This document shows positions 1 to 64,000 of a DNA stretch of 64,000 nt, one piece after another. The notes under the pieces were generated by a model. That model worked only from the letters and a program-made list of their open reading frames with translations. It had not been told where the DNA came from and searched no databases. This DNA is from Paraburkholderia ginsengisoli NBRC 100965 (lineage in GTDB: Bacteria > Pseudomonadota > Gammaproteobacteria > Burkholderiales > Burkholderiaceae). The DNA lies in the NCBI RefSeq assembly GCF_000739735.1, contig NZ_BBJF01000004.1:992001-1056000 (forward strand), written 5' to 3'. Each line of letters starts with the position of its first letter. Position 1 is the first letter of the stretch. A program made the position numbers and the translations under genes.

Positions 1-2764
1 GCAACGCGCCGAGTTCGAGCGCGCGCCACACCGCACCGGTCGCGCCGCCGGGCAGCTCGGGACTCGCCGCGGCGACGCGGCGGACGCGCTCGAACATGGC
101 CTCGTCGTCTTCTTCGGTATCGGTGTCGAGCAGCACGGGCAGCAAACGATCGGCGAGCGCATCGCGTCCCGCGTAGTCGAGATCGAACGGTTCGGTGTCG
201 ACCAGTTCGCCCTGCGCATCCGACAGCACGATGCCCAAGCGGTCGCGCAACAGCGAGCGCGCCGGATGACGCCAGAAGCGCACGAATTCGTCGAACGCGA
301 CTGGCGCCGCGTCCTCCGGCGGCAGCGGCTTGTCAAAGAACGGCGCGGCGGCGGGATGGTTGGGCGCGGCCAGCAGCGTCGCCAGTTCGGCGCGATCGCT
401 GTTGTAGGTGAACAGCTCGGGCTGCGATGAGAAGTAGTCGGATGCGAACGCCTGCAACGGATGATCGACGACGAACGCATGCCGTGCGCGCTCCACCTCG
501 GCCGGACTCGCGTCCGCGCCCGCCGATGCCTGCCCGAGATAATCGAGCAGTTCGTCGACGAGAGCCGCTGGCGGCAGCGGCGCGTTATCGCGAATGCTGC
601 GGCCCGTGTACGCGATGAAGAGCCGCTCGCGCGCGGCGAGCAGCAGATCGAGAAACAGATTGCGCTCGTCATCGCGGCGCTGGCGGTCGCCGGCTTTGCC
701 GAATGCGGCCATCAGGTCGAACTCGTCGGCGCGTGCGAGGCTCGGCAGCACGCCGTCGTCCATGCCGAGCAGACAGACGATGCGGAACGGCAAGCCGCGC
801 AAGCTGGTGAGCGACGAGAATGTCACGCTGCCCCAAGGCACGCCGCCGCGAGCGGGGTCGTCGAGCGCTTCGGTAAGCGCGCCGCGTACCACCGCGGCGG
901 GCAGCATCACATCTTGCGCGCCGGCTTGCATCGCGTCGCTCATCTTGTCGATCGCGTCGCGCACGGCGGCGAGCGAGTCCGCAAATTCGACGCCGCCGTC
1001 GAAGCACTGACCGAGCGTTTCGAGAAGCAGCTGCGACCAGTCGGCGGGCGTGCGTTCAACTGCGCAGCGGGCCGCGAAACTATCGATGTCGTCGACAAAA
1101 CGCGACAGGCGGCCGAGCAATTCGGCGTCCGAGCCGTCCGCGCCTTCAACCGGCAGCCACGCATCGACCGGTTCACCACCGTCGGGCATCGCATAGCCGA
1201 GGTACAGCCGCGTCAATGCATCCGAGAACGTATGGCGGGCAATCGGCACGTGTTCGCCGGTCGGTTCAAGCGGCGCGAGGCCGCGCCGCGCACCGGCTGC
1301 GGCGAGCCATTCCTGCGCGGCTTCGAGCGAGTTCGCATCGATCCCGTAACGCACGGCGATCGCATCGACCCGCAGCCATTCGATCAGCTCCGGCGCGCCC
1401 ACGCTACGCTCGGGCAACGCCAGCCACTCCAGCAACAGACGCGCGACCGGATTGGCCTGCGACGGCGGCAAGCCGGTGATCCGATACGGAATGCGGCGCG
1501 TGTCGCCCAGGGGCGTGGTGCCGAATACCGCGTCGATCAACGGGCCGGCCGCAGCGAGATCGGACACGGCGACCAGCACGTCGGACGGCTGCAAGTCGTC
1601 GAACTCGTCAAACCAGCCGAGCAGCCGGTCGTGCAGCACTTCGAGCTGCCGCGACAGGCTGTGGCAGACATGAACTTCGATACCGCGTTCGATCGGCCAC
1701 TCGTCGGCGTCGGCTTCGAGGCGCAGATCGAGAATGCCGTTCTGCACGGCGGCGAGCCAGCTCGGCTCCGCGTTCTCGGTGAAGTCGCCGGTCTCGCCAG
1801 ACGCGGCGCTCTCGGTCAACTCATGCAGCATGTGCAACTGCGCCTGCGTTTGACGGCCCCATTCGGCAAGCAGCGGATGGCCCACTTCCTGGTAGTCGAG
1901 CTGGCCCGCGGCGTCGAGGGCCTGCACGCGCCCTTCGCTCACCACGTCGAACCAGAACTCGCGGCATGGGTTCATCACGTACAGACGCACATCGACCCAG
2001 CGCGACAGCGCGCGCAACAACGCGACGTGCAGCGGCGGCATGGTCGGCAGCGCGAACACACTGACCGCTTCGGGCCATTGCGCGTTCGAGATCGCTTCGA
2101 GATCGAGCGTGCCGATTTCCTCCAGGAAGCGATACGCGGGCGGCAACGCGGCAGCAGACGTCTGCGCATTGCCCGCGACTTGCGCCAGCTCGCCGAGCAC
2201 CGCGCGCCACAACGCGGCCTGCCAGCGTTCGTCCTCACGCGCCGCGTCGCTCGCGCCGGTCAGACGCGGACCGTTGTCATCCGCCGCGCTGCTCGCGAAG
2301 ATCGAGCCGCCCTTTTGCCATTGCAATAGCCACTCGGGGCGATAGGTCAGATAGTGGTCGAGCACGGTCGCGACGCGCCGCGCGAGTTCGTAGCGCATCG
2401 ACGCGTCCGCCGCGTCGAGATAGGTGCGCAGACGCGGCGACGCATTCCACGGCAGCGCGTCACCGGTTTCACCGAGCAGCCGGTAGCAGCGCCACACGAG
2501 CCGGTCAGGTGCGAACGGCGAATGCCTCGGCACTTCGATCACGCCGCCGATCTGCGCCCACAGCCATTGCGCGAGATAACCAAAGTTAACGTTCGCGCAG
2601 ATGCCCTGACGATTCGCGATATCGAGCTCGAGCCGCCGCCTCACCGCCGCACTCGGAACGATCACCGGCTGCGCGGTCCACGGATCGGACGGCGCGTGCG
2701 CGAGGTCGTCGAGCAGTGCGCCGACAAGCGTTTCATAGCGGTTGGAGTAGAAAAGCTGGAGCAT
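1..2764 (-). CDS. recC: RecBCD exonuclease V subunit RecC (partial, 3' end off the left edge)
   Basis: Leftward reading frame open from an ATG at 2764 to the window edge, giving about 921 residues of a protein that is about 1120 long in E. coli. It starts MLQLFYSNRYETLVGALL, like RecC. Two RecC hallmark stretches are visible: TFSSLTSLRGLPFRIVCLLG near residue 650 and DRQRRDDERNLFLDLLLAAR near residue 695, followed by GRSIRDN. RecC is the non-catalytic scaffold of the RecBCD helicase-nuclease, which processes double-strand ends for recombination and recognises Chi. recB and recD would be expected beyond the left edge. It is divergent from the FUSC gene across about 200 bp. A 622-codon plus-strand frame inside it is a shadow. 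Confidence 0.95.
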   Translation of the reverse strand, partial: MLQLFYSNRYETLVGALLDDLAHAPSDPWTAQPVIVPSAAVRRRLELDIANRQGICANVNFGYLAQWLWAQIGGVIEVPRHSPFAPDRLVWRCYRLLGETGDALPWNASPRLRTYLDAADASMRYELARRVATVLDHYLTYRPEWLLQWQKGGSIFASSAADDNGPRLTGASDAAREDERWQAALWRAVLGELAQVAGNAQTSAAALPPAYRFLEEIGTLDLEAISNAQWPEAVSVFALPTMPPLHVALLRALSRWVDVRLYVMNPCREFWFDVVSEGRVQALDAAGQLDYQEVGHPLLAEWGRQTQAQLHMLHELTESAASGETGDFTENAEPSWLAAVQNGILDLRLEADADEWPIERGIEVHVCHSLSRQLEVLHDRLLGWFDEFDDLQPSDVLVAVSDLAAAGPLIDAVFGTTPLGDTRRIPYRITGLPPSQANPVARLLLEWLALPERSVGAPELIEWLRVDAIAVRYGIDANSLEAAQEWLAAAGARRGLAPLEPTGEHVPIARHTFSDALTRLYLGYAMPDGGEPVDAWLPVEGADGSDAELLGRLSRFVDDIDSFAARCAVERTPADWSQLLLETLGQCFDGGVEFADSLAAVRDAIDKMSDAMQAGAQDVMLPAAVVRGALTEALDDPARGGVPWGSVTFSSLTSLRGLPFRIVCLLGMDDGVLPSLARADEFDLMAAFGKAGDRQRRDDERNLFLDLLLAARERLFIAYTGRSIRDNAPLPPAALVDELLDYLGQASAGADASPAEVERARHAFVVDHPLQAFASDYFSSQPELFTYNSDRAELATLLAAPNHPAAAPFFDKPLPPEDAAPVAFDEFVRFWRHPARSLLRDRLGIVLSDAQGELVDTEPFDLDYAGRDALADRLLPVLLDTDTEEDDEAMFERVRRVAAASPELPGGATGAVWRALELGAL

Positions 2765-2967
2765 GGATTCCGGACGAGACGTGGGGCAATTGCGCGACGC
2801 GCGGGCCGCGTCGGGCATTGAAGCGACAGCATAACAAACGCGCTCCCAGGGCAGAACCTGGCCAAACGGACGAGGTCGAATCCCCTGCAAAATAAGTTAG
2901 ACTCGACGGCAGTTGCGGTCCGCCCCTTCAACCGTGGTTTGCTCTGTGAATGGAATCCAGGTAGTCG

Positions 2968-5484
2968 ATGCGCTATTCGGTTGAAATAAAAAAATTCCTC
3001 TACAGCCAGTATTTTTATGGCGGCCTGCGTATCGCGGTCGGCGTGTCGTTACCGGCGCTACTGTGCCTGATCGTGTTTCACAATCGCGAGCTGGGCTTCA
3101 CGATTGCCACCGGGGCGCTCGGCGCATGCGTCGTCGACATGCCGGGCCCGCTCAAGTACAAGCACAACGAGATGCTGGCCTGCACGGTGATCGGCTTTCT
3201 ATCCGCGCTCGCCACCGGTCTCGCCACCGTCAACCCGGTCGCGCTGTGGTGCACGGTCGTGCCGCTCACGTTCCTGCTATCGCTGATCGTCGTGTACGGC
3301 AATCGCTGGCCGCAGATCAGCTTCGCCACGCTGTTCATGATGATCATGACGCTGGAGGAGCACTTCACGCCGATCCAGGCGCTCATCAACGCGTCGTGGA
3401 TTCTGCTGGGCGGTCTCTGGTATACGTACTGGTCGACCTTCGTGAGCCGCTGGATGCTGCATCGGATCGAGCAGCAGGCGCTCGCGGAAAGCGTGTTCGC
3501 GTGCGCCGACTATCTGCTCGCGCGCGCCGCGTTCTACGATCTCGACAACGATCTGGACGAGTGCTACCGGAACCTCGTCGACAAGCAGATCGCCGCGGTG
3601 GAACGTCAGGACGCCGCGCGCGATATCGTGCTGCGCAATCTGCCCAAGCTCAAACGCGGCAAGCTCGAACCGCGCCGCGCGATGCTGTTCAATCTGTTCA
3701 TCAATACCGTCGACCTGCACGAGCTGTTCGTCGGCACGCACACCGACTATTCGCTGGTGCGCAGCACGTTCGGCGGCTCCGATCTGCTGGTGTTCTACCG
3801 CGATCTGATTCGCAAGGCCGCCGAGGATCTCGAGGAAATCGGCCTCGCGGTTTTGCAGAATCAGGCGCCGCGTTCGCGTGTGAACGTCAAGGCCGAACTG
3901 CGCGCGATCGAGTTCGAAATCGAACTGATGCGCAAGCAGGAACTGCCGGCCCAGAACCCCGAAGCGTATTCGGCGGTGTCGTCGAGCTTCCGGCGCATCT
4001 GGAGCGCCACGCGTCTGATCGACAAGATGCGCAAGAGCCTGTCGAGCGAGCCGAGCGCGACCGAAACCGAGTTGCGCATCGACCAGGCATTGAGCCGCTT
4101 CGTGTCGAGCCGCCGCGTGCCGTTCGGGCAGATTTTCTCGAACCTGACGATGGCCTCGCCGAGCTTCCGCCACGCGCTGCGCGTGACGATCGCAGTGGCC
4201 GTGGGTTTCTGGCTCGGCCGTCTGCTGCCGCTGACCAACGCGTACTGGATCGTGATGACCACCGTCATCATTCTGAAGCCCGGCTACTCGCTCACCAAAC
4301 AGCGCAACGGGCAGCGGATCGTCGGCACGCTGATCGGCTGCGCGGCGAGCATCGCGTTGATCATCTTCGTCAAGGAGCCGCACATCGTGATGGTGGCGAT
4401 GTTCGCGTCGATGGTGATGAGCTACAGCCTGCTGCTGTTCAACTACACGGCGAGCGTGGTGTTCACGTCGTCGTACGTGCTGCTGCTGTTCCATCTGCTC
4501 GCGCCGGGCAGCATGCGCATCATCGGCGAACGCGCGATCGACACCGTGGTGGGCTGCGCGATCGCGATTGCCGCGAGCCATCTGTTCCCGTACTGGGAAT
4601 ACCGGTTGATGGGCAAGCTCGTCAACAACATGATCAAGGCGACGCGCCACTACCTCGAAGCGAGCTGGTGGTGGAGCGGCAAACCGGCCGCCGCGGTCGT
4701 GGCCACCGTGACCGAAGCCGGCGCGCGCGCTGCGGCCGCGGCGATGGCCGATCCGGCAATGGAGTTCGCCGGGCCCGCGCTGGCGACGGCGGGTGGCGAC
4801 GTCGGCGCGGCGGCGGGCAGCGCCGCCCAGATGGGTGCGGACGCGGGCGCCAACCCGGGCACCAACGCAGGCACTCACTCAGCCAATAGCACACCCAACA
4901 ACGCCGGCACCACCACGGTCAGCAACGCGACCGCACGACCGGCGGCCGGCGCGTCCGCTGCCGCCACGGCGGCGGCGACGGCACTCGAGCGCGACTACAA
5001 CTACCGGCTCGCGCGCAAGAACGTCCACGTGGCGTTCGCCAATCTCGGGCAGGCGTTTCAGCGCATGATGCTCGAACCGAAGTCCGCGCAGATGTTCGTG
5101 CCGGAGCTGAACGGCCTGCTGGTGCGCAGCCACGTGCTCGCGTCGCAGATCACGGCGGCCGCGCCGCTGCTGCGCACGTCCGCACAGCAACGGCAGCAGG
5201 TCGAGGATGTTTCGCTACAACCGTTGCAGCGCGCGCTGAGCATCGTGCGCGACAATCTCACCGAAGCGGAAGCCGGCACACCGGTACCTGCGGAACAGGC
5301 CGAGCAGATCAAGCTGCTCAATCGCGATCTCGATGCAATGGTGGTCGAGGCGGAGAAGTCGCCGGACTATTCGGCCGATGCGGTGCATGACATGAAGATG
5401 CTCGCTCATCAGTGCAAGCAGATGCTGACGGCGGCCGCGCTGATCCGCAAGGATGCGAGTGTGATCCGGCTGCCGAAGGAATGA
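2968..5484 (+). CDS. FUSC-family inner-membrane transport protein (YccS/YhfK-like)
   Basis: An 838-residue membrane protein with two hydrophobic halves, residues about 15-160 and 395-545, separated by a soluble alpha-helical region. This duplicated layout is typical of FUSC/aromatic-acid-exporter relatives such as YccS. The second half opens with SFRHALRVTIAVAVGFWLGR, a characteristic FUSC start. The substrate is unknown; related proteins (AaeB) export aromatic acids. An Ala/Gly/Thr/Asn-rich low-complexity stretch (residues about 575-670, with repeats such as GANPGTNAGTHS) is inserted before the C-terminal helical domain; this is larger than expected for the family. The ATG at 2968 follows a 200-bp region shared with divergent recC. 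No partner membrane-fusion protein is adjacent, which argues for a stand-alone protein. Confidence 0.85.
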   Translation: MRYSVEIKKFLYSQYFYGGLRIAVGVSLPALLCLIVFHNRELGFTIATGALGACVVDMPGPLKYKHNEMLACTVIGFLSALATGLATVNPVALWCTVVPLTFLLSLIVVYGNRWPQISFATLFMMIMTLEEHFTPIQALINASWILLGGLWYTYWSTFVSRWMLHRIEQQALAESVFACADYLLARAAFYDLDNDLDECYRNLVDKQIAAVERQDAARDIVLRNLPKLKRGKLEPRRAMLFNLFINTVDLHELFVGTHTDYSLVRSTFGGSDLLVFYRDLIRKAAEDLEEIGLAVLQNQAPRSRVNVKAELRAIEFEIELMRKQELPAQNPEAYSAVSSSFRRIWSATRLIDKMRKSLSSEPSATETELRIDQALSRFVSSRRVPFGQIFSNLTMASPSFRHALRVTIAVAVGFWLGRLLPLTNAYWIVMTTVIILKPGYSLTKQRNGQRIVGTLIGCAASIALIIFVKEPHIVMVAMFASMVMSYSLLLFNYTASVVFTSSYVLLLFHLLAPGSMRIIGERAIDTVVGCAIAIAASHLFPYWEYRLMGKLVNNMIKATRHYLEASWWWSGKPAAAVVATVTEAGARAAAAAMADPAMEFAGPALATAGGDVGAAAGSAAQMGADAGANPGTNAGTHSANSTPNNAGTTTVSNATARPAAGASAAATAAATALERDYNYRLARKNVHVAFANLGQAFQRMMLEPKSAQMFVPELNGLLVRSHVLASQITAAAPLLRTSAQQRQQVEDVSLQPLQRALSIVRDNLTEAEAGTPVPAEQAEQIKLLNRDLDAMVVEAEKSPDYSADAVHDMKMLAHQCKQMLTAAALIRKDASVIRLPKE

Positions 5485-5542
5485 AGCGGAAAGCGCCGGA
5501 TACGATGTGCGGCGCGGCGCGCTTGCCGATGACGCGCGCCGC

Positions 5543-5752
5543 TTACTGCGCGGTGCCGCTTGCGGGCTTGATGGCGGTCGCCGCTGCGGCCGCTTCCGAT
5601 GAAATCGACGGCGGCGTCGCGTTCTGGCTGTCGAATTCGCGCTTTTCCCGAATCGCGTTGTAGGTGATCGTGCCGATCACCAGCAGTATCGCAATCACGA
5701 TAAAGACGGCAACGCCAAAGGTCGGGTTCTTTTTGCGCGGCGGTTTGTTCAT
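5543..5752 (-). CDS. small single-pass membrane protein, unknown function
   Basis: A 69-residue frame. After a basic N-terminus (NKPPRKKNP) comes one hydrophobic segment, about residues 12-31 (FGVAVFIVIAILLVIGTITY), then a polar, Ala/Ser-rich tail. The positive-inside rule suggests the N-terminus is cytoplasmic and the tail periplasmic. It is convergent with the FUSC gene, ending 58 bp from it. I do not recognise a family. The hydrophobic segment and normal codon use support it as real. Confidence 0.6.
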   Translation of the reverse strand: MNKPPRKKNPTFGVAVFIVIAILLVIGTITYNAIREKREFDSQNATPPSISSEAAAAATAIKPASGTAQ

Positions 5753-6009
5753 GAGGCGGGCTCGGTTCGCGAAGCAGTTGCGAATGATGTTCGGGAAGGC
5801 GGCATTCTACGCTTGGTCAGCTTGCACATGGCTTGCAGTGGGAGCGCCAGAGAGCGGCGTTGGCCTCGATCGGCTGCGGCTGGCCATGTGGTGCCAACGC
5901 GGTCAAGCCGCACGTTCGGCCAGTCGGTTCGCGCATCACAGCAATGCGGACCGCCCCTTCGACGCAGCAAGCACCGCACCTGCTGACACGCGGACCGCAT
6001 GCATCGTCT

Positions 6010-6477
6010 CTACGTCACCGCCGACGACCGCACCGGCAGCGCCGTCGAATACTTGATCTGCTCCATCGCGAAGCTCGAACTCACGTCGTAGAGCGGCACG
6101 GCGGCGATCAGCAGTTTGTAGATACGGTCGTAGTCGTCGATATCGGACACCACCACGCGCAGCAGGTAGTCGGTCTCACCGCTCATCCGGTACACCTCGA
6201 CCACCTCAGGAATCTCCTCCACCGCGCGCGTGAAGGTTTGCGCCCAAGCCTCGGTGTGCTGGTTGGTACGCACCGCGACGAACACCGTCGTCCCCACCCC
6301 CAGCTTGCGCGCATCGCACAGCGCCACCTGCGCGCGGATCACGCCCGCTTCCTTGAGCCGCTGCAGCCGCTTCCAGCAAGGCGTTTGCGACAGATTCACG
6401 CGCTGCGCCAGTTCGGCGATGGGCATGGTCGCGTCTTCCTGCAACAACTCCAGCAGCTTTCGGTCGATGATATCCAT
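6010..6477 (-). CDS. Lrp/AsnC-family transcriptional regulator
   Basis: A 155-residue regulator from ATG 6477. The winged-helix HTH is at residues about 4-60 (LAQRVNLSQTPCWKRLQRL as recognition region) and is followed by the RAM/AsnC effector and oligomerisation domain (VVEVYRMSGETDYLLRVVVSD). A GTG two codons upstream (6483) has a better-spaced GAGGG and may be the true start. The same frame remains open to 7176, but that upstream part overlaps the divergent dioxygenase gene and is a shadow. It is divergent from a thiol dioxygenase, so it probably senses an amino acid such as cysteine and controls that gene and itself; this is inferred from position. Confidence 0.93.
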   Translation of the reverse strand: MDIIDRKLLELLQEDATMPIAELAQRVNLSQTPCWKRLQRLKEAGVIRAQVALCDARKLGVGTTVFVAVRTNQHTEAWAQTFTRAVEEIPEVVEVYRMSGETDYLLRVVVSDIDDYDRIYKLLIAAVPLYDVSSSFAMEQIKYSTALPVRSSAVT

Positions 6478-6498
6478 TCCCACGTTCGCACCCTCATA

Positions 6499-6571
6499 GG
6501 AAATTATTCTACTTTTGAGCCCTCCGAGGGGAATTATATGGAAACTCTTTCTCCGGTCAAACCGGTATAAA
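6499..6571. promoter_or_regulatory. candidate Lrp operators and promoter between regulator and dioxygenase
   Basis: The divergent region is AT-rich against a GC-rich background. GGAAATTAT (6499-6507) and GGAATTAT (6530-6537) recur 31 bp apart, about three helical turns. Lrp octamers usually contact such phased AT-rich sites. CCCTC-c-GAGGG (6520-6530) and CCGGT-caa-ACCGG (6553-6565) are small palindromes, the second directly abutting a TATAAA -10-like element (6566-6571) that reads toward the dioxygenase. Confidence 0.45.
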
Positions 6572-6621
6572 TATCGCTGTCCCCAAGCCTCAACAAGCAG
6601 CGCCGCCGCTGCGCCATCACC

Positions 6622-7299
6622 ATGAGCCACAACCTCCGCGCCACCTCGTCCGACCGTTCTTGCGACATGCTGCCGCCTCTGCCATCTCTGCCGCAAACGG
6701 CACGCACACCGTCCCAAGCGCCAACGGAAACGTCTTCGCTCGATATACTCCGCGCGCCGCTCGCGCGTCTGTGCGAGACCCTGGACGCGATCTTCGAAGC
6801 CTGCGTGAGATTTCCCGAGCCATCGGACTCGACCTTCTTCGCGCGCGGCATGCGCCTCGCGCTCGCCGAGGCGGCCTCGGACCCGGCGTTGCTGACGCCG
6901 GCGCAGCGCGAGGGTTCGACGGACACGTACCGGCGTCATCTGCTGGCCGCCGATCCGCACGGCCGCTATGCCATCGCCGCGCTGGTGTGGCAGCCGCGCC
7001 AGGCGAGCCCGGTCCACGCGCATCATACGTGGTGCGGTTACGCGGTGCTGGAAGGCACGTTGAGCGAAACGATCTTCGAATGGGACGGCGCGCGGCATTG
7101 CGCCAGCGCCGCGCGCGTGCAGGCGCGCAAGCCGCGCGCGGTGTCGTTCGTGCGCGGCGGCCGCGGCGGGATTCATCGGCTAGGCAATTGCAGTGACGCG
7201 CCCGCCGTCTCGTTGCATATCTACGGCGTCCAAGGCGCGCAGCTCGCCACGCATGTGAACGACCTCGTGCGCGTGGCCGACTCGACGATCATGGCCTGA
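6622..7299 (+). CDS. cysteine dioxygenase-type thiol dioxygenase (cupin)
   Basis: A 225-residue cupin with the cysteine dioxygenase signature SPVHAHHTWCGYAVLEG (about residues 129-145) and a third metal-ligand His in GGIHRLGN (about 184). Such enzymes use a three-His iron centre to oxidise a thiol, cysteine or a short mercapto acid, to the sulfinate in the cytoplasm. A Cys occupies the column after HHTW, where the window's second dioxygenase (55597-56220) has Gly, so substrate preference may differ. The N-terminal 40 residues are Ser/Pro-rich and no Shine-Dalgarno precedes the ATG at 6622. An ATG at 6667 is an alternative start. It is divergent from an Lrp-type regulator. Substrate is not resolved. 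Confidence 0.8.
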   Translation: MSHNLRATSSDRSCDMLPPLPSLPQTARTPSQAPTETSSLDILRAPLARLCETLDAIFEACVRFPEPSDSTFFARGMRLALAEAASDPALLTPAQREGSTDTYRRHLLAADPHGRYAIAALVWQPRQASPVHAHHTWCGYAVLEGTLSETIFEWDGARHCASAARVQARKPRAVSFVRGGRGGIHRLGNCSDAPAVSLHIYGVQGAQLATHVNDLVRVADSTIMA

Positions 7300-7358
7300 G
7301 AGACCTCATCGCGGTGTGGCTTGGTATGGCGTGATCCGCCGCGCCGCCGGCTCCTTCA

Positions 7359-10049
7359 TTACCCCTTCACGCCCGCTTCGCCGGCAGTCGGAATCTGCGG
7401 CGGGGTCGGCGCGGTGCCGGTCAACGGCGGTGCCGGACGCGGCTCGTGCGACACATCGCGCGCCACCGCGAGCGGCGCATGCGCGGCGGCCGACGCATGC
7501 GCCCCCCGCGACGCCGCTCCCGCCGCTCCCGTCTCGACCGGCTGATGTGCATGCACATGCGCGTCGGCGGGCACGATGACTCCGGTCATCTCGTCGTCCC
7601 GCAAAGGCTGCCCCTCGCTATCCTTCGACGACGTATAGACCCGCATCTGCGGGACCGGAATCTCGATCCCCGCTTCGTCCATCTTGCGTTTGAGCTGCAG
7701 ATTGAACGCGCGCGCCACGCTCCATTGCTGCAGCGGCCGCGTCTTGATCTGCCCTTTCACGACCATCCAGTTCGGATCGAAACGGTCGAGGCCCCACACC
7801 TCGATCGGTCCGAGCATTTCGCGCCGGTAACGGAAGTCGGCCATCAGATCGGCGCCGACTTCGCGAATCAGTTGCGTGATGTGATCGACGTCGGTGGAGA
7901 ACGCCATTCGCACTTCGAACACCGCATAGGCGAAGTCGCGCGACAGGTTCTTCACGATCTTGATCTGCGAGAACGGAATCGCGTGAATCGCGCCCTGGCC
8001 GTCGCGCAGACGCACGGTGCGGATCGACAGATGCTCGACGGTGCCCGCATGGCCGCCGTCCACGTCGATCCAGTCGCCCACCGAAATCGTATCTTCGATG
8101 ATGATGAACAGGCCCGTGATCAGGTCGGTCACGAGCGACTGCGCGCCGAAGCCGATCGCGAGACCGATCACGCCCGCGCCCGCCAGCAGCGGCGTGACGT
8201 TGATGCCGAGATTGGCCGCCGTGACGATGCCCGCGATCGTCATGATGGAGACGAGCAGCACGTTGCGCACGAGCGGCAGCATCGTGCGCGCGCGCATGCT
8301 CGGACTGCGTGACTTGTTGCGCGGTCCGCCCGGATTGAGCGCCTCGGTGATGGCGGTGTCGACGAGAATCCACAGCAGCCACGCGATGAACACGGTCGCG
8401 ACGATCGCCGTCACCGCATGCGCGATGCCGCGCGCGGCGACGTTCTTCTCGACCACCGCCGCAAGCGACACGCCCCACAAACGCGCCGCGAGTTCGAAGA
8501 AGAACAGCCAGATGAAGAGCGTCGACAGCGTGCCGAAAAAGCGCAGCAGCCGGGTCAGATACGGCGAGCGGCGCCGGGCCCGCGCGCTGCGCGGCCGCGT
8601 CATGCGCAGCACGATCGCCGACAGGAAAAACGCCAGCACCAGCAACAGCGCGGTCACCACCGAAATCTGCAGCACGTTTTCGCTGGAACCCGAGCCGCCG
8701 AGTGTCGCCACCACCGACGCCGTCGCCAGCACCAGCACGGGCACGTGCCAGAGCGCGGCAAGCACGTCGAATGCATCGGTCGCGGCCTTGTGATGATTGC
8801 GCTGCTCGTACGGCCGGTTGCGAATCAGATGCGCGACCGGCCGGCGAAACGCGAGCGCGAAATAGCCGGTCAGCACCGCGGCCGTCATGTTGGCAGCCGT
8901 CGAGATCAACGCCGCGAGGTTCGAGCCGAGCTGATGCGCGACGTCGTAATTGACGGCCGCGTCGCCGAGCGCGCCGCACACGCCGACCGCGAACAGCAAA
9001 CGCCGCGCGTGATCGATCAGCAGACGCACCGCGATGCGCCGATGCCCCGAGCCGAACAGCGAGAACATGATCAGACAGATCGCCGAAAACACCGCGCCCG
9101 CGACGATCGCATAGGCCACCACCATGCCGAGCGTGCGGCCGAGCGCATCGGGCATCGCGCGCACGAACAGCAGCGCCGCGACGAACGCGATGATCCACGG
9201 ACCGACACGGCGCAGCGCGAAAATCAGCAGCTCGCGCGTGGTCGGATTCGGATGCAGCTCCATCACGACGCCGAACCGACGGTACAACCGGTGTTGCAGA
9301 TAGATCAGCGCACCGGCGCAGGCACCCCAGCCGGCGAGCATCGCGAGCATCGAGAACAGCACGCGGCCGAAGCTCTCGCGCCCCTGCCCCGAGATGATCG
9401 TGTACAGCTCGTTGCCGGCCGCATTGAAGCGGCCGCCCCAATAGCGCACCGGCGTGCGGCCCTGATGCACGTCGGCTTCGAACGACGCGATGCCCGACGC
9501 GATCGCGCCCAGCAGGCCGGGGCTCGGTTGCGCGGGCGCGGGCGGCGCGACGTTCTGCGAGACGTCGCGCAGCTTTTTCAACTGGGTGACGAGCGCGGTG
9601 CGCTGGCGATCGTTGTCGAGCGTGGCGATCACGCTGTCGAGCGAGCGCGCCAGTTCCGCCTGGCTCGCCGGTGACGGCGCGGACGCCGCGTCCGGGGCCG
9701 AAGCGCCCGATGCGGCGGGTGCGGGCGTCGCCGTTGCGCTATTGATCAGGCTCTGCAAGGCCGGGATGACGGGCGTGCTGGTGGGCGCGCCGGCGGCTTG
9801 GGCAGAGGTCGGCAGCCCGACGGCGCAGAGGATCAGCGCGACGCACATCGCGGCGGCCCATGTGCCGAACCATGCGGCGATGCGCGTGCGCGGCCTCCGC
9901 GACAAAGCGGAGCGCGCAGTCAGGCCCACACCGGCGTGCGCGCCGGAGGCGGTCGGGTCGGAGAAAAAATGAAGGACGGCGCGAGTCGCCGGCTGCCCGC
10001 CGGGGGACGGCGTAGCCTCGGCCTCACGCCGCAACGGGCATGACTGCAT
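7359..10049 (-). CDS. large MscS-family mechanosensitive channel (YbiO-like)
   Basis: An 896-residue protein. A hydrophobic segment ending in TSAQAAG (about residues 60-88) looks like a signal peptide, so the true start may lie downstream of the ATG at 10049; the first 45 residues look non-coding in character. A periplasmic Ala/Pro/Ser-rich linker and about ten membrane segments follow. The MscS pore and beta domain is at about 610-840, with LAGAGVIGLAIGFGAQSLV for the pore helix and GDWIDVDGGHAGTVEHLSIR for the beta domain. Length and layout match the YbiO-type subfamily, which relieves osmotic down-shock. A Gly/Ala/His-rich tail follows. It is convergent with the dioxygenase gene. Confidence 0.9.
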   Translation of the reverse strand: MQSCPLRREAEATPSPGGQPATRAVLHFFSDPTASGAHAGVGLTARSALSRRPRTRIAAWFGTWAAAMCVALILCAVGLPTSAQAAGAPTSTPVIPALQSLINSATATPAPAASGASAPDAASAPSPASQAELARSLDSVIATLDNDRQRTALVTQLKKLRDVSQNVAPPAPAQPSPGLLGAIASGIASFEADVHQGRTPVRYWGGRFNAAGNELYTIISGQGRESFGRVLFSMLAMLAGWGACAGALIYLQHRLYRRFGVVMELHPNPTTRELLIFALRRVGPWIIAFVAALLFVRAMPDALGRTLGMVVAYAIVAGAVFSAICLIMFSLFGSGHRRIAVRLLIDHARRLLFAVGVCGALGDAAVNYDVAHQLGSNLAALISTAANMTAAVLTGYFALAFRRPVAHLIRNRPYEQRNHHKAATDAFDVLAALWHVPVLVLATASVVATLGGSGSSENVLQISVVTALLLVLAFFLSAIVLRMTRPRSARARRRSPYLTRLLRFFGTLSTLFIWLFFFELAARLWGVSLAAVVEKNVAARGIAHAVTAIVATVFIAWLLWILVDTAITEALNPGGPRNKSRSPSMRARTMLPLVRNVLLVSIMTIAGIVTAANLGINVTPLLAGAGVIGLAIGFGAQSLVTDLITGLFIIIEDTISVGDWIDVDGGHAGTVEHLSIRTVRLRDGQGAIHAIPFSQIKIVKNLSRDFAYAVFEVRMAFSTDVDHITQLIREVGADLMADFRYRREMLGPIEVWGLDRFDPNWMVVKGQIKTRPLQQWSVARAFNLQLKRKMDEAGIEIPVPQMRVYTSSKDSEGQPLRDDEMTGVIVPADAHVHAHQPVETGAAGAASRGAHASAAAHAPLAVARDVSHEPRPAPPLTGTAPTPPQIPTAGEAGVKG

Positions 10050-10361
10050 GGCAATCCGTAGGAAAACGGGAGACGCCAGTGTAGCCGCAGTTTTGCCCGG
10101 CGCGCCCTAACATGCGTAACCGAATGTTAGGGCGCTTGCGTGGGGTTCGAAAGCGCAGCAGGGGCGAAGGTCGATGCTCCCCGCGCCGGCGTGTCTGAAT
10201 GTCGACGCTGGGCGGCGCTAGCTTTGCCGCGTGTCGGCCGGGCGTTGCCGCGTCGATGAGTAGCTGCCGTAGACGAGCGCGTCAAACACTCGCCTTCCCT
10301 GCGGTCACTGCAACAAACTATGCACGCCCACGCGGCGTGCCTTCGCCGGCCTCAGTCGACC
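10050..10361. other. gene-free stretch upstream of the MscS-type channel
   Basis: No convincing gene. The notable element is the 34-bp inverted repeat listed separately at 10102-10135. The rest is the likely promoter region of the channel and the 3' side of the NAD(P)-binding protein gene. Confidence 0.6.
10102..10135. repeat. 12-bp perfect inverted repeat, hairpin or operator
   Basis: GCGCCCTAACAT (10102-10113) and its exact complement (10124-10135) flank a 10-base loop. No T-tract follows on either strand, so it is not a typical intrinsic terminator. It sits about 53 bp upstream of the channel start, where it could act as an operator or as a 5'-leader hairpin. Confidence 0.6.
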
Positions 10362-11009
10362 TCAATAAGCGACCGTCGCGATCTGGCGCACGAACCGCCC
10401 CTGCTCCAGTTCATCGACGAACGCGATCGCATAGTCTTCGGCGGAAATGCGGCTGTTGCCCTCGGCGTCGGCGAGCAACGCGTTCGCGCCCGTGCGGAAC
10501 TTGCCGGTGCGCTCGCCCGGCGCGATCAGCGCGGCCGGTGCGAAGAACGTCCAGTCGAGGTCCGTCACGCTACGGTAGTACTCGAGTACGTCGCGATGCG
10601 CGAGCGCGATCGGCTTGTACGCGTCGGGAAAACCGTCCGTGTCGACCAGCTGCTTGCCCGGCGCAACCTCCAGCGAACCGGCACCGCCCACCACGACGAG
10701 GCGTTTCAGACCTGCCGCGCGCACGCCTTCGACGAGCGCGTGGGTCGCCTTCGTCAGCGTCGCGAGATCGTCTTGCGGCGGCGCGTACGCGCTCGCCACG
10801 ACGTCGTGGCCGCGCACCGCGACGCCGACGCTCGCGGCGTCGAGCAGATCGGCCTGCGCCGCGCTCAGATTCGCGACATCCGTCGGCACGCGCGCCGGAT
10901 TGCGTGCGAGCGCCGTCACGTGATGCCCACGGCCGGCCGCTTCCGCCGCGATCCGCGAGCCGATCATGCCGGTCGCACCGAACAACGCGATCTTCAGTTG
11001 CTTGCTCAT
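10362..11009 (-). CDS. NAD(P)-binding atypical SDR / NmrA-like protein (YwnB-like)
   Basis: A 215-residue Rossmann-fold protein. It begins MSKQLKIALFGATGMIGSRI, which contains the GxTGxxG dinucleotide-binding loop at about residues 10-16. Later segments (LKRLVVVGGAGSL, LDWTFFAPAALI) match atypical SDR/NAD(P)H-binding proteins. AGGAG precedes the ATG at 11009. It is downstream of an Rrf2 regulator on the same strand, a pairing also known from B. subtilis ywnA-ywnB. Its promoter region carries a palindrome repeated upstream of the regulator, so repression by that regulator is likely. The catalytic Tyr-Lys pair of classical SDRs is not evident. The substrate is unknown; a role in redox or electrophile stress is inference. 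Confidence 0.85.
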   Translation of the reverse strand: MSKQLKIALFGATGMIGSRIAAEAAGRGHHVTALARNPARVPTDVANLSAAQADLLDAASVGVAVRGHDVVASAYAPPQDDLATLTKATHALVEGVRAAGLKRLVVVGGAGSLEVAPGKQLVDTDGFPDAYKPIALAHRDVLEYYRSVTDLDWTFFAPAALIAPGERTGKFRTGANALLADAEGNSRISAEDYAIAFVDELEQGRFVRQIATVAY

Positions 11010-11031
11010 TTTCCTGCTCCTGTGATTTGCT

Positions 11032-11058
11032 TATATGTAACTATACCGATTACATATA
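11032..11058. promoter_or_regulatory. putative Rrf2-family operator, site 1
   Basis: Core TGTAAC-N7-ATTACA at 11036-11054, extended by TATA on both sides into a 27-bp palindrome. It lies about 25 bp upstream of the NAD(P)-binding protein start. The same 19-bp core, with the same seven-base spacer length, lies upstream of the adjacent Rrf2 regulator. Confidence 0.75.
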
Positions 11059-11064
11059 TCGCGT

Positions 11065-11086
11065 AAAAAAGAGGGGCGTGAGCCCC
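11065..11086 (-). terminator. intrinsic terminator of the Rrf2 regulator gene
   Basis: Read leftward, GGGGC-tcac-GCCCC is followed by T-C-TTTTTT. It lies between the regulator's stop (11156) and the operator of the next gene, so the two genes probably have separate promoters. Confidence 0.75.
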
Positions 11087-11155
11087 CGTCTGTTTTTCTC
11101 GGGCGCGTGTGCTGCCGTCGCCGCCCACGCCCCCTTCGATACTGCTCCATTGCCG

Positions 11156-11611
11156 TCATCCGTGCGCACGCCGCTTACGCTCACGTTGCTTCTCCGCGCG
11201 CACCACGTCCGCTGTGGCGTCGGCCAGCGTACGCGCGCCGAGCGACGCCTCCATTGCCTGCTGCGCCTCGTCGATGACGCCGCGCAGCACGCTTTGAATA
11301 TTGCGCCCGACCATGCACGCCGGATTCGGCTCCTCACGATGCAGCGCGAACAACTGCGCATCGTCCACCGCGCGATACACGTCGAGCAGCGTGATCTGGT
11401 CCGGCGTGCGAGCCAGCAGCGCGCCGCCGCCCGCGCCGAGTTGCGACCTGGTGAGGCCGGCCTCGGCCAGCATGGTCAGCAACCGCCGGATCAACGCGGG
11501 ATTCGTATTCACGCTGCCCGCGATCATCTCCGACGAAAGCGGCACGCCCTGCTGCAACGACAACAGCGCAAGTACGTGAACCGCAAAAGCAAACCGGCTA
11601 CTCGTATTCAC
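11156..11611 (-). CDS. Rrf2-family transcriptional regulator
   Basis: A 151-residue winged-helix regulator from a GTG at 11611 (NTSSRFAFAVHVLALLSLQ). A TTG at 11635 is in frame but only 3 bp from the operator, so it is unlikely to be the start. The HTH is SEMIAGSVNTNPALIRRLLTML with a downstream Rrf2 wing (GAGGGALLARTPDQITLLDVYRA). One Cys (ACMVG) is visible, where Fe-S Rrf2 proteins such as IscR have three, so an iron-sulfur cluster is not expected and thiol or electrophile sensing is possible. It lies beside its likely target, the NAD(P)-binding protein, and has its own copy of the palindromic operator. Confidence 0.9.
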   Translation of the reverse strand: MNTSSRFAFAVHVLALLSLQQGVPLSSEMIAGSVNTNPALIRRLLTMLAEAGLTRSQLGAGGGALLARTPDQITLLDVYRAVDDAQLFALHREEPNPACMVGRNIQSVLRGVIDEAQQAMEASLGARTLADATADVVRAEKQRERKRRAHG

Positions 11612-11637
11612 AGCGAACCCGTCCGGCGACCACAATG

Positions 11638-11656
11638 TGTAACCATAGTAATTACA
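11638..11656. promoter_or_regulatory. putative Rrf2-family operator, site 2
   Basis: TGTAAC-CATAGTA-ATTACA, identical in both half-sites and spacer length to the core at 11036-11054. It is 27 bp upstream of the regulator's GTG, consistent with autorepression. Confidence 0.75.
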
Positions 11657-11698
11657 TTTAACGCAGCCGTCAAATGGCTGAACGGACCGGAGCGCATG

Positions 11699-12169
11699 TC
11701 ACTTGTCCATCTGCTTTTGCGCGTCGACGGAATACGACGACGATGAAGCCGCCGCGCTCGTCGACGACGCCGAATTCTGCGCCGACCATTCCTGCAATTT
11801 TCGCCCCGCCGATTCGAGGCCCTGGCCGGTGAGCGACGCGGCCTTGCCGAGCTGGGCGTGGGTCGCGCTCGCCGCGCTTTGCAGATTGGCCTGCGCGCTG
11901 GAAGCGAGGTTGCTCGGGTCGATCCTGATCGACGGCGCGGATGCGGATTCGAGGTTCTGCTGGGCGGCAGACTTGGTCGCATCGACCTGTTGGCCGACGT
12001 AGCTCGCGGCCTGATCGAGCTTCTGGCCGGCGAGCTGGGCGGCGTCGTTGAGCTTGCCCGCAACCTGCCCCGCCGACGCATCGTTCTTCTGACACGCGGC
12101 CAGCGCGCCGAAGACAACGGTCACGACCGCCACGCGGCGCAGCAACGATGAATAGAGAGATGAAGTCAT
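11699..12169 (-). CDS. Ala/Ser/Gln-rich lipoprotein, unknown function
   Basis: A 156-residue protein from ATG 12169. The signal sequence RRVAVVTVVFGALAAC ends in a lipobox (LAAC), so the mature protein would be anchored by a lipidated Cys. The rest is helical and low in complexity, with recurring KLNDAAQLAGQKLDQAASYVG-like heptads resembling coiled-coil or apolipophorin-like lipoproteins. The frame is open further upstream to 12244 but the signal sequence favours the internal ATG. No Shine-Dalgarno is obvious. I do not recognise a specific family. Confidence 0.75.
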   Translation of the reverse strand: MTSSLYSSLLRRVAVVTVVFGALAACQKNDASAGQVAGKLNDAAQLAGQKLDQAASYVGQQVDATKSAAQQNLESASAPSIRIDPSNLASSAQANLQSAASATHAQLGKAASLTGQGLESAGRKLQEWSAQNSASSTSAAASSSSYSVDAQKQMDK

Positions 12170-12411
12170 ATTTGAGTGTGAGCCGCGTCGAGCGGCTTCC
12201 GCTTGCGAAAACGCGCTCATGATACGCCGTTGCGTCGCTCTCACTCGCGGCGGTCGCGAGGAAACGCGCTCGCGCCAGGCGGCACGCCATGCAAAGCGGG
12301 CGATTGCGCGCGCCGTCGCGGTTCTGTCAAACGCGTTGGGGTAGACTGCCTGAGCATCTATGACAGGCGAAATAGGTTCGCCGTGTTCCGTTGATCAACT
12401 GGAGGCATACG

Positions 12412-12993
12412 ATGGCGGCAAAGAAGATTCTGTTCCTGACCGGCGACTTCGCCGAGGACTATGAAACGATGGTGCCGTTTCAGGCACTGCAGGCGGTCGG
12501 CCATGTCGTCGACGCGGTCTGTCCGAACAAGAAAGCCGGCGATCGCATCAAGACCGCGATCCACGATTTCGAAGGCGACCAGACCTACACCGAAAAGCCC
12601 GGGCACCAGTTCACGCTGAACGCGTCGTTCGACGACGCCGATCCGCGCCAGTACGACGCGCTGGCGATCGCCGGCGGCCGCGCGCCGGAGTATCTGCGAC
12701 TCAATCCGAAGGTGATCGACGTCGTGCGGCAATTCGCCGAGGCGGGCAAGCCGATCGCCGCCGTCTGTCACGGCGCGCAACTGCTGGCAGCCGCCGACGT
12801 GATCCGCGGCAAGCGCATTTCCGCATACCCGGCCTGCGCGCCCGAAGTGAAACTGGCCGGCGGCGAATACGCCGACATTCCGGTTGACGCCGCGATCACC
12901 GACGCCAATTTCGTCACCGCTCCGGCATGGCCCGCGCATCCTGAATGGCTGCGTCAGTTCCTCGTGCTGCTCGGCACGCGCATCGAACTTTAA
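12412..12993 (+). CDS. DJ-1/PfpI-family protein
   Basis: A 193-residue protein from ATG 12412, with GGAGG at 12401-12405. It has the DJ-1/PfpI fold: [17 protein letters not shown] with the conserved acid near the N-terminus, [15 protein letters not shown], and the nucleophile elbow [10 protein letters not shown] with the reactive Cys at about residue 118. Relatives include the PfpI protease/YhbO group and glyoxalase III-like deglycases; substrate cannot be assigned from sequence alone. It is divergent from the lipoprotein gene. Confidence 0.9.
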
Positions 12994-13143
12994 GTCGCCG
13001 CCAGGCCAGACGGCGAGCGCCCTGCCAACGCGGCACCGGGCGTTCGCCGGGTCGAGGCAAAACATTTCGCAATTGAGATTCGTCCGATAGCTCGCAGCGT
13101 CAAACATTCCTATAGTCGCGGCTGACTTGGGAGTGCTTTTTCG

Positions 13144-13470
13144 ATGGAACTGATCGACTGGATCGTCATCCTCGCCATCACGTTGATGGCCATTGCTTTT
13201 TTCTGCGCGCGCTCGCCGGCTCACTGGTCGCGCGACAACCGCGCGCGACGCATAGCCGGCACGCGTCTGCTGGCGCAAGCCGCGTGTTCGATCTGGGCAG
13301 CCTTGTTGATCGGCGCGCGCGGCCTCTTCACCATCGACGGTTTTGCCGGCGTGCGTCCTTCGCCGCTGGAAATATTCACGGGCGTCGTCGTTCTGGTTGT
13401 TTGCGGCTGTTACTGGTCGATTCGCGGCAGCCAGTTGCTCAAACCGCGCCGCCTGTTCGCCGCGCATTGA
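13144..13470 (+). CDS. small membrane protein, unknown function
   Basis: A 108-residue protein with three predicted membrane segments: IDWIVILAITLMAIAFFCA, LLAQAACSIWAALLIGAR and LEIFTGVVVLVVCGCYWSI. Short basic loops lie between them. It has normal codon use for the region. It is convergent with the histidine kinase gene, 36 bp away. I do not recognise a family. Confidence 0.65.
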   Translation: MELIDWIVILAITLMAIAFFCARSPAHWSRDNRARRIAGTRLLAQAACSIWAALLIGARGLFTIDGFAGVRPSPLEIFTGVVVLVVCGCYWSIRGSQLLKPRRLFAAH

Positions 13471-13506
13471 GCGGCGTGCCGATTAGCCTGGATTAGCGCG
13501 GGCCGG

Positions 13507-15282
13507 TTACGGTGTGCCGATGCTGGGCGCGGCATCGGCGGGACGCGTAGCCGGGTTGCCACCCGCTCGTGCGGCGTCGCGGTCCTCGCGCTCTTTCCGT
13601 TCGCCCCGTTCCGTGCGCCGATCGCGCTCATCGCGCAGGGTCTGCAAACCCACCGCTCCCGACGCAACGAGCGTGCGGACGGCCGCTTCGTCGGACCGCA
13701 CACCGGCTTCGGGCAGCGACAGATAAAACGTCGTGCCCTGCCCCTCCTGCGATTCCGCCCACACGCGGCCGCCGTGCCGTTCCACCATCCGGCGCACCAG
13801 CGCGAGGCCGATGCCCTCGCCGGCCGTCGAGTTGCCATGCAGTCGCTGGAATGCGTTGAAGAGTCGCGGCAAAGCGACCGCCGGAATGCCCAGGCCGTTG
13901 TCGCGCACATAGAAGATGCGCAGTGAGTGCACGCCGGGCGGCGCGGGCGTCGTCCCGATTTCGATCCTGCCTTCGCGCGCCGGGTCCAGATAATTCACCG
14001 CGTTGCCCACGAGATTCGCGAACACCTGTTCGAGCGCGGTCGGGTCGCCCCACACCGCCGGCAACTCGCCGACGCTCACGCGAGCGCGCCGCGCCCGGAT
14101 CGAGCCTTGCATCGCATCGACCACGCGCTGCACGATGTCCTGCACGTCCACCTTCTGCCGGCGGTACTCGACACGACCGACACGCGACAACCGCAACAGC
14201 GCGTCGATGATGTGCGACGCGCGCAACACGGCCGTCTGCAGATAATGCAGCGCCTCGCCGATATCCTCGTCGACGACCCGTTCGATCCGCTGCCGGGGCG
14301 CGACGGCAAGCGACGACTCGCGCACCGCCGCGCGCAGTTCGTCGCCGGCGCGGATCAGCTCTTTCGAGAAGCCTTGCAGATTCACCAGCGGCGCGCGCAG
14401 ATCGTGCGACACGCTGTAGATGAACATTTCGTTTTCCTGGGTCTGCTGCCGCAAGCTCTCGTTGATCCGCGCAAGTTCGCCGGTGCGGCGCGTGAGATCC
14501 TCCTGGAAGCGCGCCTGAATGCGCTCGGCCTCGAGCAGGCGCCGGCTCGTCTCATGCAAGGTCAGGTCGAGTCGGGCGATTTCATCGCGGCCGCCGCCGG
14601 ACGGCGCCAGCGGTTCGTTGCCCGCGAGACGCCCGGCGTTGTCGGACAGCAGCGCGAGCCGCGCTCGCACACCGCGCGTGAACCACCAGATCGCCAGCGC
14701 CACGAACAGCAGCGAGCCGAACGCCGCCGCGACAATCAAGCTCTGCTGCCGCTCGCGCGCGACACTGGCGGCGTTCGAGCGCAACGCGTCGAGGCGGCGC
14801 TCTTCCGCCTGAAACGCGACGAGCTGCTGACGGAAGCGATCGAGCACGTCGGCCCTGGCCGGATCGCGCAGCCGGTCGAGAACCTCCTCGCGCCGGCCGG
14901 AGCGCAGCAGGTCCTGAATCCGGTCCGACCATTGGCGATACGCCTGCGCCGCCTGGCGCACCTGAACCACGCGCTCGACCTGCGCCGGATTGTCGGCGAC
15001 CAGCTCGGCCAGCCGATCGATGCCGCGGTCGACATCCATCCATACCGCAACCGGCGTGGCGAAACGCGTGTCGTTGGCGAGCATCGCGCCGCGCAGCGCG
15101 ACGGACTCGCCCAAAACCGGGTCGAGAATCGCGGCGCTCTGACGCAACACGTCTTCGCTATGGATGGCCCAGCGCTCCGCCAGCGCCGCGTCGGACTGCG
15201 CCTTGACCAAGCCGGACAGCAGCGCCAGTTCGAAGACGGCCGGAATCGCGATCAGCAACAGGCCTTTAGTGGTCAGTCTCAT
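13507..15282 (-). CDS. sensor histidine kinase with CHASE3 and HAMP domains
   Basis: A 591-residue membrane kinase. Membrane segment 1 (LLLIAIPAVFELALLSGLV), a periplasmic CHASE3-like helical sensor (about 35-170), membrane segment 2 (SLIVAAAFGSLLFVALAIWW), HAMP and coiled coil precede the kinase core. The H-box is YSVSHDLRAPL (His near residue 290), the N-box LVGNAVNYLDP (about 427), G1 DNGLGIP (about 458) and G2 GEGIGLALVRRM (about 485). All catalytic boxes are intact. The C-terminal 70 residues are Arg/Glu/Ala-rich. ATG 15282 is preferred because membrane segment 1 follows at once; GTG 15318 is the longer alternative. No receiver-domain protein lies nearby, so the partner is unknown. Confidence 0.92.
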   Translation of the reverse strand: MRLTTKGLLLIAIPAVFELALLSGLVKAQSDAALAERWAIHSEDVLRQSAAILDPVLGESVALRGAMLANDTRFATPVAVWMDVDRGIDRLAELVADNPAQVERVVQVRQAAQAYRQWSDRIQDLLRSGRREEVLDRLRDPARADVLDRFRQQLVAFQAEERRLDALRSNAASVARERQQSLIVAAAFGSLLFVALAIWWFTRGVRARLALLSDNAGRLAGNEPLAPSGGGRDEIARLDLTLHETSRRLLEAERIQARFQEDLTRRTGELARINESLRQQTQENEMFIYSVSHDLRAPLVNLQGFSKELIRAGDELRAAVRESSLAVAPRQRIERVVDEDIGEALHYLQTAVLRASHIIDALLRLSRVGRVEYRRQKVDVQDIVQRVVDAMQGSIRARRARVSVGELPAVWGDPTALEQVFANLVGNAVNYLDPAREGRIEIGTTPAPPGVHSLRIFYVRDNGLGIPAVALPRLFNAFQRLHGNSTAGEGIGLALVRRMVERHGGRVWAESQEGQGTTFYLSLPEAGVRSDEAAVRTLVASGAVGLQTLRDERDRRTERGERKEREDRDAARAGGNPATRPADAAPSIGTP

Positions 15283-15505
15283 GCGCGCATTGGAGGTCGT
15301 GGGCCGCAGATCATCCACGGGATCGGCACATTATGTCGGCGTTTGCGCGAAAGACAAAGATGGTCCGTCCCCACTGGCCCGCGCACATTGCCCAACGTGC
15401 TCGAACCGCAACAGAGGTCAACACGTCAGGATATCGAATGAAACTGTAATTAAAATCGAATATTTCGCCCTCATCTGGATCATTCCGATCGCGCGCGAAT
15501 TGGTA

Positions 15506-15522
15506 TGCACTTTATTTGTGCT
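15506..15522 (+). promoter_or_regulatory. NtrC-like enhancer site upstream of amt
   Basis: TGCACTTTATTTGTGCT fits the NtrC consensus TGCACY-N5-GGTGCW except for one base. It lies about 125 bp upstream of the sigma54 promoter, the usual distance for an NtrC enhancer. Confidence 0.6.
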
Positions 15523-15631
15523 TGCGCTGCCGGTCGCGGTGCAGCCGACGCACTGCGCCGACTCCGACGCCCCTGCTAACAAACCCACGCCGGTGCTGTA
15601 TTGCACCGCATCGACGCTTGCCGGCACAAGT

Positions 15632-15647
15632 TTGGCCCACTTCTTGC
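15632..15647 (+). promoter_or_regulatory. sigma54 promoter of amt
   Basis: TTGGCCCACTTCTTGC has the -24 GG and -12 GC with the required ten-base spacing (consensus TGGCAC-N5-TTGC). It is about 40 bp upstream of the amt ATG. The rest of the 368-bp gap from 15319 holds the NtrC-like site and no gene. Confidence 0.7.
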
Positions 15648-15686
15648 GTTCATTGCCCGCTTTTTTGGCATACGCGGGACACATCG

Positions 15687-16874
15687 ATGGAAAGCTTTAA
15701 ATCCGGCACCGATACCCTGTTTCTTCTGCTCGGCGCGGCGATGGTGCTGGCCATGCACGCGGGGTTTGCGTTTCTCGAACTCGGTACGGTGCGCAAAAAG
15801 AATCAGGTCAATGCGCTGGTCAAGATTCTGGTGGATTTCTCGGTCTCGACGATCGCGTATTTCTTCATCGGCTACACGATCGCGTACGGCGTGCAATTTT
15901 TCGACGGCGCCGAGTCGCTGGCCGCGCACAACGGCTATGCGCTAGTGCGCTTCTTCTTCCTGCTGACCTTCGCCGCCGCGATTCCGGCGATCGTGTCGGG
16001 CGGCATCGCGGAGCGCTCGAAATTCAATCCGCAACTGTTCGCCACCTTCGTGCTGGTCGGCTTCATCTATCCGTTCTTCGAAGGGATCGCGTGGAACGGC
16101 CGGTTCGGCATCCAGGGCTGGCTCACGCAGGCGTTCGGCGCGCCGTTTCACGACTTCGCCGGCTCGGTGGTGGTGCACGCGTTCGGCGGCTGGGTCGCGC
16201 TGCCGGCGGTGCTGCTGCTGGGCGCGCGGCACGGGCGCTACCATCGGGACGGCGGTATCGCCGCGCATCCGCCGTCGAATATTCCGTTCCTCGCGCTCGG
16301 CGCGTGGGTGCTGACGGTCGGCTGGTTCGGCTTCAACGTGATGAGCGCGCAGACGGTCGACAAGATCAGTGGACTGGTCGCGGTCAATTCGCTGATGGCG
16401 ATGGTCGGCGGCACGCTGACCGCGTGGTTCACGGGCCGCAACGACCCCGGCTTCACCTATAACGGACCGCTCGCCGGCCTCGTGGCGGTCTGCGCCGGCT
16501 CCGACGTGATGCATCCGCTCGGCGCGCTGGTCACCGGGGGCCTCGCGGGCGCGCTGTTCGTCTACATGTTCACCTGCGTGCAGAACCGCTGGCGCATCGA
16601 CGACGTGCTCGGCGTCTGGCCGCTGCACGGGCTGTGCGGCGCGTGGGGCGGCATCGCGGCGGGCATCTTCGGCCTGCACGCGCTTGGCGGAATGGGCGGC
16701 GTGTCGCTCGGCGCGCAACTGATCGGCACGCTGGGCGGCATCGTGGTGGCGTCGCTCGGCGGCACCATCGTGTATGGCGCGATCCGTTTGACGGTGGGTC
16801 TGCGGCTCGACCAGGAAGAGGAATATAACGGCGCGGATCTGTCGATCCACCGGATTTCGGCGACGTCGGAGTGA
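15687..16874 (+). CDS. amt: ammonium transporter of the Amt/MEP/Rh family
   Basis: A 395-residue protein with about eleven membrane segments. Conserved pore features are present: the structural Asp in HDFAGSVVVHAFGGW (about 155), the first pore His in VVHAF (about 162) and the second in PLHGLCGAWGG (about 313). The C-terminal tail LRLDQEEEYNGADLSIHRI matches the region that contacts the PII protein GlnK in AmtB, although no glnK gene is adjacent. Amt conducts ammonium into the cell under nitrogen limitation. Start ATG 15687 gives the standard N-terminus; there is no long signal peptide in this frame. The sigma54 promoter and NtrC-like site upstream agree with nitrogen control. Confidence 0.95.
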   Translation: MESFKSGTDTLFLLLGAAMVLAMHAGFAFLELGTVRKKNQVNALVKILVDFSVSTIAYFFIGYTIAYGVQFFDGAESLAAHNGYALVRFFFLLTFAAAIPAIVSGGIAERSKFNPQLFATFVLVGFIYPFFEGIAWNGRFGIQGWLTQAFGAPFHDFAGSVVVHAFGGWVALPAVLLLGARHGRYHRDGGIAAHPPSNIPFLALGAWVLTVGWFGFNVMSAQTVDKISGLVAVNSLMAMVGGTLTAWFTGRNDPGFTYNGPLAGLVAVCAGSDVMHPLGALVTGGLAGALFVYMFTCVQNRWRIDDVLGVWPLHGLCGAWGGIAAGIFGLHALGGMGGVSLGAQLIGTLGGIVVASLGGTIVYGAIRLTVGLRLDQEEEYNGADLSIHRISATSE

Positions 16875-16937
16875 CGGTCGCACGCGCTGTCATCGCGGGC
16901 CGAACCTGTCCCCAGAAGCGACGCGAATGTTAGACTT

Positions 16938-16995
16938 CGGCGCTGGAGATGGCATTCTCCATTAACCGCCCCTCGGGCTGATGATGCCTGCTTCG
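16938..16995 (+). promoter_or_regulatory. fluoride riboswitch (crcB motif)
   Basis: GGCGCTGGAGATGGCATTCT begins the aptamer at 16939. Conserved parts are the TGGAG/CTCCA stem capping ATGGCATT, the ATTAACCGCC segment and the 3' GGCTGATGATGCCT strand. This closely follows the known fluoride-sensing crcB motif, including the pseudoknot-forming bases. The gene downstream encodes the fluoride channel CrcB. A GGCATC downstream (about 17018) could pair with the aptamer's 3' GATGCC and serve as the alternative structure. Confidence 0.92.
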
Positions 16996-17077
16996 CCCGG
17001 ATGACTGCGGACGCGGCATCGCCTCGCCCACACTCAGCCCGGTTTCGTAGACACCCGGTTTTTGCCAGGCCTCTTCC

Positions 17078-17458
17078 ATGTATTGGTCCTTCCTCGCGGT
17101 CGCCATTGGCGGCGCGCTCGGCTCGCTGTTTCGGTGGTTTCTCGGCTTCCGTATGAACGGCATGTTTAGCGGCCTGCCGCTCGGCACGCTCGCCGCCAAC
17201 GTGATTGCCGGCTACATCATCGGCATCGCGATCGCGGGGTTCGCCCGCGCGCCGCAGATCGCGCCGGAATGGCGGCTTTTCGTCATCACCGGCCTGATGG
17301 GCGGACTCTCCACCTTTTCCACTTTCTCGGCCGAAGTCGTGCAGCGTCTGCAGGACGGGCGCCTCGGCTGGGCCGCGGGCGAGATCGTCATTCACGTCGG
17401 CGCGTCGCTGGCAATGACGATTCTCGGGATCGCGACGGTTTCGCTGCTGTCGCGTTGA
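17078..17458 (+). CDS. crcB: fluoride channel CrcB/Fluc
   Basis: A 126-residue, four-helix membrane protein. Family motifs are [13 protein letters not shown] near the N-terminus, [15 protein letters not shown] with the conserved Asn, and [17 protein letters not shown] with the Phe and Ser/Thr residues that line the fluoride path. Fluc channels are dual-topology dimers that expel fluoride. The length is typical. The preceding riboswitch would switch the gene on when fluoride accumulates. Confidence 0.95.
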
Positions 17459-17484
17459 ACGCGGATACCCGAAAAATACCGACG

Positions 17485-17516
17485 AAAAAAAAGGCGTCAC
17501 GTTGCCGTGACGCCTT
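17485..17516 (-). terminator. strong intrinsic terminator, leftward, distal of a tandem pair
   Basis: An 11-bp perfect stem (17491-17501 with 17506-17516) with a TTGC loop. Read leftward it is followed by eight T residues (the A-run at 17485-17492). Read rightward there is no T-tract after the stem, so it is oriented for a leftward transcript rather than for crcB. Confidence 0.8.
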
Positions 17517-17552
17517 AAAAAGTTCTAGCCATTCCGAGGGCCGTGCTAGAAC
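17517..17552 (-). terminator. second intrinsic terminator, leftward, proximal of the pair
   Basis: GTTCTAGC (17522-17529) and GCTAGAAC (17545-17552) form an 8-bp stem. Read leftward it runs directly into TTTTT. Together with the hairpin at 17485-17516 it makes a tandem leftward terminator. Confidence 0.65.
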
Positions 17553-17750
17553 CTGAGAGACGGTATTCGAAAGTTGGGCCGCGAAAAGCGGAAGCCACAA
17601 GGGCTATGACGGTGGGCGGTGAGAATAGACCAGCTATTGCGTCGACCAACTGCGCGAACCGTGGCGAATTCAGAATAGTGAGAGGCAGAGTCTGAAATCG
17701 TCTTTCGAAATGAGGTTCCATTTTTTATGGTTATGCTGACTAAGTCAAGC
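17517..17750 (-). ncRNA. candidate small RNA or short mRNA ending in tandem terminators
   Basis: A leftward unit that no recognised gene explains. A TTGACT -35-like hexamer (17743-17748) with AT-rich sequence 15-17 bp on (A-run about 17720-17727) could start a transcript of about 200 nt. Local hairpins include CCGC-ttttc-GCGG, AGCC-cttgt-GGCT and TTCAGA/TCTGAA. TTCGAAAG near the 5' end complements CTTTCGAA near the 3' end. The palindrome TGACT-t-AGTCA overlaps the -35. A 68-codon frame (17515-17721, MEPHFERRF) spans it but has weak GC3 bias for this genome, no Shine-Dalgarno, and a start overlapping the putative -10. An RNA is favoured over a protein, without certainty. Confidence 0.4.
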
Positions 17751-17913
17751 AAAATATAAAGAGCCGTTATTCAGTAGGAAAAATATTCCGATACAATGAA
17801 TGTTCTTATTAAAATTCAAAGAGACGCCCCATTGCAGGGCATTTTCCGGTCTCCTGCGGCTCGGTTGTTAGCAGGTTGCGAACACAGAAATTGAAATATA
17901 GTTCCATAAAACC

Positions 17914-18750
17914 ATGATCCGACCCATGCCCTCGCGAACCGCAGCCGACCCGGCCAAAGACAAGGACAGCCCGGGCGATGAGGTCACCGCGCTCGCCCGC
18001 GGGCTGACCGTGCTCCGCTCGATCGCCGCCGCCGACGCGCCGCTCAGCAATCGCGAGCTGACCGAGATGACCGGCATTCCCAAACCGACCGTTTCGCGTA
18101 TCACCGCCACGCTGGTCGGAACCGGCTTCCTGTTCCGTCTGCCCGACAGCGAGCGCTTCGTGCTGACCTCGTCGGTGCTGGAATTGAGCAACGGCTTTCT
18201 GCGCAACTTCGACATCCGGGCGCGCGCCCGGCCGTTCCTCATCGAACTCGCCGAACGCACCGCGCTGTCCGTGCATCTGGCCGTACGCGACCGTCTCGAC
18301 ATGGTCGTGATCGACGCGATCCGGCCGCGCTCGGCCGTGCTGGTGTCGCGTCTCGAAATCGGCTCGCGCATGAATCTGAGCCACACGGCGGTGGGTCGCG
18401 CGTACCTCGCGGCGCTCGCGCAGCCGGAACGCGACACGCTGCTGGCCAGCCTGCAGGTGGCCGAGGGCGACGAGTGGGGCCACATCGGCAGCCGGCTCGC
18501 AAGCGGGCTGCAAGACGCCATCGAGCGCGGTTTCGCGATCGCCACCGGCGAGTGGTACAACGGCCTGAACGCGATCGCGCTGGGCTTCGTCGGTCCGTCG
18601 GGCGAGCGCTATGCGGTCAATTGCGGCGGCTCGGCGGATCAATGCCCGCGCGACTGGCTCATCTCGCGCGCCGCGCCCGCGCTGCTCGAATGTATCGGCA
18701 AGATCGTTCTCGAGATCGGCGGCACCCCGGGGCGCCGCCTCGACACCTGA
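17914..18750 (+). CDS. IclR-family transcriptional regulator
   Basis: A 278-residue regulator. A winged HTH occupies about 25-90 (NRELTEMTGIPKPTVSRITATL). The IclR effector domain follows (about 100-265), with DAIRPRSAVLVSRLEIGSRMNLSHTAVGRAYLAAL and a C-terminal LNAIALGFVGPSGE segment typical of the ligand-binding pocket. Start may be ATG 17914 or ATG 17926; neither has a clear ribosome-binding site. No catabolic operon lies beside it, so its ligand and targets cannot be inferred from context. The 160 bp upstream is AT-rich, which is unusual here. Confidence 0.9.
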   Translation: MIRPMPSRTAADPAKDKDSPGDEVTALARGLTVLRSIAAADAPLSNRELTEMTGIPKPTVSRITATLVGTGFLFRLPDSERFVLTSSVLELSNGFLRNFDIRARARPFLIELAERTALSVHLAVRDRLDMVVIDAIRPRSAVLVSRLEIGSRMNLSHTAVGRAYLAALAQPERDTLLASLQVAEGDEWGHIGSRLASGLQDAIERGFAIATGEWYNGLNAIALGFVGPSGERYAVNCGGSADQCPRDWLISRAAPALLECIGKIVLEIGGTPGRRLDT

Positions 18751-19123
18751 GGCGACCAACGCGAGAACCAGGCGGCCCGCGCGCCCGGCGAGCGGGCCGC
18801 CGTCCTGTAACCTTCGTAATCAAAAGAAAAATAGTCGGGTGGACTGTTACAGACCGCGCAACGTAGGATCATGCATTCCCGTCGCGGGGCGCTTGCCCGG
18901 CGAGCCGTTCCGGCATCGAGAACGACTCGGCAAACCTGTGATGATGCCGCATTGCGTTAACATCTCTGTCCCGCGCCTCGGGTAGCATCGCGCAGAACCA
19001 GCGCGACGCACCCGCTGTCGAAGCCGCCTGTCCTGCCGCCCCGCGCGCCGATCCGCCGAACTCCTGTAGTGGCGTCAAGCACGCGAGCGGCTCACATCCA
19101 AAGCCAGCCACCTGACCGAACCG
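18751..19123. other. gap between the IclR gene and mdtA
   Basis: Apart from the hairpin at 18771-18801, no gene or clear regulatory motif is seen. The promoter of the mdtABC operon should lie here. Confidence 0.5.
18771..18801 (+). terminator. GC-rich hairpin after the IclR gene
   Basis: GGCGGCCCGC and GCGGGCCGCC form a 10-bp perfect stem with an 11-base loop, 20 bp past the IclR stop. Little T-tract follows, so termination may be weak. Confidence 0.5.
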
Positions 19124-20533
19124 ATGGACGAACAACAAAAGCATCCGGAATCCCAACGCCCTGCCGCTTCGGCCTCACCACCGTCCTCCGGCGGCGCCCC
19201 GACTGGCGTTCCCGGCCAGGTGAAACGGCATCGCGGCCGCAACATCGCACTGATTGTCGCGGCGCTGGTGATTCTAGGGGTCGTGCTGTGGCGCTGGCAT
19301 CCGTGGGGCGGGCCCGGCGGTGGCGCGAGCGGCGCCAGCGCAGCGAGTGGCGCATCGGGCGCCCGCAGTCCGGGCGGTCGCGGTGGACGCGCCGCGATGG
19401 CTAACCTGGCGCAGCCGGTCCACGTGGCGACCGCAGTCCAGGGGGAAATGCCGGTGGTCCTGACCGCGCTCGGCACGGTCACGCCGCTCGCCACCGTCAC
19501 AGTGTTGCCGCAGTTGAGCGGCGTGCTGCAAGACGTGTATTTCAAGGAAGGCCAGATGGTCAAGAAGGGCGACGTACTGGCCCAGATCGACCCGCGCCCG
19601 TATCAGATTTCGCTTGAGAACGCGCAAGGCGTCCTCGTACGCGACGAAGCGCTGCTGCAAACCGCCCGCCTCGACCTGAAGCGCTACCAGACGCTGCTCG
19701 CGCAGGACTCGATCGCAAGCCAGCAGGTCGACACGCAGGCGTCGCTCGTGCGGCAGTACGAAGGCACGGTGAAGTCCGACAAGGCGAACATCGACAGCTT
19801 CAAGCTCGACCTCGTCTATACGCGCATCACCGCGCCGGTGTCGGGGCGTGTCGGTCTGCGCCAGGTCGACCCGGGCAATTACGTGACGTCGAGCCTTTCG
19901 ACCGGGATCGTCGTGATTACGCAGCTGCAGCCGATCAGCGTGATCTTCACCACCTCCGAAGACAATCTGCAGCAGATCATCCAGCACACGCAGAACGGCG
20001 AACAGTTGTCGGCCACCGCGTATGACCGCAGCAACACGGTGCCGCTCGAAGCCGGCTCGCTGAAGACGATGGACAACCAGATCGACACGACCACCGGCAC
20101 GGTCCGGCTGCGCGCGATCTTCCAGAACAACAACACGCGCCTCTTCCCGAATCAGTTCGTCAATACGCGCCTGCTGGTCGACACGATCAAGGACGCGGTG
20201 ATCGTGCCGACCACCGCCGTGCTGAACGGCTCGATGGGCCAGTTCGTGTACGTCGTGAAGGCGGACAACACGGTGACGGTGCGTCCGGTCAAGATCGGTC
20301 CGGTCGACGGCGAACGCACCAGCATCAAATCGGGTCTGCAGGTCGGCGAGCGCGTCGTGACCGACGGTTCGGACCGGCTGCGCGAAGGCGCGAAGATCAC
20401 GATTCCGGCCGACCGCCCGCGCGGCGCCTCGGGCGCGCATGCCGCGAGCGGCGCGGCCGCCGCATCCGGCGCCTCGGGCGCGTCGGGCGCCCACGCGCGT
20501 CACGGCCGACACGCATCGCAAGCTTCGCAATAA
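19124..20533 (+). CDS. mdtA: RND efflux periplasmic adaptor MdtA
   Basis: A 469-residue membrane-fusion protein. An inner-membrane anchor at about 39-58 (NIALIVAALVILGVVLW) is followed by the lipoyl half-motif GVLQDVYFKEGQMVKKGDVLAQIDPRPY, a helical hairpin, a second lipoyl part (ITAPVSGRVGLRQVDPGNYV) and beta-barrel domains. Low-complexity Gly/Ala/Ser repeats (GASGASAASGASGA) sit just after the anchor and again at the C-terminus (SGASGASGAHARHG). It couples the MdtB/MdtC pump to an outer-membrane channel. It is the first gene of mdtABC, 18 bp before mdtB. Confidence 0.95.
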   Translation: MDEQQKHPESQRPAASASPPSSGGAPTGVPGQVKRHRGRNIALIVAALVILGVVLWRWHPWGGPGGGASGASAASGASGARSPGGRGGRAAMANLAQPVHVATAVQGEMPVVLTALGTVTPLATVTVLPQLSGVLQDVYFKEGQMVKKGDVLAQIDPRPYQISLENAQGVLVRDEALLQTARLDLKRYQTLLAQDSIASQQVDTQASLVRQYEGTVKSDKANIDSFKLDLVYTRITAPVSGRVGLRQVDPGNYVTSSLSTGIVVITQLQPISVIFTTSEDNLQQIIQHTQNGEQLSATAYDRSNTVPLEAGSLKTMDNQIDTTTGTVRLRAIFQNNNTRLFPNQFVNTRLLVDTIKDAVIVPTTAVLNGSMGQFVYVVKADNTVTVRPVKIGPVDGERTSIKSGLQVGERVVTDGSDRLREGAKITIPADRPRGASGAHAASGAAAASGASGASGAHARHGRHASQASQ

Positions 20534-20551
20534 AGGCACGGCACTTACCGC

Positions 20552-23500
20552 ATGAATCCATCCCGCGCTTTTATTCTGCGTCCCGTCGGCACCGCGCTGC
20601 TGATGGCGGCGATCATGCTGGTCGGCCTCGTCGCGCTGCGCTTTTTGCCGCTCTCGGCGCTGCCCGAGGTCGACTATCCGACGATCCAGGTGCAGACCTT
20701 CTATCCGGGCGCGAGCCCGGAAGTGATGACGTCGTCCGTGACCGCGCCGCTCGAACGGCAGTTCGGGCAGATGCCGTCGTTGAACCAGATGTCGTCGCAA
20801 AGCTCGGCCGGCTCGTCGATCATCACACTGCAGTTCAGCCTCGATCTGCCGCTCGACATCGCCGAGCAGGAAGTCCAGGCCGCGATCAACGCGGCGGGCA
20901 ACCTGCTGCCGTCCGACCTGCCCGCGCCGCCGATCTACGCGAAGGTCAACCCGGCCGACGCGCCGATCCTCACGCTCGCGATCACCTCGAAGACGCTGCC
21001 GATGACCCAGGTGCAGGACATGGCCGACACGCGTCTCGCGCAGAAAATCTCGCAGGTCGCGGGCGTGGGTCTGGTGAGCCTGTCGGGCGGCCAGCGCCCG
21101 GCAGTGCGGATTCAGGCGAACCCGCGCGCGCTCGCCGCGTACGGGCTGAATCTCGACGATCTGCGCACCACGATCTCGAACCTGAACGTCAACACGCCGA
21201 AGGGCAACTTCGACGGCCCGACGCGCAACTACACGATCAACTCGAACGACCAGCTGACCGACGCCGACCAGTACAAGAGCGCGGTGATCGCGTACAAGAA
21301 CGGCCGCCCGGTGATGCTCACCGACGTCGCCAACATCGTGCAGGGCGCGGAGAACACGCGCCTTGGCGCATGGGTCGACAACACGCCCGCGATCATTCTG
21401 AACGTGCAGCGCCAGCCGGGCGCGAACGTGATTCAGGTGGTGGACAGCATCAAGAAGCTGTTGCCGCAATTGCAGCAGGCGCTGCCCGCCGCGCTCGACG
21501 TGCAGGTCGTCACCGACCGCACCACCACGATCCGCGCTTCGGTACGCGACGTGCAGTTCGAACTGGCAATGTCGGTCGTGCTGGTGGTGCTGGTGATGTA
21601 CCTGTTCCTCGCCAACATTTACGCGACCATTATCCCGAGTCTGTCGGTGCCGCTGTCGCTGATCGGCACGCTCGCCGTAATGTACCTGTGCGGCTTCTCG
21701 CTCGATAACCTCTCGCTGATGGCGCTGACCATCGCGACCGGCTTCGTGGTCGACGACGCGATCGTGATGATCGAGAACATCGCGCGCTACGTCGAGGAAG
21801 GCGAAGCGCCGCTCGAAGCCGCGCTGAAGGGCTCGAAGCAGATCGGCTTCACGATCATTTCGCTGACCGTGTCGCTGATCGCGGTGCTGATTCCGCTGCT
21901 CTTCATGGGCGACGTGGTCGGCCGGCTGTTCCACGAATTCGCGATCACGCTCGCCGTGACCATCGTGATCTCGGCGGTCGTGTCGCTCACGCTGGTGCCG
22001 ATGATGTGCGCAAAGCTGCTGCGCCACACGCCGCCGCATGAAAGCCACCGCTTCGAAGCGAAGGCGCACCGCTTCATCGACTGGGTGATCGCGCGTTACG
22101 CGGTAGCGCTCACCTGGGTGCTGAACCGGCAACGCTCCACGCTGGTCGTCGCACTGCTCACGCTGGTGCTGACGGCCCTGCTGTACGTGTACATTCCGAA
22201 GGGCTTCTTCCCGGTGCAGGACACCGGCGTGATCCAGGCGATCACGCAGGCGCCGCAGTCGGTGTCGTTCGCGTCGATGGCCGAGCGTCAGCAGGAACTC
22301 GCCGCGCAGATCCTGAAGAATCCGGATGTGGAAAGCCTCACGTCGTTCATCGGCGTGGACGGCAGCAACATCACGCTGAACAGCGGCCGCATGCTGATCA
22401 ACCTGAAACCGCGCGACGACCGCAGCAGCACCGCGAGCGAAGTGATCCGCCAGTTGCAGAAGGATGTCGCGCACATCGCCGGCGCCACGCTGTTCATGCA
22501 GCCGGTGCAGGACCTGACGATCGACTCGACCGTGAGTCCGACGCAGTACCAGTTCATGCTGACGGACCCGAACATCAGCGAATTCACGACCTGGGTGCCG
22601 AAGCTCATCGACCGGCTGAAGCAGGCGCCCGAACTCGCGGACGTGGCGACCGACCTGCAGGACAACGGCCGCTCGGTGTTCATCGAAATCGATCGCGCCA
22701 CCGCGTCGCGCTTCGGCATTACGCCGGCCACGATCGACAGCGCGCTGTACGACGCGTTCGGCCAGCGCATCATCTCGACCATCTTCACGCAGTCGAACCA
22801 GTACCGCGTGATTCTCGAAGCGCAGCCGGAGATGCAGCACTACGTCGAGTCGCTGAACTCGATCTACCTGCCCTCCTCCACGCCGTCGGGCGGTCAGGTG
22901 CCGCTCTCGTCCATCGCGAAGTTCATCGAGAAGCCCGCGCCGCTGCTCGTCACGCATCTGAGCCAGTTCCCGGCCACCACGGTGTCGTTCAACCTCGCAC
23001 CGGGCGCGTCGCTCGGTGCGGCGGTGAAGGCGATCACCCAGGCCGAGCAGGACGTCGGCCTGCCGGCGTCGTTCCAGACGCGCTACCAGGGCGCGGCGCT
23101 CGCGTTCCAGGCGTCGCTGTCGAACGAACTGTTCCTGATTCTCGCGGCAATCGTCACGATGTACATCGTGCTCGGCGTGCTGTACGAGAGCTTCATCCAT
23201 CCAATCACGATTCTCTCCACATTGCCGTCGGCCGGTGTCGGCGCGCTGCTCGCGCTCCTGATCACCGGGCACGATCTGGACATCATCGGCATCATCGGCA
23301 TCGTGCTGCTGATCGGTATCGTGAAGAAGAACGCGATCATGATGATCGACTTCGCGCTGTACGCGGAGCGCGAGGAAGGCAAGCCGCCGCGCGAAGCGAT
23401 CTACCAGGCGTGTCTGCTGCGTTTCCGGCCGATCCTGATGACCACGCTCGCCGCGCTGCTCGGCGCGCTGCCGCTGATGCTCGGCACCGGCGCCGGTTCG

Positions 23501-23677
23501 GAACTGCGCCGGCCGCTCGGCATCGCGATCGCGGGCGGGTTGATCGTCAGCCAGTTGCTGACGCTGTTCACCACGCCGGTGATCTACCTCGCGTTCGATT
23601 CGCTCGGCCGCCGCGCGCGTGAGCGCTTCAACCGGGGCAAGCCGACGCCGCCCGCCGCCACCGATGCAGGGAACTGA
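20552..23677 (+). CDS. mdtB: RND multidrug efflux pump subunit MdtB
   Basis: A 1041-residue HAE1-family RND transporter with twelve membrane segments and two large periplasmic loops. Proton-relay residues are visible as [21 protein letters not shown] (adjacent Asp pair in segment 4) and [14 protein letters not shown] (Lys in segment 10). The length matches E. coli MdtB (1040). MdtB and MdtC form a heterotrimeric pump that exports bile salts, novobiocin and similar compounds. The stop is followed by the mdtC ATG after 3 bp, so the two are co-translated. Confidence 0.95.
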
Positions 23678-23680
23678 GCG

Positions 23681-26600
23681 ATGAACCTGTCGCGTCCGTT
23701 TATCTCCCGCCCGGTCGCCACCACGCTGCTGGCGATCGGCATCGCGCTGGCCGGCGTGTTCGCGTTCACCCGGCTGCCGGTCGCGCCGCTGCCGCAGGTC
23801 GACTTCCCGACCATTTCGATTCAGGCCACGTTGCCGGGCGCGAGCCCGGAAACCGTGGCCACCAGCGTCGCGAGTCCGCTGGAGCGGCATCTTGGGTCGA
23901 TCGCCGACGTCACCGAAATGACGTCGCAGAGTTCCGTGGGTTCGACGCGGATCACGATGCAGTTCGGTCTGAACCGCGACATCGACGGCGCCGCGCGCGA
24001 CGTGCAGGCCGCCATCAACGCCGCGCGCGCGGATCTGCCGACCAGCCTGCGCAGCAATCCGACGTACCACAAGGTCAACCCCGCCGACGCGCCGATCATG
24101 ATTCTGGCGCTCACGTCGAACACGCTGACCGCCGGCCAGTTGTACGACTCGGCGGCCACTGTGCTGCAGCAGTCGCTGTCGCAGGTGGACGGCGTCGGCG
24201 AAGTGGACGTGAGCGGCTCGGCCAATCCAGCGGTGCGCGTGGAGCTGGAGCCGAATGCGCTCTCGCATTACGGCATCGGTCTCGAGGACGTGCGCGCGGC
24301 GCTCGCCGCCGCCAACGCGAACAGCCCGAAAGGCTCGATCGAGTTCGGCGCGAACCACGTGCAGATCTACACCAACGACCAGGCGACCAAAGCGGCGCAG
24401 TACAAGGACCTCGTCATCGCGTATCGCAACGGCGCGGCGGTGAAGCTCTCGGACATGGGCGAGGTGGTCGACTCGGTCGAAGATCTGCGCAACCTCGGCC
24501 TCTTCAACGGCAAGCGCGCGGTGCTGGTGATCCTGTACCGGCAGCCGGGCGCGAACATCATCGAAACGATCGACCGCGTGAAGGCGATGCTGCCGCAACT
24601 GCACGCGTCGCTGCCCGCCGACGTCGACATCTCGCCGACCGCCGACCGCTCCACCACGATCCGTGCCTCGCTGCGCGACACCGAACGCACGCTGGTGATC
24701 GCGGTCGCGCTGGTCGTGATGGTGGTGTTCCTGTTCCTGCGCAACTGGCGCGCCACGCTGATCCCGAGCGTGGCCGTGCCGATCTCGATCATCGGCACGT
24801 TCGGCGCGATGTACATGCTGGACTTTTCGATCGACAACCTGTCGCTGATGGCGCTGACCATCGCGACCGGCTTCGTCGTCGACGACGCGATCGTCGTGCT
24901 GGAGAACATCTCACGGCATATCGAGAACGGCGTGCCGCGCATGAAGGCCGCGTTTCTCGGCGCGCGCGAAGTCGGCTTCACGGTGCTGTCGATCAGCATC
25001 TCGCTGGTCGCCGTGTTCCTGCCGATCCTGCTGATGGGCGGCATCGTCGGCCGGCTGTTCCGCGAGTTCGCGTTGACGCTGTCGCTCGCGATCGCGATGT
25101 CGCTGATCGTCTCGCTCACGCTGACACCGATGATGTGCTCGCGCCTGCTGCGCGAGAAGCACGAGCAGAAGGAAGAAGGCCGCTTCGGGCGCTGGCTCGA
25201 ACGCGGCTTCACGTCGATGCAGCGCGGCTACGAGCGCACGCTCGGCTGGGCGCTGCTGCATCCGCGTCTGATCGTGACGATTCTGCTGCTGACCATCGGC
25301 CTGAACGTGTGGCTCTACATCATCGTGCCGAAGGGCTTCTTCCCGCAGCAGGACACCGGGCGCATGATCGGCGGCATTCAGGCCGATCAGAGCACGTCGT
25401 TCCAGGCCATGAAGGGCAAGTTCTCGCAGATGATGGACATCGTCGGCAAGAACCCGGCCGTGGAAAGCGTGGTCGGCTTCACGGGCGGCCGGCAGACCAA
25501 CGCGGGCTTCATGTTCGTGTCGCTGAAATCGAAGTCCGAGCGCAGCCTGTCCGCCGATCAGGTGATCCAGCAATTGCGCGCCCCGCTCGGCGACGTCGCC
25601 GGCGCGCGCACCTTCCTGCAACCGGTGCAGGACATCCGCGTGGGCGGGCGGCAGTCGAACGCGCAGTACCAGTTCACGCTGCTGGCCGACTCCACGCCCG
25701 ACCTGTACCTGTGGGGGCCGAAGCTCACCGAGGCGTTGCAGGCGCGCAAGGAACTCGCGGACGTCAACTCCGACCAGCAGCAAGGCGGCCTCGAAGCGAT
25801 GGTGACGATCGACCGCGCCACCGCTTCGCGCCTCGGCATCAAACCCGCACAGATCGACAACACGTTGTACGACGCGTTCGGCCAGCGCCAGGTGTCGACA
25901 ATCTACAACCCGCTGAACCAGTATCACGTCGTGATGGAAGTCGCGCCGCGCTACTGGCAAAGCCCGGAGATGCTCAGGCAGATCTACGTGAGCACGTCGG
26001 GCGGCAGCGCGAGCGGCGCGCAGACCACCAATGCGCCGGCGGGCACGGTGACGGCGGCGGCAGCCGCCACGACCACCGCGACCACCAGCGCGGCGAGCGG
26101 CGGCACGGCGGCCACGACCGCGTCGAGCACCGCGAGCATCGCCGCCGATTCCGCGCGCAACCAGGCGATCAACTCGATTGCGGCGAGCGGCAAGTCGAGC
26201 GCGTCGTCGGGCGCGGCGGTGTCGACGTCGAAGGAAAACATGGTGCCGTTATCGGCGATCGCGAGCTTCGGGCCGGGGACCACGCCGCTGTCGGTGAATC
26301 ACCAGAGCCAGTTCGTGGCTTCGACGATTTCGTTCAATCTGCCGCCGGGCGTGTCGCTATCCACGGCCACCCAGGTGATCTACGACACGATGGCCGAGAT
26401 CGGCATGCCGGGCACGATCCACGGGAGCTTCCAGGGTACCGCGCAGGCGTTCCAGCAGTCGATGTCCGACCAGCCGATCCTGATTCTGGCCGCGCTCGCG
26501 GCGGTGTATATCGTGCTCGGAATGCTGTACGAGAGCTACATCCATCCGCTGACCATTCTGTCGACGCTGCCTTCGGCTGGCGTGGGCGCGTTGCTCGCGC

Positions 26601-27007
26601 TGTTGCTGTTCAAGACGGAGTTCAGCATCATCGCGCTGATCGGCGTGATCCTGCTGATCGGCATCGTGAAGAAGAACGCGATCATGATGGTGGACTTCGC
26701 GATCGAGGCGTCGCGGCAAGGCATGTCGTCGCGCGACGCAATTTTCCAGGCGTGTCTGCTGCGCTTCCGGCCGATCATGATGACGACCTGCGCGGCACTG
26801 CTCGGCGCACTGCCGCTCGCATTCGGGCACGGTGAAGGCGCGGAGTTGCGCGCGCCGCTGGGGATCGCGATCGTCGGCGGATTGATCGTCAGTCAGATGC
26901 TCACGCTCTACACCACGCCGGTGGTCTATCTGTACATGGATCGGCTGAGGGTGCGGTGGGAGAAGAGGAAGGCGCGGAGGACGGGGGTGGCGCCGTCGTC
27001 GTCGTAG
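23681..27007 (+). CDS. mdtC: RND multidrug efflux pump subunit MdtC, with low-complexity insertion
   Basis: A 1108-residue RND transporter, about 80 residues longer than E. coli MdtC. It has the same relay residues as Mdt[22 protein letters not shown] and [14 protein letters not shown]. The extra length is an Ala/Thr/Ser-rich insertion at about residues 768-850 (for example [20 protein letters not shown]) in the second periplasmic loop, just before the segment [15 protein letters not shown]. In RND pumps this region lies on the periplasmic docking or porter surface. No outer-membrane factor gene follows; the next gene is convergent. The pump must therefore borrow an OprM-like protein encoded elsewhere. 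Confidence 0.95.
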
Positions 27008-27022
27008 TCGGGCTGCTGCGCT

Positions 27023-27052
27023 GTGGGTCATGCCTTGATGCATAGGACCCAC
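27023..27052. terminator. hairpin between mdtC and the convergent gene
   Basis: GTGGGTC (27023-27029) and GACCCAC (27046-27052), with an inner ATG/CAT pairing, form a stem 16 bp past the mdtC stop. No T-tract follows. It may end mdtABC transcription. Confidence 0.45.
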
Positions 27053-27071
27053 GGCGCGCTGGACAGCAGGC

Positions 27072-27536
27072 TCAAAGCTTCTGCTCCACCGCTCGCGAAA
27101 AAATCCGCTGCCACTGCTTCGCCTGCCGCTCACCGGACATCGGCACGAGCCACTCGCCATGCTTCGGGTCTTTCACCTTCAACGCCACCTGGGCTCGAAC
27201 GTCGCGTCCCCGAACTTCAGCCCCCAGCAGATCGGCGAAGATATACGCGCCGCGCTCGTCGCCCACGTGAATCTCGCACAGCCGCTTACCCGCCGCGAGC
27301 CGCACCGATCCCCAGTTCCCTTTGAGTTCGTGCGTCCAGTCGCCATCGCGAACATTCGACGAGACTTCCTTGCGCCGTCGCCACCAATACGCAACAGCGG
27401 CGATCAGCAGCGCGACGACCAGCACGGCCACGCCAACCGCAACCGCCAGCCCGAACGCCGCCTGCAACGCATAAAACGCCCGCACAGCTCCATACACCAG
27501 CGCGATCAGCGCAATCAACGCAACCAGAATCGGCAT
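27072..27536 (-). CDS. membrane protein with cytoplasmic domain, unknown function
   Basis: A 154-residue protein from ATG 27536. Two hydrophobic segments (ILVALIALIALVYGAVRAFYAL and LAVAVGVAVLVVALLIAAVAYWW) are followed by a positive RRRK and a soluble domain of about 90 residues (DWTHELKGNWGSVRLAAGKRLCEIHVGDERGAYIFADLLGAEV). I do not recognise the domain. It is convergent with mdtC, 64 bp away, and 105 bp downstream of the peroxiredoxin gene on the same strand. Confidence 0.7.
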   Translation of the reverse strand: MPILVALIALIALVYGAVRAFYALQAAFGLAVAVGVAVLVVALLIAAVAYWWRRRKEVSSNVRDGDWTHELKGNWGSVRLAAGKRLCEIHVGDERGAYIFADLLGAEVRGRDVRAQVALKVKDPKHGEWLVPMSGERQAKQWQRIFSRAVEQKL

Positions 27537-27641
27537 CGCACACTCACCCGGCAAAAAAAAACCTAGCCTAGCACGAGCGATGCCGCTCTCTCAGCGCAAA
27601 GCACCAGCACGAACGATGCGTCGCGCGCGACGAAGCAGCAC

Positions 27642-28202
27642 TCACTGCTTATGCGTCTGCGCCCACTCCTTGACCGCCTTCAACGTGTTCTCGACGTGCT
27701 TCTCCGGCGACAGGCTCGTGTACTCGTAAATGATCTTGCCGTCCGGCGCGATCACGTACGACACGCGATTGGCCATCGAGCTATGCATCGGCATGCCGGC
27801 GTCATAAGCACCGATCACCTTCGAGTCGGCATCCGCCGCAACCGGGAATTTGCTGCGACACTCGCTCACCGAGAACTTCGTCAACGTGTCGATGTTGTCG
27901 TGCGATACGCCGATCACGGTCGCGCCATATTTCTTGTACTCGTCGACGGCATCGGCGAACTCGTGCGCTTCGATCGTGCAGCCCTTGGTGAAGGCCGCCG
28001 GGTAGAAGTACAGCACCACGGGCCCTTTCTTCAACTCGTCGGCGAGCGAATACGTATAAGTCTTGCCGCCGAGCGACGCTTCGGTGGTGAACGGCGGCGC
28101 CGGATCGCCCGGCTTGAGGGTCGCGGCGGCCGTCAGCGAATACATCGCGAAGCCGGCCGATATGGCGGCGGCGAGCGACATCGATAGGAATGTTTTCTTC
28201 AT
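27642..28202 (-). CDS. exported peroxiredoxin (AhpC/TSA, Bcp/PrxQ-like)
   Basis: A 186-residue protein from ATG 28202, preceded by GGAGGAG. A signal peptide (KKTFLSMSLAAAISAGFAMYSLTAAA) precedes a thioredoxin-fold peroxiredoxin. The peroxidatic Cys is in AAFTKGCTIEAHEF (about residue 75). The Bcp-type second Cys five residues on is replaced by His (EAHEF). Another Cys in SVSECRSKF could be resolving. Such enzymes reduce peroxides; here the signal peptide places it in the periplasm. The usual Bcp is cytoplasmic, so an exported form is noteworthy. Confidence 0.9.
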   Translation of the reverse strand: MKKTFLSMSLAAAISAGFAMYSLTAAATLKPGDPAPPFTTEASLGGKTYTYSLADELKKGPVVLYFYPAAFTKGCTIEAHEFADAVDEYKKYGATVIGVSHDNIDTLTKFSVSECRSKFPVAADADSKVIGAYDAGMPMHSSMANRVSYVIAPDGKIIYEYTSLSPEKHVENTLKAVKEWAQTHKQ

Positions 28203-28430
28203 CTGCTCCTCCAGGCGTGATGGCACGCGTCGTGCCAATGACTATGAGCCGCAGCCGGCGGCGCTGAGCGCAACCCGGCCCGCTTCGCACTCTATTGGAA
28301 CACGTACGCATGGAGTGCGTCAGCAGCGGCCCACACACCGCACAGCGCGCAGCACATCACGCCGCCGCAGCCATGCTAGACCGCGGCGCACGCACCCGCC
28401 CGCGTCATCAGGTCAAGTCGAACGACAACC

Positions 28431-29795
28431 TCAGACGGTCGCGTCCCCGACATGCGCGCCGAACCACGCCGCCGCCGACAGATTCAACTCCGACAGCACG
28501 TCGGGCGTGAGCGCCGCGAAGCCGGCCGGCGCAGCGGGCGCCATCGCGATCGACGCGGCATCGCCGCCCTCGCCGGCGACCTCGGCAATCCGCAGCAAGG
28601 TGCCAAGCTCGCCGCGACCCGAGACGATCGCTTCGCGAATATGCGGCGCGAGGCCGAGCTTCTCCAGCACGGCGCCCGGCGTGCTGCCCAGCACCACGTG
28701 GACCAGAGAAAAAATGCCGGTCATGAACGCGGCGTCGGCAAATTCGTCATCGGCCGGGCGCAGCCAGCTCGCGGCCAGTTCCATGAAGCGCGAGCGCGTG
28801 CCGGCCAGTTGCACCAGCGGATCCGCGCGCCACGGCAGATCACCGCTGTCCGCGTACAGCAGCAGTTGGGCCCAGCGCGCGATCTGCCGCGTGCCGGTCG
28901 CGATGATCGCCTCGCGCAGCGACGCGATGTTGCGGCCCAGCCCGAACGCGCTCGAATTGACGAGCCGCAGCAGTTGCACTACCACGCTTGGATTCAGTTT
29001 GAGTTCGGCTTCGAGTTCGAAGATGCAGGCATCGCACGACAGCAGCGCGAGCAGCCGCAACAGCCCCGGGCGCAGCGAGCGGCTGCGCGACGCGGACAGC
29101 ACCTGCGGCCGCGCGAAGAAGTAGCCCTGGAACAGATCGAAGCCGAGTTCGCGCGCGAGCGCGAAGTCCTCGCGTGTCTCGACCTTCTCGGCGAGCAGCG
29201 TCTTGCCGTGGCCGCGCACGGTGGCAGCCAGCTCGGCGAGCGCGGCGCGCCCGGTCTGCAGAAAATCGATCTTGACGATGTCGGTGTACGGCAGCACGCC
29301 GATCAGTTCGTCCGTTAATTCGCTGACATCGTCGAGCGCGACCTGGAAGCCGGCGCGGCGCAACTCGCCGAGCCGGCGCGTCAGTTGCGCGTCGAACGAC
29401 ACGGTTTCGAGAATCTCCAGCACGAAGCGCTCGGGCTGCATCAGGTGAACGATGTCGTTGAACAGCAGCGCGCGGTCGATGTTGACGAAGCCGCGATGCT
29501 GCCCCAGCACGGCCGGCACGCCGATCCCGCCGAGCGTGTGCGCGACCACCTGCGCGGTCGCCTGCGCATCGTCGCTGACTTCGGCGTAGTTGTGCGCGCC
29601 GGTTCGATACAGCAACTCGTAAGCGTGGAGCGCGCCGGCGCGATCGAGGATCGGCTGACGGCCCAGGTAGACGAACTGGGCGAACTGCGCGACCTGCTCA
29701 AACCGGGCGGTCAAGCCGGGCGCTGCGGCGCCGGCGGAAAAGTCACGCACCTCGATGCGCCGGACAGGCGTCCCGGCAGTATGACGTTCGGACAT
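28431..29795 (-). CDS. EAL-HDOD signalling protein (YuxH-like), degenerate EAL
   Basis: A 454-residue protein. A partial EAL domain (about 40-230) starts GRQPILDRAGALHAYELLYR. The canonical EAL triplet is replaced by ELL and other key positions are only partly kept (FVNIDRALLF, LEILETVSFD, LDDVSEL). It is followed by an HDOD domain (about 235-400: LNPSVVVQLLRLVNSSAFGLGRNIASLREAI). Degenerate EAL domains of this type usually bind rather than cut cyclic-di-GMP, and HDOD is a non-catalytic HD-like output module. It is divergent from a PAS-GGDEF-EAL gene and is the first of four related genes in this cluster. Confidence 0.88.
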   Translation of the reverse strand: MSERHTAGTPVRRIEVRDFSAGAAAPGLTARFEQVAQFAQFVYLGRQPILDRAGALHAYELLYRTGAHNYAEVSDDAQATAQVVAHTLGGIGVPAVLGQHRGFVNIDRALLFNDIVHLMQPERFVLEILETVSFDAQLTRRLGELRRAGFQVALDDVSELTDELIGVLPYTDIVKIDFLQTGRAALAELAATVRGHGKTLLAEKVETREDFALARELGFDLFQGYFFARPQVLSASRSRSLRPGLLRLLALLSCDACIFELEAELKLNPSVVVQLLRLVNSSAFGLGRNIASLREAIIATGTRQIARWAQLLLYADSGDLPWRADPLVQLAGTRSRFMELAASWLRPADDEFADAAFMTGIFSLVHVVLGSTPGAVLEKLGLAPHIREAIVSGRGELGTLLRIAEVAGEGGDAASIAMAPAAPAGFAALTPDVLSELNLSAAAWFGAHVGDATV

Positions 29796-30100
29796 GGATC
29801 ATCGGTGCAAGTGTTCGGAAAGCTACGCAGCAGCGACGTCACGGCCGGTACTGCACAACACGGTTTGCCGTATTAACGGACGGCAGGCGGCGCCACTTTA
29901 ACCGAATCGTCACAACGGCGCCGCCCGGCGCGCGCACGCCCATCCTTACCCGGTGTTTTTTGCAGCAGCCGCTAAAGATTTTCCGGCGCGGGTCGTTATC
30001 TCGTTCTGATGGGGCGGCCTGATACCTCTCGACCGCCCGAACCGGCGCAAAGCGAGCCGCCCCCCGCCTGCCAGACGAACACAGGTTGCCAGCGACAAAC
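29796..30100. other. divergent promoter region of the cyclic-di-GMP cluster
   Basis: No gene seen. It contains the sigma28-like element listed separately and presumably a leftward promoter for the EAL-HDOD gene. Confidence 0.5.
29973..29999 (+). promoter_or_regulatory. candidate sigma28 (FliA) promoter
   Basis: TAAA (29973-29976), 15 bp, then GTCGTTAT (29992-29999). The -35 matches the FliA consensus and spacing is exact; the -10 matches GCCGATAA at five of eight positions. It reads toward the PAS-GGDEF-EAL gene 100 bp on. Confidence 0.35.
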
Positions 30101-31915
30101 ATGGAAGCGAACAGGATCACCGCGCCCCGCCGGGGCTCCTTGCGCACGGTCATCGACCGGCTTCGTGCGTTCGGCCGTCGCACGGACGGCGCACCGAAGA
30201 GCGGCGCGAGCCGCGCGGCGCAACTGGAACAGGTGGTCGGCGCCGTCGACCTGCTCGCGCACGTCGACGATGCGCTGCGCTTTCAGTATGTGTCCGACGC
30301 GAGCCTGCGCTTCATCGGCTACCACCGCGAATATCTGGAAACCATCACGCTGCACGACCTCGTCGCGCCAGCCGACGTGTCGCGCCTCGACGCGCTGCTC
30401 GCGCGCGCCGCAACCTCCGGCAACGTCGAGAAAGCGACGCTGAGCCTGATCAAGTCGCTGACCTATCCGATCACCGTCGAGCTGCGCGTGGTGCGCGGCA
30501 GTCACGACGGCGTCGACGGCTATGCGATCGCCGGCTTCGACGTGTCCGCCTGGCGCGCGACCGAGGAGCGTCTGACCCAGGCGCTGCATCTGGACCGCCT
30601 GACCAGCCTGCCCAACCAGTCGGCGCTGCTGCCCGCGCTGCTCGACGCGCAACAGCAGGCCGACGCGCACGGCACGCCGGTCGCGTTGCTGCTGCTCGAC
30701 ATCGACGGCTATCAGCGTGTGAACCGCGCGCTCGGCTACGACGCCGGCGACGAGATGCTGCGCGACACGTCGCGGCGTCTGTTGAACATGACGAGCCCGA
30801 GCGAGACCGTGGCGCGCGTCGCGAGCGACGAGTTCGCGATCCTGGTCAAGCCCGCCGCGAGCCGCACCGACGCGGCGGCCGCCGCCGAAGCGCTGGCCCG
30901 CCGCCTGTTGACCGCGATCCAGCAACCGTACGTGTTCAAGGGCCAGCAGGTGCATCTGTCGGCGAGCATTGGCATTGCGCTGTATCCGGACGTGCGTCAC
31001 GCCAACGACACCGCCGCGCACGACACCCACCTGCTGCGCTGGGCCGACCATGCGCTGCTGCAAGCGAAGGCGGCCGGCGGCAACACGCTCGCGTTCTACG
31101 TGCCCGACGACAACCCCGCCGACGCCGAACGGCTGAAGCTCGAAGCGGATCTGTACGACGGCGTGCGCAACGGCGAGTTCTCGCTGCACTTCCAGCCGAT
31201 CACGAGCAGCCGCACGCACGGCGTGGTCGGCGTCGAGGCGCTGATCCGCTGGTCGCATCCGGTACATGGACTCGTGCCGCCGTCGATGTTCATTCCGCTC
31301 GCGGAGTCGATCGGGCTCATCAACTTTCTCGGCAACTGGGTGCTCAAGGTTGCGTGCATGCAGTTGATCCAGTGGGACGCGCGAGGCATCTCGCTGCAAT
31401 ACGTGGCGGTGAACGTGTCGCCGACGCAGTTTCGCGACCCGCGCTTCAAGGACTCCGTGCGCGAGGCGATCGAGCTGACCGGCATCGATCCGCGCCGCGT
31501 CGTGTTCGAGATCACCGAAAGCCTGCTGATGCACGACCCGGCTCACGCGAAGGGTCTGCTCGAGGAACTGACCGCAATGGGCATCCGCTTCGCCGTCGAC
31601 GATTTCGGCACCGGCTATTCGAGCCTCGCGTATCTGCAACGGTTTCCGCTTGCCAAGCTCAAGATCGACCGGAGTTTTGTCGAGAATCTGCTAACCTCGC
31701 GAAACGATCAGGCAATCGTTAGCGCGGTCGTCGGGCTCGCCCAGACGCTCGATCTCGAACTGGTTGCCGAAGGCGTCGAAACGGAAGCGCAACGTACGCT
31801 GCTCACCGAGATGGGCTGCGATCACATTCAGGGCTGGCTCGTCTGCAAGGCTTTGCCTTCCGACGAACTCGCGCAGCGTTTCGAAACGCGCACGCTTCAC
31901 CTGCACTCCGCCTAG
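30101..31915 (+). CDS. PAS-GGDEF-EAL cyclic-di-GMP phosphodiesterase with degenerate GGDEF
   Basis: A 604-residue protein from ATG 30101; a TTG at 30086 is an alternative. A PAS-like N-terminus (about 40-160: LRFQYVSDASLRFIGYHREYLETITL) is followed by GGDEF (about 170-325) and EAL (about 335-590). The GGDEF signature is changed to ASDEF (VARVASDEFAIL), so diguanylate cyclase activity is unlikely and the domain may bind GTP as a regulator. The EAL domain looks intact: VEALIRWSHP, VAVNVSPTQF, FEITESLLM, VDDFGTGYSSLAYL, KIDRSFV and AEGVET. It probably degrades cyclic-di-GMP. No membrane segment. Confidence 0.92.
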   Translation: MEANRITAPRRGSLRTVIDRLRAFGRRTDGAPKSGASRAAQLEQVVGAVDLLAHVDDALRFQYVSDASLRFIGYHREYLETITLHDLVAPADVSRLDALLARAATSGNVEKATLSLIKSLTYPITVELRVVRGSHDGVDGYAIAGFDVSAWRATEERLTQALHLDRLTSLPNQSALLPALLDAQQQADAHGTPVALLLLDIDGYQRVNRALGYDAGDEMLRDTSRRLLNMTSPSETVARVASDEFAILVKPAASRTDAAAAAEALARRLLTAIQQPYVFKGQQVHLSASIGIALYPDVRHANDTAAHDTHLLRWADHALLQAKAAGGNTLAFYVPDDNPADAERLKLEADLYDGVRNGEFSLHFQPITSSRTHGVVGVEALIRWSHPVHGLVPPSMFIPLAESIGLINFLGNWVLKVACMQLIQWDARGISLQYVAVNVSPTQFRDPRFKDSVREAIELTGIDPRRVVFEITESLLMHDPAHAKGLLEELTAMGIRFAVDDFGTGYSSLAYLQRFPLAKLKIDRSFVENLLTSRNDQAIVSAVVGLAQTLDLELVAEGVETEAQRTLLTEMGCDHIQGWLVCKALPSDELAQRFETRTLHLHSA

Positions 31916-32005
31916 CATGCAGGTGCGGCGCTTACGCGGTGGAACAAGCCGGCCCGAAGCCGGCGTGGCACTCATTGGAACATGTATGGTTTTTGCGGGA
32001 CTCAC

Positions 32006-33463
32006 ATGGTAAAGGCGGCAGTGCTCGACCGGCTCTGGACGCGAATGAGCGAGCGCGGCGATTTCCCGATGCTGTCGCAGTCGCTGCGCACCACCATGGC
32101 GGCGATGAACAATGACGACCTCGACTTCACCGGCCTCGTGCAAGTGGTGCTGTCCGACTTCGCGTTGACGCAGAAGGTGCTGCGGCTCGCCAACTCGGCG
32201 ATGTACATGGCGTTCGGCGGCAACATCACGACCGTGTCGCGCGCGCTGATGGTGCTCGGCATGGACGCGGTTGGCCATCTGGTCGTGGGCCTGAAGATCG
32301 TCGATCACTTTCATCACAGCGCGCCGCGCCGCATCGACGCGAAGCTCGAACTGAACCGCACGCTGCTGTCGGGCTGCGTCGCGCGCAAGCTCACCGAGCG
32401 CGGCGATCTGCGCGCCGGCGAAGAAGCGGTGGTCTGCACGCTGATGCGGCAGATCGGCAAGCTGCTGGTGGTGTTCTATCTGGACGCCGAGTGGGACCAG
32501 ATCCGCCGTCATATCGACGACGGCACGCTCGAAGCCGATGCGTGCGTGCTGGTGCTCGGCGTGACCTTCGACGAGATCGGCGCCGAAGCCGCGGTGCGCT
32601 GGCGTCTGCCCGACATGATCCGCTCGGGTATGGGCGAGTTCGATCCACAGGATGTCGAGCAGCCGCGCCAGGTGCAATGGCTGCGCGCGATCACCAACTA
32701 CTCGACCGCGGTCGCCGACGTACTGACCCAGCAGAACGTGCCGGACTGGGAGCGCGAGGCGCGCATCGCCGAACTCGCGCAGGAATACAGCGGCGCGCTG
32801 AACACCGACTCCGACGTGCTGCTCCAGATGAGCGTCGCGCTTGCCCGCGAAGAAGGCGGCGACGGCGTGATGGCCGAGATCGTCGAGTTGCGTGCGAACG
32901 CGGACGCGATTGCGCGCGAGGCGCTCAACCCCGAGGCGCGCATCGCGGCGGGCGTCAAGGATTTGCGCGAGTTACCCGAAGGCAGTCCGCTCGCGCCGGC
33001 CCTCGCGATGGCCTCGGAGACCGTGCTGGCCGGGCTCGGTTTCGCGCGCACGGTGGTGTTCGTCAAACACAGCAACGGGACCTTCAAGGCGCGCCTCGGC
33101 CTCGGTCCGAAGATCGACGCGGCGCTGCCGAAGCTGACCTTCAACAGCGCGTTCGAGCCCGACGTGTTTCATCTCGCGATCGCGAACTCGGTCGGCATCT
33201 TCATCGAGAACGCGCGCGACCCGAAGATGGTTGCGCGGTTACCGGAGTGGTTCCGCCGCTCGTTCGACGACGCCCGCGCCTTCGTGCTGCTGCCGGTCGT
33301 CGACGAAAGCGATCAGACGGTGGCGCTGCTCTATGGCGACTGGTCTCATACGCAGGAGCCACGCCGCATCTCGCAGAAGGAGATGAGCGTATTGAACGAA
33401 CTGGCCAAGGAGTTAGGCCGTTTTTTTGGCTTGGGGCAGATGCGGGAAATGGAGACGATGTGA
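32006..33463 (+). CDS. HDOD-domain signalling protein with GAF-like C-terminus
   Basis: A 485-residue protein from ATG 32006; an earlier in-frame ATG at 31982 lacks a good ribosome-binding site. The HDOD domain is at about 15-215 (LSDFALTQKVLRLANSAMYMAFGGNITTVSRALMVLG, then VVCTLMRQIGKLLVVFY). The C-terminal half (about 310-480) resembles a GAF-type sensor (GFARTVVFVKHSNGTFKARLGLG, AFVLLPVVDESDQTVALLYGDW). HD metal ligands are absent, as is normal in HDOD. It lies 90 bp downstream of the GGDEF-EAL gene on the same strand and is probably co-transcribed. Confidence 0.88.
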   Translation: MVKAAVLDRLWTRMSERGDFPMLSQSLRTTMAAMNNDDLDFTGLVQVVLSDFALTQKVLRLANSAMYMAFGGNITTVSRALMVLGMDAVGHLVVGLKIVDHFHHSAPRRIDAKLELNRTLLSGCVARKLTERGDLRAGEEAVVCTLMRQIGKLLVVFYLDAEWDQIRRHIDDGTLEADACVLVLGVTFDEIGAEAAVRWRLPDMIRSGMGEFDPQDVEQPRQVQWLRAITNYSTAVADVLTQQNVPDWEREARIAELAQEYSGALNTDSDVLLQMSVALAREEGGDGVMAEIVELRANADAIAREALNPEARIAAGVKDLRELPEGSPLAPALAMASETVLAGLGFARTVVFVKHSNGTFKARLGLGPKIDAALPKLTFNSAFEPDVFHLAIANSVGIFIENARDPKMVARLPEWFRRSFDDARAFVLLPVVDESDQTVALLYGDWSHTQEPRRISQKEMSVLNELAKELGRFFGLGQMREMETM

Positions 33464-33650
33464 AGACCTGGCGCGATCGTTGATCGCGGCGCTTCACTCT
33501 CACCGGTTCTGGATTTGCCCTGCTTCAATCCTGTCGCTTCGACACCGATTCAATTTGCCGGCGCTGTGGCTCGCGCGAGACGTGACGCGCGCGCGGCAGG
33601 TTGCATACGGCGCGTTGCACGCGGCGCGTTGCGTCCTTGAGCGATATGCA

Positions 33651-33676
33651 GCGTCCCCGGCTTCGACCGGGGACGC
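33651..33676. terminator. hairpin between convergent HDOD and EAL-HDOD genes
   Basis: GCGTCCCCGG-cttcga-CCGGGGACGC, a 10-bp perfect stem with a six-base loop. It is 28 bp past the leftward EAL-HDOD stop. No T-tract on either side. Confidence 0.5.
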
Positions 33677-33703
33677 GCGCCTGCTTCGCAAGCCGCGCCG
33701 CCC

Positions 33704-35080
33704 TCAGTCCTCGATCCTTTCCAAACCTTCCGCGCTGCGGTCCGCGACGCCGGCCCACGCGGCCGCCGCCAGGCCCATCTGCGCGACGTCTTCCACCGTC
33801 AACGGCTGCAAGCGTTCGCACAACGCGACGATGCGCTCCCATTCGCCGCGCTCCAGCGCTTCGATGGTGCTCAGCAAGGCGCCCAGCACGCCTTCGCGCC
33901 GGAGGATCGCCGCCTGAATCGGCCGCGACAGCGTCAGCACGTTCAGCGTGTTTTCGAGCGCGCCGCCGAACACCGCATCGACGAACGAGAACACGCCGGT
34001 CAGAAACGCCGCGTCGGCTTCGTCGCGGCCGGCTTCAGGCAAACGCTCGATCGCCAGTTCCATGAAGCGCGCGCGGGTCGCCGCGAGTTGCAGCAGCGGA
34101 TCGTCTTCGAGCGCGACCTTGCGGCCGTCGGCATACAGCAGCAACTGTGTCCAGCGCGCGATGCGGTCGGTGCCGGTCGCGTTGATCGCGTCACGCAACG
34201 TCGTCACCTTGTGACCGACCGCGAGCCCGCTCGAATTCGCCAGCTTCATCAGATGCATCACGAGCACCGGGTTCAGCTTCAGCTCGGCTTCGAGTTGCGC
34301 GACGGTCGGGTCGCCCGCCAGCAATTGCAGCAGATTCAGCAGCGCATGGCGCGGCGCGCTGACGCGCCGGGTCGCCGAACTTTGCGCTCGCGCGAAGAAG
34401 TAGCCCTGAAAGCGGTCGAAGCCGAGCCCATGCGTCGCTTCGAAGTCGGCCTGCGCATCGATGCCGGCGGCGAGCAGCAGCTTGCCCGCGGACTTCAGCA
34501 CGCTCGCGAGTTTGGGCAGCAGCGCACGCGGCGCGCGCGCGATATCGATCTTGACGACGTCGACGTAAGGCAAGAGTTTGGCGAAGCTCTCGTTAGGCTG
34601 CGTGACCTCGTCGAGCACGAAGCGATAGCGCCGCCCATGCAGTTGCACGAGCCGCGCGATCAGCGCGTCGTCGACGTCCAGCGCGGGCGACAGTTCGAGC
34701 AGGAAGCGCTCGGCGGGCAGGCGCAGGATCGCGTCGTCGAGCAGCAGGTCGCGGCTCACGTCGACGTAGGCCGGATGCCCGGTGAGCGCGCCGCGCACGT
34801 CGCTCTGGATCAGACCGCGAACGATCGCGCGCGCCACGCGTTGCGCGGGAGTCGGCGGTTTGCCGGGTAGCGTATCGGGGTCGACTGCGGTGTCCGAGGG
34901 CGTGGCAGGTTCGTTCGCTTCAGCGTCGGTCGGCGGCAACGCGGGCGCGCGCACCTTGATCTCGTAGCCGCACAGCATCCCGTCGCGGTTCAGAATCGGC
35001 TGCCGGGCAAAGCTGGCAAGCAATGGCGCGTCGTCGATCGCGCCGGTCTGGCTCACAGTCTCGATTGCGATGGTGGTCAT
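33704..35080 (-). CDS. second EAL-HDOD signalling protein, strongly degenerate EAL
   Basis: A 458-residue paralogue of the protein at 28431-29795. The EAL-like part starts FARQPILNRDGMLCGYEIKVRA, so the EAL motif is lost (YEIK), and the DD motif is LDEV. It contains an inserted Pro/Thr-rich loop near residues 50-75. HDOD follows (LNPVLVMHLMKLANSSGLAVGHKVTTLRDAI). Both halves align with the first paralogue (GFDRFQGYFFARAQ against GFDLFQGYFFARPQ; ARWTQLLLYADG against ARWAQLLLYADS). Catalysis is unlikely; binding or scaffold function is inferred. Divergent from acetoacetate decarboxylase. Confidence 0.87.
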   Translation of the reverse strand: MTTIAIETVSQTGAIDDAPLLASFARQPILNRDGMLCGYEIKVRAPALPPTDAEANEPATPSDTAVDPDTLPGKPPTPAQRVARAIVRGLIQSDVRGALTGHPAYVDVSRDLLLDDAILRLPAERFLLELSPALDVDDALIARLVQLHGRRYRFVLDEVTQPNESFAKLLPYVDVVKIDIARAPRALLPKLASVLKSAGKLLLAAGIDAQADFEATHGLGFDRFQGYFFARAQSSATRRVSAPRHALLNLLQLLAGDPTVAQLEAELKLNPVLVMHLMKLANSSGLAVGHKVTTLRDAINATGTDRIARWTQLLLYADGRKVALEDDPLLQLAATRARFMELAIERLPEAGRDEADAAFLTGVFSFVDAVFGGALENTLNVLTLSRPIQAAILRREGVLGALLSTIEALERGEWERIVALCERLQPLTVEDVAQMGLAAAAWAGVADRSAEGLERIED

Positions 35081-35349
35081 TCCGGTCCCCCGCGCGGCGC
35101 CGTCGGCGTCCCCCGCTTGTATTCTGGTTGTAGCCGCGCTGTGTCGCGCGTTCGTCGTTGCTGGGCAAAGCCCGTGCCGGCGACGGTGTGTCGGCCGATT
35201 TTAGCGCAGCCGGTCAGCCCCGGACATGTCGGCGACGCAATATCTCGAAATAATTGCCGAACGGTCCGAGCGGATGCCGCTCAGCGAATCGACGATACTC
35301 GGGTGCGATGCAAAAGCGTTCCAACTCCGTTCAACCACCAAGGACAACC

Positions 35350-36108
35350 ATGGACGTCAAAAGCGTGCTGTCAAATGCGTTCGCGATGCCGATCACGAGC
35401 CCGGCATTTCCGATGGGCCCGTATCGATTCATCGACCGCGAGTTCCTGATCATCACCTATCGCACCGACCCGGACAAACTGCGCGCGGTAGTGCCCGAGC
35501 CGTTGCAGATCGGCGAGCCGCTGGTGCACTACGAGTTCATCCGCATGCCGGACTCGACCGGCTTCGGCGACTACACGGAAAGCGGCCAGGTGATTCCGGT
35601 ATCGCTCGACGGCGTCGCGGGCGGCTACACGCTGGCGATGTATCTGGACGATCATCCGCCGATCGCCGGCGGCCGTGAATTGTGGGGCTTTCCGAAGAAG
35701 CTCGCGAACCCGGTGCTGGCGGTCCACACCGATACGCTGGTCGGCACGCTCGACTACGGCCCGGTGCGCATCGCGACCGGCACGATGGGCTACAAGCATA
35801 GGCAGCTCGATCTCGCGCAGCAGAAGAAGCGCCTCGAAGCGCCGAACTTTCTGCTGAAGGTGATTCCGCACGTGGACGGCACGCCGCGCATCTGCGAACT
35901 GGTGCGTTACTACCTGCAGGACATCGAGCTGAAAGGCGCGTGGACCGGGCCGGCCGCGCTCGAACTGGCGCCGCACGCGCTCGCGCCGGTCGCGGAGTTG
36001 CCAGTGCTGGAGATCGTCGAGGCGCGCCATCTGGTGGCGGACCTGACGCTGGGGCTCGGCGAGGTGGTGTTCGATTATCTCGATCAGCCGGAAGCGAATA
36101 TGCGGTGA
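35350..36108 (+). CDS. adc: acetoacetate decarboxylase
   Basis: A 252-residue protein from ATG 35350. The active-site segment [15 protein letters not shown] has the Schiff-base Lys and its neighbouring pKa-lowering Lys. [13 protein letters not shown] and [11 protein letters not shown] are also typical. The enzyme converts acetoacetate to acetone and CO2 in the cytoplasm. No CoA-transferase or butyrate genes lie nearby; the neighbours are unrelated signalling and arginine genes, so its metabolic context is unclear. Confidence 0.93.
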
Positions 36109-36141
36109 GGAGTGCCTGCTTTCTGCTTACCGCGAACTCAA

Positions 36142-36173
36142 ATGCAAACGGCCGCAACAGCGGCCGTTTGCAT
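36142..36173. terminator. bidirectional hairpin between adc and the convergent binding-protein gene
   Basis: ATGCAAACGGCCGC (36142-36155) with its exact complement (36160-36173) and a four-base AACA loop: a 14-bp perfect stem. No T-tract. It is placed midway between two convergent genes, as expected of a shared terminator. Confidence 0.75.
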
Positions 36174-36209
36174 CATCACATCGTCGTACCACGCACGACG
36201 TACAACGTC

Positions 36210-37004
36210 TTACTTCAACACGACCTTCACGTCGAAGTATTTCGCGGCGAGGCGATCAATCGTGCCGTCCGCCTTCAGTTCCTTCAGCGCCTGGTTCAGC
36301 GCATCTTTCAACGCCGTATCGCTCTTACGGATGCCGTAACCGACGCCCGCGCCGAGCAGCTTCTCGTCGCTGACCGCCGGGCCCGCGAACTCGAAGCCCG
36401 CGCCTTGCGGCTTCTTCAGAAAGCCCTTCGACGCCGCTTCAGCGTCCTGGAACGACGCGTCCAGACGACCCGACGCGAGGTCGGCGTAGATCTGGTCCTG
36501 AGTCTGATACGGCACGACGTCGACACCGTTCGACGCCCAGCGCGACTTCGCGTAGGTTTCCTGAATCGTGCCCTGCAACACGCCGACGTGCTTGCCCTTC
36601 AGCGACGCCGCAGTCGGCAGCAGCCCGCTGCCCTTCTTCGCGATCATCTGGTTCGGGATCGTGTAGATCGGATCAGTGAAGTCCACCGCCTGACGGCGCT
36701 GATCCGTGATCGTCATGTCCGAGTTGATCGCGTTGAACTTACGCGCCTGCAACGCCGGGATCAGGCCGTCGAACGAATTCTCGACCCACACGCATTTGGC
36801 CTTCAGCTTCGCGCACACGGCGTTGCCGACATCGATATCGAAACCTTGCAGCTCGCCCGACGGCGACTTCGATTCGAAAGGCGCATACGACGCCTCGACG
36901 CCGAAGCGCACTTCCTTGATCTCCGCGGCCGACGCGGTGCCCGCCGTGACCGTCGCCGTCGCGAACAGCGCGAGCGCGGCCATGTTTCGCCAATTCATCT
37001 TCAT
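36210..37004 (-). CDS. argT: periplasmic lysine/arginine/ornithine-type binding protein
   Basis: A 264-residue ABC substrate-binding protein from ATG 37004, with GAGGAA eight bases upstream. Signal peptide NMAALALFATATVTAGTASAA. The mature part has family-3 solute-binding features: VRFGVEASYAPFESKSPSGELQGFDIDVGNAVC, FDGLIPALQARKFNAINSDMTIT and RRQAVDFTDPIY. It is last in the leftward arginine block, 158 bp after astE. That gap contains a TACAAT -10-like element (37128-37133 on the other strand), so it may also have its own promoter. Its permease and ATPase genes lie 8.6 kb upstream at 45.6-47.9 kb. Likely ligand: arginine or ornithine. Confidence 0.93.
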   Translation of the reverse strand: MKMNWRNMAALALFATATVTAGTASAAEIKEVRFGVEASYAPFESKSPSGELQGFDIDVGNAVCAKLKAKCVWVENSFDGLIPALQARKFNAINSDMTITDQRRQAVDFTDPIYTIPNQMIAKKGSGLLPTAASLKGKHVGVLQGTIQETYAKSRWASNGVDVVPYQTQDQIYADLASGRLDASFQDAEAASKGFLKKPQGAGFEFAGPAVSDEKLLGAGVGYGIRKSDTALKDALNQALKELKADGTIDRLAAKYFDVKVVLK

Positions 37005-37162
37005 TACGGGTGTTCCTCTACGGTATTGAATAAAACGGAGCCGGATCAGGCGGCGAGGCTTGCTGCGCCGGAATGCGATCAGACTCGTGCGGCCGGCGCG
37101 ATGCAACGCGCAAGCCGCGACGGCGGGATTGTACAGGTTTCGGGGCAGACCACCCCGCATGT

Positions 37163-38212
37163 CTAGACAAGTTGAGCCAGGGTTTGCCCGGTGGTCTCGA
37201 TCACCAGCAGGCCGGCGCGTAAGCCGGGCTTGACCGTCGCGTTCGGAAACACGATGCGCTCTTCGTCGTGACGCACGGTGTAGCGATAGTCGCCGTCGCG
37301 CGCGAGCAAGGTGCCCTTCGCGAACGGCGTGAAGTTGGCGACGTCCGCGGCGAACAGCAATTCGAACGCTTCGCTTTGCTTGGTGAGCTGATCGATCACG
37401 GTGAATACGCGCGGCAGCGCGGCACCCAGTTCGCCGTGCGTGCCGGCCAACAGATGACGCAATGCGAGATCGGCGCCCGCGAAACGCGTCAGATCGTTTG
37501 CGCCGAACGGGCGCACCTTGCCGAGTTCCAGCGTGCACGCATCGGCTCCGCATGCCTGCGCGGTGAAGTGCGAATACGTGTTGCCCTTGGTCGTGTGCAA
37601 CAGCACGGCACTGATGCGCGCCTCGCCGAGCCATTCGAACATCGCGCGCGAAAACGGCTTGCCGGTATGCGGCAGCAATGCGAACTGCTCGAACGCGGAC
37701 GCACGGATCGCCGTGTGCATGTCGATATGCCAGCGCATGCCGGGTTCGTCCGATGCCGCCGCGAAGAACTGCCGCGCGGCCTGCTCCAACGCCGCGGCGC
37801 GCGGCGCTTCGTGGCTCTGCGGCACCTGCAGATGCCGGCCGCTGAACAGGCGGTTCAGATCGTCATCGCGATAACGGACCGCGTCGCGCATCGCGTCGAC
37901 GTTGCCGAGGATCATCATGAGACGGCACGTCAGCGCGGCGTTGCCGTGCGCGATATCGCGCACGAGAAACGACAGCAGTTCGATCGGCGCGGTTTCGTCG
38001 CCGTGCACGCCGGCCGACACCAGCACGCTGCGTGTGCCCGCGTGTAACTCGGCGGGTTCCATCACGAGCACGCCGTCGTCGAGCCACGACCAGCGCACGC
38101 CATTCGCGCACACGCCCTGCGTTTCGTTCGCCGCGGGGCGCGTGCCCGCCAATGTATAGGCGAGGAAATCGTCGAGCATCGTCGGCATCGCGTGCTCAGC
38201 GTTGGAAGTCAT
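37163..38212 (-). CDS. astE: succinylglutamate desuccinylase
   Basis: A 349-residue zinc carboxypeptidase-like (M14) enzyme. Metal and catalytic segments are [15 protein letters not shown] (zinc His and Glu), [10 protein letters not shown] (third zinc ligand His) and [10 protein letters not shown] (catalytic Glu region). It hydrolyses N-succinylglutamate to glutamate and succinate, the last step of the AST pathway. The ATG at 38212 overlaps the astB 3' end by 17 bp, so the two are translationally coupled. Confidence 0.95.
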
Positions 38213-39536
38213 ACAGCGAACCCAGGCCGAGAATCTGCGTCAGTTCATCGAGCGCGGTGCGCGACTCGCGCAGCAGGAGCGGATCGGTCAGATCGGCAGG
38301 CGCGAGGCGGTCGCGATAGTGCTTTTCGATCCACGTATCCAGACGGCCGAACAGCTTGTCGTCGATCCACACACCGGGCGCCACCGCCGCGCGTTCCGCT
38401 TCGCCCAGCACCACGCGCAGCCGCAGGCAAGCGGGACCGCCGCCGTTTTTCATGCTCTCGCGCAGATCGAACACGAGCACGTCGTCGATCGGCCCCGCGT
38501 GCGACGCCAGCTCGTCGAGGTAGGCAGCGACGCGCGGATTTTCGCGGCATTCCTGCGGCACCACCAGCACCTGCTTGCCATCCGGACGCGTCAGCAACTG
38601 GCTGTTGAACAGATACGACGTGACGGCGTCGGCCACGCTCACCTGCGCATCCGGCACTTCGATCACGTCGAAGCCCGCCTTCAGGGCCGCGAGTTTCGTG
38701 CGCAGTTCGTCGTACACCGCTTTCTGTTCGACGAACGCGAGTTGATGGCAGAACAGCGTGTTGCGATTGCCGACTGCGATCACATCGTTATGGAACACGC
38801 CCGCGTCGATCACATCGGGGTTCTGCTGCGCGAACACCGTGGCCGAGTCCGCGAGACCATGACGATGCGCGACCGCGCGGCTCGCCTCGAAAGTCTGACG
38901 CGCGGGAAAGCGCTTCGGCTCCGGCCCGCGACGGTACTCGCTGCGGCCGTACACGAAGAACTCGACGCCGCGCGCCGCGTAGTCCGCGCAAAAACGCGTG
39001 TGATTCGCCGCGCCTTCGTCGCCGAGCGCCGGCGTGCCCGGCAGCGCTTCGTGCACGACGAAGCGGTCGGTGTCTTCGAAGATCGCGCGCAACGTGCGGC
39101 CCGTCGATTGATGCTCGATCGCGCGATGCAGCTTGCTGCACAGATTGGCCGGCGTGAAATGCACGCGGCCGTCGTGCGTGTCGGCGGACGGGCTCACGGT
39201 CGCCGCATTCGCGGTCCACATCGCCGAGGCCGAACTCGCGGCGGCGAGCAACTCCGGCGCGTCCTTCGCGACGCGCGCGATCACGGTCGCTTCATCGCCG
39301 GAGAAGCCGAGTTCGCGCAGCAGGCGCATCGACGGACGCTCCTGCGGCGGTAGCACGCCCTGATGAAAACCGAGGTCGGCGAGCTGCTTCATCTTGCGCA
39401 GACCCTGGCGCGCGGCCGCCTTCGGATTCGCGACCGACTTCTCGTTGTTCTGCGACGCGACATTGCCGAACGACAGCCCCGCGTAGTTGTGGGTCGGGCC
39501 AACCAGGCCGTCGAAATTGGCTTCAGTGGCTTGCAT
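38196..39536 (-). CDS. astB: N-succinylarginine dihydrolase
   Basis: A 446-residue enzyme of the guanidino-group-modifying family. It begins [20 protein letters not shown], a diagnostic AstB N-terminus. The catalytic Cys is in [17 protein letters not shown] near the C-terminus, and catalytic His segments ([15 protein letters not shown]) are present. It releases two ammonia and CO2 from N-succinylarginine to give N-succinylornithine. It starts 9 bp after the astD stop and overlaps astE. Length agrees with E. coli AstB (447). Confidence 0.96.
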
Positions 39537-39545
39537 CGTCGATCC

Positions 39546-41009
39546 TTAGAATTGAAGACCCGGCGAGACGCTCGCGGGCATTTGCAGTTGCGCGCTTTCG
39601 ACGGAAGCCATCGGGTACGCGCAGTAGTCGGCCGCATAGAACGCGCTCGGCCGGTGATTGCCCGAGCGGCCCGGACCGCCGAACGGCGCGCCCGACGACG
39701 CGCCATTGGTCGGCCGGTTCCAGTTGACGATGCCCGCGCGAATGGTGCGCTGGAAATGCGTCCACAGCGCTTCGTTATCTGCGAGCAGGCCCGCGGAGAG
39801 GCCGAACTCGGTGTCGTTGGCTTTGTCGAGCGCTTCGTCGAAGCTGCCGTAACGGATGATCTGCGCGAGCGGACCGAAGTGCTCCTCGTCGGGCAGATTC
39901 TTCACGTTCGTCACATCGAGAATCGCCGGCGTGACGAAGCCGAGTTGCGCATCGCGCTGCTCCATCTTCAGCAGAGGCTGCGCGCCGTCGGCGAGCAAAC
40001 GCTCCTGCGCGGCGACCAGCCGCGACGCCGCGCGCGCCGAGACCACCGCGCCCATGAACGGCTGCGGGTCGGCGTTATATTCGCCGACGCTGATACGCGA
40101 CGTGACGTCGGTCAGACGTTCGACGAAGCGATCGCCGAACGCATCGTTCGGCACGAAAATGCGGCGAGCGCACGTGCAGCGCTGCCCGGCTGACAGAAAC
40201 GCCGATTGAATCGTGTGATGCACGGCGGCGTCGATATCGGCCACCGGGCCGATCACAAGTGGGTTGTTGCCGCCCATCTCCAGCGCGAGCACGATCTCCG
40301 GGCGGCCGCCGAACTGCTTGTGCAGCAATGTTCCGGTGTCCGAACTACCGGTGAAAAACAAGCCGTCGATCTGCCGGTGATTCGCGAGCGCAATGCCGGT
40401 GTCCTTCTCGCCCTGCACGAGATTCAGCACGCCGGCGGGCAAGCCCGCGTCGCGCCAGATCTGCACGGTCAACGCGGCGACGCCAGGCGCGAGTTCGGAC
40501 GGCTTGAACACTACCGCGTTGCCCGCGATCAGCGCCGGCACGATGTGCCCGTTCGGCAGGTGACCCGGGAAGTTATACGGGCCGAACACGGCCACCACGC
40601 CATGCGGACGATGCCGCAACACCGCGGTGCCGTCGGCCATTGCCGAGCGCTTTTCGCCGGTGCGTTCGTTGTACGACTGAATCGAGATCTCGACCTTCGC
40701 GGCCATCGACGCCGCTTCGGTGCGCGCTTCCCACAGCGGCTTGCCGGTCTCGCGGCCGATCGCTTCGGCCAGCGCTTCCTTGCGTTCGGTTACGAGCGTA
40801 GCGAAGCGGCGCACCACGCCGCAACGCTCGTCGAGGCTCAAAGCGGACCACGTCGCAAAGGCACGGCGCGCGCTGCGCACCGCGCGATCGACGTCGTCCG
40901 CCGACGCGCTATTGCCATCCCACACCGTCGCGCCCGTACCCGGGTTGCGCGATGCGAATGCGGGTCCTGTGCCGGCGGCCCATTCGCCGTCGATGAAAAG
41001 CTCGCTCAT
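39546..41009 (-). CDS. astD: succinylglutamate-semialdehyde dehydrogenase
   Basis: A 487-residue NAD-dependent aldehyde dehydrogenase. The catalytic Cys is in SAGQRCTCARRI and the general-base Glu in LALEMGGNNPLV. The nucleotide-binding GPYNFPGHLPNG and FTGSSDTG motifs are typical. ATG 41009 is chosen because AAGGA lies six bases upstream; MI-initial ATG 41015 is the alternative. It starts 2 bp after the astA stop codon. It oxidises N-succinylglutamate semialdehyde to N-succinylglutamate. Confidence 0.96.
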   Translation of the reverse strand: MSELFIDGEWAAGTGPAFASRNPGTGATVWDGNSASADDVDRAVRSARRAFATWSALSLDERCGVVRRFATLVTERKEALAEAIGRETGKPLWEARTEAASMAAKVEISIQSYNERTGEKRSAMADGTAVLRHRPHGVVAVFGPYNFPGHLPNGHIVPALIAGNAVVFKPSELAPGVAALTVQIWRDAGLPAGVLNLVQGEKDTGIALANHRQIDGLFFTGSSDTGTLLHKQFGGRPEIVLALEMGGNNPLVIGPVADIDAAVHHTIQSAFLSAGQRCTCARRIFVPNDAFGDRFVERLTDVTSRISVGEYNADPQPFMGAVVSARAASRLVAAQERLLADGAQPLLKMEQRDAQLGFVTPAILDVTNVKNLPDEEHFGPLAQIIRYGSFDEALDKANDTEFGLSAGLLADNEALWTHFQRTIRAGIVNWNRPTNGASSGAPFGGPGRSGNHRPSAFYAADYCAYPMASVESAQLQMPASVSPGLQF

Positions 41010-41011
41010 GA

Positions 41012-42049
41012 TCATCCTTGTTTGTGTTTCTGCGGCAGCACCCGCACCAGATCGCCGGCTTTGACATCGAGCGCGGCGGCCTCGGCCGCGCTCAAACGGA
41101 ACGCACCGTTTTGCGGCACGCTCGCCACCACGCCGACGCGAAAATCGCCCAGCGACGTATTCGACACCATCGACTTCGGCCCGTCCTGCGACGCGCCCTC
41201 GGGCGCATCGGCGATCTCGACCGGCACCAGCACGCTCTCGCGCACCGTGCGCAAGTCGGCGATGTGGCATTCGAGCACCGGACCCGCGTCGAAAATATCG
41301 ACGTGATTCTCGTAACGCAGCCCTTCCGCCTCGAGCATGCGGCGCGCCGGAATCGTGTCGTTATGCGTGAGGCCGACGCATTGCTGCGCCTCCTCCGCCA
41401 ACAGTTCGACATACACCGGATAGCGCGGCATCAACTCGGCGAGAAACGCCTTGCGGCCATGCGAACTCAGATAGTCCGCCGCGTTGAAGTCGATCTGATA
41501 GAAATGCGAGCCGACCGCGCGCCAGAACGGCGAAGTGCCTTCCGCGTCGAAATGGCCGCGCAATTCCGCGCACAGCCGCTGCGGAAAACGCTCACGAAAC
41601 TGCGCGAGAAACATGAAGCGCGAGCGCGACAGCAGGCTGCCCACTCCGCTCGTGCGACAACGCGGGCTCAGGAACAGCGAACACACTTCGGCGTAACCGG
41701 TCAGGTCGTGCGAGATGTTCAGCGCGCGCATGCGCGTCCAGATGCCAAGGTCCTGGCTCGCATGCACGACCGTGCTCACGCGATAGTTGTAGAACGGCTG
41801 CTGCAGACCGACCGCCGTTTCGATACCGCACACGCCGGCCACGTCGCCGGTGTCGGTGTCTTCCATCACGAAGAAGTAACCAGCCTCGTGCGGCGCAGCC
41901 TTGTCCTCCATCGTACGGCGCGCCCGTTCGACACGCGCGGCCAGCGCGTCACGGTCCGGCTTGAACGTGGTAAGGCCGGGGCCGGTTTCCTGCGCGAGCC
42001 GCATCAACGCGTCCACATCGCCTCGTTGCACCACGCGAACGACGATCAT
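41012..42049 (-). CDS. aruG: arginine N-succinyltransferase, second subunit (AruG/AstA-like)
   Basis: A 345-residue AstA-family acyltransferase: IVVRVVQRGDVDALMRLAQETGPGLTTFK at the start, with the family segments TSGVGSLLSRSRFMFLAQFRERFP and IFDAGPVLECHIADLRTVRES. It transfers succinyl from succinyl-CoA to arginine, the first AST step. Its ATG overlaps the stop of the other subunit gene by 4 bp. As in Pseudomonas aruF-aruG, two tandem related subunits are present instead of the single AstA of E. coli. Confidence 0.92.
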   Translation of the reverse strand: MIVVRVVQRGDVDALMRLAQETGPGLTTFKPDRDALAARVERARRTMEDKAAPHEAGYFFVMEDTDTGDVAGVCGIETAVGLQQPFYNYRVSTVVHASQDLGIWTRMRALNISHDLTGYAEVCSLFLSPRCRTSGVGSLLSRSRFMFLAQFRERFPQRLCAELRGHFDAEGTSPFWRAVGSHFYQIDFNAADYLSSHGRKAFLAELMPRYPVYVELLAEEAQQCVGLTHNDTIPARRMLEAEGLRYENHVDIFDAGPVLECHIADLRTVRESVLVPVEIADAPEGASQDGPKSMVSNTSLGDFRVGVVASVPQNGAFRLSAAEAAALDVKAGDLVRVLPQKHKQG

Positions 42050-43110
42050 TGCGCGTCTCCCGAATGTTCATCCCGATGCGGCGGATGCAATGGCACGCAA
42101 CGCACCGCATCGCCCTCTTCCACGCCGAGCGCGGCGCGCGCCGCGTGCGGCAACGATGCGCCGGCGTCCTTGCCCTCGGCCAGATTGCCGAGCACACAGC
42201 GGAACTCGCCGTCGGCGCCGTTATGCGCGATCAGATACGTCGAGCCGTTCGCCACGTTCTCACCGGACTCGCGCACCACGCGCGTCTCGTTGCGCGTGAC
42301 GCACACGCTGCGATCCACCTGCGCGGTCACCACCGGCCCCGCGTCGAAAATGTCGATGAAGCGGTCCGTCTCGAACCCCTCTTCCAGATGAATCTCATAC
42401 GCGAGCAAAGCCTTGGAATCCGGCTCGCCGAGCACGCGCTGCGCCGCTTCCGGCAACAGCGGCACGTAGATCGGGTAAGTCGGCATCACTTCGGCGATGA
42501 AGGTGCGGCTGCGGCCGCCCGATTCGATTTCGATGTCGGCGAAATTGCGGCCGAAGAATTTGCGCCCCACCGCTTCCCAGAACGGCGACACGCCGTTCTC
42601 GTCGGTCACACCAAGCAGCAGCGAGAACACCTCGGGCGTGAAGCGCCGGCGATTGGCCGCGATGTACATCATCCGCGCGCGCGACATCAGATGCGCAGCG
42701 GGCTCGCCGCGCAGCGACGGGTCGATGTAGTAGCCCGCGAGCCGGCTCTTGCCGGTCAGTTCGTGCGACATGGTCAGCGCGTGAATCTTGCGATTCACGT
42801 GCAGTTCGCGCGATGCATGGATCAGCGCGTCGTTGCGAAACGCGTAGAACGGGTCCGAATAACCGGCCGCGGCGACGATGCTCGCGGTGCCCATCAGCTT
42901 GCCGCTCTCGCTGTCTTCGAGCACGAACAGATAGAACTCCTCGCCCGGAAAATCGACATCCGCGCGAAACGAGTCTTCCGACAACGCGACACGCGCTTCG
43001 AGCGCGCGCCGGTCGTGCGGCAACGAATGCAGCACCGGTTGCGCGGTGCGCGCCATATGTTCGAGCGCATCGAGATCGGCGAGGCGGCCTGGACGTACGA
43101 AGAGCATCAT
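42046..43110 (-). CDS. aruF: arginine/ornithine N-succinyltransferase, first subunit (AruF/AstA-like)
   Basis: A 354-residue AstA-family protein: MLFVRPGRLADLDALEHMARTAQPVLHSLP, with ALTMSHELTGKSRLAGYYIDPSLRGE and IFDAGPVVTAQVDRSVCVTRNE. It is paralogous to the next gene, which it overlaps by 4 bp (ATGA). It lies 52 bp after astC. Together the two probably form the heteromeric succinyltransferase; the exact subunit roles are inferred from Pseudomonas. Confidence 0.92.
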   Translation of the reverse strand: MMLFVRPGRLADLDALEHMARTAQPVLHSLPHDRRALEARVALSEDSFRADVDFPGEEFYLFVLEDSESGKLMGTASIVAAAGYSDPFYAFRNDALIHASRELHVNRKIHALTMSHELTGKSRLAGYYIDPSLRGEPAAHLMSRARMMYIAANRRRFTPEVFSLLLGVTDENGVSPFWEAVGRKFFGRNFADIEIESGGRSRTFIAEVMPTYPIYVPLLPEAAQRVLGEPDSKALLAYEIHLEEGFETDRFIDIFDAGPVVTAQVDRSVCVTRNETRVVRESGENVANGSTYLIAHNGADGEFRCVLGNLAEGKDAGASLPHAARAALGVEEGDAVRCVPLHPPHRDEHSGDAQ

Positions 43111-43162
43111 CGATCCTGTTGAATGTGACGCATGGTTCGGTGCGTTGAATCAGTGCCGCGAA

Positions 43163-44398
43163 TCAGCGCGACACCGCTTGCGCGTTCGCGTCGACGATTT
43201 CGCCGAAGGCCTTCGTCAGACGCTCGAAGCCTTCGCTCATGTCATCGAGCGGGATGATCAGCGACGGCACGAAACGCAGCACATCCGGTCCCGCCATCAG
43301 CATGATCACGCCGTGCTGGCCCGCCGCGGTGACGAAGTCCTTCGCGCGGCCCTTGAACGCATCGGTCAGTTCGGCGCCGATCAGCAGGCCCTTGCCGCGC
43401 ACTTCGGTGAACAGGCCAAAGCGCTCGTGCAGTTTCGCGAGGTGGCCCTTCAGCGCTTCGCCGCGCGCGCGCACGCCTTCGAGCAGTTTCGGGTCGCTGA
43501 CCAGCTCGACCACTTTCCCGGCAATCGCCGAGCCGAGCGGATTGCCGCCGTAAGTGGTGCCGTGCACACCGACCTTGAAGTAGGCAGCCAGCTCGTTGGT
43601 GGTCAGCATCGCGCCGATCGGGAAGCCGTTGCCGAGTGCCTTCGCGGTGGTGAGGATGTCGGGCGTGACGCCCGTGTCCTGATACGCGTAGAAGTAGCCG
43701 CTGCGGCCCACGCCCGTTTGCACTTCGTCGAAAATCAGTAGCGCGCCGTGCTGATCGCACGCTTCGCGCAGCGCTTTCAGGAACGCCGGATCGGCCGGGA
43801 TCACGCCGCCCTCGCCCTGGATCGGCTCGACGATCACCGCGCAGGTCTGCGCGCCGATCGCTTTCTTCGCGGCTTCGATGTCGTTGTACGGCAAGTGGGT
43901 GATGCCGGCAGGCACCGGGCCAAAGCCTTCCGAATACTTCGGCTGTCCGCCGACGCTCACCGTGAAGAACGTGCGGCCGTGGAACGACTGCGTGAACGAG
44001 ATGATCTCGGCCTTCTCCGCGCCATGACGGTCGAACGCGACGCGGCGCGCCAGCTTCAGCGCCGCTTCGTTCGCTTCCGCGCCGGAGTTCGCGAAGAACG
44101 CACGGTCGGCGAAGGTCAGATCTTCGAGACGCTTCGCGAGACGCAGCACCGGCTCGTTGGTGTAGCCATTGCCGATGTGCCACAGCTTGCCGCCCTGCTC
44201 GTGCAGCACCTTCAGCAACTCGGGATGCCCATGGCCGAGCGCGGTGACGGCAATGCCGCCGGCGAAGTCGATATAGTCGCGGCCTTGCGTATCCCAGACG
44301 CGCGAGCCGAGACCGCGATCCGGCACGAAGGCGGCGGGCGAAAACACCGGCACCATGACTTCGTCGAAGGTCTTGCGTGTCACAGTCAGGTCGTTCAT
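43163..44398 (-). CDS. astC: succinylornithine / acetylornithine aminotransferase
   Basis: A 411-residue class III PLP aminotransferase. The PLP Lys is in [17 protein letters not shown], with [11 protein letters not shown] and [15 protein letters not shown] also typical. In an AST operon it transaminates N-succinylornithine with 2-oxoglutarate. The family also includes ArgD, and dual activity is possible. GAGGA precedes the ATG at 44398. It is the first ast gene and follows a candidate ArgR site. Confidence 0.95.
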
Positions 44399-44434
44399 GG
44401 CAAATCCTCGTTACAGGTGAGAGGTAATACGGGT

Positions 44435-44477
44435 AGTGTAGGAAACCGCACGCGATACGTCTTGCGCATACGCGACG
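44435..44477 (-). promoter_or_regulatory. candidate ArgR-type site and promoter of the ast genes
   Basis: Read leftward, CGTCGC-N8-AA (44477 to 44462) matches the Pseudomonas AraC-type ArgR half-site TGTCGC-N8-AA at all but one base. A TACACT -10-like hexamer (44440 to 44435) follows without a good -35, as expected of an activator-dependent promoter. Confidence 0.45.
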
Positions 44478-44557
44478 TTTTCTATGAGGTTCCGCGCGAA
44501 GCGGGGCCGCCGGGGCGCGCTTTCAGGCACGCGCTGGCCGCACCGCTTCGGCGCGTG

Positions 44558-45607
44558 TCAATCCGCCAGATCCGGCCGCTCGATCAGCGCGGCCGGGCGC
44601 GGTTCGCTCGCCGTGGCCCCGCTCGCGCCGGTCTGCTTGTCGATCCAGTTGCGACGATCCTCGCGTGGTGTGACACCAAAGCGTTCGCGATACGCATTCG
44701 AAAAGTGCGCCGCCGACGAAAACCCGCACGCGAGGCTGATCTGCACCACCGACTTGCTGGTGCGCTGCAATTGCGTGCGCGCTTTCGACAGCCGCAAGCC
44801 CAGATAGTATTTGGACGGCATCGAGCCGAGATACTGGCGGAACAACCGCTCCAACTGCCGCCGCGATACGCCGACAAGCGAGGCGATCTCGTCGGTGGTG
44901 AGCGGGTCTTCGATATTCGCTTCCATCAGCAGCAGCGCATCGTTCAGACGCGGATGGCGCTCGCCCGGCGCGGTCACGAAAGGAATGCGCTGGCGCTCCT
45001 CACCCGCACGCAGCACGCCGACGCCGAGCGCGTCGGCGATCCGGTCCGCGAGTTCGGGGCCGTGCTCGCGGCCGATCATCGCGAGCATGAAGTCGACAGT
45101 AGCCTGACCGCCCGCGCAGGTCGCGCGATCGCGGTCGATTTCGAAGATCTGCTGGGTGACGATCGAGCGTTCGAACTGCTCGGAGAACTGCTGATAGGTT
45201 TCCCAGTTGACGCTTACGCGATACCCCGACAACTGCCCGGCCATCGCAAGCCACCACACGCCATGATGGATACCGGTGACGAGCGGCGTGCGCTGCCCGA
45301 CGCGTGACAGGCTCGCGAGAAACAGCCGATAGTCGGCGAATTGCTGAAACCGCTCGCTAACGATGATCAGCCAGTCGCACGCAATGGCATCGCCAAATGC
45401 GGCGTCGGCGGGCCACTGCGCGCCGCCCGCGAGCGGCACCGCGCGGCCGTCCCACGAACACACCTGCACGCGGTACAGCGCGCGGCCGTCGATTTCATTG
45501 GCGAGATTGAGCGCGTCGACGATCGGCCCGACGCCCGACATCGACACGGGCGGCAACGCGACGATCGCGACCTGCGTGGTGCGAGCCGGGCTGGACGGAC
45601 GGGCCAT
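44558..45607 (-). CDS. AraC-family (GlxA-type) regulator, ArgR-like
   Basis: A 349-residue protein. The N-terminal DJ-1/GATase-like domain (about 10-200: VAIVALPPVSMSGVGPIVDALNLAN, CDWLIIVSERFQQF, VTGIHHGVWWLA) lacks an obvious catalytic Cys. The AraC HTH pair follows (about 225-330: TDEIASLVGVSRRQLERLFRQYLG, SVVQISLACGFSSAAHFSNAYRERFGVTP). This is the architecture of P. aeruginosa ArgR, which is encoded after aotJQMOP and activates arginine uptake and catabolism. The position here, between the transporter ATPase and astC, supports the same role. Confidence 0.9.
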   Translation of the reverse strand: MARPSSPARTTQVAIVALPPVSMSGVGPIVDALNLANEIDGRALYRVQVCSWDGRAVPLAGGAQWPADAAFGDAIACDWLIIVSERFQQFADYRLFLASLSRVGQRTPLVTGIHHGVWWLAMAGQLSGYRVSVNWETYQQFSEQFERSIVTQQIFEIDRDRATCAGGQATVDFMLAMIGREHGPELADRIADALGVGVLRAGEERQRIPFVTAPGERHPRLNDALLLMEANIEDPLTTDEIASLVGVSRRQLERLFRQYLGSMPSKYYLGLRLSKARTQLQRTSKSVVQISLACGFSSAAHFSNAYRERFGVTPREDRRNWIDKQTGASGATASEPRPAALIERPDLAD

Positions 45608-45635
45608 CGGTAAACAGTAAAGCGCGAGCCGCGCG

Positions 45636-46427
45636 TTACTTCAGACTGCCGGACAGGAACTGCTTGAGCCGTTCGCTGCGCGGCGCGCTGAGCACCTCGG
45701 CGGGCAGGCCCTCTTCCTCGGTACGGCCTTGATGCAGGAACATCACGTGGTTCGACACGTTGCGCGCGAAACCCATTTCGTGCGTGACGACGATCATCGT
45801 GCGGCCTTCCTCGGCGAGCTTCTGCATGACCTTCAGCACTTCGCCGACCAGTTCGGGATCGAGCGCCGAAGTCGGCTCGTCGAACAGCATCACGTCGGGG
45901 TTCATCGCCAACGCGCGCGCAATCGCCACGCGCTGCTGCTGACCGCCCGACAGATGCGACGGGTACTGTTTTTCCAGACGCGGCGCGAGACCGACCTTCT
46001 CCAGATATTCGCGCGCACGCTCCTCGGCTTCGCGACGCGACATGCCGAGCACGTGAATCGGCGCTTCGACAATGTTCTCGATCACGTTCATGTGCGCCCA
46101 CAGGTTGAAGTGCTGGAACACCATCGCGAGCTTCGTGCGGATGCGCTGCAACTGCTTGTGATCGGCGACTTCGAGATTGCCGGCGCGGTCGGTCTTCGTC
46201 TTCACCGCTTCGCCGTCGACGACGATCTGCCCGGCGTTGGGCCGTTCGAGAAAATTGATGCAGCGCAGGAAGGTGCTCTTGCCCGATCCGCTCGCGCCGA
46301 TGATGCTGATCACGTCGCCCTTGTTCGCGTTGAGCGACACGCCCTTGAGCACTTCGTTGTCGCCGTAGCGCTTATGGATGTCCTGCACAGCGAGCTTGCA
46401 AGCTTCGGTCTGGGTGGTGTGGAGCAA
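45636..46427 (-). CDS. hisP: ABC transporter ATPase for arginine/ornithine/histidine uptake
   Basis: A 263-residue ATPase of the HisP/AotP group from a TTG at 46427, which has GGGAG about seven bases upstream. The frame stays open to 46496 but with no ribosome-binding site there. Walker A is GASGSGKST, signature [15 protein letters not shown], Walker [15 protein letters not shown] and the switch His is VTHEMGFA. It powers import through HisQ/HisM in the inner membrane. Spacing to hisM is 79 bp and to the regulator gene 28 bp. Confidence 0.94.
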
Positions 46428-46506
46428 GATGCTCTCCCTGTGAAAATACGGATCGATCTGTGACGGCGCCGACACACGGGCGCCGTCCGGGGCCAACAGC
46501 GCGCGC

Positions 46507-47220
46507 TCAGTGCGTGCGCACCGCCAGGTAAGCCAGCCAGTGACGCTCGGCGCGGCGGAACAAAGCCACCAACGCGAACGACACCGCGAGATACAGCAGC
46601 GCTGCGAGGCCGAATGCGTTGAACGACTGGTACGTGGCCGAGTTCGCGTCGCGCGCCACCTTCAGGATGTCCGGCACGGTGGCCGTGAACGCGACCGTGG
46701 TAGCGTGCAACATCAGGATCACTTCGTTACTGTACAACGGCAGCGCCCGGCGCAGCGCGGACGGTATCACAATGCGGCGGTACATCGTGAACCAGCTCAT
46801 CCCGTATGCACGCGCGGCTTCCACTTCGCCATGCGAGGTCGAACGGATCGCGCCGGCGAAAATCTCCGTGGTGTACGCGCAGGTGTTCAGCGCGAACGCG
46901 AGAATCGCGCAGTGAAAACCGCTGCGAAAGAAAGCGTCGAGCAGGCTGTGCGAGCGCACGAACGCGAGGCTGTAGATGCCGGTATAGATCAGCAGCAGTT
47001 GCACGTACAGCGGCGTGCCGCGAAACACGTAGGTGTAGATGCGCACCGGCGTCGACAGCCAACGCTTTTTCGACACACGAGCGACCGCGAGCGGAATCGA
47101 CACGACGAAGCCGATGCCGATCGACGCCACCAGCAGCCACAACGTGACCGCGAGACCCGAGATGCGCTGGCCGTCCCAGAACAGGAACGCGCGCCAGAAT
47201 TGATTGAGGATGTCGATCAT
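46507..47220 (-). CDS. hisM: arginine/ornithine ABC transporter permease HisM/AotM-like
   Basis: A 237-residue polar-amino-acid permease with about five membrane segments. The ATPase-docking EAA loop is [27 protein letters not shown], and [15 protein letters not shown] is typical. It starts 6 bp after the hisQ stop. It forms a heterodimer with HisQ. Confidence 0.94.
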
Positions 47221-47226
47221 GGTCGC

Positions 47227-47928
47227 TCAGAGCTCCGCGTGCCGCACGCCGATCGAATAGCGCCGGCCCAGCCAGATCAGCACGAGATTCGATACCGTGG
47301 TGATCGCCAGATAGATCAGCGCGGCGATCAGGATGAAAAAGAACATGTTGAAGGTGCTTTTGCCCGCGTCCTGCGCGGCCTTGACGACGTCGGCGAGACC
47401 GATGATCGACACCAGCGCCGTCGCTTTGACCAGCACCTGCCAGTTGTTGCCGATGCCCGGCAGCGCGAAACGCATCATCTGCGGGAACAGGATGCGCGTG
47501 AACACGCGCACGCCGCTCATCCCGTAGGCGCTGCCCGCTTCGAGCTGGCCGCGCGGCACCGCCAGAAATGCGCCGCGGAAAGTTTCGGTGAAGTACGCGC
47601 CGTAGATGAAGCCGAGCGTCAGCACGCCGGCCACGAACGGATCGATGTCGAACTGCGCGATGTTCAGCGCGTCGGTGAGGTCGTTCACCGCGATCTGGAT
47701 GCTGTAGAACAGAAGCAGCATCAGCACGAGATCGGGCACCGAGCGGATCAGCGTCGTATAGCCGGTCGCGATGGCGCGCAGTGGGCGGTTGAACGAGAGT
47801 TTCGCCGCCGCGCCCGCGAGGCCGAGCAGCACGGCGGCCGCCAGCGACAGGACGGACAGCTCGATCGTCTGGATCGTGCCGGCCAGCAACACCGGACCAA
47901 AGCCGTAAAGGAACACGCGTGTCTCCAT
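47227..47928 (-). CDS. hisQ: arginine/ornithine ABC transporter permease HisQ/AotQ-like
   Basis: A 233-residue permease with five or so membrane segments, the LIRSVPDLVLMLLLFYSIQ segment and the EAA loop GQLEAGSAYGMSGVRVFTRILFPQMMR. It is the first gene of the leftward arginine block, so the promoter should lie in the 417 bp upstream, which holds a 19-bp palindrome (48042-48060). No clear Shine-Dalgarno precedes ATG 47928. Confidence 0.93.
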   Translation of the reverse strand: METRVFLYGFGPVLLAGTIQTIELSVLSLAAAVLLGLAGAAAKLSFNRPLRAIATGYTTLIRSVPDLVLMLLLFYSIQIAVNDLTDALNIAQFDIDPFVAGVLTLGFIYGAYFTETFRGAFLAVPRGQLEAGSAYGMSGVRVFTRILFPQMMRFALPGIGNNWQVLVKATALVSIIGLADVVKAAQDAGKSTFNMFFFILIAALIYLAITTVSNLVLIWLGRRYSIGVRHAEL

Positions 47929-48345
47929 CCAGGTTTATTGAAGTTGGCGCGGACGGCGTCGGCTCGAAGCCAGCCCGACTCGTCCGGCATGGCGCGGAGT
48001 CTCGCAAGCGAAAATCAATTTCTCAAACAGAGGGCTTTGGGTTTGTTGCGACGCAACAAAGCAGGCTTTGGCGCGGCGAGGCGCCGGTAGCGCTTGGTTT
48101 TGCGGGAGATATGTTTTTGTAATGTGCGGCAGGGGCAACCGGCACCGCCGCGATTTAGCAAGTTTCGGGTCGCTTTTTCGATAGACCGCGCCTGGGTCCG
48201 GCTACAGAGAGCGCGCCGCGATAAAGCGAAAATAACTCATGGACGAGTCATGAAGACCGCTCGGGGCGCAGGTACGGGCCACAGTTTTTTTGCAGTCGCA
48301 GGCCGGGCCTCAACACCTCAACACCTGTTGTACCTGGACCTCCCC
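47929..48345. other. gene-free region upstream of the arginine transporter operon
   Basis: No credible gene in either strand. It holds the 19-bp palindrome listed separately. The likely promoter of hisQMP lies here, and it also spans the 3' end of the convergent-facing patatin gene. Confidence 0.5.
48042..48060. promoter_or_regulatory. 19-bp perfect palindrome, candidate operator
   Basis: TTTGTTGCG-A-CGCAACAAA. It is about 115 bp upstream of the hisQ start and about 300 bp from the patatin gene's 3' end. The GTCGC/GCGAC core resembles ArgR-type half-sites but the dyad symmetry is different. Binding protein unknown. Confidence 0.5.
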
Positions 48346-49299
48346 CTATTCAATCCCCAACCGCGCCCGAATCGCCGGCAGCATGTACTCGACCGCCGCG
48401 CGCCCTTCCTCGATCGCCGGCGCCGCGCGGTGGAAATCGAAAATGCCCATCCCGCCCAGGCGCGGCTGAATCAGGATATCGGCCGGTTCACCCGCAAGAC
48501 GGCTGCGCGTAATCCGCACCTGCATGATGTCGATGCTTTGCGCGATCGAACTCAGCATCGACGGCACGCGCGCGCTCCGTGCGGGCGCCACGCGCACGTC
48601 GTCGGTGACTGCGGAGTCGGCCGGCGCGAGCCAGCGCGGCCACGGCTTGCCATTGCGGCGCAGCGAGACTGGCGGAGGCGCGGTTGGATCGAGCGCGGGC
48701 GTTTCCACCACTGCGCCGCCGAAGTCGCGGCCATTCAGAATGTCGTTATTCAGATCGATCGCAATGACGCAGTCCGCACGCATGCCGCGCGCGACCGATA
48801 CCGGCACCGGATTGCACAGACCGCCGTCCACCAGCCACACGCCGTTGTGCCACACCGGCGTGAAGATGCCGGGAATCGCAATCGACGCACGCACCGAGTC
48901 GACCGTGCTGCCGTCCTGCAACCAGATTTCGCGGCCCGTATCGAGCTCGGTCGCGACCGCCGCGAACGGCATGTTCAACTGCGCGATGGAACGGCCGTTG
49001 AACTTGTCGGCGAACAGCTGGATCACCTTGCGCCCGCCGAGCAGCCCGCCCGAAATGCGCAGATCGAGCAGGCGCACCACCGTCTGCCATGTGAGGCGCG
49101 AGACCCATTCTTCCAGCCAGTCGAGGTCGCCATTCGCGTACACCGCGCCCACCAGCGCGCCGATCGACGTGCCGCACACCACGTCGGGCTTGATGCCCGC
49201 GTCGTGCAGCGCACGGATCGCGCCGATATGCGCCCAGCCGCGCGCGGCGCCGCCCCCCAACACCAGCCCGATCCGGCTGTATCGACGTCGACGTATCAT
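48346..49299 (-). CDS. patatin-like phospholipase (RssA-like)
   Basis: A 317-residue patatin-family protein. The oxyanion loop GLVLGGGAARGWAHIG, the nucleophile elbow CGTSIGALVGA (Ser about 45) and the catalytic DGG in WLVDGGLCNPVP complete the Ser-Asp dyad. Such proteins are acyl hydrolases, probably cytoplasmic since no signal peptide is seen; RssA-like members have no firmly known substrate. It is 22 bp downstream of the stop of the BamE-like lipoprotein gene and on the same strand. Confidence 0.9.
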   Translation of the reverse strand: MIRRRRYSRIGLVLGGGAARGWAHIGAIRALHDAGIKPDVVCGTSIGALVGAVYANGDLDWLEEWVSRLTWQTVVRLLDLRISGGLLGGRKVIQLFADKFNGRSIAQLNMPFAAVATELDTGREIWLQDGSTVDSVRASIAIPGIFTPVWHNGVWLVDGGLCNPVPVSVARGMRADCVIAIDLNNDILNGRDFGGAVVETPALDPTAPPPVSLRRNGKPWPRWLAPADSAVTDDVRVAPARSARVPSMLSSIAQSIDIMQVRITRSRLAGEPADILIQPRLGGMGIFDFHRAAPAIEEGRAAVEYMLPAIRARLGIE

Positions 49300-49321
49300 T
49301 TTTAACCCCGCTTCTTGTTTT

Positions 49322-49873
49322 CTAGCGCCCTCTTATTACGTCCGAGCGCGATGTCGTGTACACCTTCAGATTCTGGTCGAAGTGCACGTTGAAAATGCCT
49401 TCCTCGGTGACGCCCCGTTCGCGCCACTTCCAGCTCCACACGGTCTCCGGCTTCAGCGGATACACCGCGATTTCGCCGGGCTTGCCGAGCAGCCGGCGCA
49501 CTTCGTCCTCGCTCATGCCCATGCGGATCTTCGCGAAGTTCGCGGCCGTCAGCACCTGCGTGATGGCTTGCAATTTGCCGTCGCGGTCGATGTCGACCAT
49601 GTAGGTGTTCAGTCCTTGCGGGCCGCGCGGATATTCGAAGCGCTTCGAACCGTCGGTGAAGGTGCGCTCGGTTTCCGGCTTGCCCATCTGATCGCGGATC
49701 TGCGCTTCGGTGGTGACGCCCGGCGTCATGTCCTTGAGCAGCAACGCATCCGGCTTGACGGCGTTGAAGAAGTCTTTGAGTTTTTGCACGGCGTAGTCGC
49801 TCTGTCGATCGTCGCAGCCGGTGAGTGCGACGCACATGGCCAACATCGCGACGCTAAGCAGTTTCAGGCTCAC
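49322..49873 (-). CDS. BamE/SmpA-OmlA domain outer-membrane lipoprotein
   Basis: A 183-residue lipoprotein from a GTG at 49873, with AGGAAA upstream. Signal SLKLLSVAMLAMCVALTGC ends in a lipobox (LTGC). The mature part carries two copies of a BamE-like pattern: DMTPGVTTEAQIRDQMGKPE and RMGMSEDEVRRLLGKPGE, each a short helix-turn then a GKPxxxx strand. BamE is the small lipoprotein of the outer-membrane assembly complex, but the duplicated pattern is not that of canonical BamE. This may be a paralogue. The open frame upstream to 50044 looks non-coding. Confidence 0.85.
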   Translation of the reverse strand: MSLKLLSVAMLAMCVALTGCDDRQSDYAVQKLKDFFNAVKPDALLLKDMTPGVTTEAQIRDQMGKPETERTFTDGSKRFEYPRGPQGLNTYMVDIDRDGKLQAITQVLTAANFAKIRMGMSEDEVRRLLGKPGEIAVYPLKPETVWSWKWRERGVTEEGIFNVHFDQNLKVYTTSRSDVIRGR

Positions 49874-49998
49874 GGCGAATTTCCTGTCCGGACGCGTTGC
49901 CGATGCGACGCGCTCCGCGTGTGTAGTGTGTCCGCAAGCGGGCTTTCTTCGGGGCGGATCCCTGAAGCACTTCGTTCGAGGCATTTCGCCGGGCGAGG

Positions 49999-50021
49999 TT
50001 CCTTCGGAAGATCCGAAAGAA
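49999..50021. repeat. 23-bp near-perfect inverted repeat upstream of the BamE-like gene
   Basis: TTCCTTCGGA-aga-TCCGAAAGAA pairs at nine of ten positions. Flanking AGG/CCT can extend the stem with one bulged base. It is about 125 bp upstream of the lipoprotein's GTG; it could be an operator or mRNA hairpin. Confidence 0.5.
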
Positions 50022-50312
50022 ACCTTCGTCCCGGCAGCCGGCAAGGCGTGCTACAGGATAACCGCGCCCGGTGCGAACCGCGAGCGACGGCGGCACGACG
50101 GCACCTTGCCGCCATGGTCGCAAGCCGATTGAAAACCCGGAATGCGCGCAAGTCTGCGCGGCACATCGCAATAGCACACTAAAAGCGTGACACGGGTGCA
50201 GCGCAGATCCTGCGCTTCATGCGGCGCTCGGCGCGCCGGGGGCTGCAAGCCGATGCGCACTCCATCACGCGGCGGCAAGAGAAGAAAGCGACGAAAAAGC
50301 GTCGCCAGAAGC

Positions 50313-50341
50313 AAAAAGGCGACGCTGTGCAAAGCGTCGCC
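50313..50341 (-). terminator. intrinsic terminator of the leftward organosulfur unit
   Basis: Read leftward, GGCGACGCT-ttgcac-AGCGTCGCC is followed by TTTTT. A third copy of the arm (about 50297-50306) lies just beyond. It is about 280 bp past the stop of the acyl-CoA dehydrogenase-like gene. Confidence 0.75.
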
Positions 50342-50619
50342 GGGTCGGTCGATACGGTCAACCGGAAAGTGAAAGCGGCCCAACTGGCCGCCAGACACGA
50401 AGCACCGCGGACGACGCGCAGCGGTCCGGTTCCGGTCTACGCGGCGAGCAACCTTCTGCTCGCCTTGCGCCATCGTCGGAATGGCAAACCGCTGCTTGTT
50501 TGGCCGCCCTGGTCCCTCGATAAGCCTTCCAAGTGCAGATAATTTAATCGCATTCGGCGCTTTAGACGAGAGCGCGTTTACACCGAATCGGCAGAGGATT
50601 TGCGGCATGCCGCAATGCA

Positions 50620-51837
50620 TCAGCGGCCATGCGGAGACGCAAAACCGGCGCGCCCGACCCCTTGCAGCACCGAGTCGTTTTGCGGCGTATGAATGCGCGC
50701 GCACAGCACGTCGCGGTAGTGGCGTTCGAGCGGATTGTCGCGCGTGAGGCCGGGATTGCCGCTCGCTTCGATCGCGAGCTGCACCGCTTCGATCGCCTGG
50801 TTCGTCACCGTGTATTTGACGAGCGGCGCTTCGTCGAGCGTCACGTGTTCGGCGCGCGCACTCGCGTCGAGCAGCACGCGATTGCTGAACAGCAGCGCGT
50901 CGATGCGGCCGAGCGTCTGCTGGAAGGCCGGCAGGCTCGCGAGCGGCGCGCCGAGATTGCCGGGCGTGCGATCGACGGCCCATTGTGCGAACCAGTCGCG
51001 CGCGGCCCGCGCAACGCCGTCGTAGACCGCCGACAGCAGCACGCTCATCCACGCGAAGCCCAGCGCGTCGAGGCCCGCGCCCGGCTCGCCCGGCGGATGC
51101 ACGTCCACCGCGTGCGAGGCCGGCACGAACACGTTGTCGAACACGAGTTCGTGACTGCCAGTCGCGCGCATGCCGAGATGATTCCACTCGCTGCCCACGC
51201 GCACGCCGGGCGTGTCGCGATGCACGAGCCACACGCCGACGCGCGGCGGCGTCTCGTCGCTGCGCGCCCACACCGCGAGCCAGCTGAGCCCCGGACTGCC
51301 GGTCGAATACAGCTTGCTACCGTGGATGATCCAGCCGTCGCCACTGCGCTTCGCGATCGTCGACGGCAAGCCGCCGCGCGCGGGCGTGCCGAGTTCGGGC
51401 TCGACGCGCAGCGAGTTGATCAACGCACCGTCGCACACCGCTTCACGCGCGACGCGCTCACGCAGTTCGACCGGCCAATGCGGATTGCCCTGCAAACGAT
51501 GATGAAACAGATACTGCATCACCAGCACCAGCGCGGTGGACGGCTCGCCGCGCGCCACCGCGCGCACGACCTGCAACGCCTGCGGCAGACTCACGCCCGC
51601 GCCGTCGAGCGACGTGGGCACCGTCAGCGACAACAGATCGAACTCGTGCAGGCGCGCGAGGTTCGCATGCGGAAATTCGGCACTGCGATCGTAGTGCGCG
51701 GCGCTCGCGGCGAACTCGCGAGTGAGCTGCGCGAGCAGCGCGTCGAACGCATCGCTGTCGAGCGGCGGATGACGTCGTGTCAGGGCGCTGTCGACGCTGG
51801 CGGCATGCGACGCGAGCATAGCGATAGAGGCATTCAT
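50620..51837 (-). CDS. acyl-CoA dehydrogenase-family flavin enzyme (SfnB/DszC-like)
   Basis: A 405-residue protein with the acyl-CoA dehydrogenase fold. The helical N-terminus is followed by the FAD-binding beta domain (WIIHGSKLYSTGSPGLSWLAVWARSD) and HLGMRATGSHELVFDNVFVP, then a C-terminal helical bundle. The catalytic Glu of true acyl-CoA dehydrogenases is not evident (NQAIEAVQLAIEASGNPGLTRDNPLERHYRD). That fits the SfnB/DszC monooxygenase-like subgroup used in sulfur acquisition. The SsuA-like binding-protein gene is 22 bp upstream in the same direction, so the enzyme probably acts on an organosulfur compound. Substrate not known. Confidence 0.85.
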   Translation of the reverse strand: MNASIAMLASHAASVDSALTRRHPPLDSDAFDALLAQLTREFAASAAHYDRSAEFPHANLARLHEFDLLSLTVPTSLDGAGVSLPQALQVVRAVARGEPSTALVLVMQYLFHHRLQGNPHWPVELRERVAREAVCDGALINSLRVEPELGTPARGGLPSTIAKRSGDGWIIHGSKLYSTGSPGLSWLAVWARSDETPPRVGVWLVHRDTPGVRVGSEWNHLGMRATGSHELVFDNVFVPASHAVDVHPPGEPGAGLDALGFAWMSVLLSAVYDGVARAARDWFAQWAVDRTPGNLGAPLASLPAFQQTLGRIDALLFSNRVLLDASARAEHVTLDEAPLVKYTVTNQAIEAVQLAIEASGNPGLTRDNPLERHYRDVLCARIHTPQNDSVLQGVGRAGFASPHGR

Positions 51838-51859
51838 GCGAATACTCCGGTCGGACGCA

Positions 51860-52846
51860 TCAAGGCAGCGGGAAGCTGCGATCGAAACTCGTGCGCACGT
51901 CCAGATGCGCGCGGATCACGTTGGCGGCTTCGTAGGTATCGGCGGTGCGCTGCTGTGCGCTCACGACGCTATCGTCGATCGTTACCGGATGCACCTGGCC
52001 GCGTTGATAAACCGTCTTCAGCACGTCGACCGGGAGGCCCGTCACGCGCGACTGCATCGCCGCCACTTCGTCCGGATGCGACAACGCCCAGCGCTGACCG
52101 ATCGCCACGCGCCGCAAGAAGTCGGCGAGTTGCGCGCGTTTGCCGGTGATCGCCGTTTCGGTCGCGACCTGGTAGCTGAGCCCTTCCGACAGGCCGACTC
52201 CGTTCGCGATGATGCGGTCGTGATCGCGCGCTTCGCCTAGCGCCGTGTACGGGTCCCACACCGACCACGCGTCGACGCTGCCCGATGCGAGCGCCGCCTT
52301 TGCATCGGCGGGCGCGAGGAACACGAACGTGACGTCGCTCACGGGCACGTTGGCCTTCTTCAACGCGGCGAGCGCGAGGTAGTGGCCGATCGAGCCGCGC
52401 GTCGTCGCAATGCGCTTTCCTTTCAGGCTCGCCGCGTCGTTCAGCGTCGATTGCGCGCCGACGACGATCGCGAGATCCAGCGGATTCGAGCGTGTCGCGG
52501 CCACCGCCCTCACCCGCGCGCCGGCCGCGAGCGCGAACACGAGCGGCGCGTCGCCGAGCCCGCCGACATCGACCGCGCCCGCGTTCAACGCTTCGCCAAG
52601 CGGTTGCGCGGCCGGGAAGTTGAACCATTCGATCTTGTACGGCAGGTCCTTCAACTGGCCGGACGCTTCGAGAATGCCGCGCGTTTGCAGAGACTGGTCG
52701 CCGACTTTCAGCACCGGCAGATCGGCCGCATGCGAAGGCGCGGCGCTCAGCAGCGCCGCCATCGCGAGCGCAACCGCGCCGAGCGGTCTCGCCCACGCAC
52801 GCCGGGAAACAGAGAGGATATCGAACGAACAATGCAAGGTCGTCAT
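51860..52846 (-). CDS. SsuA-like aliphatic sulfonate/organosulfur binding protein
   Basis: A 328-residue ABC substrate-binding protein. An N-terminal signal region (PLGAVALAMAALLSAAPSHAA) is followed by the NMT1/SsuA-like domain: LPVLKVGDQSLQTRGILEASGQL, FPAAQPLGEALNAGAVDVGGLGDAPLVFALAAG and ATTRGSIGHYLALAAL. Family members bind sulfonates, sulfate esters or taurine. No ABC permease or ATPase is adjacent, so its membrane components must be elsewhere. It is divergent from a LysR regulator. Confidence 0.88.
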   Translation of the reverse strand: MTTLHCSFDILSVSRRAWARPLGAVALAMAALLSAAPSHAADLPVLKVGDQSLQTRGILEASGQLKDLPYKIEWFNFPAAQPLGEALNAGAVDVGGLGDAPLVFALAAGARVRAVAATRSNPLDLAIVVGAQSTLNDAASLKGKRIATTRGSIGHYLALAALKKANVPVSDVTFVFLAPADAKAALASGSVDAWSVWDPYTALGEARDHDRIIANGVGLSEGLSYQVATETAITGKRAQLADFLRRVAIGQRWALSHPDEVAAMQSRVTGLPVDVLKTVYQRGQVHPVTIDDSVVSAQQRTADTYEAANVIRAHLDVRTSFDRSFPLP

Positions 52847-52913
52847 GGCGGTGCTGGCCGGATGGCACGAAGTGATTTGCCATCGACGATAAGGGACGAC
52901 CCTGTATAAGACA

Positions 52914-53003
52914 AACGCATTATTCTTCTAAGCAAATATGCGAATTTTGTTCGGCGCCGACGAGTGGGCGCGCGGCGCTGCGGGTATCATCGAACGCATT
53001 ATT
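52914..53003. promoter_or_regulatory. paired 11-bp repeats in the LysR/SsuA divergent region
   Basis: AACGCATTATT occurs at 52914-52924 and again at 52993-53003. The first copy is also the left part of an imperfect palindrome with arms CGCAT and ATGCG (52916-52942). Repeated half-sites in this position are typical of LysR-type regulators. Confidence 0.5.
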
Positions 53004-53029
53004 TTGCGCTCTTACCCGTCACCGCCATC

Positions 53030-53941
53030 ATGAAGATCGACGAAATCGACGCGTACGTCACCGTCATTCGCTGTCAGTCGCTACAACAGGCGGCACTCGC
53101 GCTCGGCCTCACCCAACCGGCGATCACGCGCCGTCTGCAGAATTTCGAGGAGGCGCTCGGCGCCGAACTGCTCGACCGCAATACACGGCCGCTGAAGGCG
53201 ACGGCTACCGGCCGCATTGTCTACGAACAGTGTCGCGTGATCCAGCGCGAACTCGACGTGCTGCGCGGGCTCGTCGCCACCGACACGCCACCGGTCGGCA
53301 ACGTGCGCGTGGGCGTCGCGCAGACCATCGCCGACCTCGCGCTCAGCGACGCGCTCGGCGATCTGAAAGCGGCCTATCCCGATCTGCAGGCGCGCGTCTC
53401 GACCGGCTGGGGCAGCCAGTTGCTGCAGCGGCTCGAACAGGGTGAACTCGACGCCGCCGCGATCCTGCTGCCCGGCAACAAGAGCTTCGACGATTCATTG
53501 TCCGCGCGCTCGCTCGGCCGCATCAAACTCGCGGTGGTCGCGCAGAAGGGCCTGCTGAAAAAGCGCGTGCATACGCTTGTTGGATGTCAGTCGATCGGCT
53601 GGGTATTGAATCCCGACGGCTGCGGCTTTCGCGACGGATTGCAACGCACGCTGGCGAGCCTCGGCCTCGCACTGAAGCTCAACCTGGAAACGCTCGGCAC
53701 CGAGTTGCAACTGCAACTGGTGGCGAGCGGCAACGGGCTCGGGCTGGTGCCATTGCCGCTGCTGCAGATCAGCGCGCACGCCGACGCACTCGACATCGTT
53801 TCGTTCAGCGACTTCAAGCCACTGATCGATATCTGGCTCGTGCAACCGCGCGTACTCGGCAAGCTGCAACAACCGGTCGAGCGCTTCGGCGCGGCGATCG
53901 AACGGCAATTCAAGGAAACGCGCAGACGGCGCGCGGCGTGA
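53030..53941 (+). CDS. LysR-family transcriptional regulator
   Basis: A 303-residue regulator from ATG 53030. The winged HTH is at about 3-60 (DEIDAYVTVIRCQSLQQAALALGLTQPAITRRLQNFEEALGAELLDR). The substrate-binding domain follows (about 90-295: VGNVRVGVAQTIADLALSDAL). It is divergent from the SsuA-like and SfnB-like genes and convergent with the rhodanese gene. Control of sulfur-source genes in the manner of SsuR/CysB-type regulators is inferred from context. CysB itself is not closely matched. Confidence 0.92.
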   Translation: MKIDEIDAYVTVIRCQSLQQAALALGLTQPAITRRLQNFEEALGAELLDRNTRPLKATATGRIVYEQCRVIQRELDVLRGLVATDTPPVGNVRVGVAQTIADLALSDALGDLKAAYPDLQARVSTGWGSQLLQRLEQGELDAAAILLPGNKSFDDSLSARSLGRIKLAVVAQKGLLKKRVHTLVGCQSIGWVLNPDGCGFRDGLQRTLASLGLALKLNLETLGTELQLQLVASGNGLGLVPLPLLQISAHADALDIVSFSDFKPLIDIWLVQPRVLGKLQQPVERFGAAIERQFKETRRRRAA

Positions 53942-53998
53942 GCCGCGCGCCGTCCTGTTGCACGTTCTGTTGCCAACACGCGCGGGGCGCACTAAACG

Positions 53999-55600
53999 TC
54001 AGATCACCCGAAACTTATGCGTACCGTCGCGCCCCAACTGCGCGACGAGCCCGTACTCCCACTCCAGATACGCGTTCATCGCTTCGTGCGCGTTGTCGGT
54101 GCCCTCATACGGACGCCGGTAACGGTCGATGCGCGGCGACGCCATACGCGTCTCGCCGCTTTCGAGCGGCAAGCCCGCTTCGATCCACGCCGCCGTGCCG
54201 CCGCTGAGCACCTGCACAGGGCGGCCGGTCAGCGCCGCCAGTTCGGGCGCGGCAAAGCGCGCAAGCTGGCTGGTGCCGCACGTCACGACATAGCGCTGCG
54301 CATCCGGCAGCCTGCGTACCGCCGCGTCGAGCTGGCCGCGAATCGCAAACCACGCGCCCGGGATGTGCCGCTTCACATAGTTCGCGCTGGTCGTGAAGTC
54401 GAGCACGAGCGTGCCCGGCGCCTGCAGCAGCGTGAGCAGTTCGGCGGGCGCGATCTCGTCGACCGGCGGCGGCTTGGCCGCATGACGCGCCGCCGGCGCC
54501 GCGCCCTTCTCCGCGAAGTCCGCCGCCGTCAGACCGTCGACCACGTACACCTCGACGTTCATCTGCGCGAGCCACGACGCGCTCATATTCGCGCGCACGC
54601 CGTCATTGTCCGCGAGGATCACGCGCGCGCCGCGCACCGGCGCGAACATGTCGGTTTCCTGCACCAGCTGTCCGCCCGGCGCGCTGCGAAAACCGGGCAC
54701 GTGGCCCGCTTCGTATTCCTCCGGCGTGCGCACGTCGAAGCGATACACGGTGCGCACCGCTTCGCCGGCCCAGCGGCGCGCTTCGTCGCGTGACGTGCGG
54801 CCCACCTTCGCGCGATCCGCGACCGCGCGCGCGCCATCGGCGGCGGCGAGGCGCAGCGTGTCGTCGGCGATCGGTTCGAAGCGGCGCGAACTGCCGTGCG
54901 CGAGCGCCTGCCCTGCCAGCGTCCAGCCGATCGTGCCGTTGCGCAGCGCGGCGACCGGATTCGGCACGCCCGCGTTAATCAGCGACTGCGCGCCGATGAT
55001 GCTGCGCGTGCGCCCCGCGCAATTGACGATGATCCGCGTGGCCGGGTTCGGCGCCAGTTGCCGCGCGCGCAGCACCAGCTCGGCGCCCGGCACGCTGATG
55101 CTGCCGGGAATGTTCATGGTCTGGTATTCGTCGAAGCGGCGCGCGTCGAGCACCACCACGTCGGCTTCGCGATCGAGCAGTGCCTGCACCTGCGGTGCGG
55201 GCAGCGACGGCGTATGGCGCACGCTTTCCACCAGTTCGCCGAATGCCTTGCTCGGCACGTTGACGTCCTGGAACAACTCGCCGCCCGCCTCCCGCCAGCC
55301 TTGCAGACCGCCTTCGAGCAAGGTGACGTTCGTATAGCCGAGTTCGGTGAACCGTTGCGCGGCGCGTTCGGCGAGGCCTTCGCCGGCATCGAACACGACG
55401 ATCGGCACCGCGACGCGCGGCAAGCGCACCGGTGCGTCCAGTTCGAGCCGCGACAGCGGCAGGTTGGCGGCGAACAGCGGATGGCTGCGCGCGTGCGGAT
55501 CTTCCTCGCGCACGTCGACGAGCGCGATTTCGTCACCGTCGATGAGCGCGCTGCGCACGTCGTCGAAAGATCGGGTACGGAATTCGTTGATGACACTCAT
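53999..55600 (-). CDS. four-domain rhodanese sulfurtransferase
   Basis: A 533-residue protein with four tandem rhodanese-like domains, at about 10-110, 130-225, 265-355 and 385-478. The active-loop Cys is kept in domain 2 (VNCAGRTRS, about 193) and domain 4 (VTCGTSQLA, about 439). It is replaced by Asp in domain 1 (VVFDAGEG) and domain 3 (ILADNDGV). Active and inactive domains thus alternate. Each carries a typical IPGA/VPG or LDAR-like strand. Rhodaneses move sulfane sulfur between carriers in the cytoplasm. The ATG overlaps the stop of the thiol dioxygenase gene by 4 bp, so the two enzymes are co-translated. Confidence 0.93.
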   Translation of the reverse strand: MSVINEFRTRSFDDVRSALIDGDEIALVDVREEDPHARSHPLFAANLPLSRLELDAPVRLPRVAVPIVVFDAGEGLAERAAQRFTELGYTNVTLLEGGLQGWREAGGELFQDVNVPSKAFGELVESVRHTPSLPAPQVQALLDREADVVVLDARRFDEYQTMNIPGSISVPGAELVLRARQLAPNPATRIIVNCAGRTRSIIGAQSLINAGVPNPVAALRNGTIGWTLAGQALAHGSSRRFEPIADDTLRLAAADGARAVADRAKVGRTSRDEARRWAGEAVRTVYRFDVRTPEEYEAGHVPGFRSAPGGQLVQETDMFAPVRGARVILADNDGVRANMSASWLAQMNVEVYVVDGLTAADFAEKGAAPAARHAAKPPPVDEIAPAELLTLLQAPGTLVLDFTTSANYVKRHIPGAWFAIRGQLDAAVRRLPDAQRYVVTCGTSQLARFAAPELAALTGRPVQVLSGGTAAWIEAGLPLESGETRMASPRIDRYRRPYEGTDNAHEAMNAYLEWEYGLVAQLGRDGTHKFRVI

Positions 55601-56220
55601 GGGGTAAGAGACTCCTTCGAAACATTCCAGATATTCGGCAACACGTCGTTCGAGTATCCCGAGATGAAAGTCTTGCGGCCCGAGCCGACGGTATAAACCG
55701 AGCGCGTCACCGCGCCAATGTTTCCACCGTACACGTGAATGCTGATCGACGTACGGTCACTAAAAGCATTGCTCACGCGATGAATATCGCCGACGCGCGG
55801 CGACACCGCGTCCACCGCGCCCTGTCCGAGGCGCTGAGGCGCACCGTGTTCGGCCAGCGCGCCGTCCGGATCGATACGATAAGCCTGAGCAATTTCCGCG
55901 CCCCGTAGCACGCCGATCAAACCCCATACGGTGTGATCGTGGACAGGCGTTGCCTGCCCCGGTCCCCAAACGAAACTGACGACCGAAAAACGCTGCCGCG
56001 AATCCGCGTGCAACAGGAATTGCTGATACCGCCCGGGATCGGGCTGCGCGAACGCGTCGGGCAGCCAGTCGTCGTGAGCGATCAGTTCGCGCAATGCGGC
56101 GGCGCCGGCTTCGAGCAGATGCGCTTCGTGATTCGCTTCGTCATGGGCCGCTGCGTCGACCAGCGACGCGATCCGGCCGACGAACGCGCGCAGCCGGTCC
56201 GGCCTCAATACTTGAGTCAT
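55597..56220 (-). CDS. thiol dioxygenase, probably 3-mercaptopropionate dioxygenase type
   Basis: A 207-residue cupin with the bacterial thiol-dioxygenase signature PVHDHTVWGLIGVLRGAE (metal His about 93 and 95) and a third His in GDIHRVSN (about 145). A Gly stands where Cys-type cysteine dioxygenases form the Cys-Tyr crosslink. That pattern is seen in Pseudomonas 3-mercaptopropionate dioxygenase, so 3-mercaptopropionate is the favoured substrate, with cysteine as alternative. It overlaps the rhodanese gene by 4 bp and is translationally coupled. The 231 bp upstream is where its promoter should lie. Confidence 0.88.
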   Translation of the reverse strand: MTQVLRPDRLRAFVGRIASLVDAAAHDEANHEAHLLEAGAAALRELIAHDDWLPDAFAQPDPGRYQQFLLHADSRQRFSVVSFVWGPGQATPVHDHTVWGLIGVLRGAEIAQAYRIDPDGALAEHGAPQRLGQGAVDAVSPRVGDIHRVSNAFSDRTSISIHVYGGNIGAVTRSVYTVGSGRKTFISGYSNDVLPNIWNVSKESLTP

Positions 56221-56451
56221 GGGGGGTTCGGAAAAGGATAGTTCGAATCAGGCGCTCACGCGAATCGCGCGAGCGTCAGTTTGAAGATGCCGGTTCAAAG
56301 GGCTGCGCTGTTCGGAGCGGCACAGCGTGCCGCGTGAAGTGTCCGACGTCCGGCAGCCCGCAGCAGACATATCGCGCTCGCGCTCACTACCGCGAATCGC
56401 GAATCGCAACCGCGCGCCGCATGGCCGCCGCAAACATTCATGAGGAACCGC

Positions 56452-57300
56452 TCAGGTGAGAACGTCGGGCTCCGCTTCCACGAGCCCTTGCAGCAGGCTC
56501 TCGAAGGCGAGCAGCGCCCCGCCCGGACGGCCCACCTGCTCGTGCGTGAGCGTGGCGACGTCGTGCGGGATCGCCTGCGGCGTGCCCGCGGCTTCGGCCA
56601 GCAGTTGCGCGTGACAGGCGTTGTCGAGCGCGATATACCACCAGGCCGCCGCTTCGACGCTCGGACCCGCCGTGAGGATGCCGTGATTCTTCAGGATCAC
56701 CGCCTTGCGCTCGTCGAGCGCCGCCGCGATGCGCGCGCCTTCATCGGTGTCGAGCACGACGCCGCGAAAATCGTCGAACAATGCGTGGTCCTGATAGAAC
56801 GCGCACGAATCCTGGGTGAGCGGATCGAGCGTGCGGCCGAGCGTCGACCAGGCCTTGCCGTATAGCGAATGCGTATGCGCCGCCGCGACCACGTCGGGGC
56901 GTGCTTCGTGAATCGCCGCGTGAATCGCGAAGGCCGCCTGGTTCAACGGCCCATCCCCCACCACGATCTCGCCACTGGCATTCACCAGCAGCAGATCGGA
57001 CACGCGAATACGGCTGAAATGCTTGCCGAACGGATTGACCCAGAAGTGATCGGGCCATTCCGGATCGCGCGCGGTGATATGACCGGCGAGGCCTTGATCG
57101 AAACCCTAGCGCGCAAAGAGCCGAAACGCGACGGCCAGCCTCTCCTGTCGATGACGCCGTTCGGCCGCGATGCTCTCGCGCGGCGGCACGTCGTCGAACC
57201 AGAATTTGCGCAGCGGCGCGTGGCGTTCGAGCGGCGGCGTCCCGATGGCGCGCGTCGCGTCGGATGCGGCGTCGAAGCTAACGTTGGAAAGATCCGTCAC
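56452..57300 (-). pseudogene. class II aldolase/adducin-like gene with an in-frame amber codon
   Basis: The reading frame runs from GTG 57300 (GGAGG five bases upstream) to 56452, about 282 codons. It is broken by a TAG at 57106-57108 (codon 65). The N-terminal part ends RLAVAFRLFAR and the frame resumes GFDQGLAGHITARDPEWPDH, a class II aldolase segment in which the stop replaces what is usually an aromatic residue (FARxGFDQG). A single TAC/TAT to TAG change would explain it. Downstream motifs are intact: AAHTHSLYGKAWS with metal His, LKNHGILTAGPS with the third His. The gene starts 12 bp after the SsuD-like stop. Substrate is unknown; mutation, sequencing error or readthrough are all possible. 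Confidence 0.85.
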
Positions 57301-57312
57301 GCGCGCCTCCGC

Positions 57313-58392
57313 TCAGGCCGCCACGCGCTCGACGCGCGCAATGCGTTCGCGAGACGCGGGAATCAGCTCGCGGCCATACTCGATCGCGTCTTCCAGTGGA
57401 TCGAAGCCGCGTATGAGGAACGTCGACACGCCGAGCGCATGATATTCGGCGAGCGTATCGGCGACCTGTTCCGCGGTGCCGACCAGCGCGGTCGAATTCG
57501 AGCGGCCGCCGATTTCGCGCGCGATGCCGGTCCACAGACGTTCGTCGGCGCGATCCGAATCGCCCGAAGCCGCGAGCAGACGCCGCGCGCCTTCGCTTTG
57601 CGCGGGACCGCCGACGCCGAGCCCCTGCGCCGCGCGCAACCGCCGCGTCTCGGCGAGGATGTGCTCCGCGCGCTCCCACGCGGCCGCTTCGGTGGCCGCG
57701 AGAATCGGCCGGAACGACACCGAGAAGCGCACGCTGCGGCCATGCTTGGCGGCCTGCTCGCGCACGCGCGTGACCTGCTCGCGCACCTGCGCTTTCGATT
57801 CACCCCACAGCGCGTAGACATCCGCGTGACGGCCGGCGATTTCGAGCGCGGGCGCCGACGCGCCGCCGAAGTACACCGGAATATACGGCTGCTGTACCGG
57901 CTTCACTTCGGAGAAGCCCTGTTCGAAGCGATAGTACTTGCCCACGTGATCGAACGGCTTCGTCTCGGTCCAGATGCGACGCAGGATGTGCAGATATTCG
58001 TCGGTGCGCGCGTAGCGTTCGTCATGCGACAGGTAATCGCCATCGCGGCGCTGTTCGGCGTCGTCGCCACCGGAGATGATGTGCGCCGCGAGACGTCCGC
58101 CCGAGTAATGATCGAGCGTGGCCAGTTGACGCGCGGCAAGCGTCGGCGCGACGAAGCCCGGCCGATGCGCGAGCATGAAGTGCACACGGCTCGTCACGCT
58201 CGCCGCGTGAGCGACGGTCAGCAACGCGTCGGGGCTGGTCGAATGATGCGGCACGAGGATGCGGTCGAAGCCCGCGTCCTCGTGAGCGCGCGCGAACTGC
58301 TCCACGTAGCCGACGTCGATGGACGGACCTTGCGGCGCGTGGGTTTCAGACACCTTGCGGGTCTGGATCATACCGATGAATTCGATGGACAC
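57313..58392 (-). CDS. LLM-class flavin monooxygenase, alkanesulfonate SsuD-like
   Basis: A 359-residue luciferase-like enzyme from a GTG at 58392, with GGGAG about eight bases upstream. Family segments are EFIGMIQTRKVSE, FARAHEDAGFDRILVPHHSTSPDALLTVAHAA, LDHYSGGRLAAHIISGGDDAEQRRDGD and LVGTAEQVADTLAEYHALGVSTFLIRGFDPLED. These match SsuD-type FMNH2-dependent sulfonate monooxygenases, which release sulfite from a sulfonate. No flavin reductase (SsuE) is adjacent. The gene probably forms a two-gene unit with the downstream class II aldolase and is divergent from another LLM gene. Confidence 0.9.
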   Translation of the reverse strand: MSIEFIGMIQTRKVSETHAPQGPSIDVGYVEQFARAHEDAGFDRILVPHHSTSPDALLTVAHAASVTSRVHFMLAHRPGFVAPTLAARQLATLDHYSGGRLAAHIISGGDDAEQRRDGDYLSHDERYARTDEYLHILRRIWTETKPFDHVGKYYRFEQGFSEVKPVQQPYIPVYFGGASAPALEIAGRHADVYALWGESKAQVREQVTRVREQAAKHGRSVRFSVSFRPILAATEAAAWERAEHILAETRRLRAAQGLGVGGPAQSEGARRLLAASGDSDRADERLWTGIAREIGGRSNSTALVGTAEQVADTLAEYHALGVSTFLIRGFDPLEDAIEYGRELIPASRERIARVERVAA

Positions 58393-58720
58393 GTCGGTGT
58401 CTCCCTGAATGATGGCCGCTCCGCGCGGGCGTGGCGGGTTCGCTGGCTGCATGACGCTTCGAGGGGTTTAAGGTAGCAGCGCACCATGCGCTTGTTAAAT
58501 ATTGATCGGCCATATCTATATCGACTTTGCATGTAACGCCTACGGAACATTTGCGCCATTGCGCTTCGACGCCCGCCCTTCGCTCTTGTCCCTGAACAGT
58601 CAAACCGCCGATAACCCCCTTCGACGAACGTGGGCATCCACGCGCCGTCAGCAGAAAACCTGAAGCTTTGCCACAATGCCCCATCGCGCGAAAGCGCCGG
58701 AAACCGCAAACGAACAGACA
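58393..58720. other. divergent promoter region between two monooxygenase genes
   Basis: AT-rich around 58490-58530 (TTAAATATTGATC and TATCTATATCG). I see no gene and no clear operator; promoters for both directions are expected. Confidence 0.45.
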
Positions 58721-59716
58721 ATGATCCCCTTCTCGGTCCTCGACCTCTCGCCAGTCAACGCGGGCGCCACGCCCGCGGACGCGTTCAGAAACACGCTCGA
58801 TCTCGCGCAGCACGCGGAAAAATGGAACTACCGCCGCTTCTGGCTCGCGGAACATCACAACATGACAGGCATTGCCAGCGCGGCGACGTCGGTGGTGATC
58901 GGCTACGTGGCGGGCGGCACGAAGACGATCCGCGTCGGCTCCGGCGGCGTGATGCTGCCGAACCATGCGCCGCTCGTCATCGCCGAACAGTTCGGCACGC
59001 TCGCGTCGCTCTACCCGGACCGGATCGATCTCGGCCTGGGCCGCGCGCCGGGCACCGATCAGAGCACCGCGCGCGCGTTGCGCCGCGATCTGCAGAACAG
59101 CGCCGATTCGTTCCCCGACGACGTCGTCGAGTTGCAGCGTTATTTCGCCGATCCGGTGCCGGGCCAGCGCATTCGCGCGGTGCCGGGCGCGGGGCTGCAT
59201 GTGCCGCTGTGGCTGCTGGGCTCGTCGCTGTTCAGCGCGCAACTCGCCGCCGCGCTTGGTTTGCCGTTCGCGTTCGCGTCGCACTTCGCGCCGGATTACA
59301 TGCTGAGCGCGTTGCAGGTTTATCGCTCGCAATTCCGGCCGTCGGCGACGCTCGACAAACCGCATGCGATGGTCGGCGTGAATCTGTTCGCCGCCGATAC
59401 CACCGAAGAAGCGCAGCGGCTCTTCACGTCGTTGCAGCAGCAGTTCATCAACTTGCGGCGCGGCACGCCGGGGCAGTTGCAGCCGCCGGTCGAGCTGCTC
59501 GAAGCGTCGGAGATGGAGCTGAACGGGGTCGCGCACTCGCTCGCGTGCACGGCGCTCGGCGATCGCGACGCGGTGCGCGCGGGCCTCCAGTCGATCATCG
59601 ATCAGACCGGCGCGGACGAATTGATGCTCACCGCGCAGATCTACGATCACGCGGCGCGGCTGCGGTCGTTCGAGATCGCCGCGCAGGTGCGCGACGAGAT
59701 GGCGGCCGGCAAGTAA
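58721..59716 (+). CDS. LLM-class flavin oxidoreductase (YhbW/MsnO8-like)
   Basis: A 331-residue luciferase-like protein from ATG 58721. It starts [21 protein letters not shown], typical of the MsnO8/YhbW subgroup, with [52 protein letters not shown] and [21 protein letters not shown]. Such proteins bind FMN and are predicted monooxygenases; the substrate is not known. It is next to an SsuD-like gene and divergent from it, suggesting a sulfur-source link, which is inference. An in-frame ATG at 58676 would add 15 residues of poor character. Confidence 0.88.
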
Positions 59717-59735
59717 GCACGCCGCCGCATGAAAA

Positions 59736-59760
59736 AAAGGACAGCCGATGGCTGCCCTTT
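59736..59760 (+). terminator. hairpin between the LLM gene and the convergent hydrolase
   Basis: AAAGGACAGCC-gat-GGCTGCCCTTT with one mismatch, then CTGTTTG; A residues precede it. It may work in both directions. Confidence 0.6.
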
Positions 59761-59820
59761 CTGTTTGCCCGGGTTAGCCTCGCACTCTGCGGATCACCCG
59801 TTGCTCATTCAACATCGGGG

Positions 59821-60942
59821 TCAGCGATTGGCCGGCACCGCCGCCAACCCGTCCAGCAGCGCTTTGTGAAACGCCTGCGGATCCTGCATCTGCGGCGCAT
59901 GCCCCAGCTCCGCGAACTCGACCAGCGTCGCATGCGGGATCGCCTTCGCGGCCGCCCTGCCCAGTTCCGGATAATGGCCGATCTGCGCGCGTACCTCAGG
60001 AGGCGCCGCGTCCTTGCCGATCGCGGTGGTGTCCTTCTGCCCGATCAGCAACAGCGTCGGCATGCTCAGTTGCGCCAGCTCGTAGACCACCGGTTGCGTG
60101 TAGATCATGTCGTAAAGCAGCGCGGAATTCCACGCGACGATCTGCTTGCCCGGCCCGCGATACATGCCCGCGAGCATCTGCACCCACGGCTCGTAATCCG
60201 CGCGCCACTGACCCGCGTAATAGGTCGCCTGCTCGTAGCGGCGGATGCCGTCGGCGCTCGTCTTCAGTTCGCGCTCATACCACTGATCCACCGATAGCGA
60301 CGGCACGCCCTTCGCCTTCCAGTCCTCCAGACCGATCGGGTTCACCAGCACCAGTTGCTGCGTTTCGCGCGGATACATCAGCGCGTAGCGAATCGCCAGC
60401 ATGCCGCCGGTCGAATGGCCGATGATCGTCGCGTCGCTCACGCCGAGCGATTGCAGCAGCGCATGCGTGTTGCGCGCGAGCTGCTGAAAACTGTACTGAT
60501 AGTGCTCGGGCTTGCTCGATTTGCAGAAGCCGATCTGGTCCGGCGCGATCACGCGATAACCCGCATCGCTCAGCCGATGAATGGTGGCGTCCCACGTCGC
60601 CGCGCAGAAGTTCTTGCCGTGCAGCAGCACCGCCGTGCGGCCGTTAGGCTGCGCGGGCTTGATGTCCATGTAGGCCATCTGCAGCGGCACGCCTTGCGAC
60701 GTGAAGTCGAAACGCCCGACCGGCGCGGGATAGTTGAAGCCCTGCAGTTCGGGCCCGTAAGCCGGAGCGCCGATGTCGGCAATCGCTACGGCGGCCGCGC
60801 TGGCGGCGACCGGGCTGGCCTCGCTCAATGCGGCAGCGGCGGTGCTAGCGGGCGTGGCGGCTGAAGCAGACGAAACGGCGGATGCGGCAGCCCATGCACA
60901 GACGCTCAGCAGGGCAAGCAGAGAATGACGGCGAAAACTCAT
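59821..60942 (-). CDS. exported alpha/beta hydrolase
   Basis: A 373-residue protein from ATG 60942. A signal peptide (SFRRHSLLALLSVCAWAAASAVSSASAA) is followed by an Ala/Ser-rich linker. The hydrolase core shows VLLHGKNFCAATWD (oxyanion), GHSTGGMLAIR (nucleophile Ser), LLIGQKDTTAIGK (acid Asp) and ELGHAPQMQDP (His). All triad residues are present. Esterase, lipase or haloperoxidase-like activity cannot be separated by sequence. It is expected in the periplasm or outside. No Shine-Dalgarno is clear before the ATG, and the frame extends to 61113 with unconvincing residues. Confidence 0.9.
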   Translation of the reverse strand: MSFRRHSLLALLSVCAWAAASAVSSASAATPASTAAAALSEASPVAASAAAVAIADIGAPAYGPELQGFNYPAPVGRFDFTSQGVPLQMAYMDIKPAQPNGRTAVLLHGKNFCAATWDATIHRLSDAGYRVIAPDQIGFCKSSKPEHYQYSFQQLARNTHALLQSLGVSDATIIGHSTGGMLAIRYALMYPRETQQLVLVNPIGLEDWKAKGVPSLSVDQWYERELKTSADGIRRYEQATYYAGQWRADYEPWVQMLAGMYRGPGKQIVAWNSALLYDMIYTQPVVYELAQLSMPTLLLIGQKDTTAIGKDAAPPEVRAQIGHYPELGRAAAKAIPHATLVEFAELGHAPQMQDPQAFHKALLDGLAAVPANR

Positions 60943-61414
60943 CGGGATTTTTTTGCAAAAAAGACGCAGCGAGGAACAGGCGGGGACGCTGCGCCGGATA
61001 GCCGGCGCCATGTCCTGCGGCCAGAAGCGCACGATTCTACGACGCGCCGCCGGAGTCTGCCGCCATTCGCGCACGCTCTCCAGCACGCGCGGCCGCGCCG
61101 GACGGTTTGGCACGCATATTGCGACGGCTCACCTCACGCTCTATGTGTCGTGCCGCACGGATGCGCGTCATACAAGAGTCGATTGTGCGCATGATGGGCC
61201 TCCGTGCGACCGGCGCGCGATTCACCCTCTCGCTCACGGCCAATCGGTGCTAGAACTAGCTGACGGGCCTCGCGTCGACGGAGCGCCTGGCAGCCCGAAA
61301 CATCAACGCGGAACAAGTGACCCAAACATCCGGGCATATAACTGAGCAACCAACTTGCATGAGACCGGAGCACGGCGTTAGAGCGCCCCGCTCCCGTCGA
61401 CCAAGGAGACAGAC
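60943..61414. other. divergent gene-free region upstream of glgC
   Basis: No gene in either strand that looks real. A T-run/A-run palindrome TTTTTTGCAAAAAA lies at 60949-60962, just before the hydrolase start. A good AAGGAG for glgC lies at 61403-61408. No operator is recognisable. Confidence 0.5.
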
Positions 61415-62686
61415 ATGGACACCCCGGCACGGCTGAACGACATCCAGCGCAGCACTCTCGCGATCGTCCTCGCGGGCGGGCGCGGCACGCGGCTTGGGCC
61501 GCTCACCAACAAGCGCGTGAAACCGGCGGTGCACTTCGGCGGCAAATACCGCATCATCGACTTCGCGCTCTCCAACTGTCTGAACTCCGGCATCCGCCGC
61601 ATCGCCGTGGTTACGCAGTACAAGGCGCATTCGCTGTTGCGCCACCTGCAACGCGGCTGGAGTTTCCTGCGCGGCGAGTTCGGCGAGTTCATCGACCTTT
61701 GGCCGGCGCAACAGCGCGTGGAAGGCGCGCACTGGTATCGCGGCACCGCGGACGCGGTGTTCCAGAACCTCGACATCATCCGCTCGATCCGGCCGAAATA
61801 CGTGGTGGTGCTGGCGGGCGATCATATCTACAAGATGGACTACACGCGCATGATCGCCGACCACGCGGAAAGCGGCGCGGATTGCACGGTTGGCTGCATC
61901 GAAGTGCCGCGCATGGAGGCCGTCGCGTTTGGCGTGATGGCGGTGGATGAAAACCGCCGCGTGACCGGCTTCGTGGAAAAGCCCGCCGATCCGCCTTCGA
62001 TTCCGGGCCGCCCGGATACGGCGCTCGCCAGCATGGGCATCTACGTGTTCAGTGCCGACTACCTGTATGCGCTGCTCGAAGAGAACATCTCCAGCATCGA
62101 TACCGATCACGACTTCGGCAAGGACATCCTGCCGCGCGTGGTCACGCAAGGCACGGCGATCGCGCATCCGTTCAGCATGTCGTGCGTGTCGTCGGACCCG
62201 AACGTGGAGCCGTACTGGCGCGACGTCGGCACCATCGACGCGTACTGGGCCGCCAATCTCGACCTCGCGTCGACCATCCCGACGCTCGATCTGTACGATC
62301 GCAACTGGCCGATCTGGACGTATCAGGAACAGCTGCCGCCCGCGAAGTTCGTGCGCGACATGAAGGGGTTGCAAGGCTCGGGCAATAACCTGATCGTGTG
62401 CGGCGGCTGCGTGATCTCGGGCTCGCAGATATCGCGCTCCGTGCTGTCGTCGAACGTGAAGGTGAGTTCTTTCTGTAATATTAATGAGGCAGTCTTGTTG
62501 CCGCAGGTCACGGTCGGCGCGAGTTGCCGTTTGCAGAAGGTGGTGATCGACCGCGGCTGTGCGATACCTGAGGGCACGGTGATCGGCGAAGATCCGGTGG
62601 CGGACGCCGAGCGCTTCTATCGCACCGACGACGGCGTCGTGCTGGTCACGCCCGAAGCACTGCGGCAGAAGCTGACGCTCAAATGA
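61415..62686 (+). CDS. glgC: glucose-1-phosphate adenylyltransferase
   Basis: A 423-residue protein, ATG 61415 with AAGGAG upstream. The nucleotidyltransferase signature [36 protein letters not shown] is near the N-terminus. Further GlgC segments are [29 protein letters not shown] and [17 protein letters not shown]. It makes ADP-glucose, the first step of glycogen synthesis. glgA follows after 99 bp, so they are probably one operon. Confidence 0.96.
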
Positions 62687-62785
62687 TGCGGCACACGGCG
62701 CGCTGCGTGCGGCGAACGCGGCGCGACCCGGCGTCGGCATGACCTGGCGGAACCCCAACCCTCACTCAGGAACGAGACCCGGCCT

Positions 62786-64000
62786 ATGACGATTCGCGCG
62801 CTGCACGTCGCAAGCGAGCTGTATCCCCTCCTCAAAACGGGCGGTCTCGCCGACGTCGCGGGCGCGCTGCCGCCTGCGCTGATCGAGCGCGGCGCCGACG
62901 TGCGCGTGCTGCTGCCCGGCTTTCCGGCCGTGCTCGCGGGTCTCGCCGACCTGCATCCGGTCGCGCAACTGGGGCGCCGTTTCGACACACCGAAGGTGAC
63001 GCTCGAACGGGGCACGTTGCCGTCCAACGGTCTGATCGTCTACGTGATCCGCGCCGATACGCTCTACGACCGCCCCGGCAACCCATATCTGAACGACGAG
63101 CACGTACCCTACGGCGACAACGCGCAACGTTTCGCGCTGCTCGGCTGGGTCGCCGCGCAACTGGCGCAGCAACTCGACCCGGCGTGGTCGCCGCAGATCG
63201 TCCACGCGCACGACTGGCACGCGGGTCTCGCGCCCGCCTACCTGAAGGCGGCCGAGCGCCAGCACGGCCGCTCGTTCGCGCGCAGCGTGTTCACGGTGCA
63301 CAACCTCGCGTATCAGGGCGTGTTCCCCGCGCATCAGTTCGGCCAGCTCGCGCTGCCGGACGATTTCTTCAGCATGTACGGCATCGAGTTCTACGGGCAG
63401 TTGTCGTTCCTGAAGGCCGGGCTCTACTACAGCGACCGCATCACGACCGTCAGCCCGACCTATGCCCGCGAAATCCAGACGCTCGCCCAGGGCGGCGGGC
63501 TCGACGCGTTGCTGCGCCATCGCTCGCACGATCTGAGCGGCATCCTCAACGGCGTCGATTACGCGGTGTGGAATCCCGCCAGCGACACGCTGCTCGACAC
63601 GCATTACAGCGCCACGCGCCTCGCCGGCAAAATCGCCTGCAAGGAGGCGCTGCAAAAGCGCTTCGGCCTGGCGCAGAAAAACGACGCGCTGCTGTTCGGC
63701 GTGGTGAGCCGTCTGACCGAACAGAAGGGCCTCGATCTGCTGCTGGGCGCGGTGCCCGAGATCGTCAAACGCGGCGGGCAGCTGGTCGTGTTCGGCACCG
63801 GCGACCCGGCGCTGGAGAACGGCCTGAAACGCGTCGCGCAGACGCATCCGGAGTCGGTCGCGGTGGAGCTCGGCTTCGACGAAACGCTCGCGCATACGAT
63901 CGTCGCGGGTAGCGACGTGATCGCGGTGCCGTCGCGTTTCGAGCCGTGCGGGCTGACGCAGCTGTATGCGCTCGCGTATGGCTCGCTGCCGCTCGTGCAC
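62786..64000 (+). CDS. glgA: glycogen synthase (partial, runs off the right edge)
   Basis: A 405-codon open frame from ATG 62786 to the window edge with no stop. It begins IRALHVASELYPLLKTGGLADVAGALPPAL, with the ADP-glucose-binding KTGGLADV motif of GT5 glycogen synthases. HAHDWHAGLAP, TVHNLAYQGVFP and FEPCGLTQLYALAYGSLP are also present. It transfers glucose from ADP-glucose to the growing alpha-1,4 chain. The full length is expected to be about 480-530 residues, so some 75-120 lie outside. It pairs with glgC. Confidence 0.96.
   Translation, partial: MTIRALHVASELYPLLKTGGLADVAGALPPALIERGADVRVLLPGFPAVLAGLADLHPVAQLGRRFDTPKVTLERGTLPSNGLIVYVIRADTLYDRPGNPYLNDEHVPYGDNAQRFALLGWVAAQLAQQLDPAWSPQIVHAHDWHAGLAPAYLKAAERQHGRSFARSVFTVHNLAYQGVFPAHQFGQLALPDDFFSMYGIEFYGQLSFLKAGLYYSDRITTVSPTYAREIQTLAQGGGLDALLRHRSHDLSGILNGVDYAVWNPASDTLLDTHYSATRLAGKIACKEALQKRFGLAQKNDALLFGVVSRLTEQKGLDLLLGAVPEIVKRGGQLVVFGTGDPALENGLKRVAQTHPESVAVELGFDETLAHTIVAGSDVIAVPSRFEPCGLTQLYALAYGSLPLVH

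Follow-up and report, generated by a model that had tools for sequence, protein, structure and literature searches.

The window analysed here, a stretch of 64,000 nucleotides, carries two leftward-facing hairpins between crcB and a divergent gene for an IclR-family regulator. A scan of the whole window against Rfam returned two matches. One is the fluoride riboswitch RF01734, at 16936-16997 on the plus strand (55.6 bits, against a threshold of 34) and ahead of crcB at 17078; a fluoride riboswitch preceding this fluoride exporter gene is a known arrangement. The other is RF02871 (ncS54, Burkholderia sRNA 54), on the minus strand at 17563-17485, with an E-value of 4.6e-18 and a score of 83.6 bits, where the curated cut-off is 43 bits. 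The alignment covers positions 1-79 of the 79 in the model, i.e., its full length, and the two-hairpin layout of the family, in which the second hairpin is an intrinsic terminator, is present in the window copy. The features of the locus are listed in Table 1.

Table 1. Features of the ncS54 locus, in window coordinates.
Feature	Position	Strand	Basis
ncS54 sRNA, predicted full transcript of ~230 nt	17485..17714	-	Conserved promoter and terminator; start placed at about 17714, give or take a few nt; U-tract at 17485 contains the 3' end
Conserved ncS54 core, as in RF02871	17485..17563	-	83.6 bits; cut-off 43
-35 box TTGACT	17743..17748	-	CTTGAC kept in 133/136 unique loci; promoter scan
-10 box AAAAAT (AAGAAT in Burkholderia), spacer 17	17720..17725	-	Promoter scan; position conserved
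P1, 5' strand UUCGAAAG	17702..17709	-	Compensatory changes across species
Lineage-variable domain closed by P1	17574..17701	-	Predicted RNA length varies by species
P1, 3' strand CUUUCGAA	17566..17573	-	Compensatory changes across species; in the minimum-energy fold of the window RNA
CU-rich 5' seed CCGUCUCUCAGG	17552..17563	-	Common to orthologues and sibling copies
Hairpin 1 with invariant loop ACGGCCCUCGGAAUG (second seed)	17522..17553	-	31-nt core identical in 30/30 loci; stem changes in siblings
Intrinsic terminator hairpin, followed by U8	17491..17516	-	Terminator scan; stem covaries
Divergent IclR-family regulator gene	17914..18750	+	Divergent and upstream in 127/127 loci; PF01614, PF09339

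The homologue in Burkholderia cenocepacia J2315 is one of 15 sRNAs with strong expression in biofilms of that strain (Sass, Kiekens and Coenye, 2017; PMC5688073). It was detected by differential RNA-seq (dRNA-seq) and qPCR (PMC5688073), and lies on chromosome 1 at 1179680..1179807, with a length of 128 nt (PMC5688073, Table 1). By qPCR it was 3.1-fold up in biofilm and 2.0-fold up upon starvation, and more than one band was reported, which was ascribed to an alternative start (PMC5688073). We found no published function for ncS54, and no target of it in the main texts consulted. An earlier note, made from the sequence of the window, had proposed a small RNA here, possibly an undescribed one. 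The small RNA is borne out by the full-length match, by a conserved promoter, and by the experimental detection of the B. cenocepacia homologue; the second part was wrong, because the ncS54 family was already reported in 2017 (PMC5688073).

Among 59 surrounding genomes, RF02871 scores above its cut-off in all 35 that belong to the genus of the window; no other family sampled from the order passes it. The covariance search across Burkholderiaceae that the earlier note had called for, conducted on 249 genomes, places the RNA in 6 of the 25 genera of the family. The exact 38-nt core is found in at least 119 records, from Burkholderia, Paraburkholderia, Caballeronia, Trinickia and Mycetohabitans; some loci from the window's genus are identical to named Paraburkholderia records, for example L009 and L049 (P. 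bannensis), and L028 and L105 (P. sartisoli), and on this basis the window is assigned to Paraburkholderia.

The promoter of the window copy is conserved, while the transcript itself has been demonstrated only for the B. cenocepacia homologue (PMC5688073). The TTGACT hexamer noticed earlier indeed looks like a promoter element: it lies at 17748-17743, is followed by a -10-like AAAAAT 17 nt further on, and belongs to a strongly conserved block, CTTGACTTAGTCAGCATAACCATAAAAAATGG, which precedes the core, as such or as a close variant, in 133 of the 136 unique loci. We assign to 17748-17720 a predicted sigma-70-type promoter that reads leftward. This block is separated from the core by about 95 nt in Burkholderia, and by 123 to 379 nt in the Paraburkholderia and Trinickia loci examined. 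The start of the RNA was placed at a distance of 34 nt from the -35 box, counted from its first base, an offset that was chosen with the published 128-nt length in mind; it corresponds to the expected start site, 6 nt past the -10 box, and results in 128 nt, the published length, in B. cepacia, B. lata and B. seminalis. Because the offset is calibrated on that length, the exact start is one that we infer. For the window this procedure would put the start near 17714, with an RNA of about 230 nt, and the previous estimate of about 200 nt from the TTGACT promoter was therefore about right. A near-perfect 11-bp palindrome, TGACTTAGTCA, overlaps the -35 box (17737-17747, minus strand). It is present in most Paraburkholderia and not in Burkholderia, and is a possible regulator site.

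From 5' to 3', ncS54 consists of UUCGAAAG, the variable domain, CUUUCGAA, the CU-rich seed, hairpin 1, a U-rich linker and the terminator. The core folds better than shuffled sequences (z -5.61), as does the 230-nt span (z -3.88). The CUCUC part of the 5' seed is unpaired with a probability of about 0.95. In hairpin 1, a stem of 10 bp carries a loop of 15 nt, and short pairs within the loop partly close it. All 30 loci chosen by the Rfam model alone have an identical 31-nt hairpin core; the hairpin is unchanged among orthologues, and compensatory change is seen in the sibling copies described below, from CUAG/CUAG to CUGG/CCAG. The hairpin at 17516-17491 is a strong terminator in the terminator scan, with 11 pairs and a loop of 4, followed by TTTTTTTT, and its stem covaries across species (GCGUCACG/CGUGACGC, GCGCCACG/CGUGGCGC, GCGCUACG/CGUAGCGC). 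In two loci, L056 and L125, the invariant hairpin is kept and no terminator is recognisable downstream of the core.

Both hairpins had been correctly located and oriented before, and had been read as tandem terminators. This reading holds for 17516-17491, which is canonical, and fails for 17552-17522: with only CTTTTTAA after it, hairpin 1 counts as a structured element and not as a second canonical terminator. What lies in the window is thus one invariant functional hairpin, followed by a terminator. The position of the pair, convergent to crcB, could also suit a mere terminator for convergent transcription running past that gene. We regard this as highly improbable: U-tracts are found on the leftward strand only, crcB is usually absent from the locus, and a terminator would have no need of the invariance seen in the loop and the 5' seed. 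In addition, a discrete sRNA has already been detected for the B. cenocepacia homologue (PMC5688073).

The complement between TTCGAAAG and CTTTCGAA pointed out by the earlier note proved to be a real long-range helix, here referred to as P1, which is maintained by compensatory changes. Beside UUCGAAAG/CUUUCGAA, the paired strands read UUCGACC/GGUCGAA, UUUGACGGA/UCCGUCGAA and UUCGACAGG/CUUGUCGAA in other loci, and CGAAACAUCGUU/AACGAUGUUUCG in Burkholderia. The position of the 3' arm varies by one or two bases across species. Because of this shift, and because the aligner placed no gaps, column-wise covariation is unsuited to P1; in place of MAFFT alignment and RNAalifold columns, we therefore compared the pairing of the native arms at each locus with that of swapped or shuffled arms. 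Runs of at least 8 pairs are formed at 54% of the loci by the native arms, as against 31% when arms are swapped between species and 4% when one arm is shuffled. The summed energy of the native arms is 5.3 SD below that of permuted pairs (permutation z -5.3), and of 119 distinct RNAs, 109 are predicted to fold with the helix. In the window RNA, P1 is within the minimum-energy fold with a pair probability of only about 0.29, so that the contact may be a weak one, or one under regulation. The RF02871 model does not include P1.

The inferred length of ncS54 ranges from about 130 to 418 nt across species, and the difference is located in the domain that P1 encloses. The window RNA and that of B. 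cenocepacia have in common the full-length core, the invariant hairpin, the promoter arrangement, and a terminator with a long U-tract; the former is nevertheless longer, at about 230 nt versus 128 nt, because its P1-enclosed domain is longer and unrelated in sequence. B. cepacia-like genomes combine the 128-nt length with a divergent iclR as in the window.

The gene for the regulator is the constant partner of ncS54. Wherever a locus contains an IclR match it is upstream and divergent (127 of 127 loci, Burkholderia species included). The nearest named group of the encoded protein is PcaR/PcaU/PobR, although it scores under the cut-off of that group. By contrast, crcB is an incidental neighbour, found near ncS54 in no more than 21 loci, its distance differing between them; in the window it happens to lie downstream, unlike in B. 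cenocepacia. The former description of the RNA as lying between crcB and the IclR gene therefore misleads as regards crcB, whereas the observation that no leftward gene feeds the hairpins holds. As ncS54 is divergent from iclR, with some 27 bases between its end and that of crcB, it might be thought to control a neighbour, either as an antisense RNA to crcB or as part of the iclR leader region. This is very unlikely, in that the RNA stops before crcB, and hence is not antisense to a gene that is in any case nearby in so few loci, while it runs away from iclR and has a promoter and a terminator of its own. In L049 and L079, of the P. bannensis group, a possible iclR start is preceded by ACCTGAGAG, with 9 nt complementary to the 5' seed; this length is at chance level, and the match is at most a hint of feedback. 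A cluster of ACCTGAGAG in genome G034, considered as a tandem array of sibling copies, turned out to be an unrelated repeat with no Rfam match.

An open frame of 68 codons does exist at 17721-17515, as had been reported, and could in principle encode a small protein. The earlier note had cast doubt on it, and our data argue against a gene. Its ATG falls within the -10 box and precedes the inferred start of the RNA; over 128 loci the frames relative to the core are split 51/50/27, with lengths from 2 to 417 codons, and conservation of the reading frame was sought across these loci and not found. The product has no match in Pfam or NCBIfam. A protein-coding gene here is close to inconceivable.

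Family membership, the conservation of promoter and terminator, the invariant hairpin, P1, the linkage to iclR and the absence of a conserved protein are thus computational observations. With very high confidence, the feature is the form that ncS54 takes in Paraburkholderia, and it is predicted to be a small regulatory RNA that stands alone. To the Rfam description of this sRNA, highly conserved in Burkholderia and its relatives, the analysis adds a conserved promoter, a long-range helix and a variable domain; it also identifies a regulator gene as the constant neighbour, a group of siblings, and candidate target mRNAs by name.

In the mechanism that we propose, ncS54 would be transcribed leftward from the promoter at 17748-17720 up to the intrinsic terminator at 17485, and would act in trans, probably with Hfq. 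A U-rich linker and a U8 tail, as present here, fit the general pattern of Hfq-dependent RNAs. The CU-rich 5' seed CGUCUCUCAGG and the loop seed GGCCCUCGGAAUG would pair with ribosome-binding sites, and translation would be blocked. Both seeds are conserved, largely unpaired, and complementary to ribosome-binding-site-like sequence, and we consider pairing in trans to such sites likely.

Which mRNAs would be paired is a more tentative matter. A genome-wide search with each seed found matches close to an ATG at 12 places for one and 2 for the other. The longest seed matches ahead of long genes are those of hutF (ACCTGAGAGACG, 12 consecutive nt to the 5' seed) and hutU (CATTCCGAGGGCC, 13 consecutive nt to the loop seed), and both genes are within one operon for histidine utilisation; the identities of the HutU and HutF proteins were confirmed by NCBIfam. 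As a chance control, 1,306 possible start regions from other loci were examined: 5 reach at least 9 nt, one of them 10, and none 11. In four related genomes, G012, G022, G030 and G031, the hutU matches measure between 10 and 13 nt (two of 13 nt, one of 11 nt and one of 10 nt), and hutF matches of 9 to 10 nt are found in G012 and G022; in G024, hutU is matched over 12 nt by the other seed. None of the other hut genes reaches 9 nt in any species examined. The match is confined to part of Paraburkholderia, where the species that share it are related and thus not independent, and it was not found in Burkholderia, in the other genera tested, or in genomes without ncS54; predicted hut pairing is thus a difference between the window RNA and the Burkholderia genomes tested. 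The hut operon is a credible lineage-specific target, pairing with hutU and hutF being such as to damp histidine breakdown in the RNA's own lineage; as an identification of targets we hold this to be possible, with the balance somewhat against it. Two other candidates, a Flp pilin gene and a chemotaxis receptor gene, were rejected, their matches of 9 nt each being of a length that occurs by chance. An excess of seed matches over a reversed-pattern control in the 59 genomes was likewise dropped as evidence, because the counts include RNA genes read backwards and the seeds resemble Shine-Dalgarno complements.

Since the loop is also invariant where the hut match is absent, hut cannot explain this invariance. 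An alternative is that the invariant loop of ncS54 and of its siblings is bound by a protein and not by mRNA, the RNA being a protein sponge or scaffold. In its favour, the same loop sequence is retained in several genera, although a target such as hutU shows no corresponding conservation, and the loop motif CUCGGAA recurs in most sibling copies. On the other hand, there is only one GGA, and it lacks the A that a CsrA site would be expected to have two bases ahead of it; the CU-rich strand, which suits pairing to ribosome-binding sites, is equally conserved. That we know of no protein partner of ncS54 also counts against protein binding, which we consider unlikely. Pairing of the seeds to mRNA is the interpretation we favor.

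Many genomes contain further, weaker matches to RF02871, up to a dozen in one genome. The best of these siblings carry CUCUCAGGUUCUGGC, the CCCUCGGAAU loop, GCCAGAA and a terminator. A -10 box of the TAAT type often sits immediately upstream, so that there is no space for P1. In the window genome one sibling is above the cut-off (G000:C45:203380-203455, 45.2 bits). Short siblings at L150-L169 (e.g., 381-455 in L150 and 381-456 in L164) have the seeds and the loop as in ncS54. Judged by these shared elements, the siblings look like a family of short RNAs with both ncS54 seeds, and we found no description of them in the literature. The fullest form of our proposal, tentative and somewhat less probable than not, is that ncS54 heads this undescribed family and, in one Paraburkholderia lineage, silences the hut operon by targeting hutU with one seed and hutF with the other, the hutU seed switching between lineages.

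A known family of similar layout is the Betaproteobacteria toxic small RNA, RF02278, to which the double-hairpin RNAs ncS03, ncS05, ncS27 and ncS62 belong. Like ncS54, these RNAs combine a terminator hairpin with a CU-rich stretch on the 5' side and another hairpin whose loop is CU-rich, occur as several siblings per genome, and are predicted to pair with ribosome-binding sites. Their sequence is CUCCUCC, however, as compared to CUCUCAGG and CCCUCGG in ncS54; RF02278 has no match at the ncS54 locus even at E up to 1 (cut-off 50 bits), and the window genome holds separate RF02278 copies of its own. In L160, a sibling at 378-456 is located about 50 nt from a weak RF02278 match (507-568, minus strand), on the same strand. 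Two siblings, at 352-424 in L151 and 353-425 in L158, align to BjrC68 (RF02353, Bradyrhizobiaceae) with 36.3 and 35.1 bits, below the cut-off of 39. The loop of BjrC68 differs from that of ncS54, and the window copy has no match to it. The likeness probably reflects a similar layout and not kinship; possibly, the ncS54 siblings and BjrC68 form a wider superfamily.
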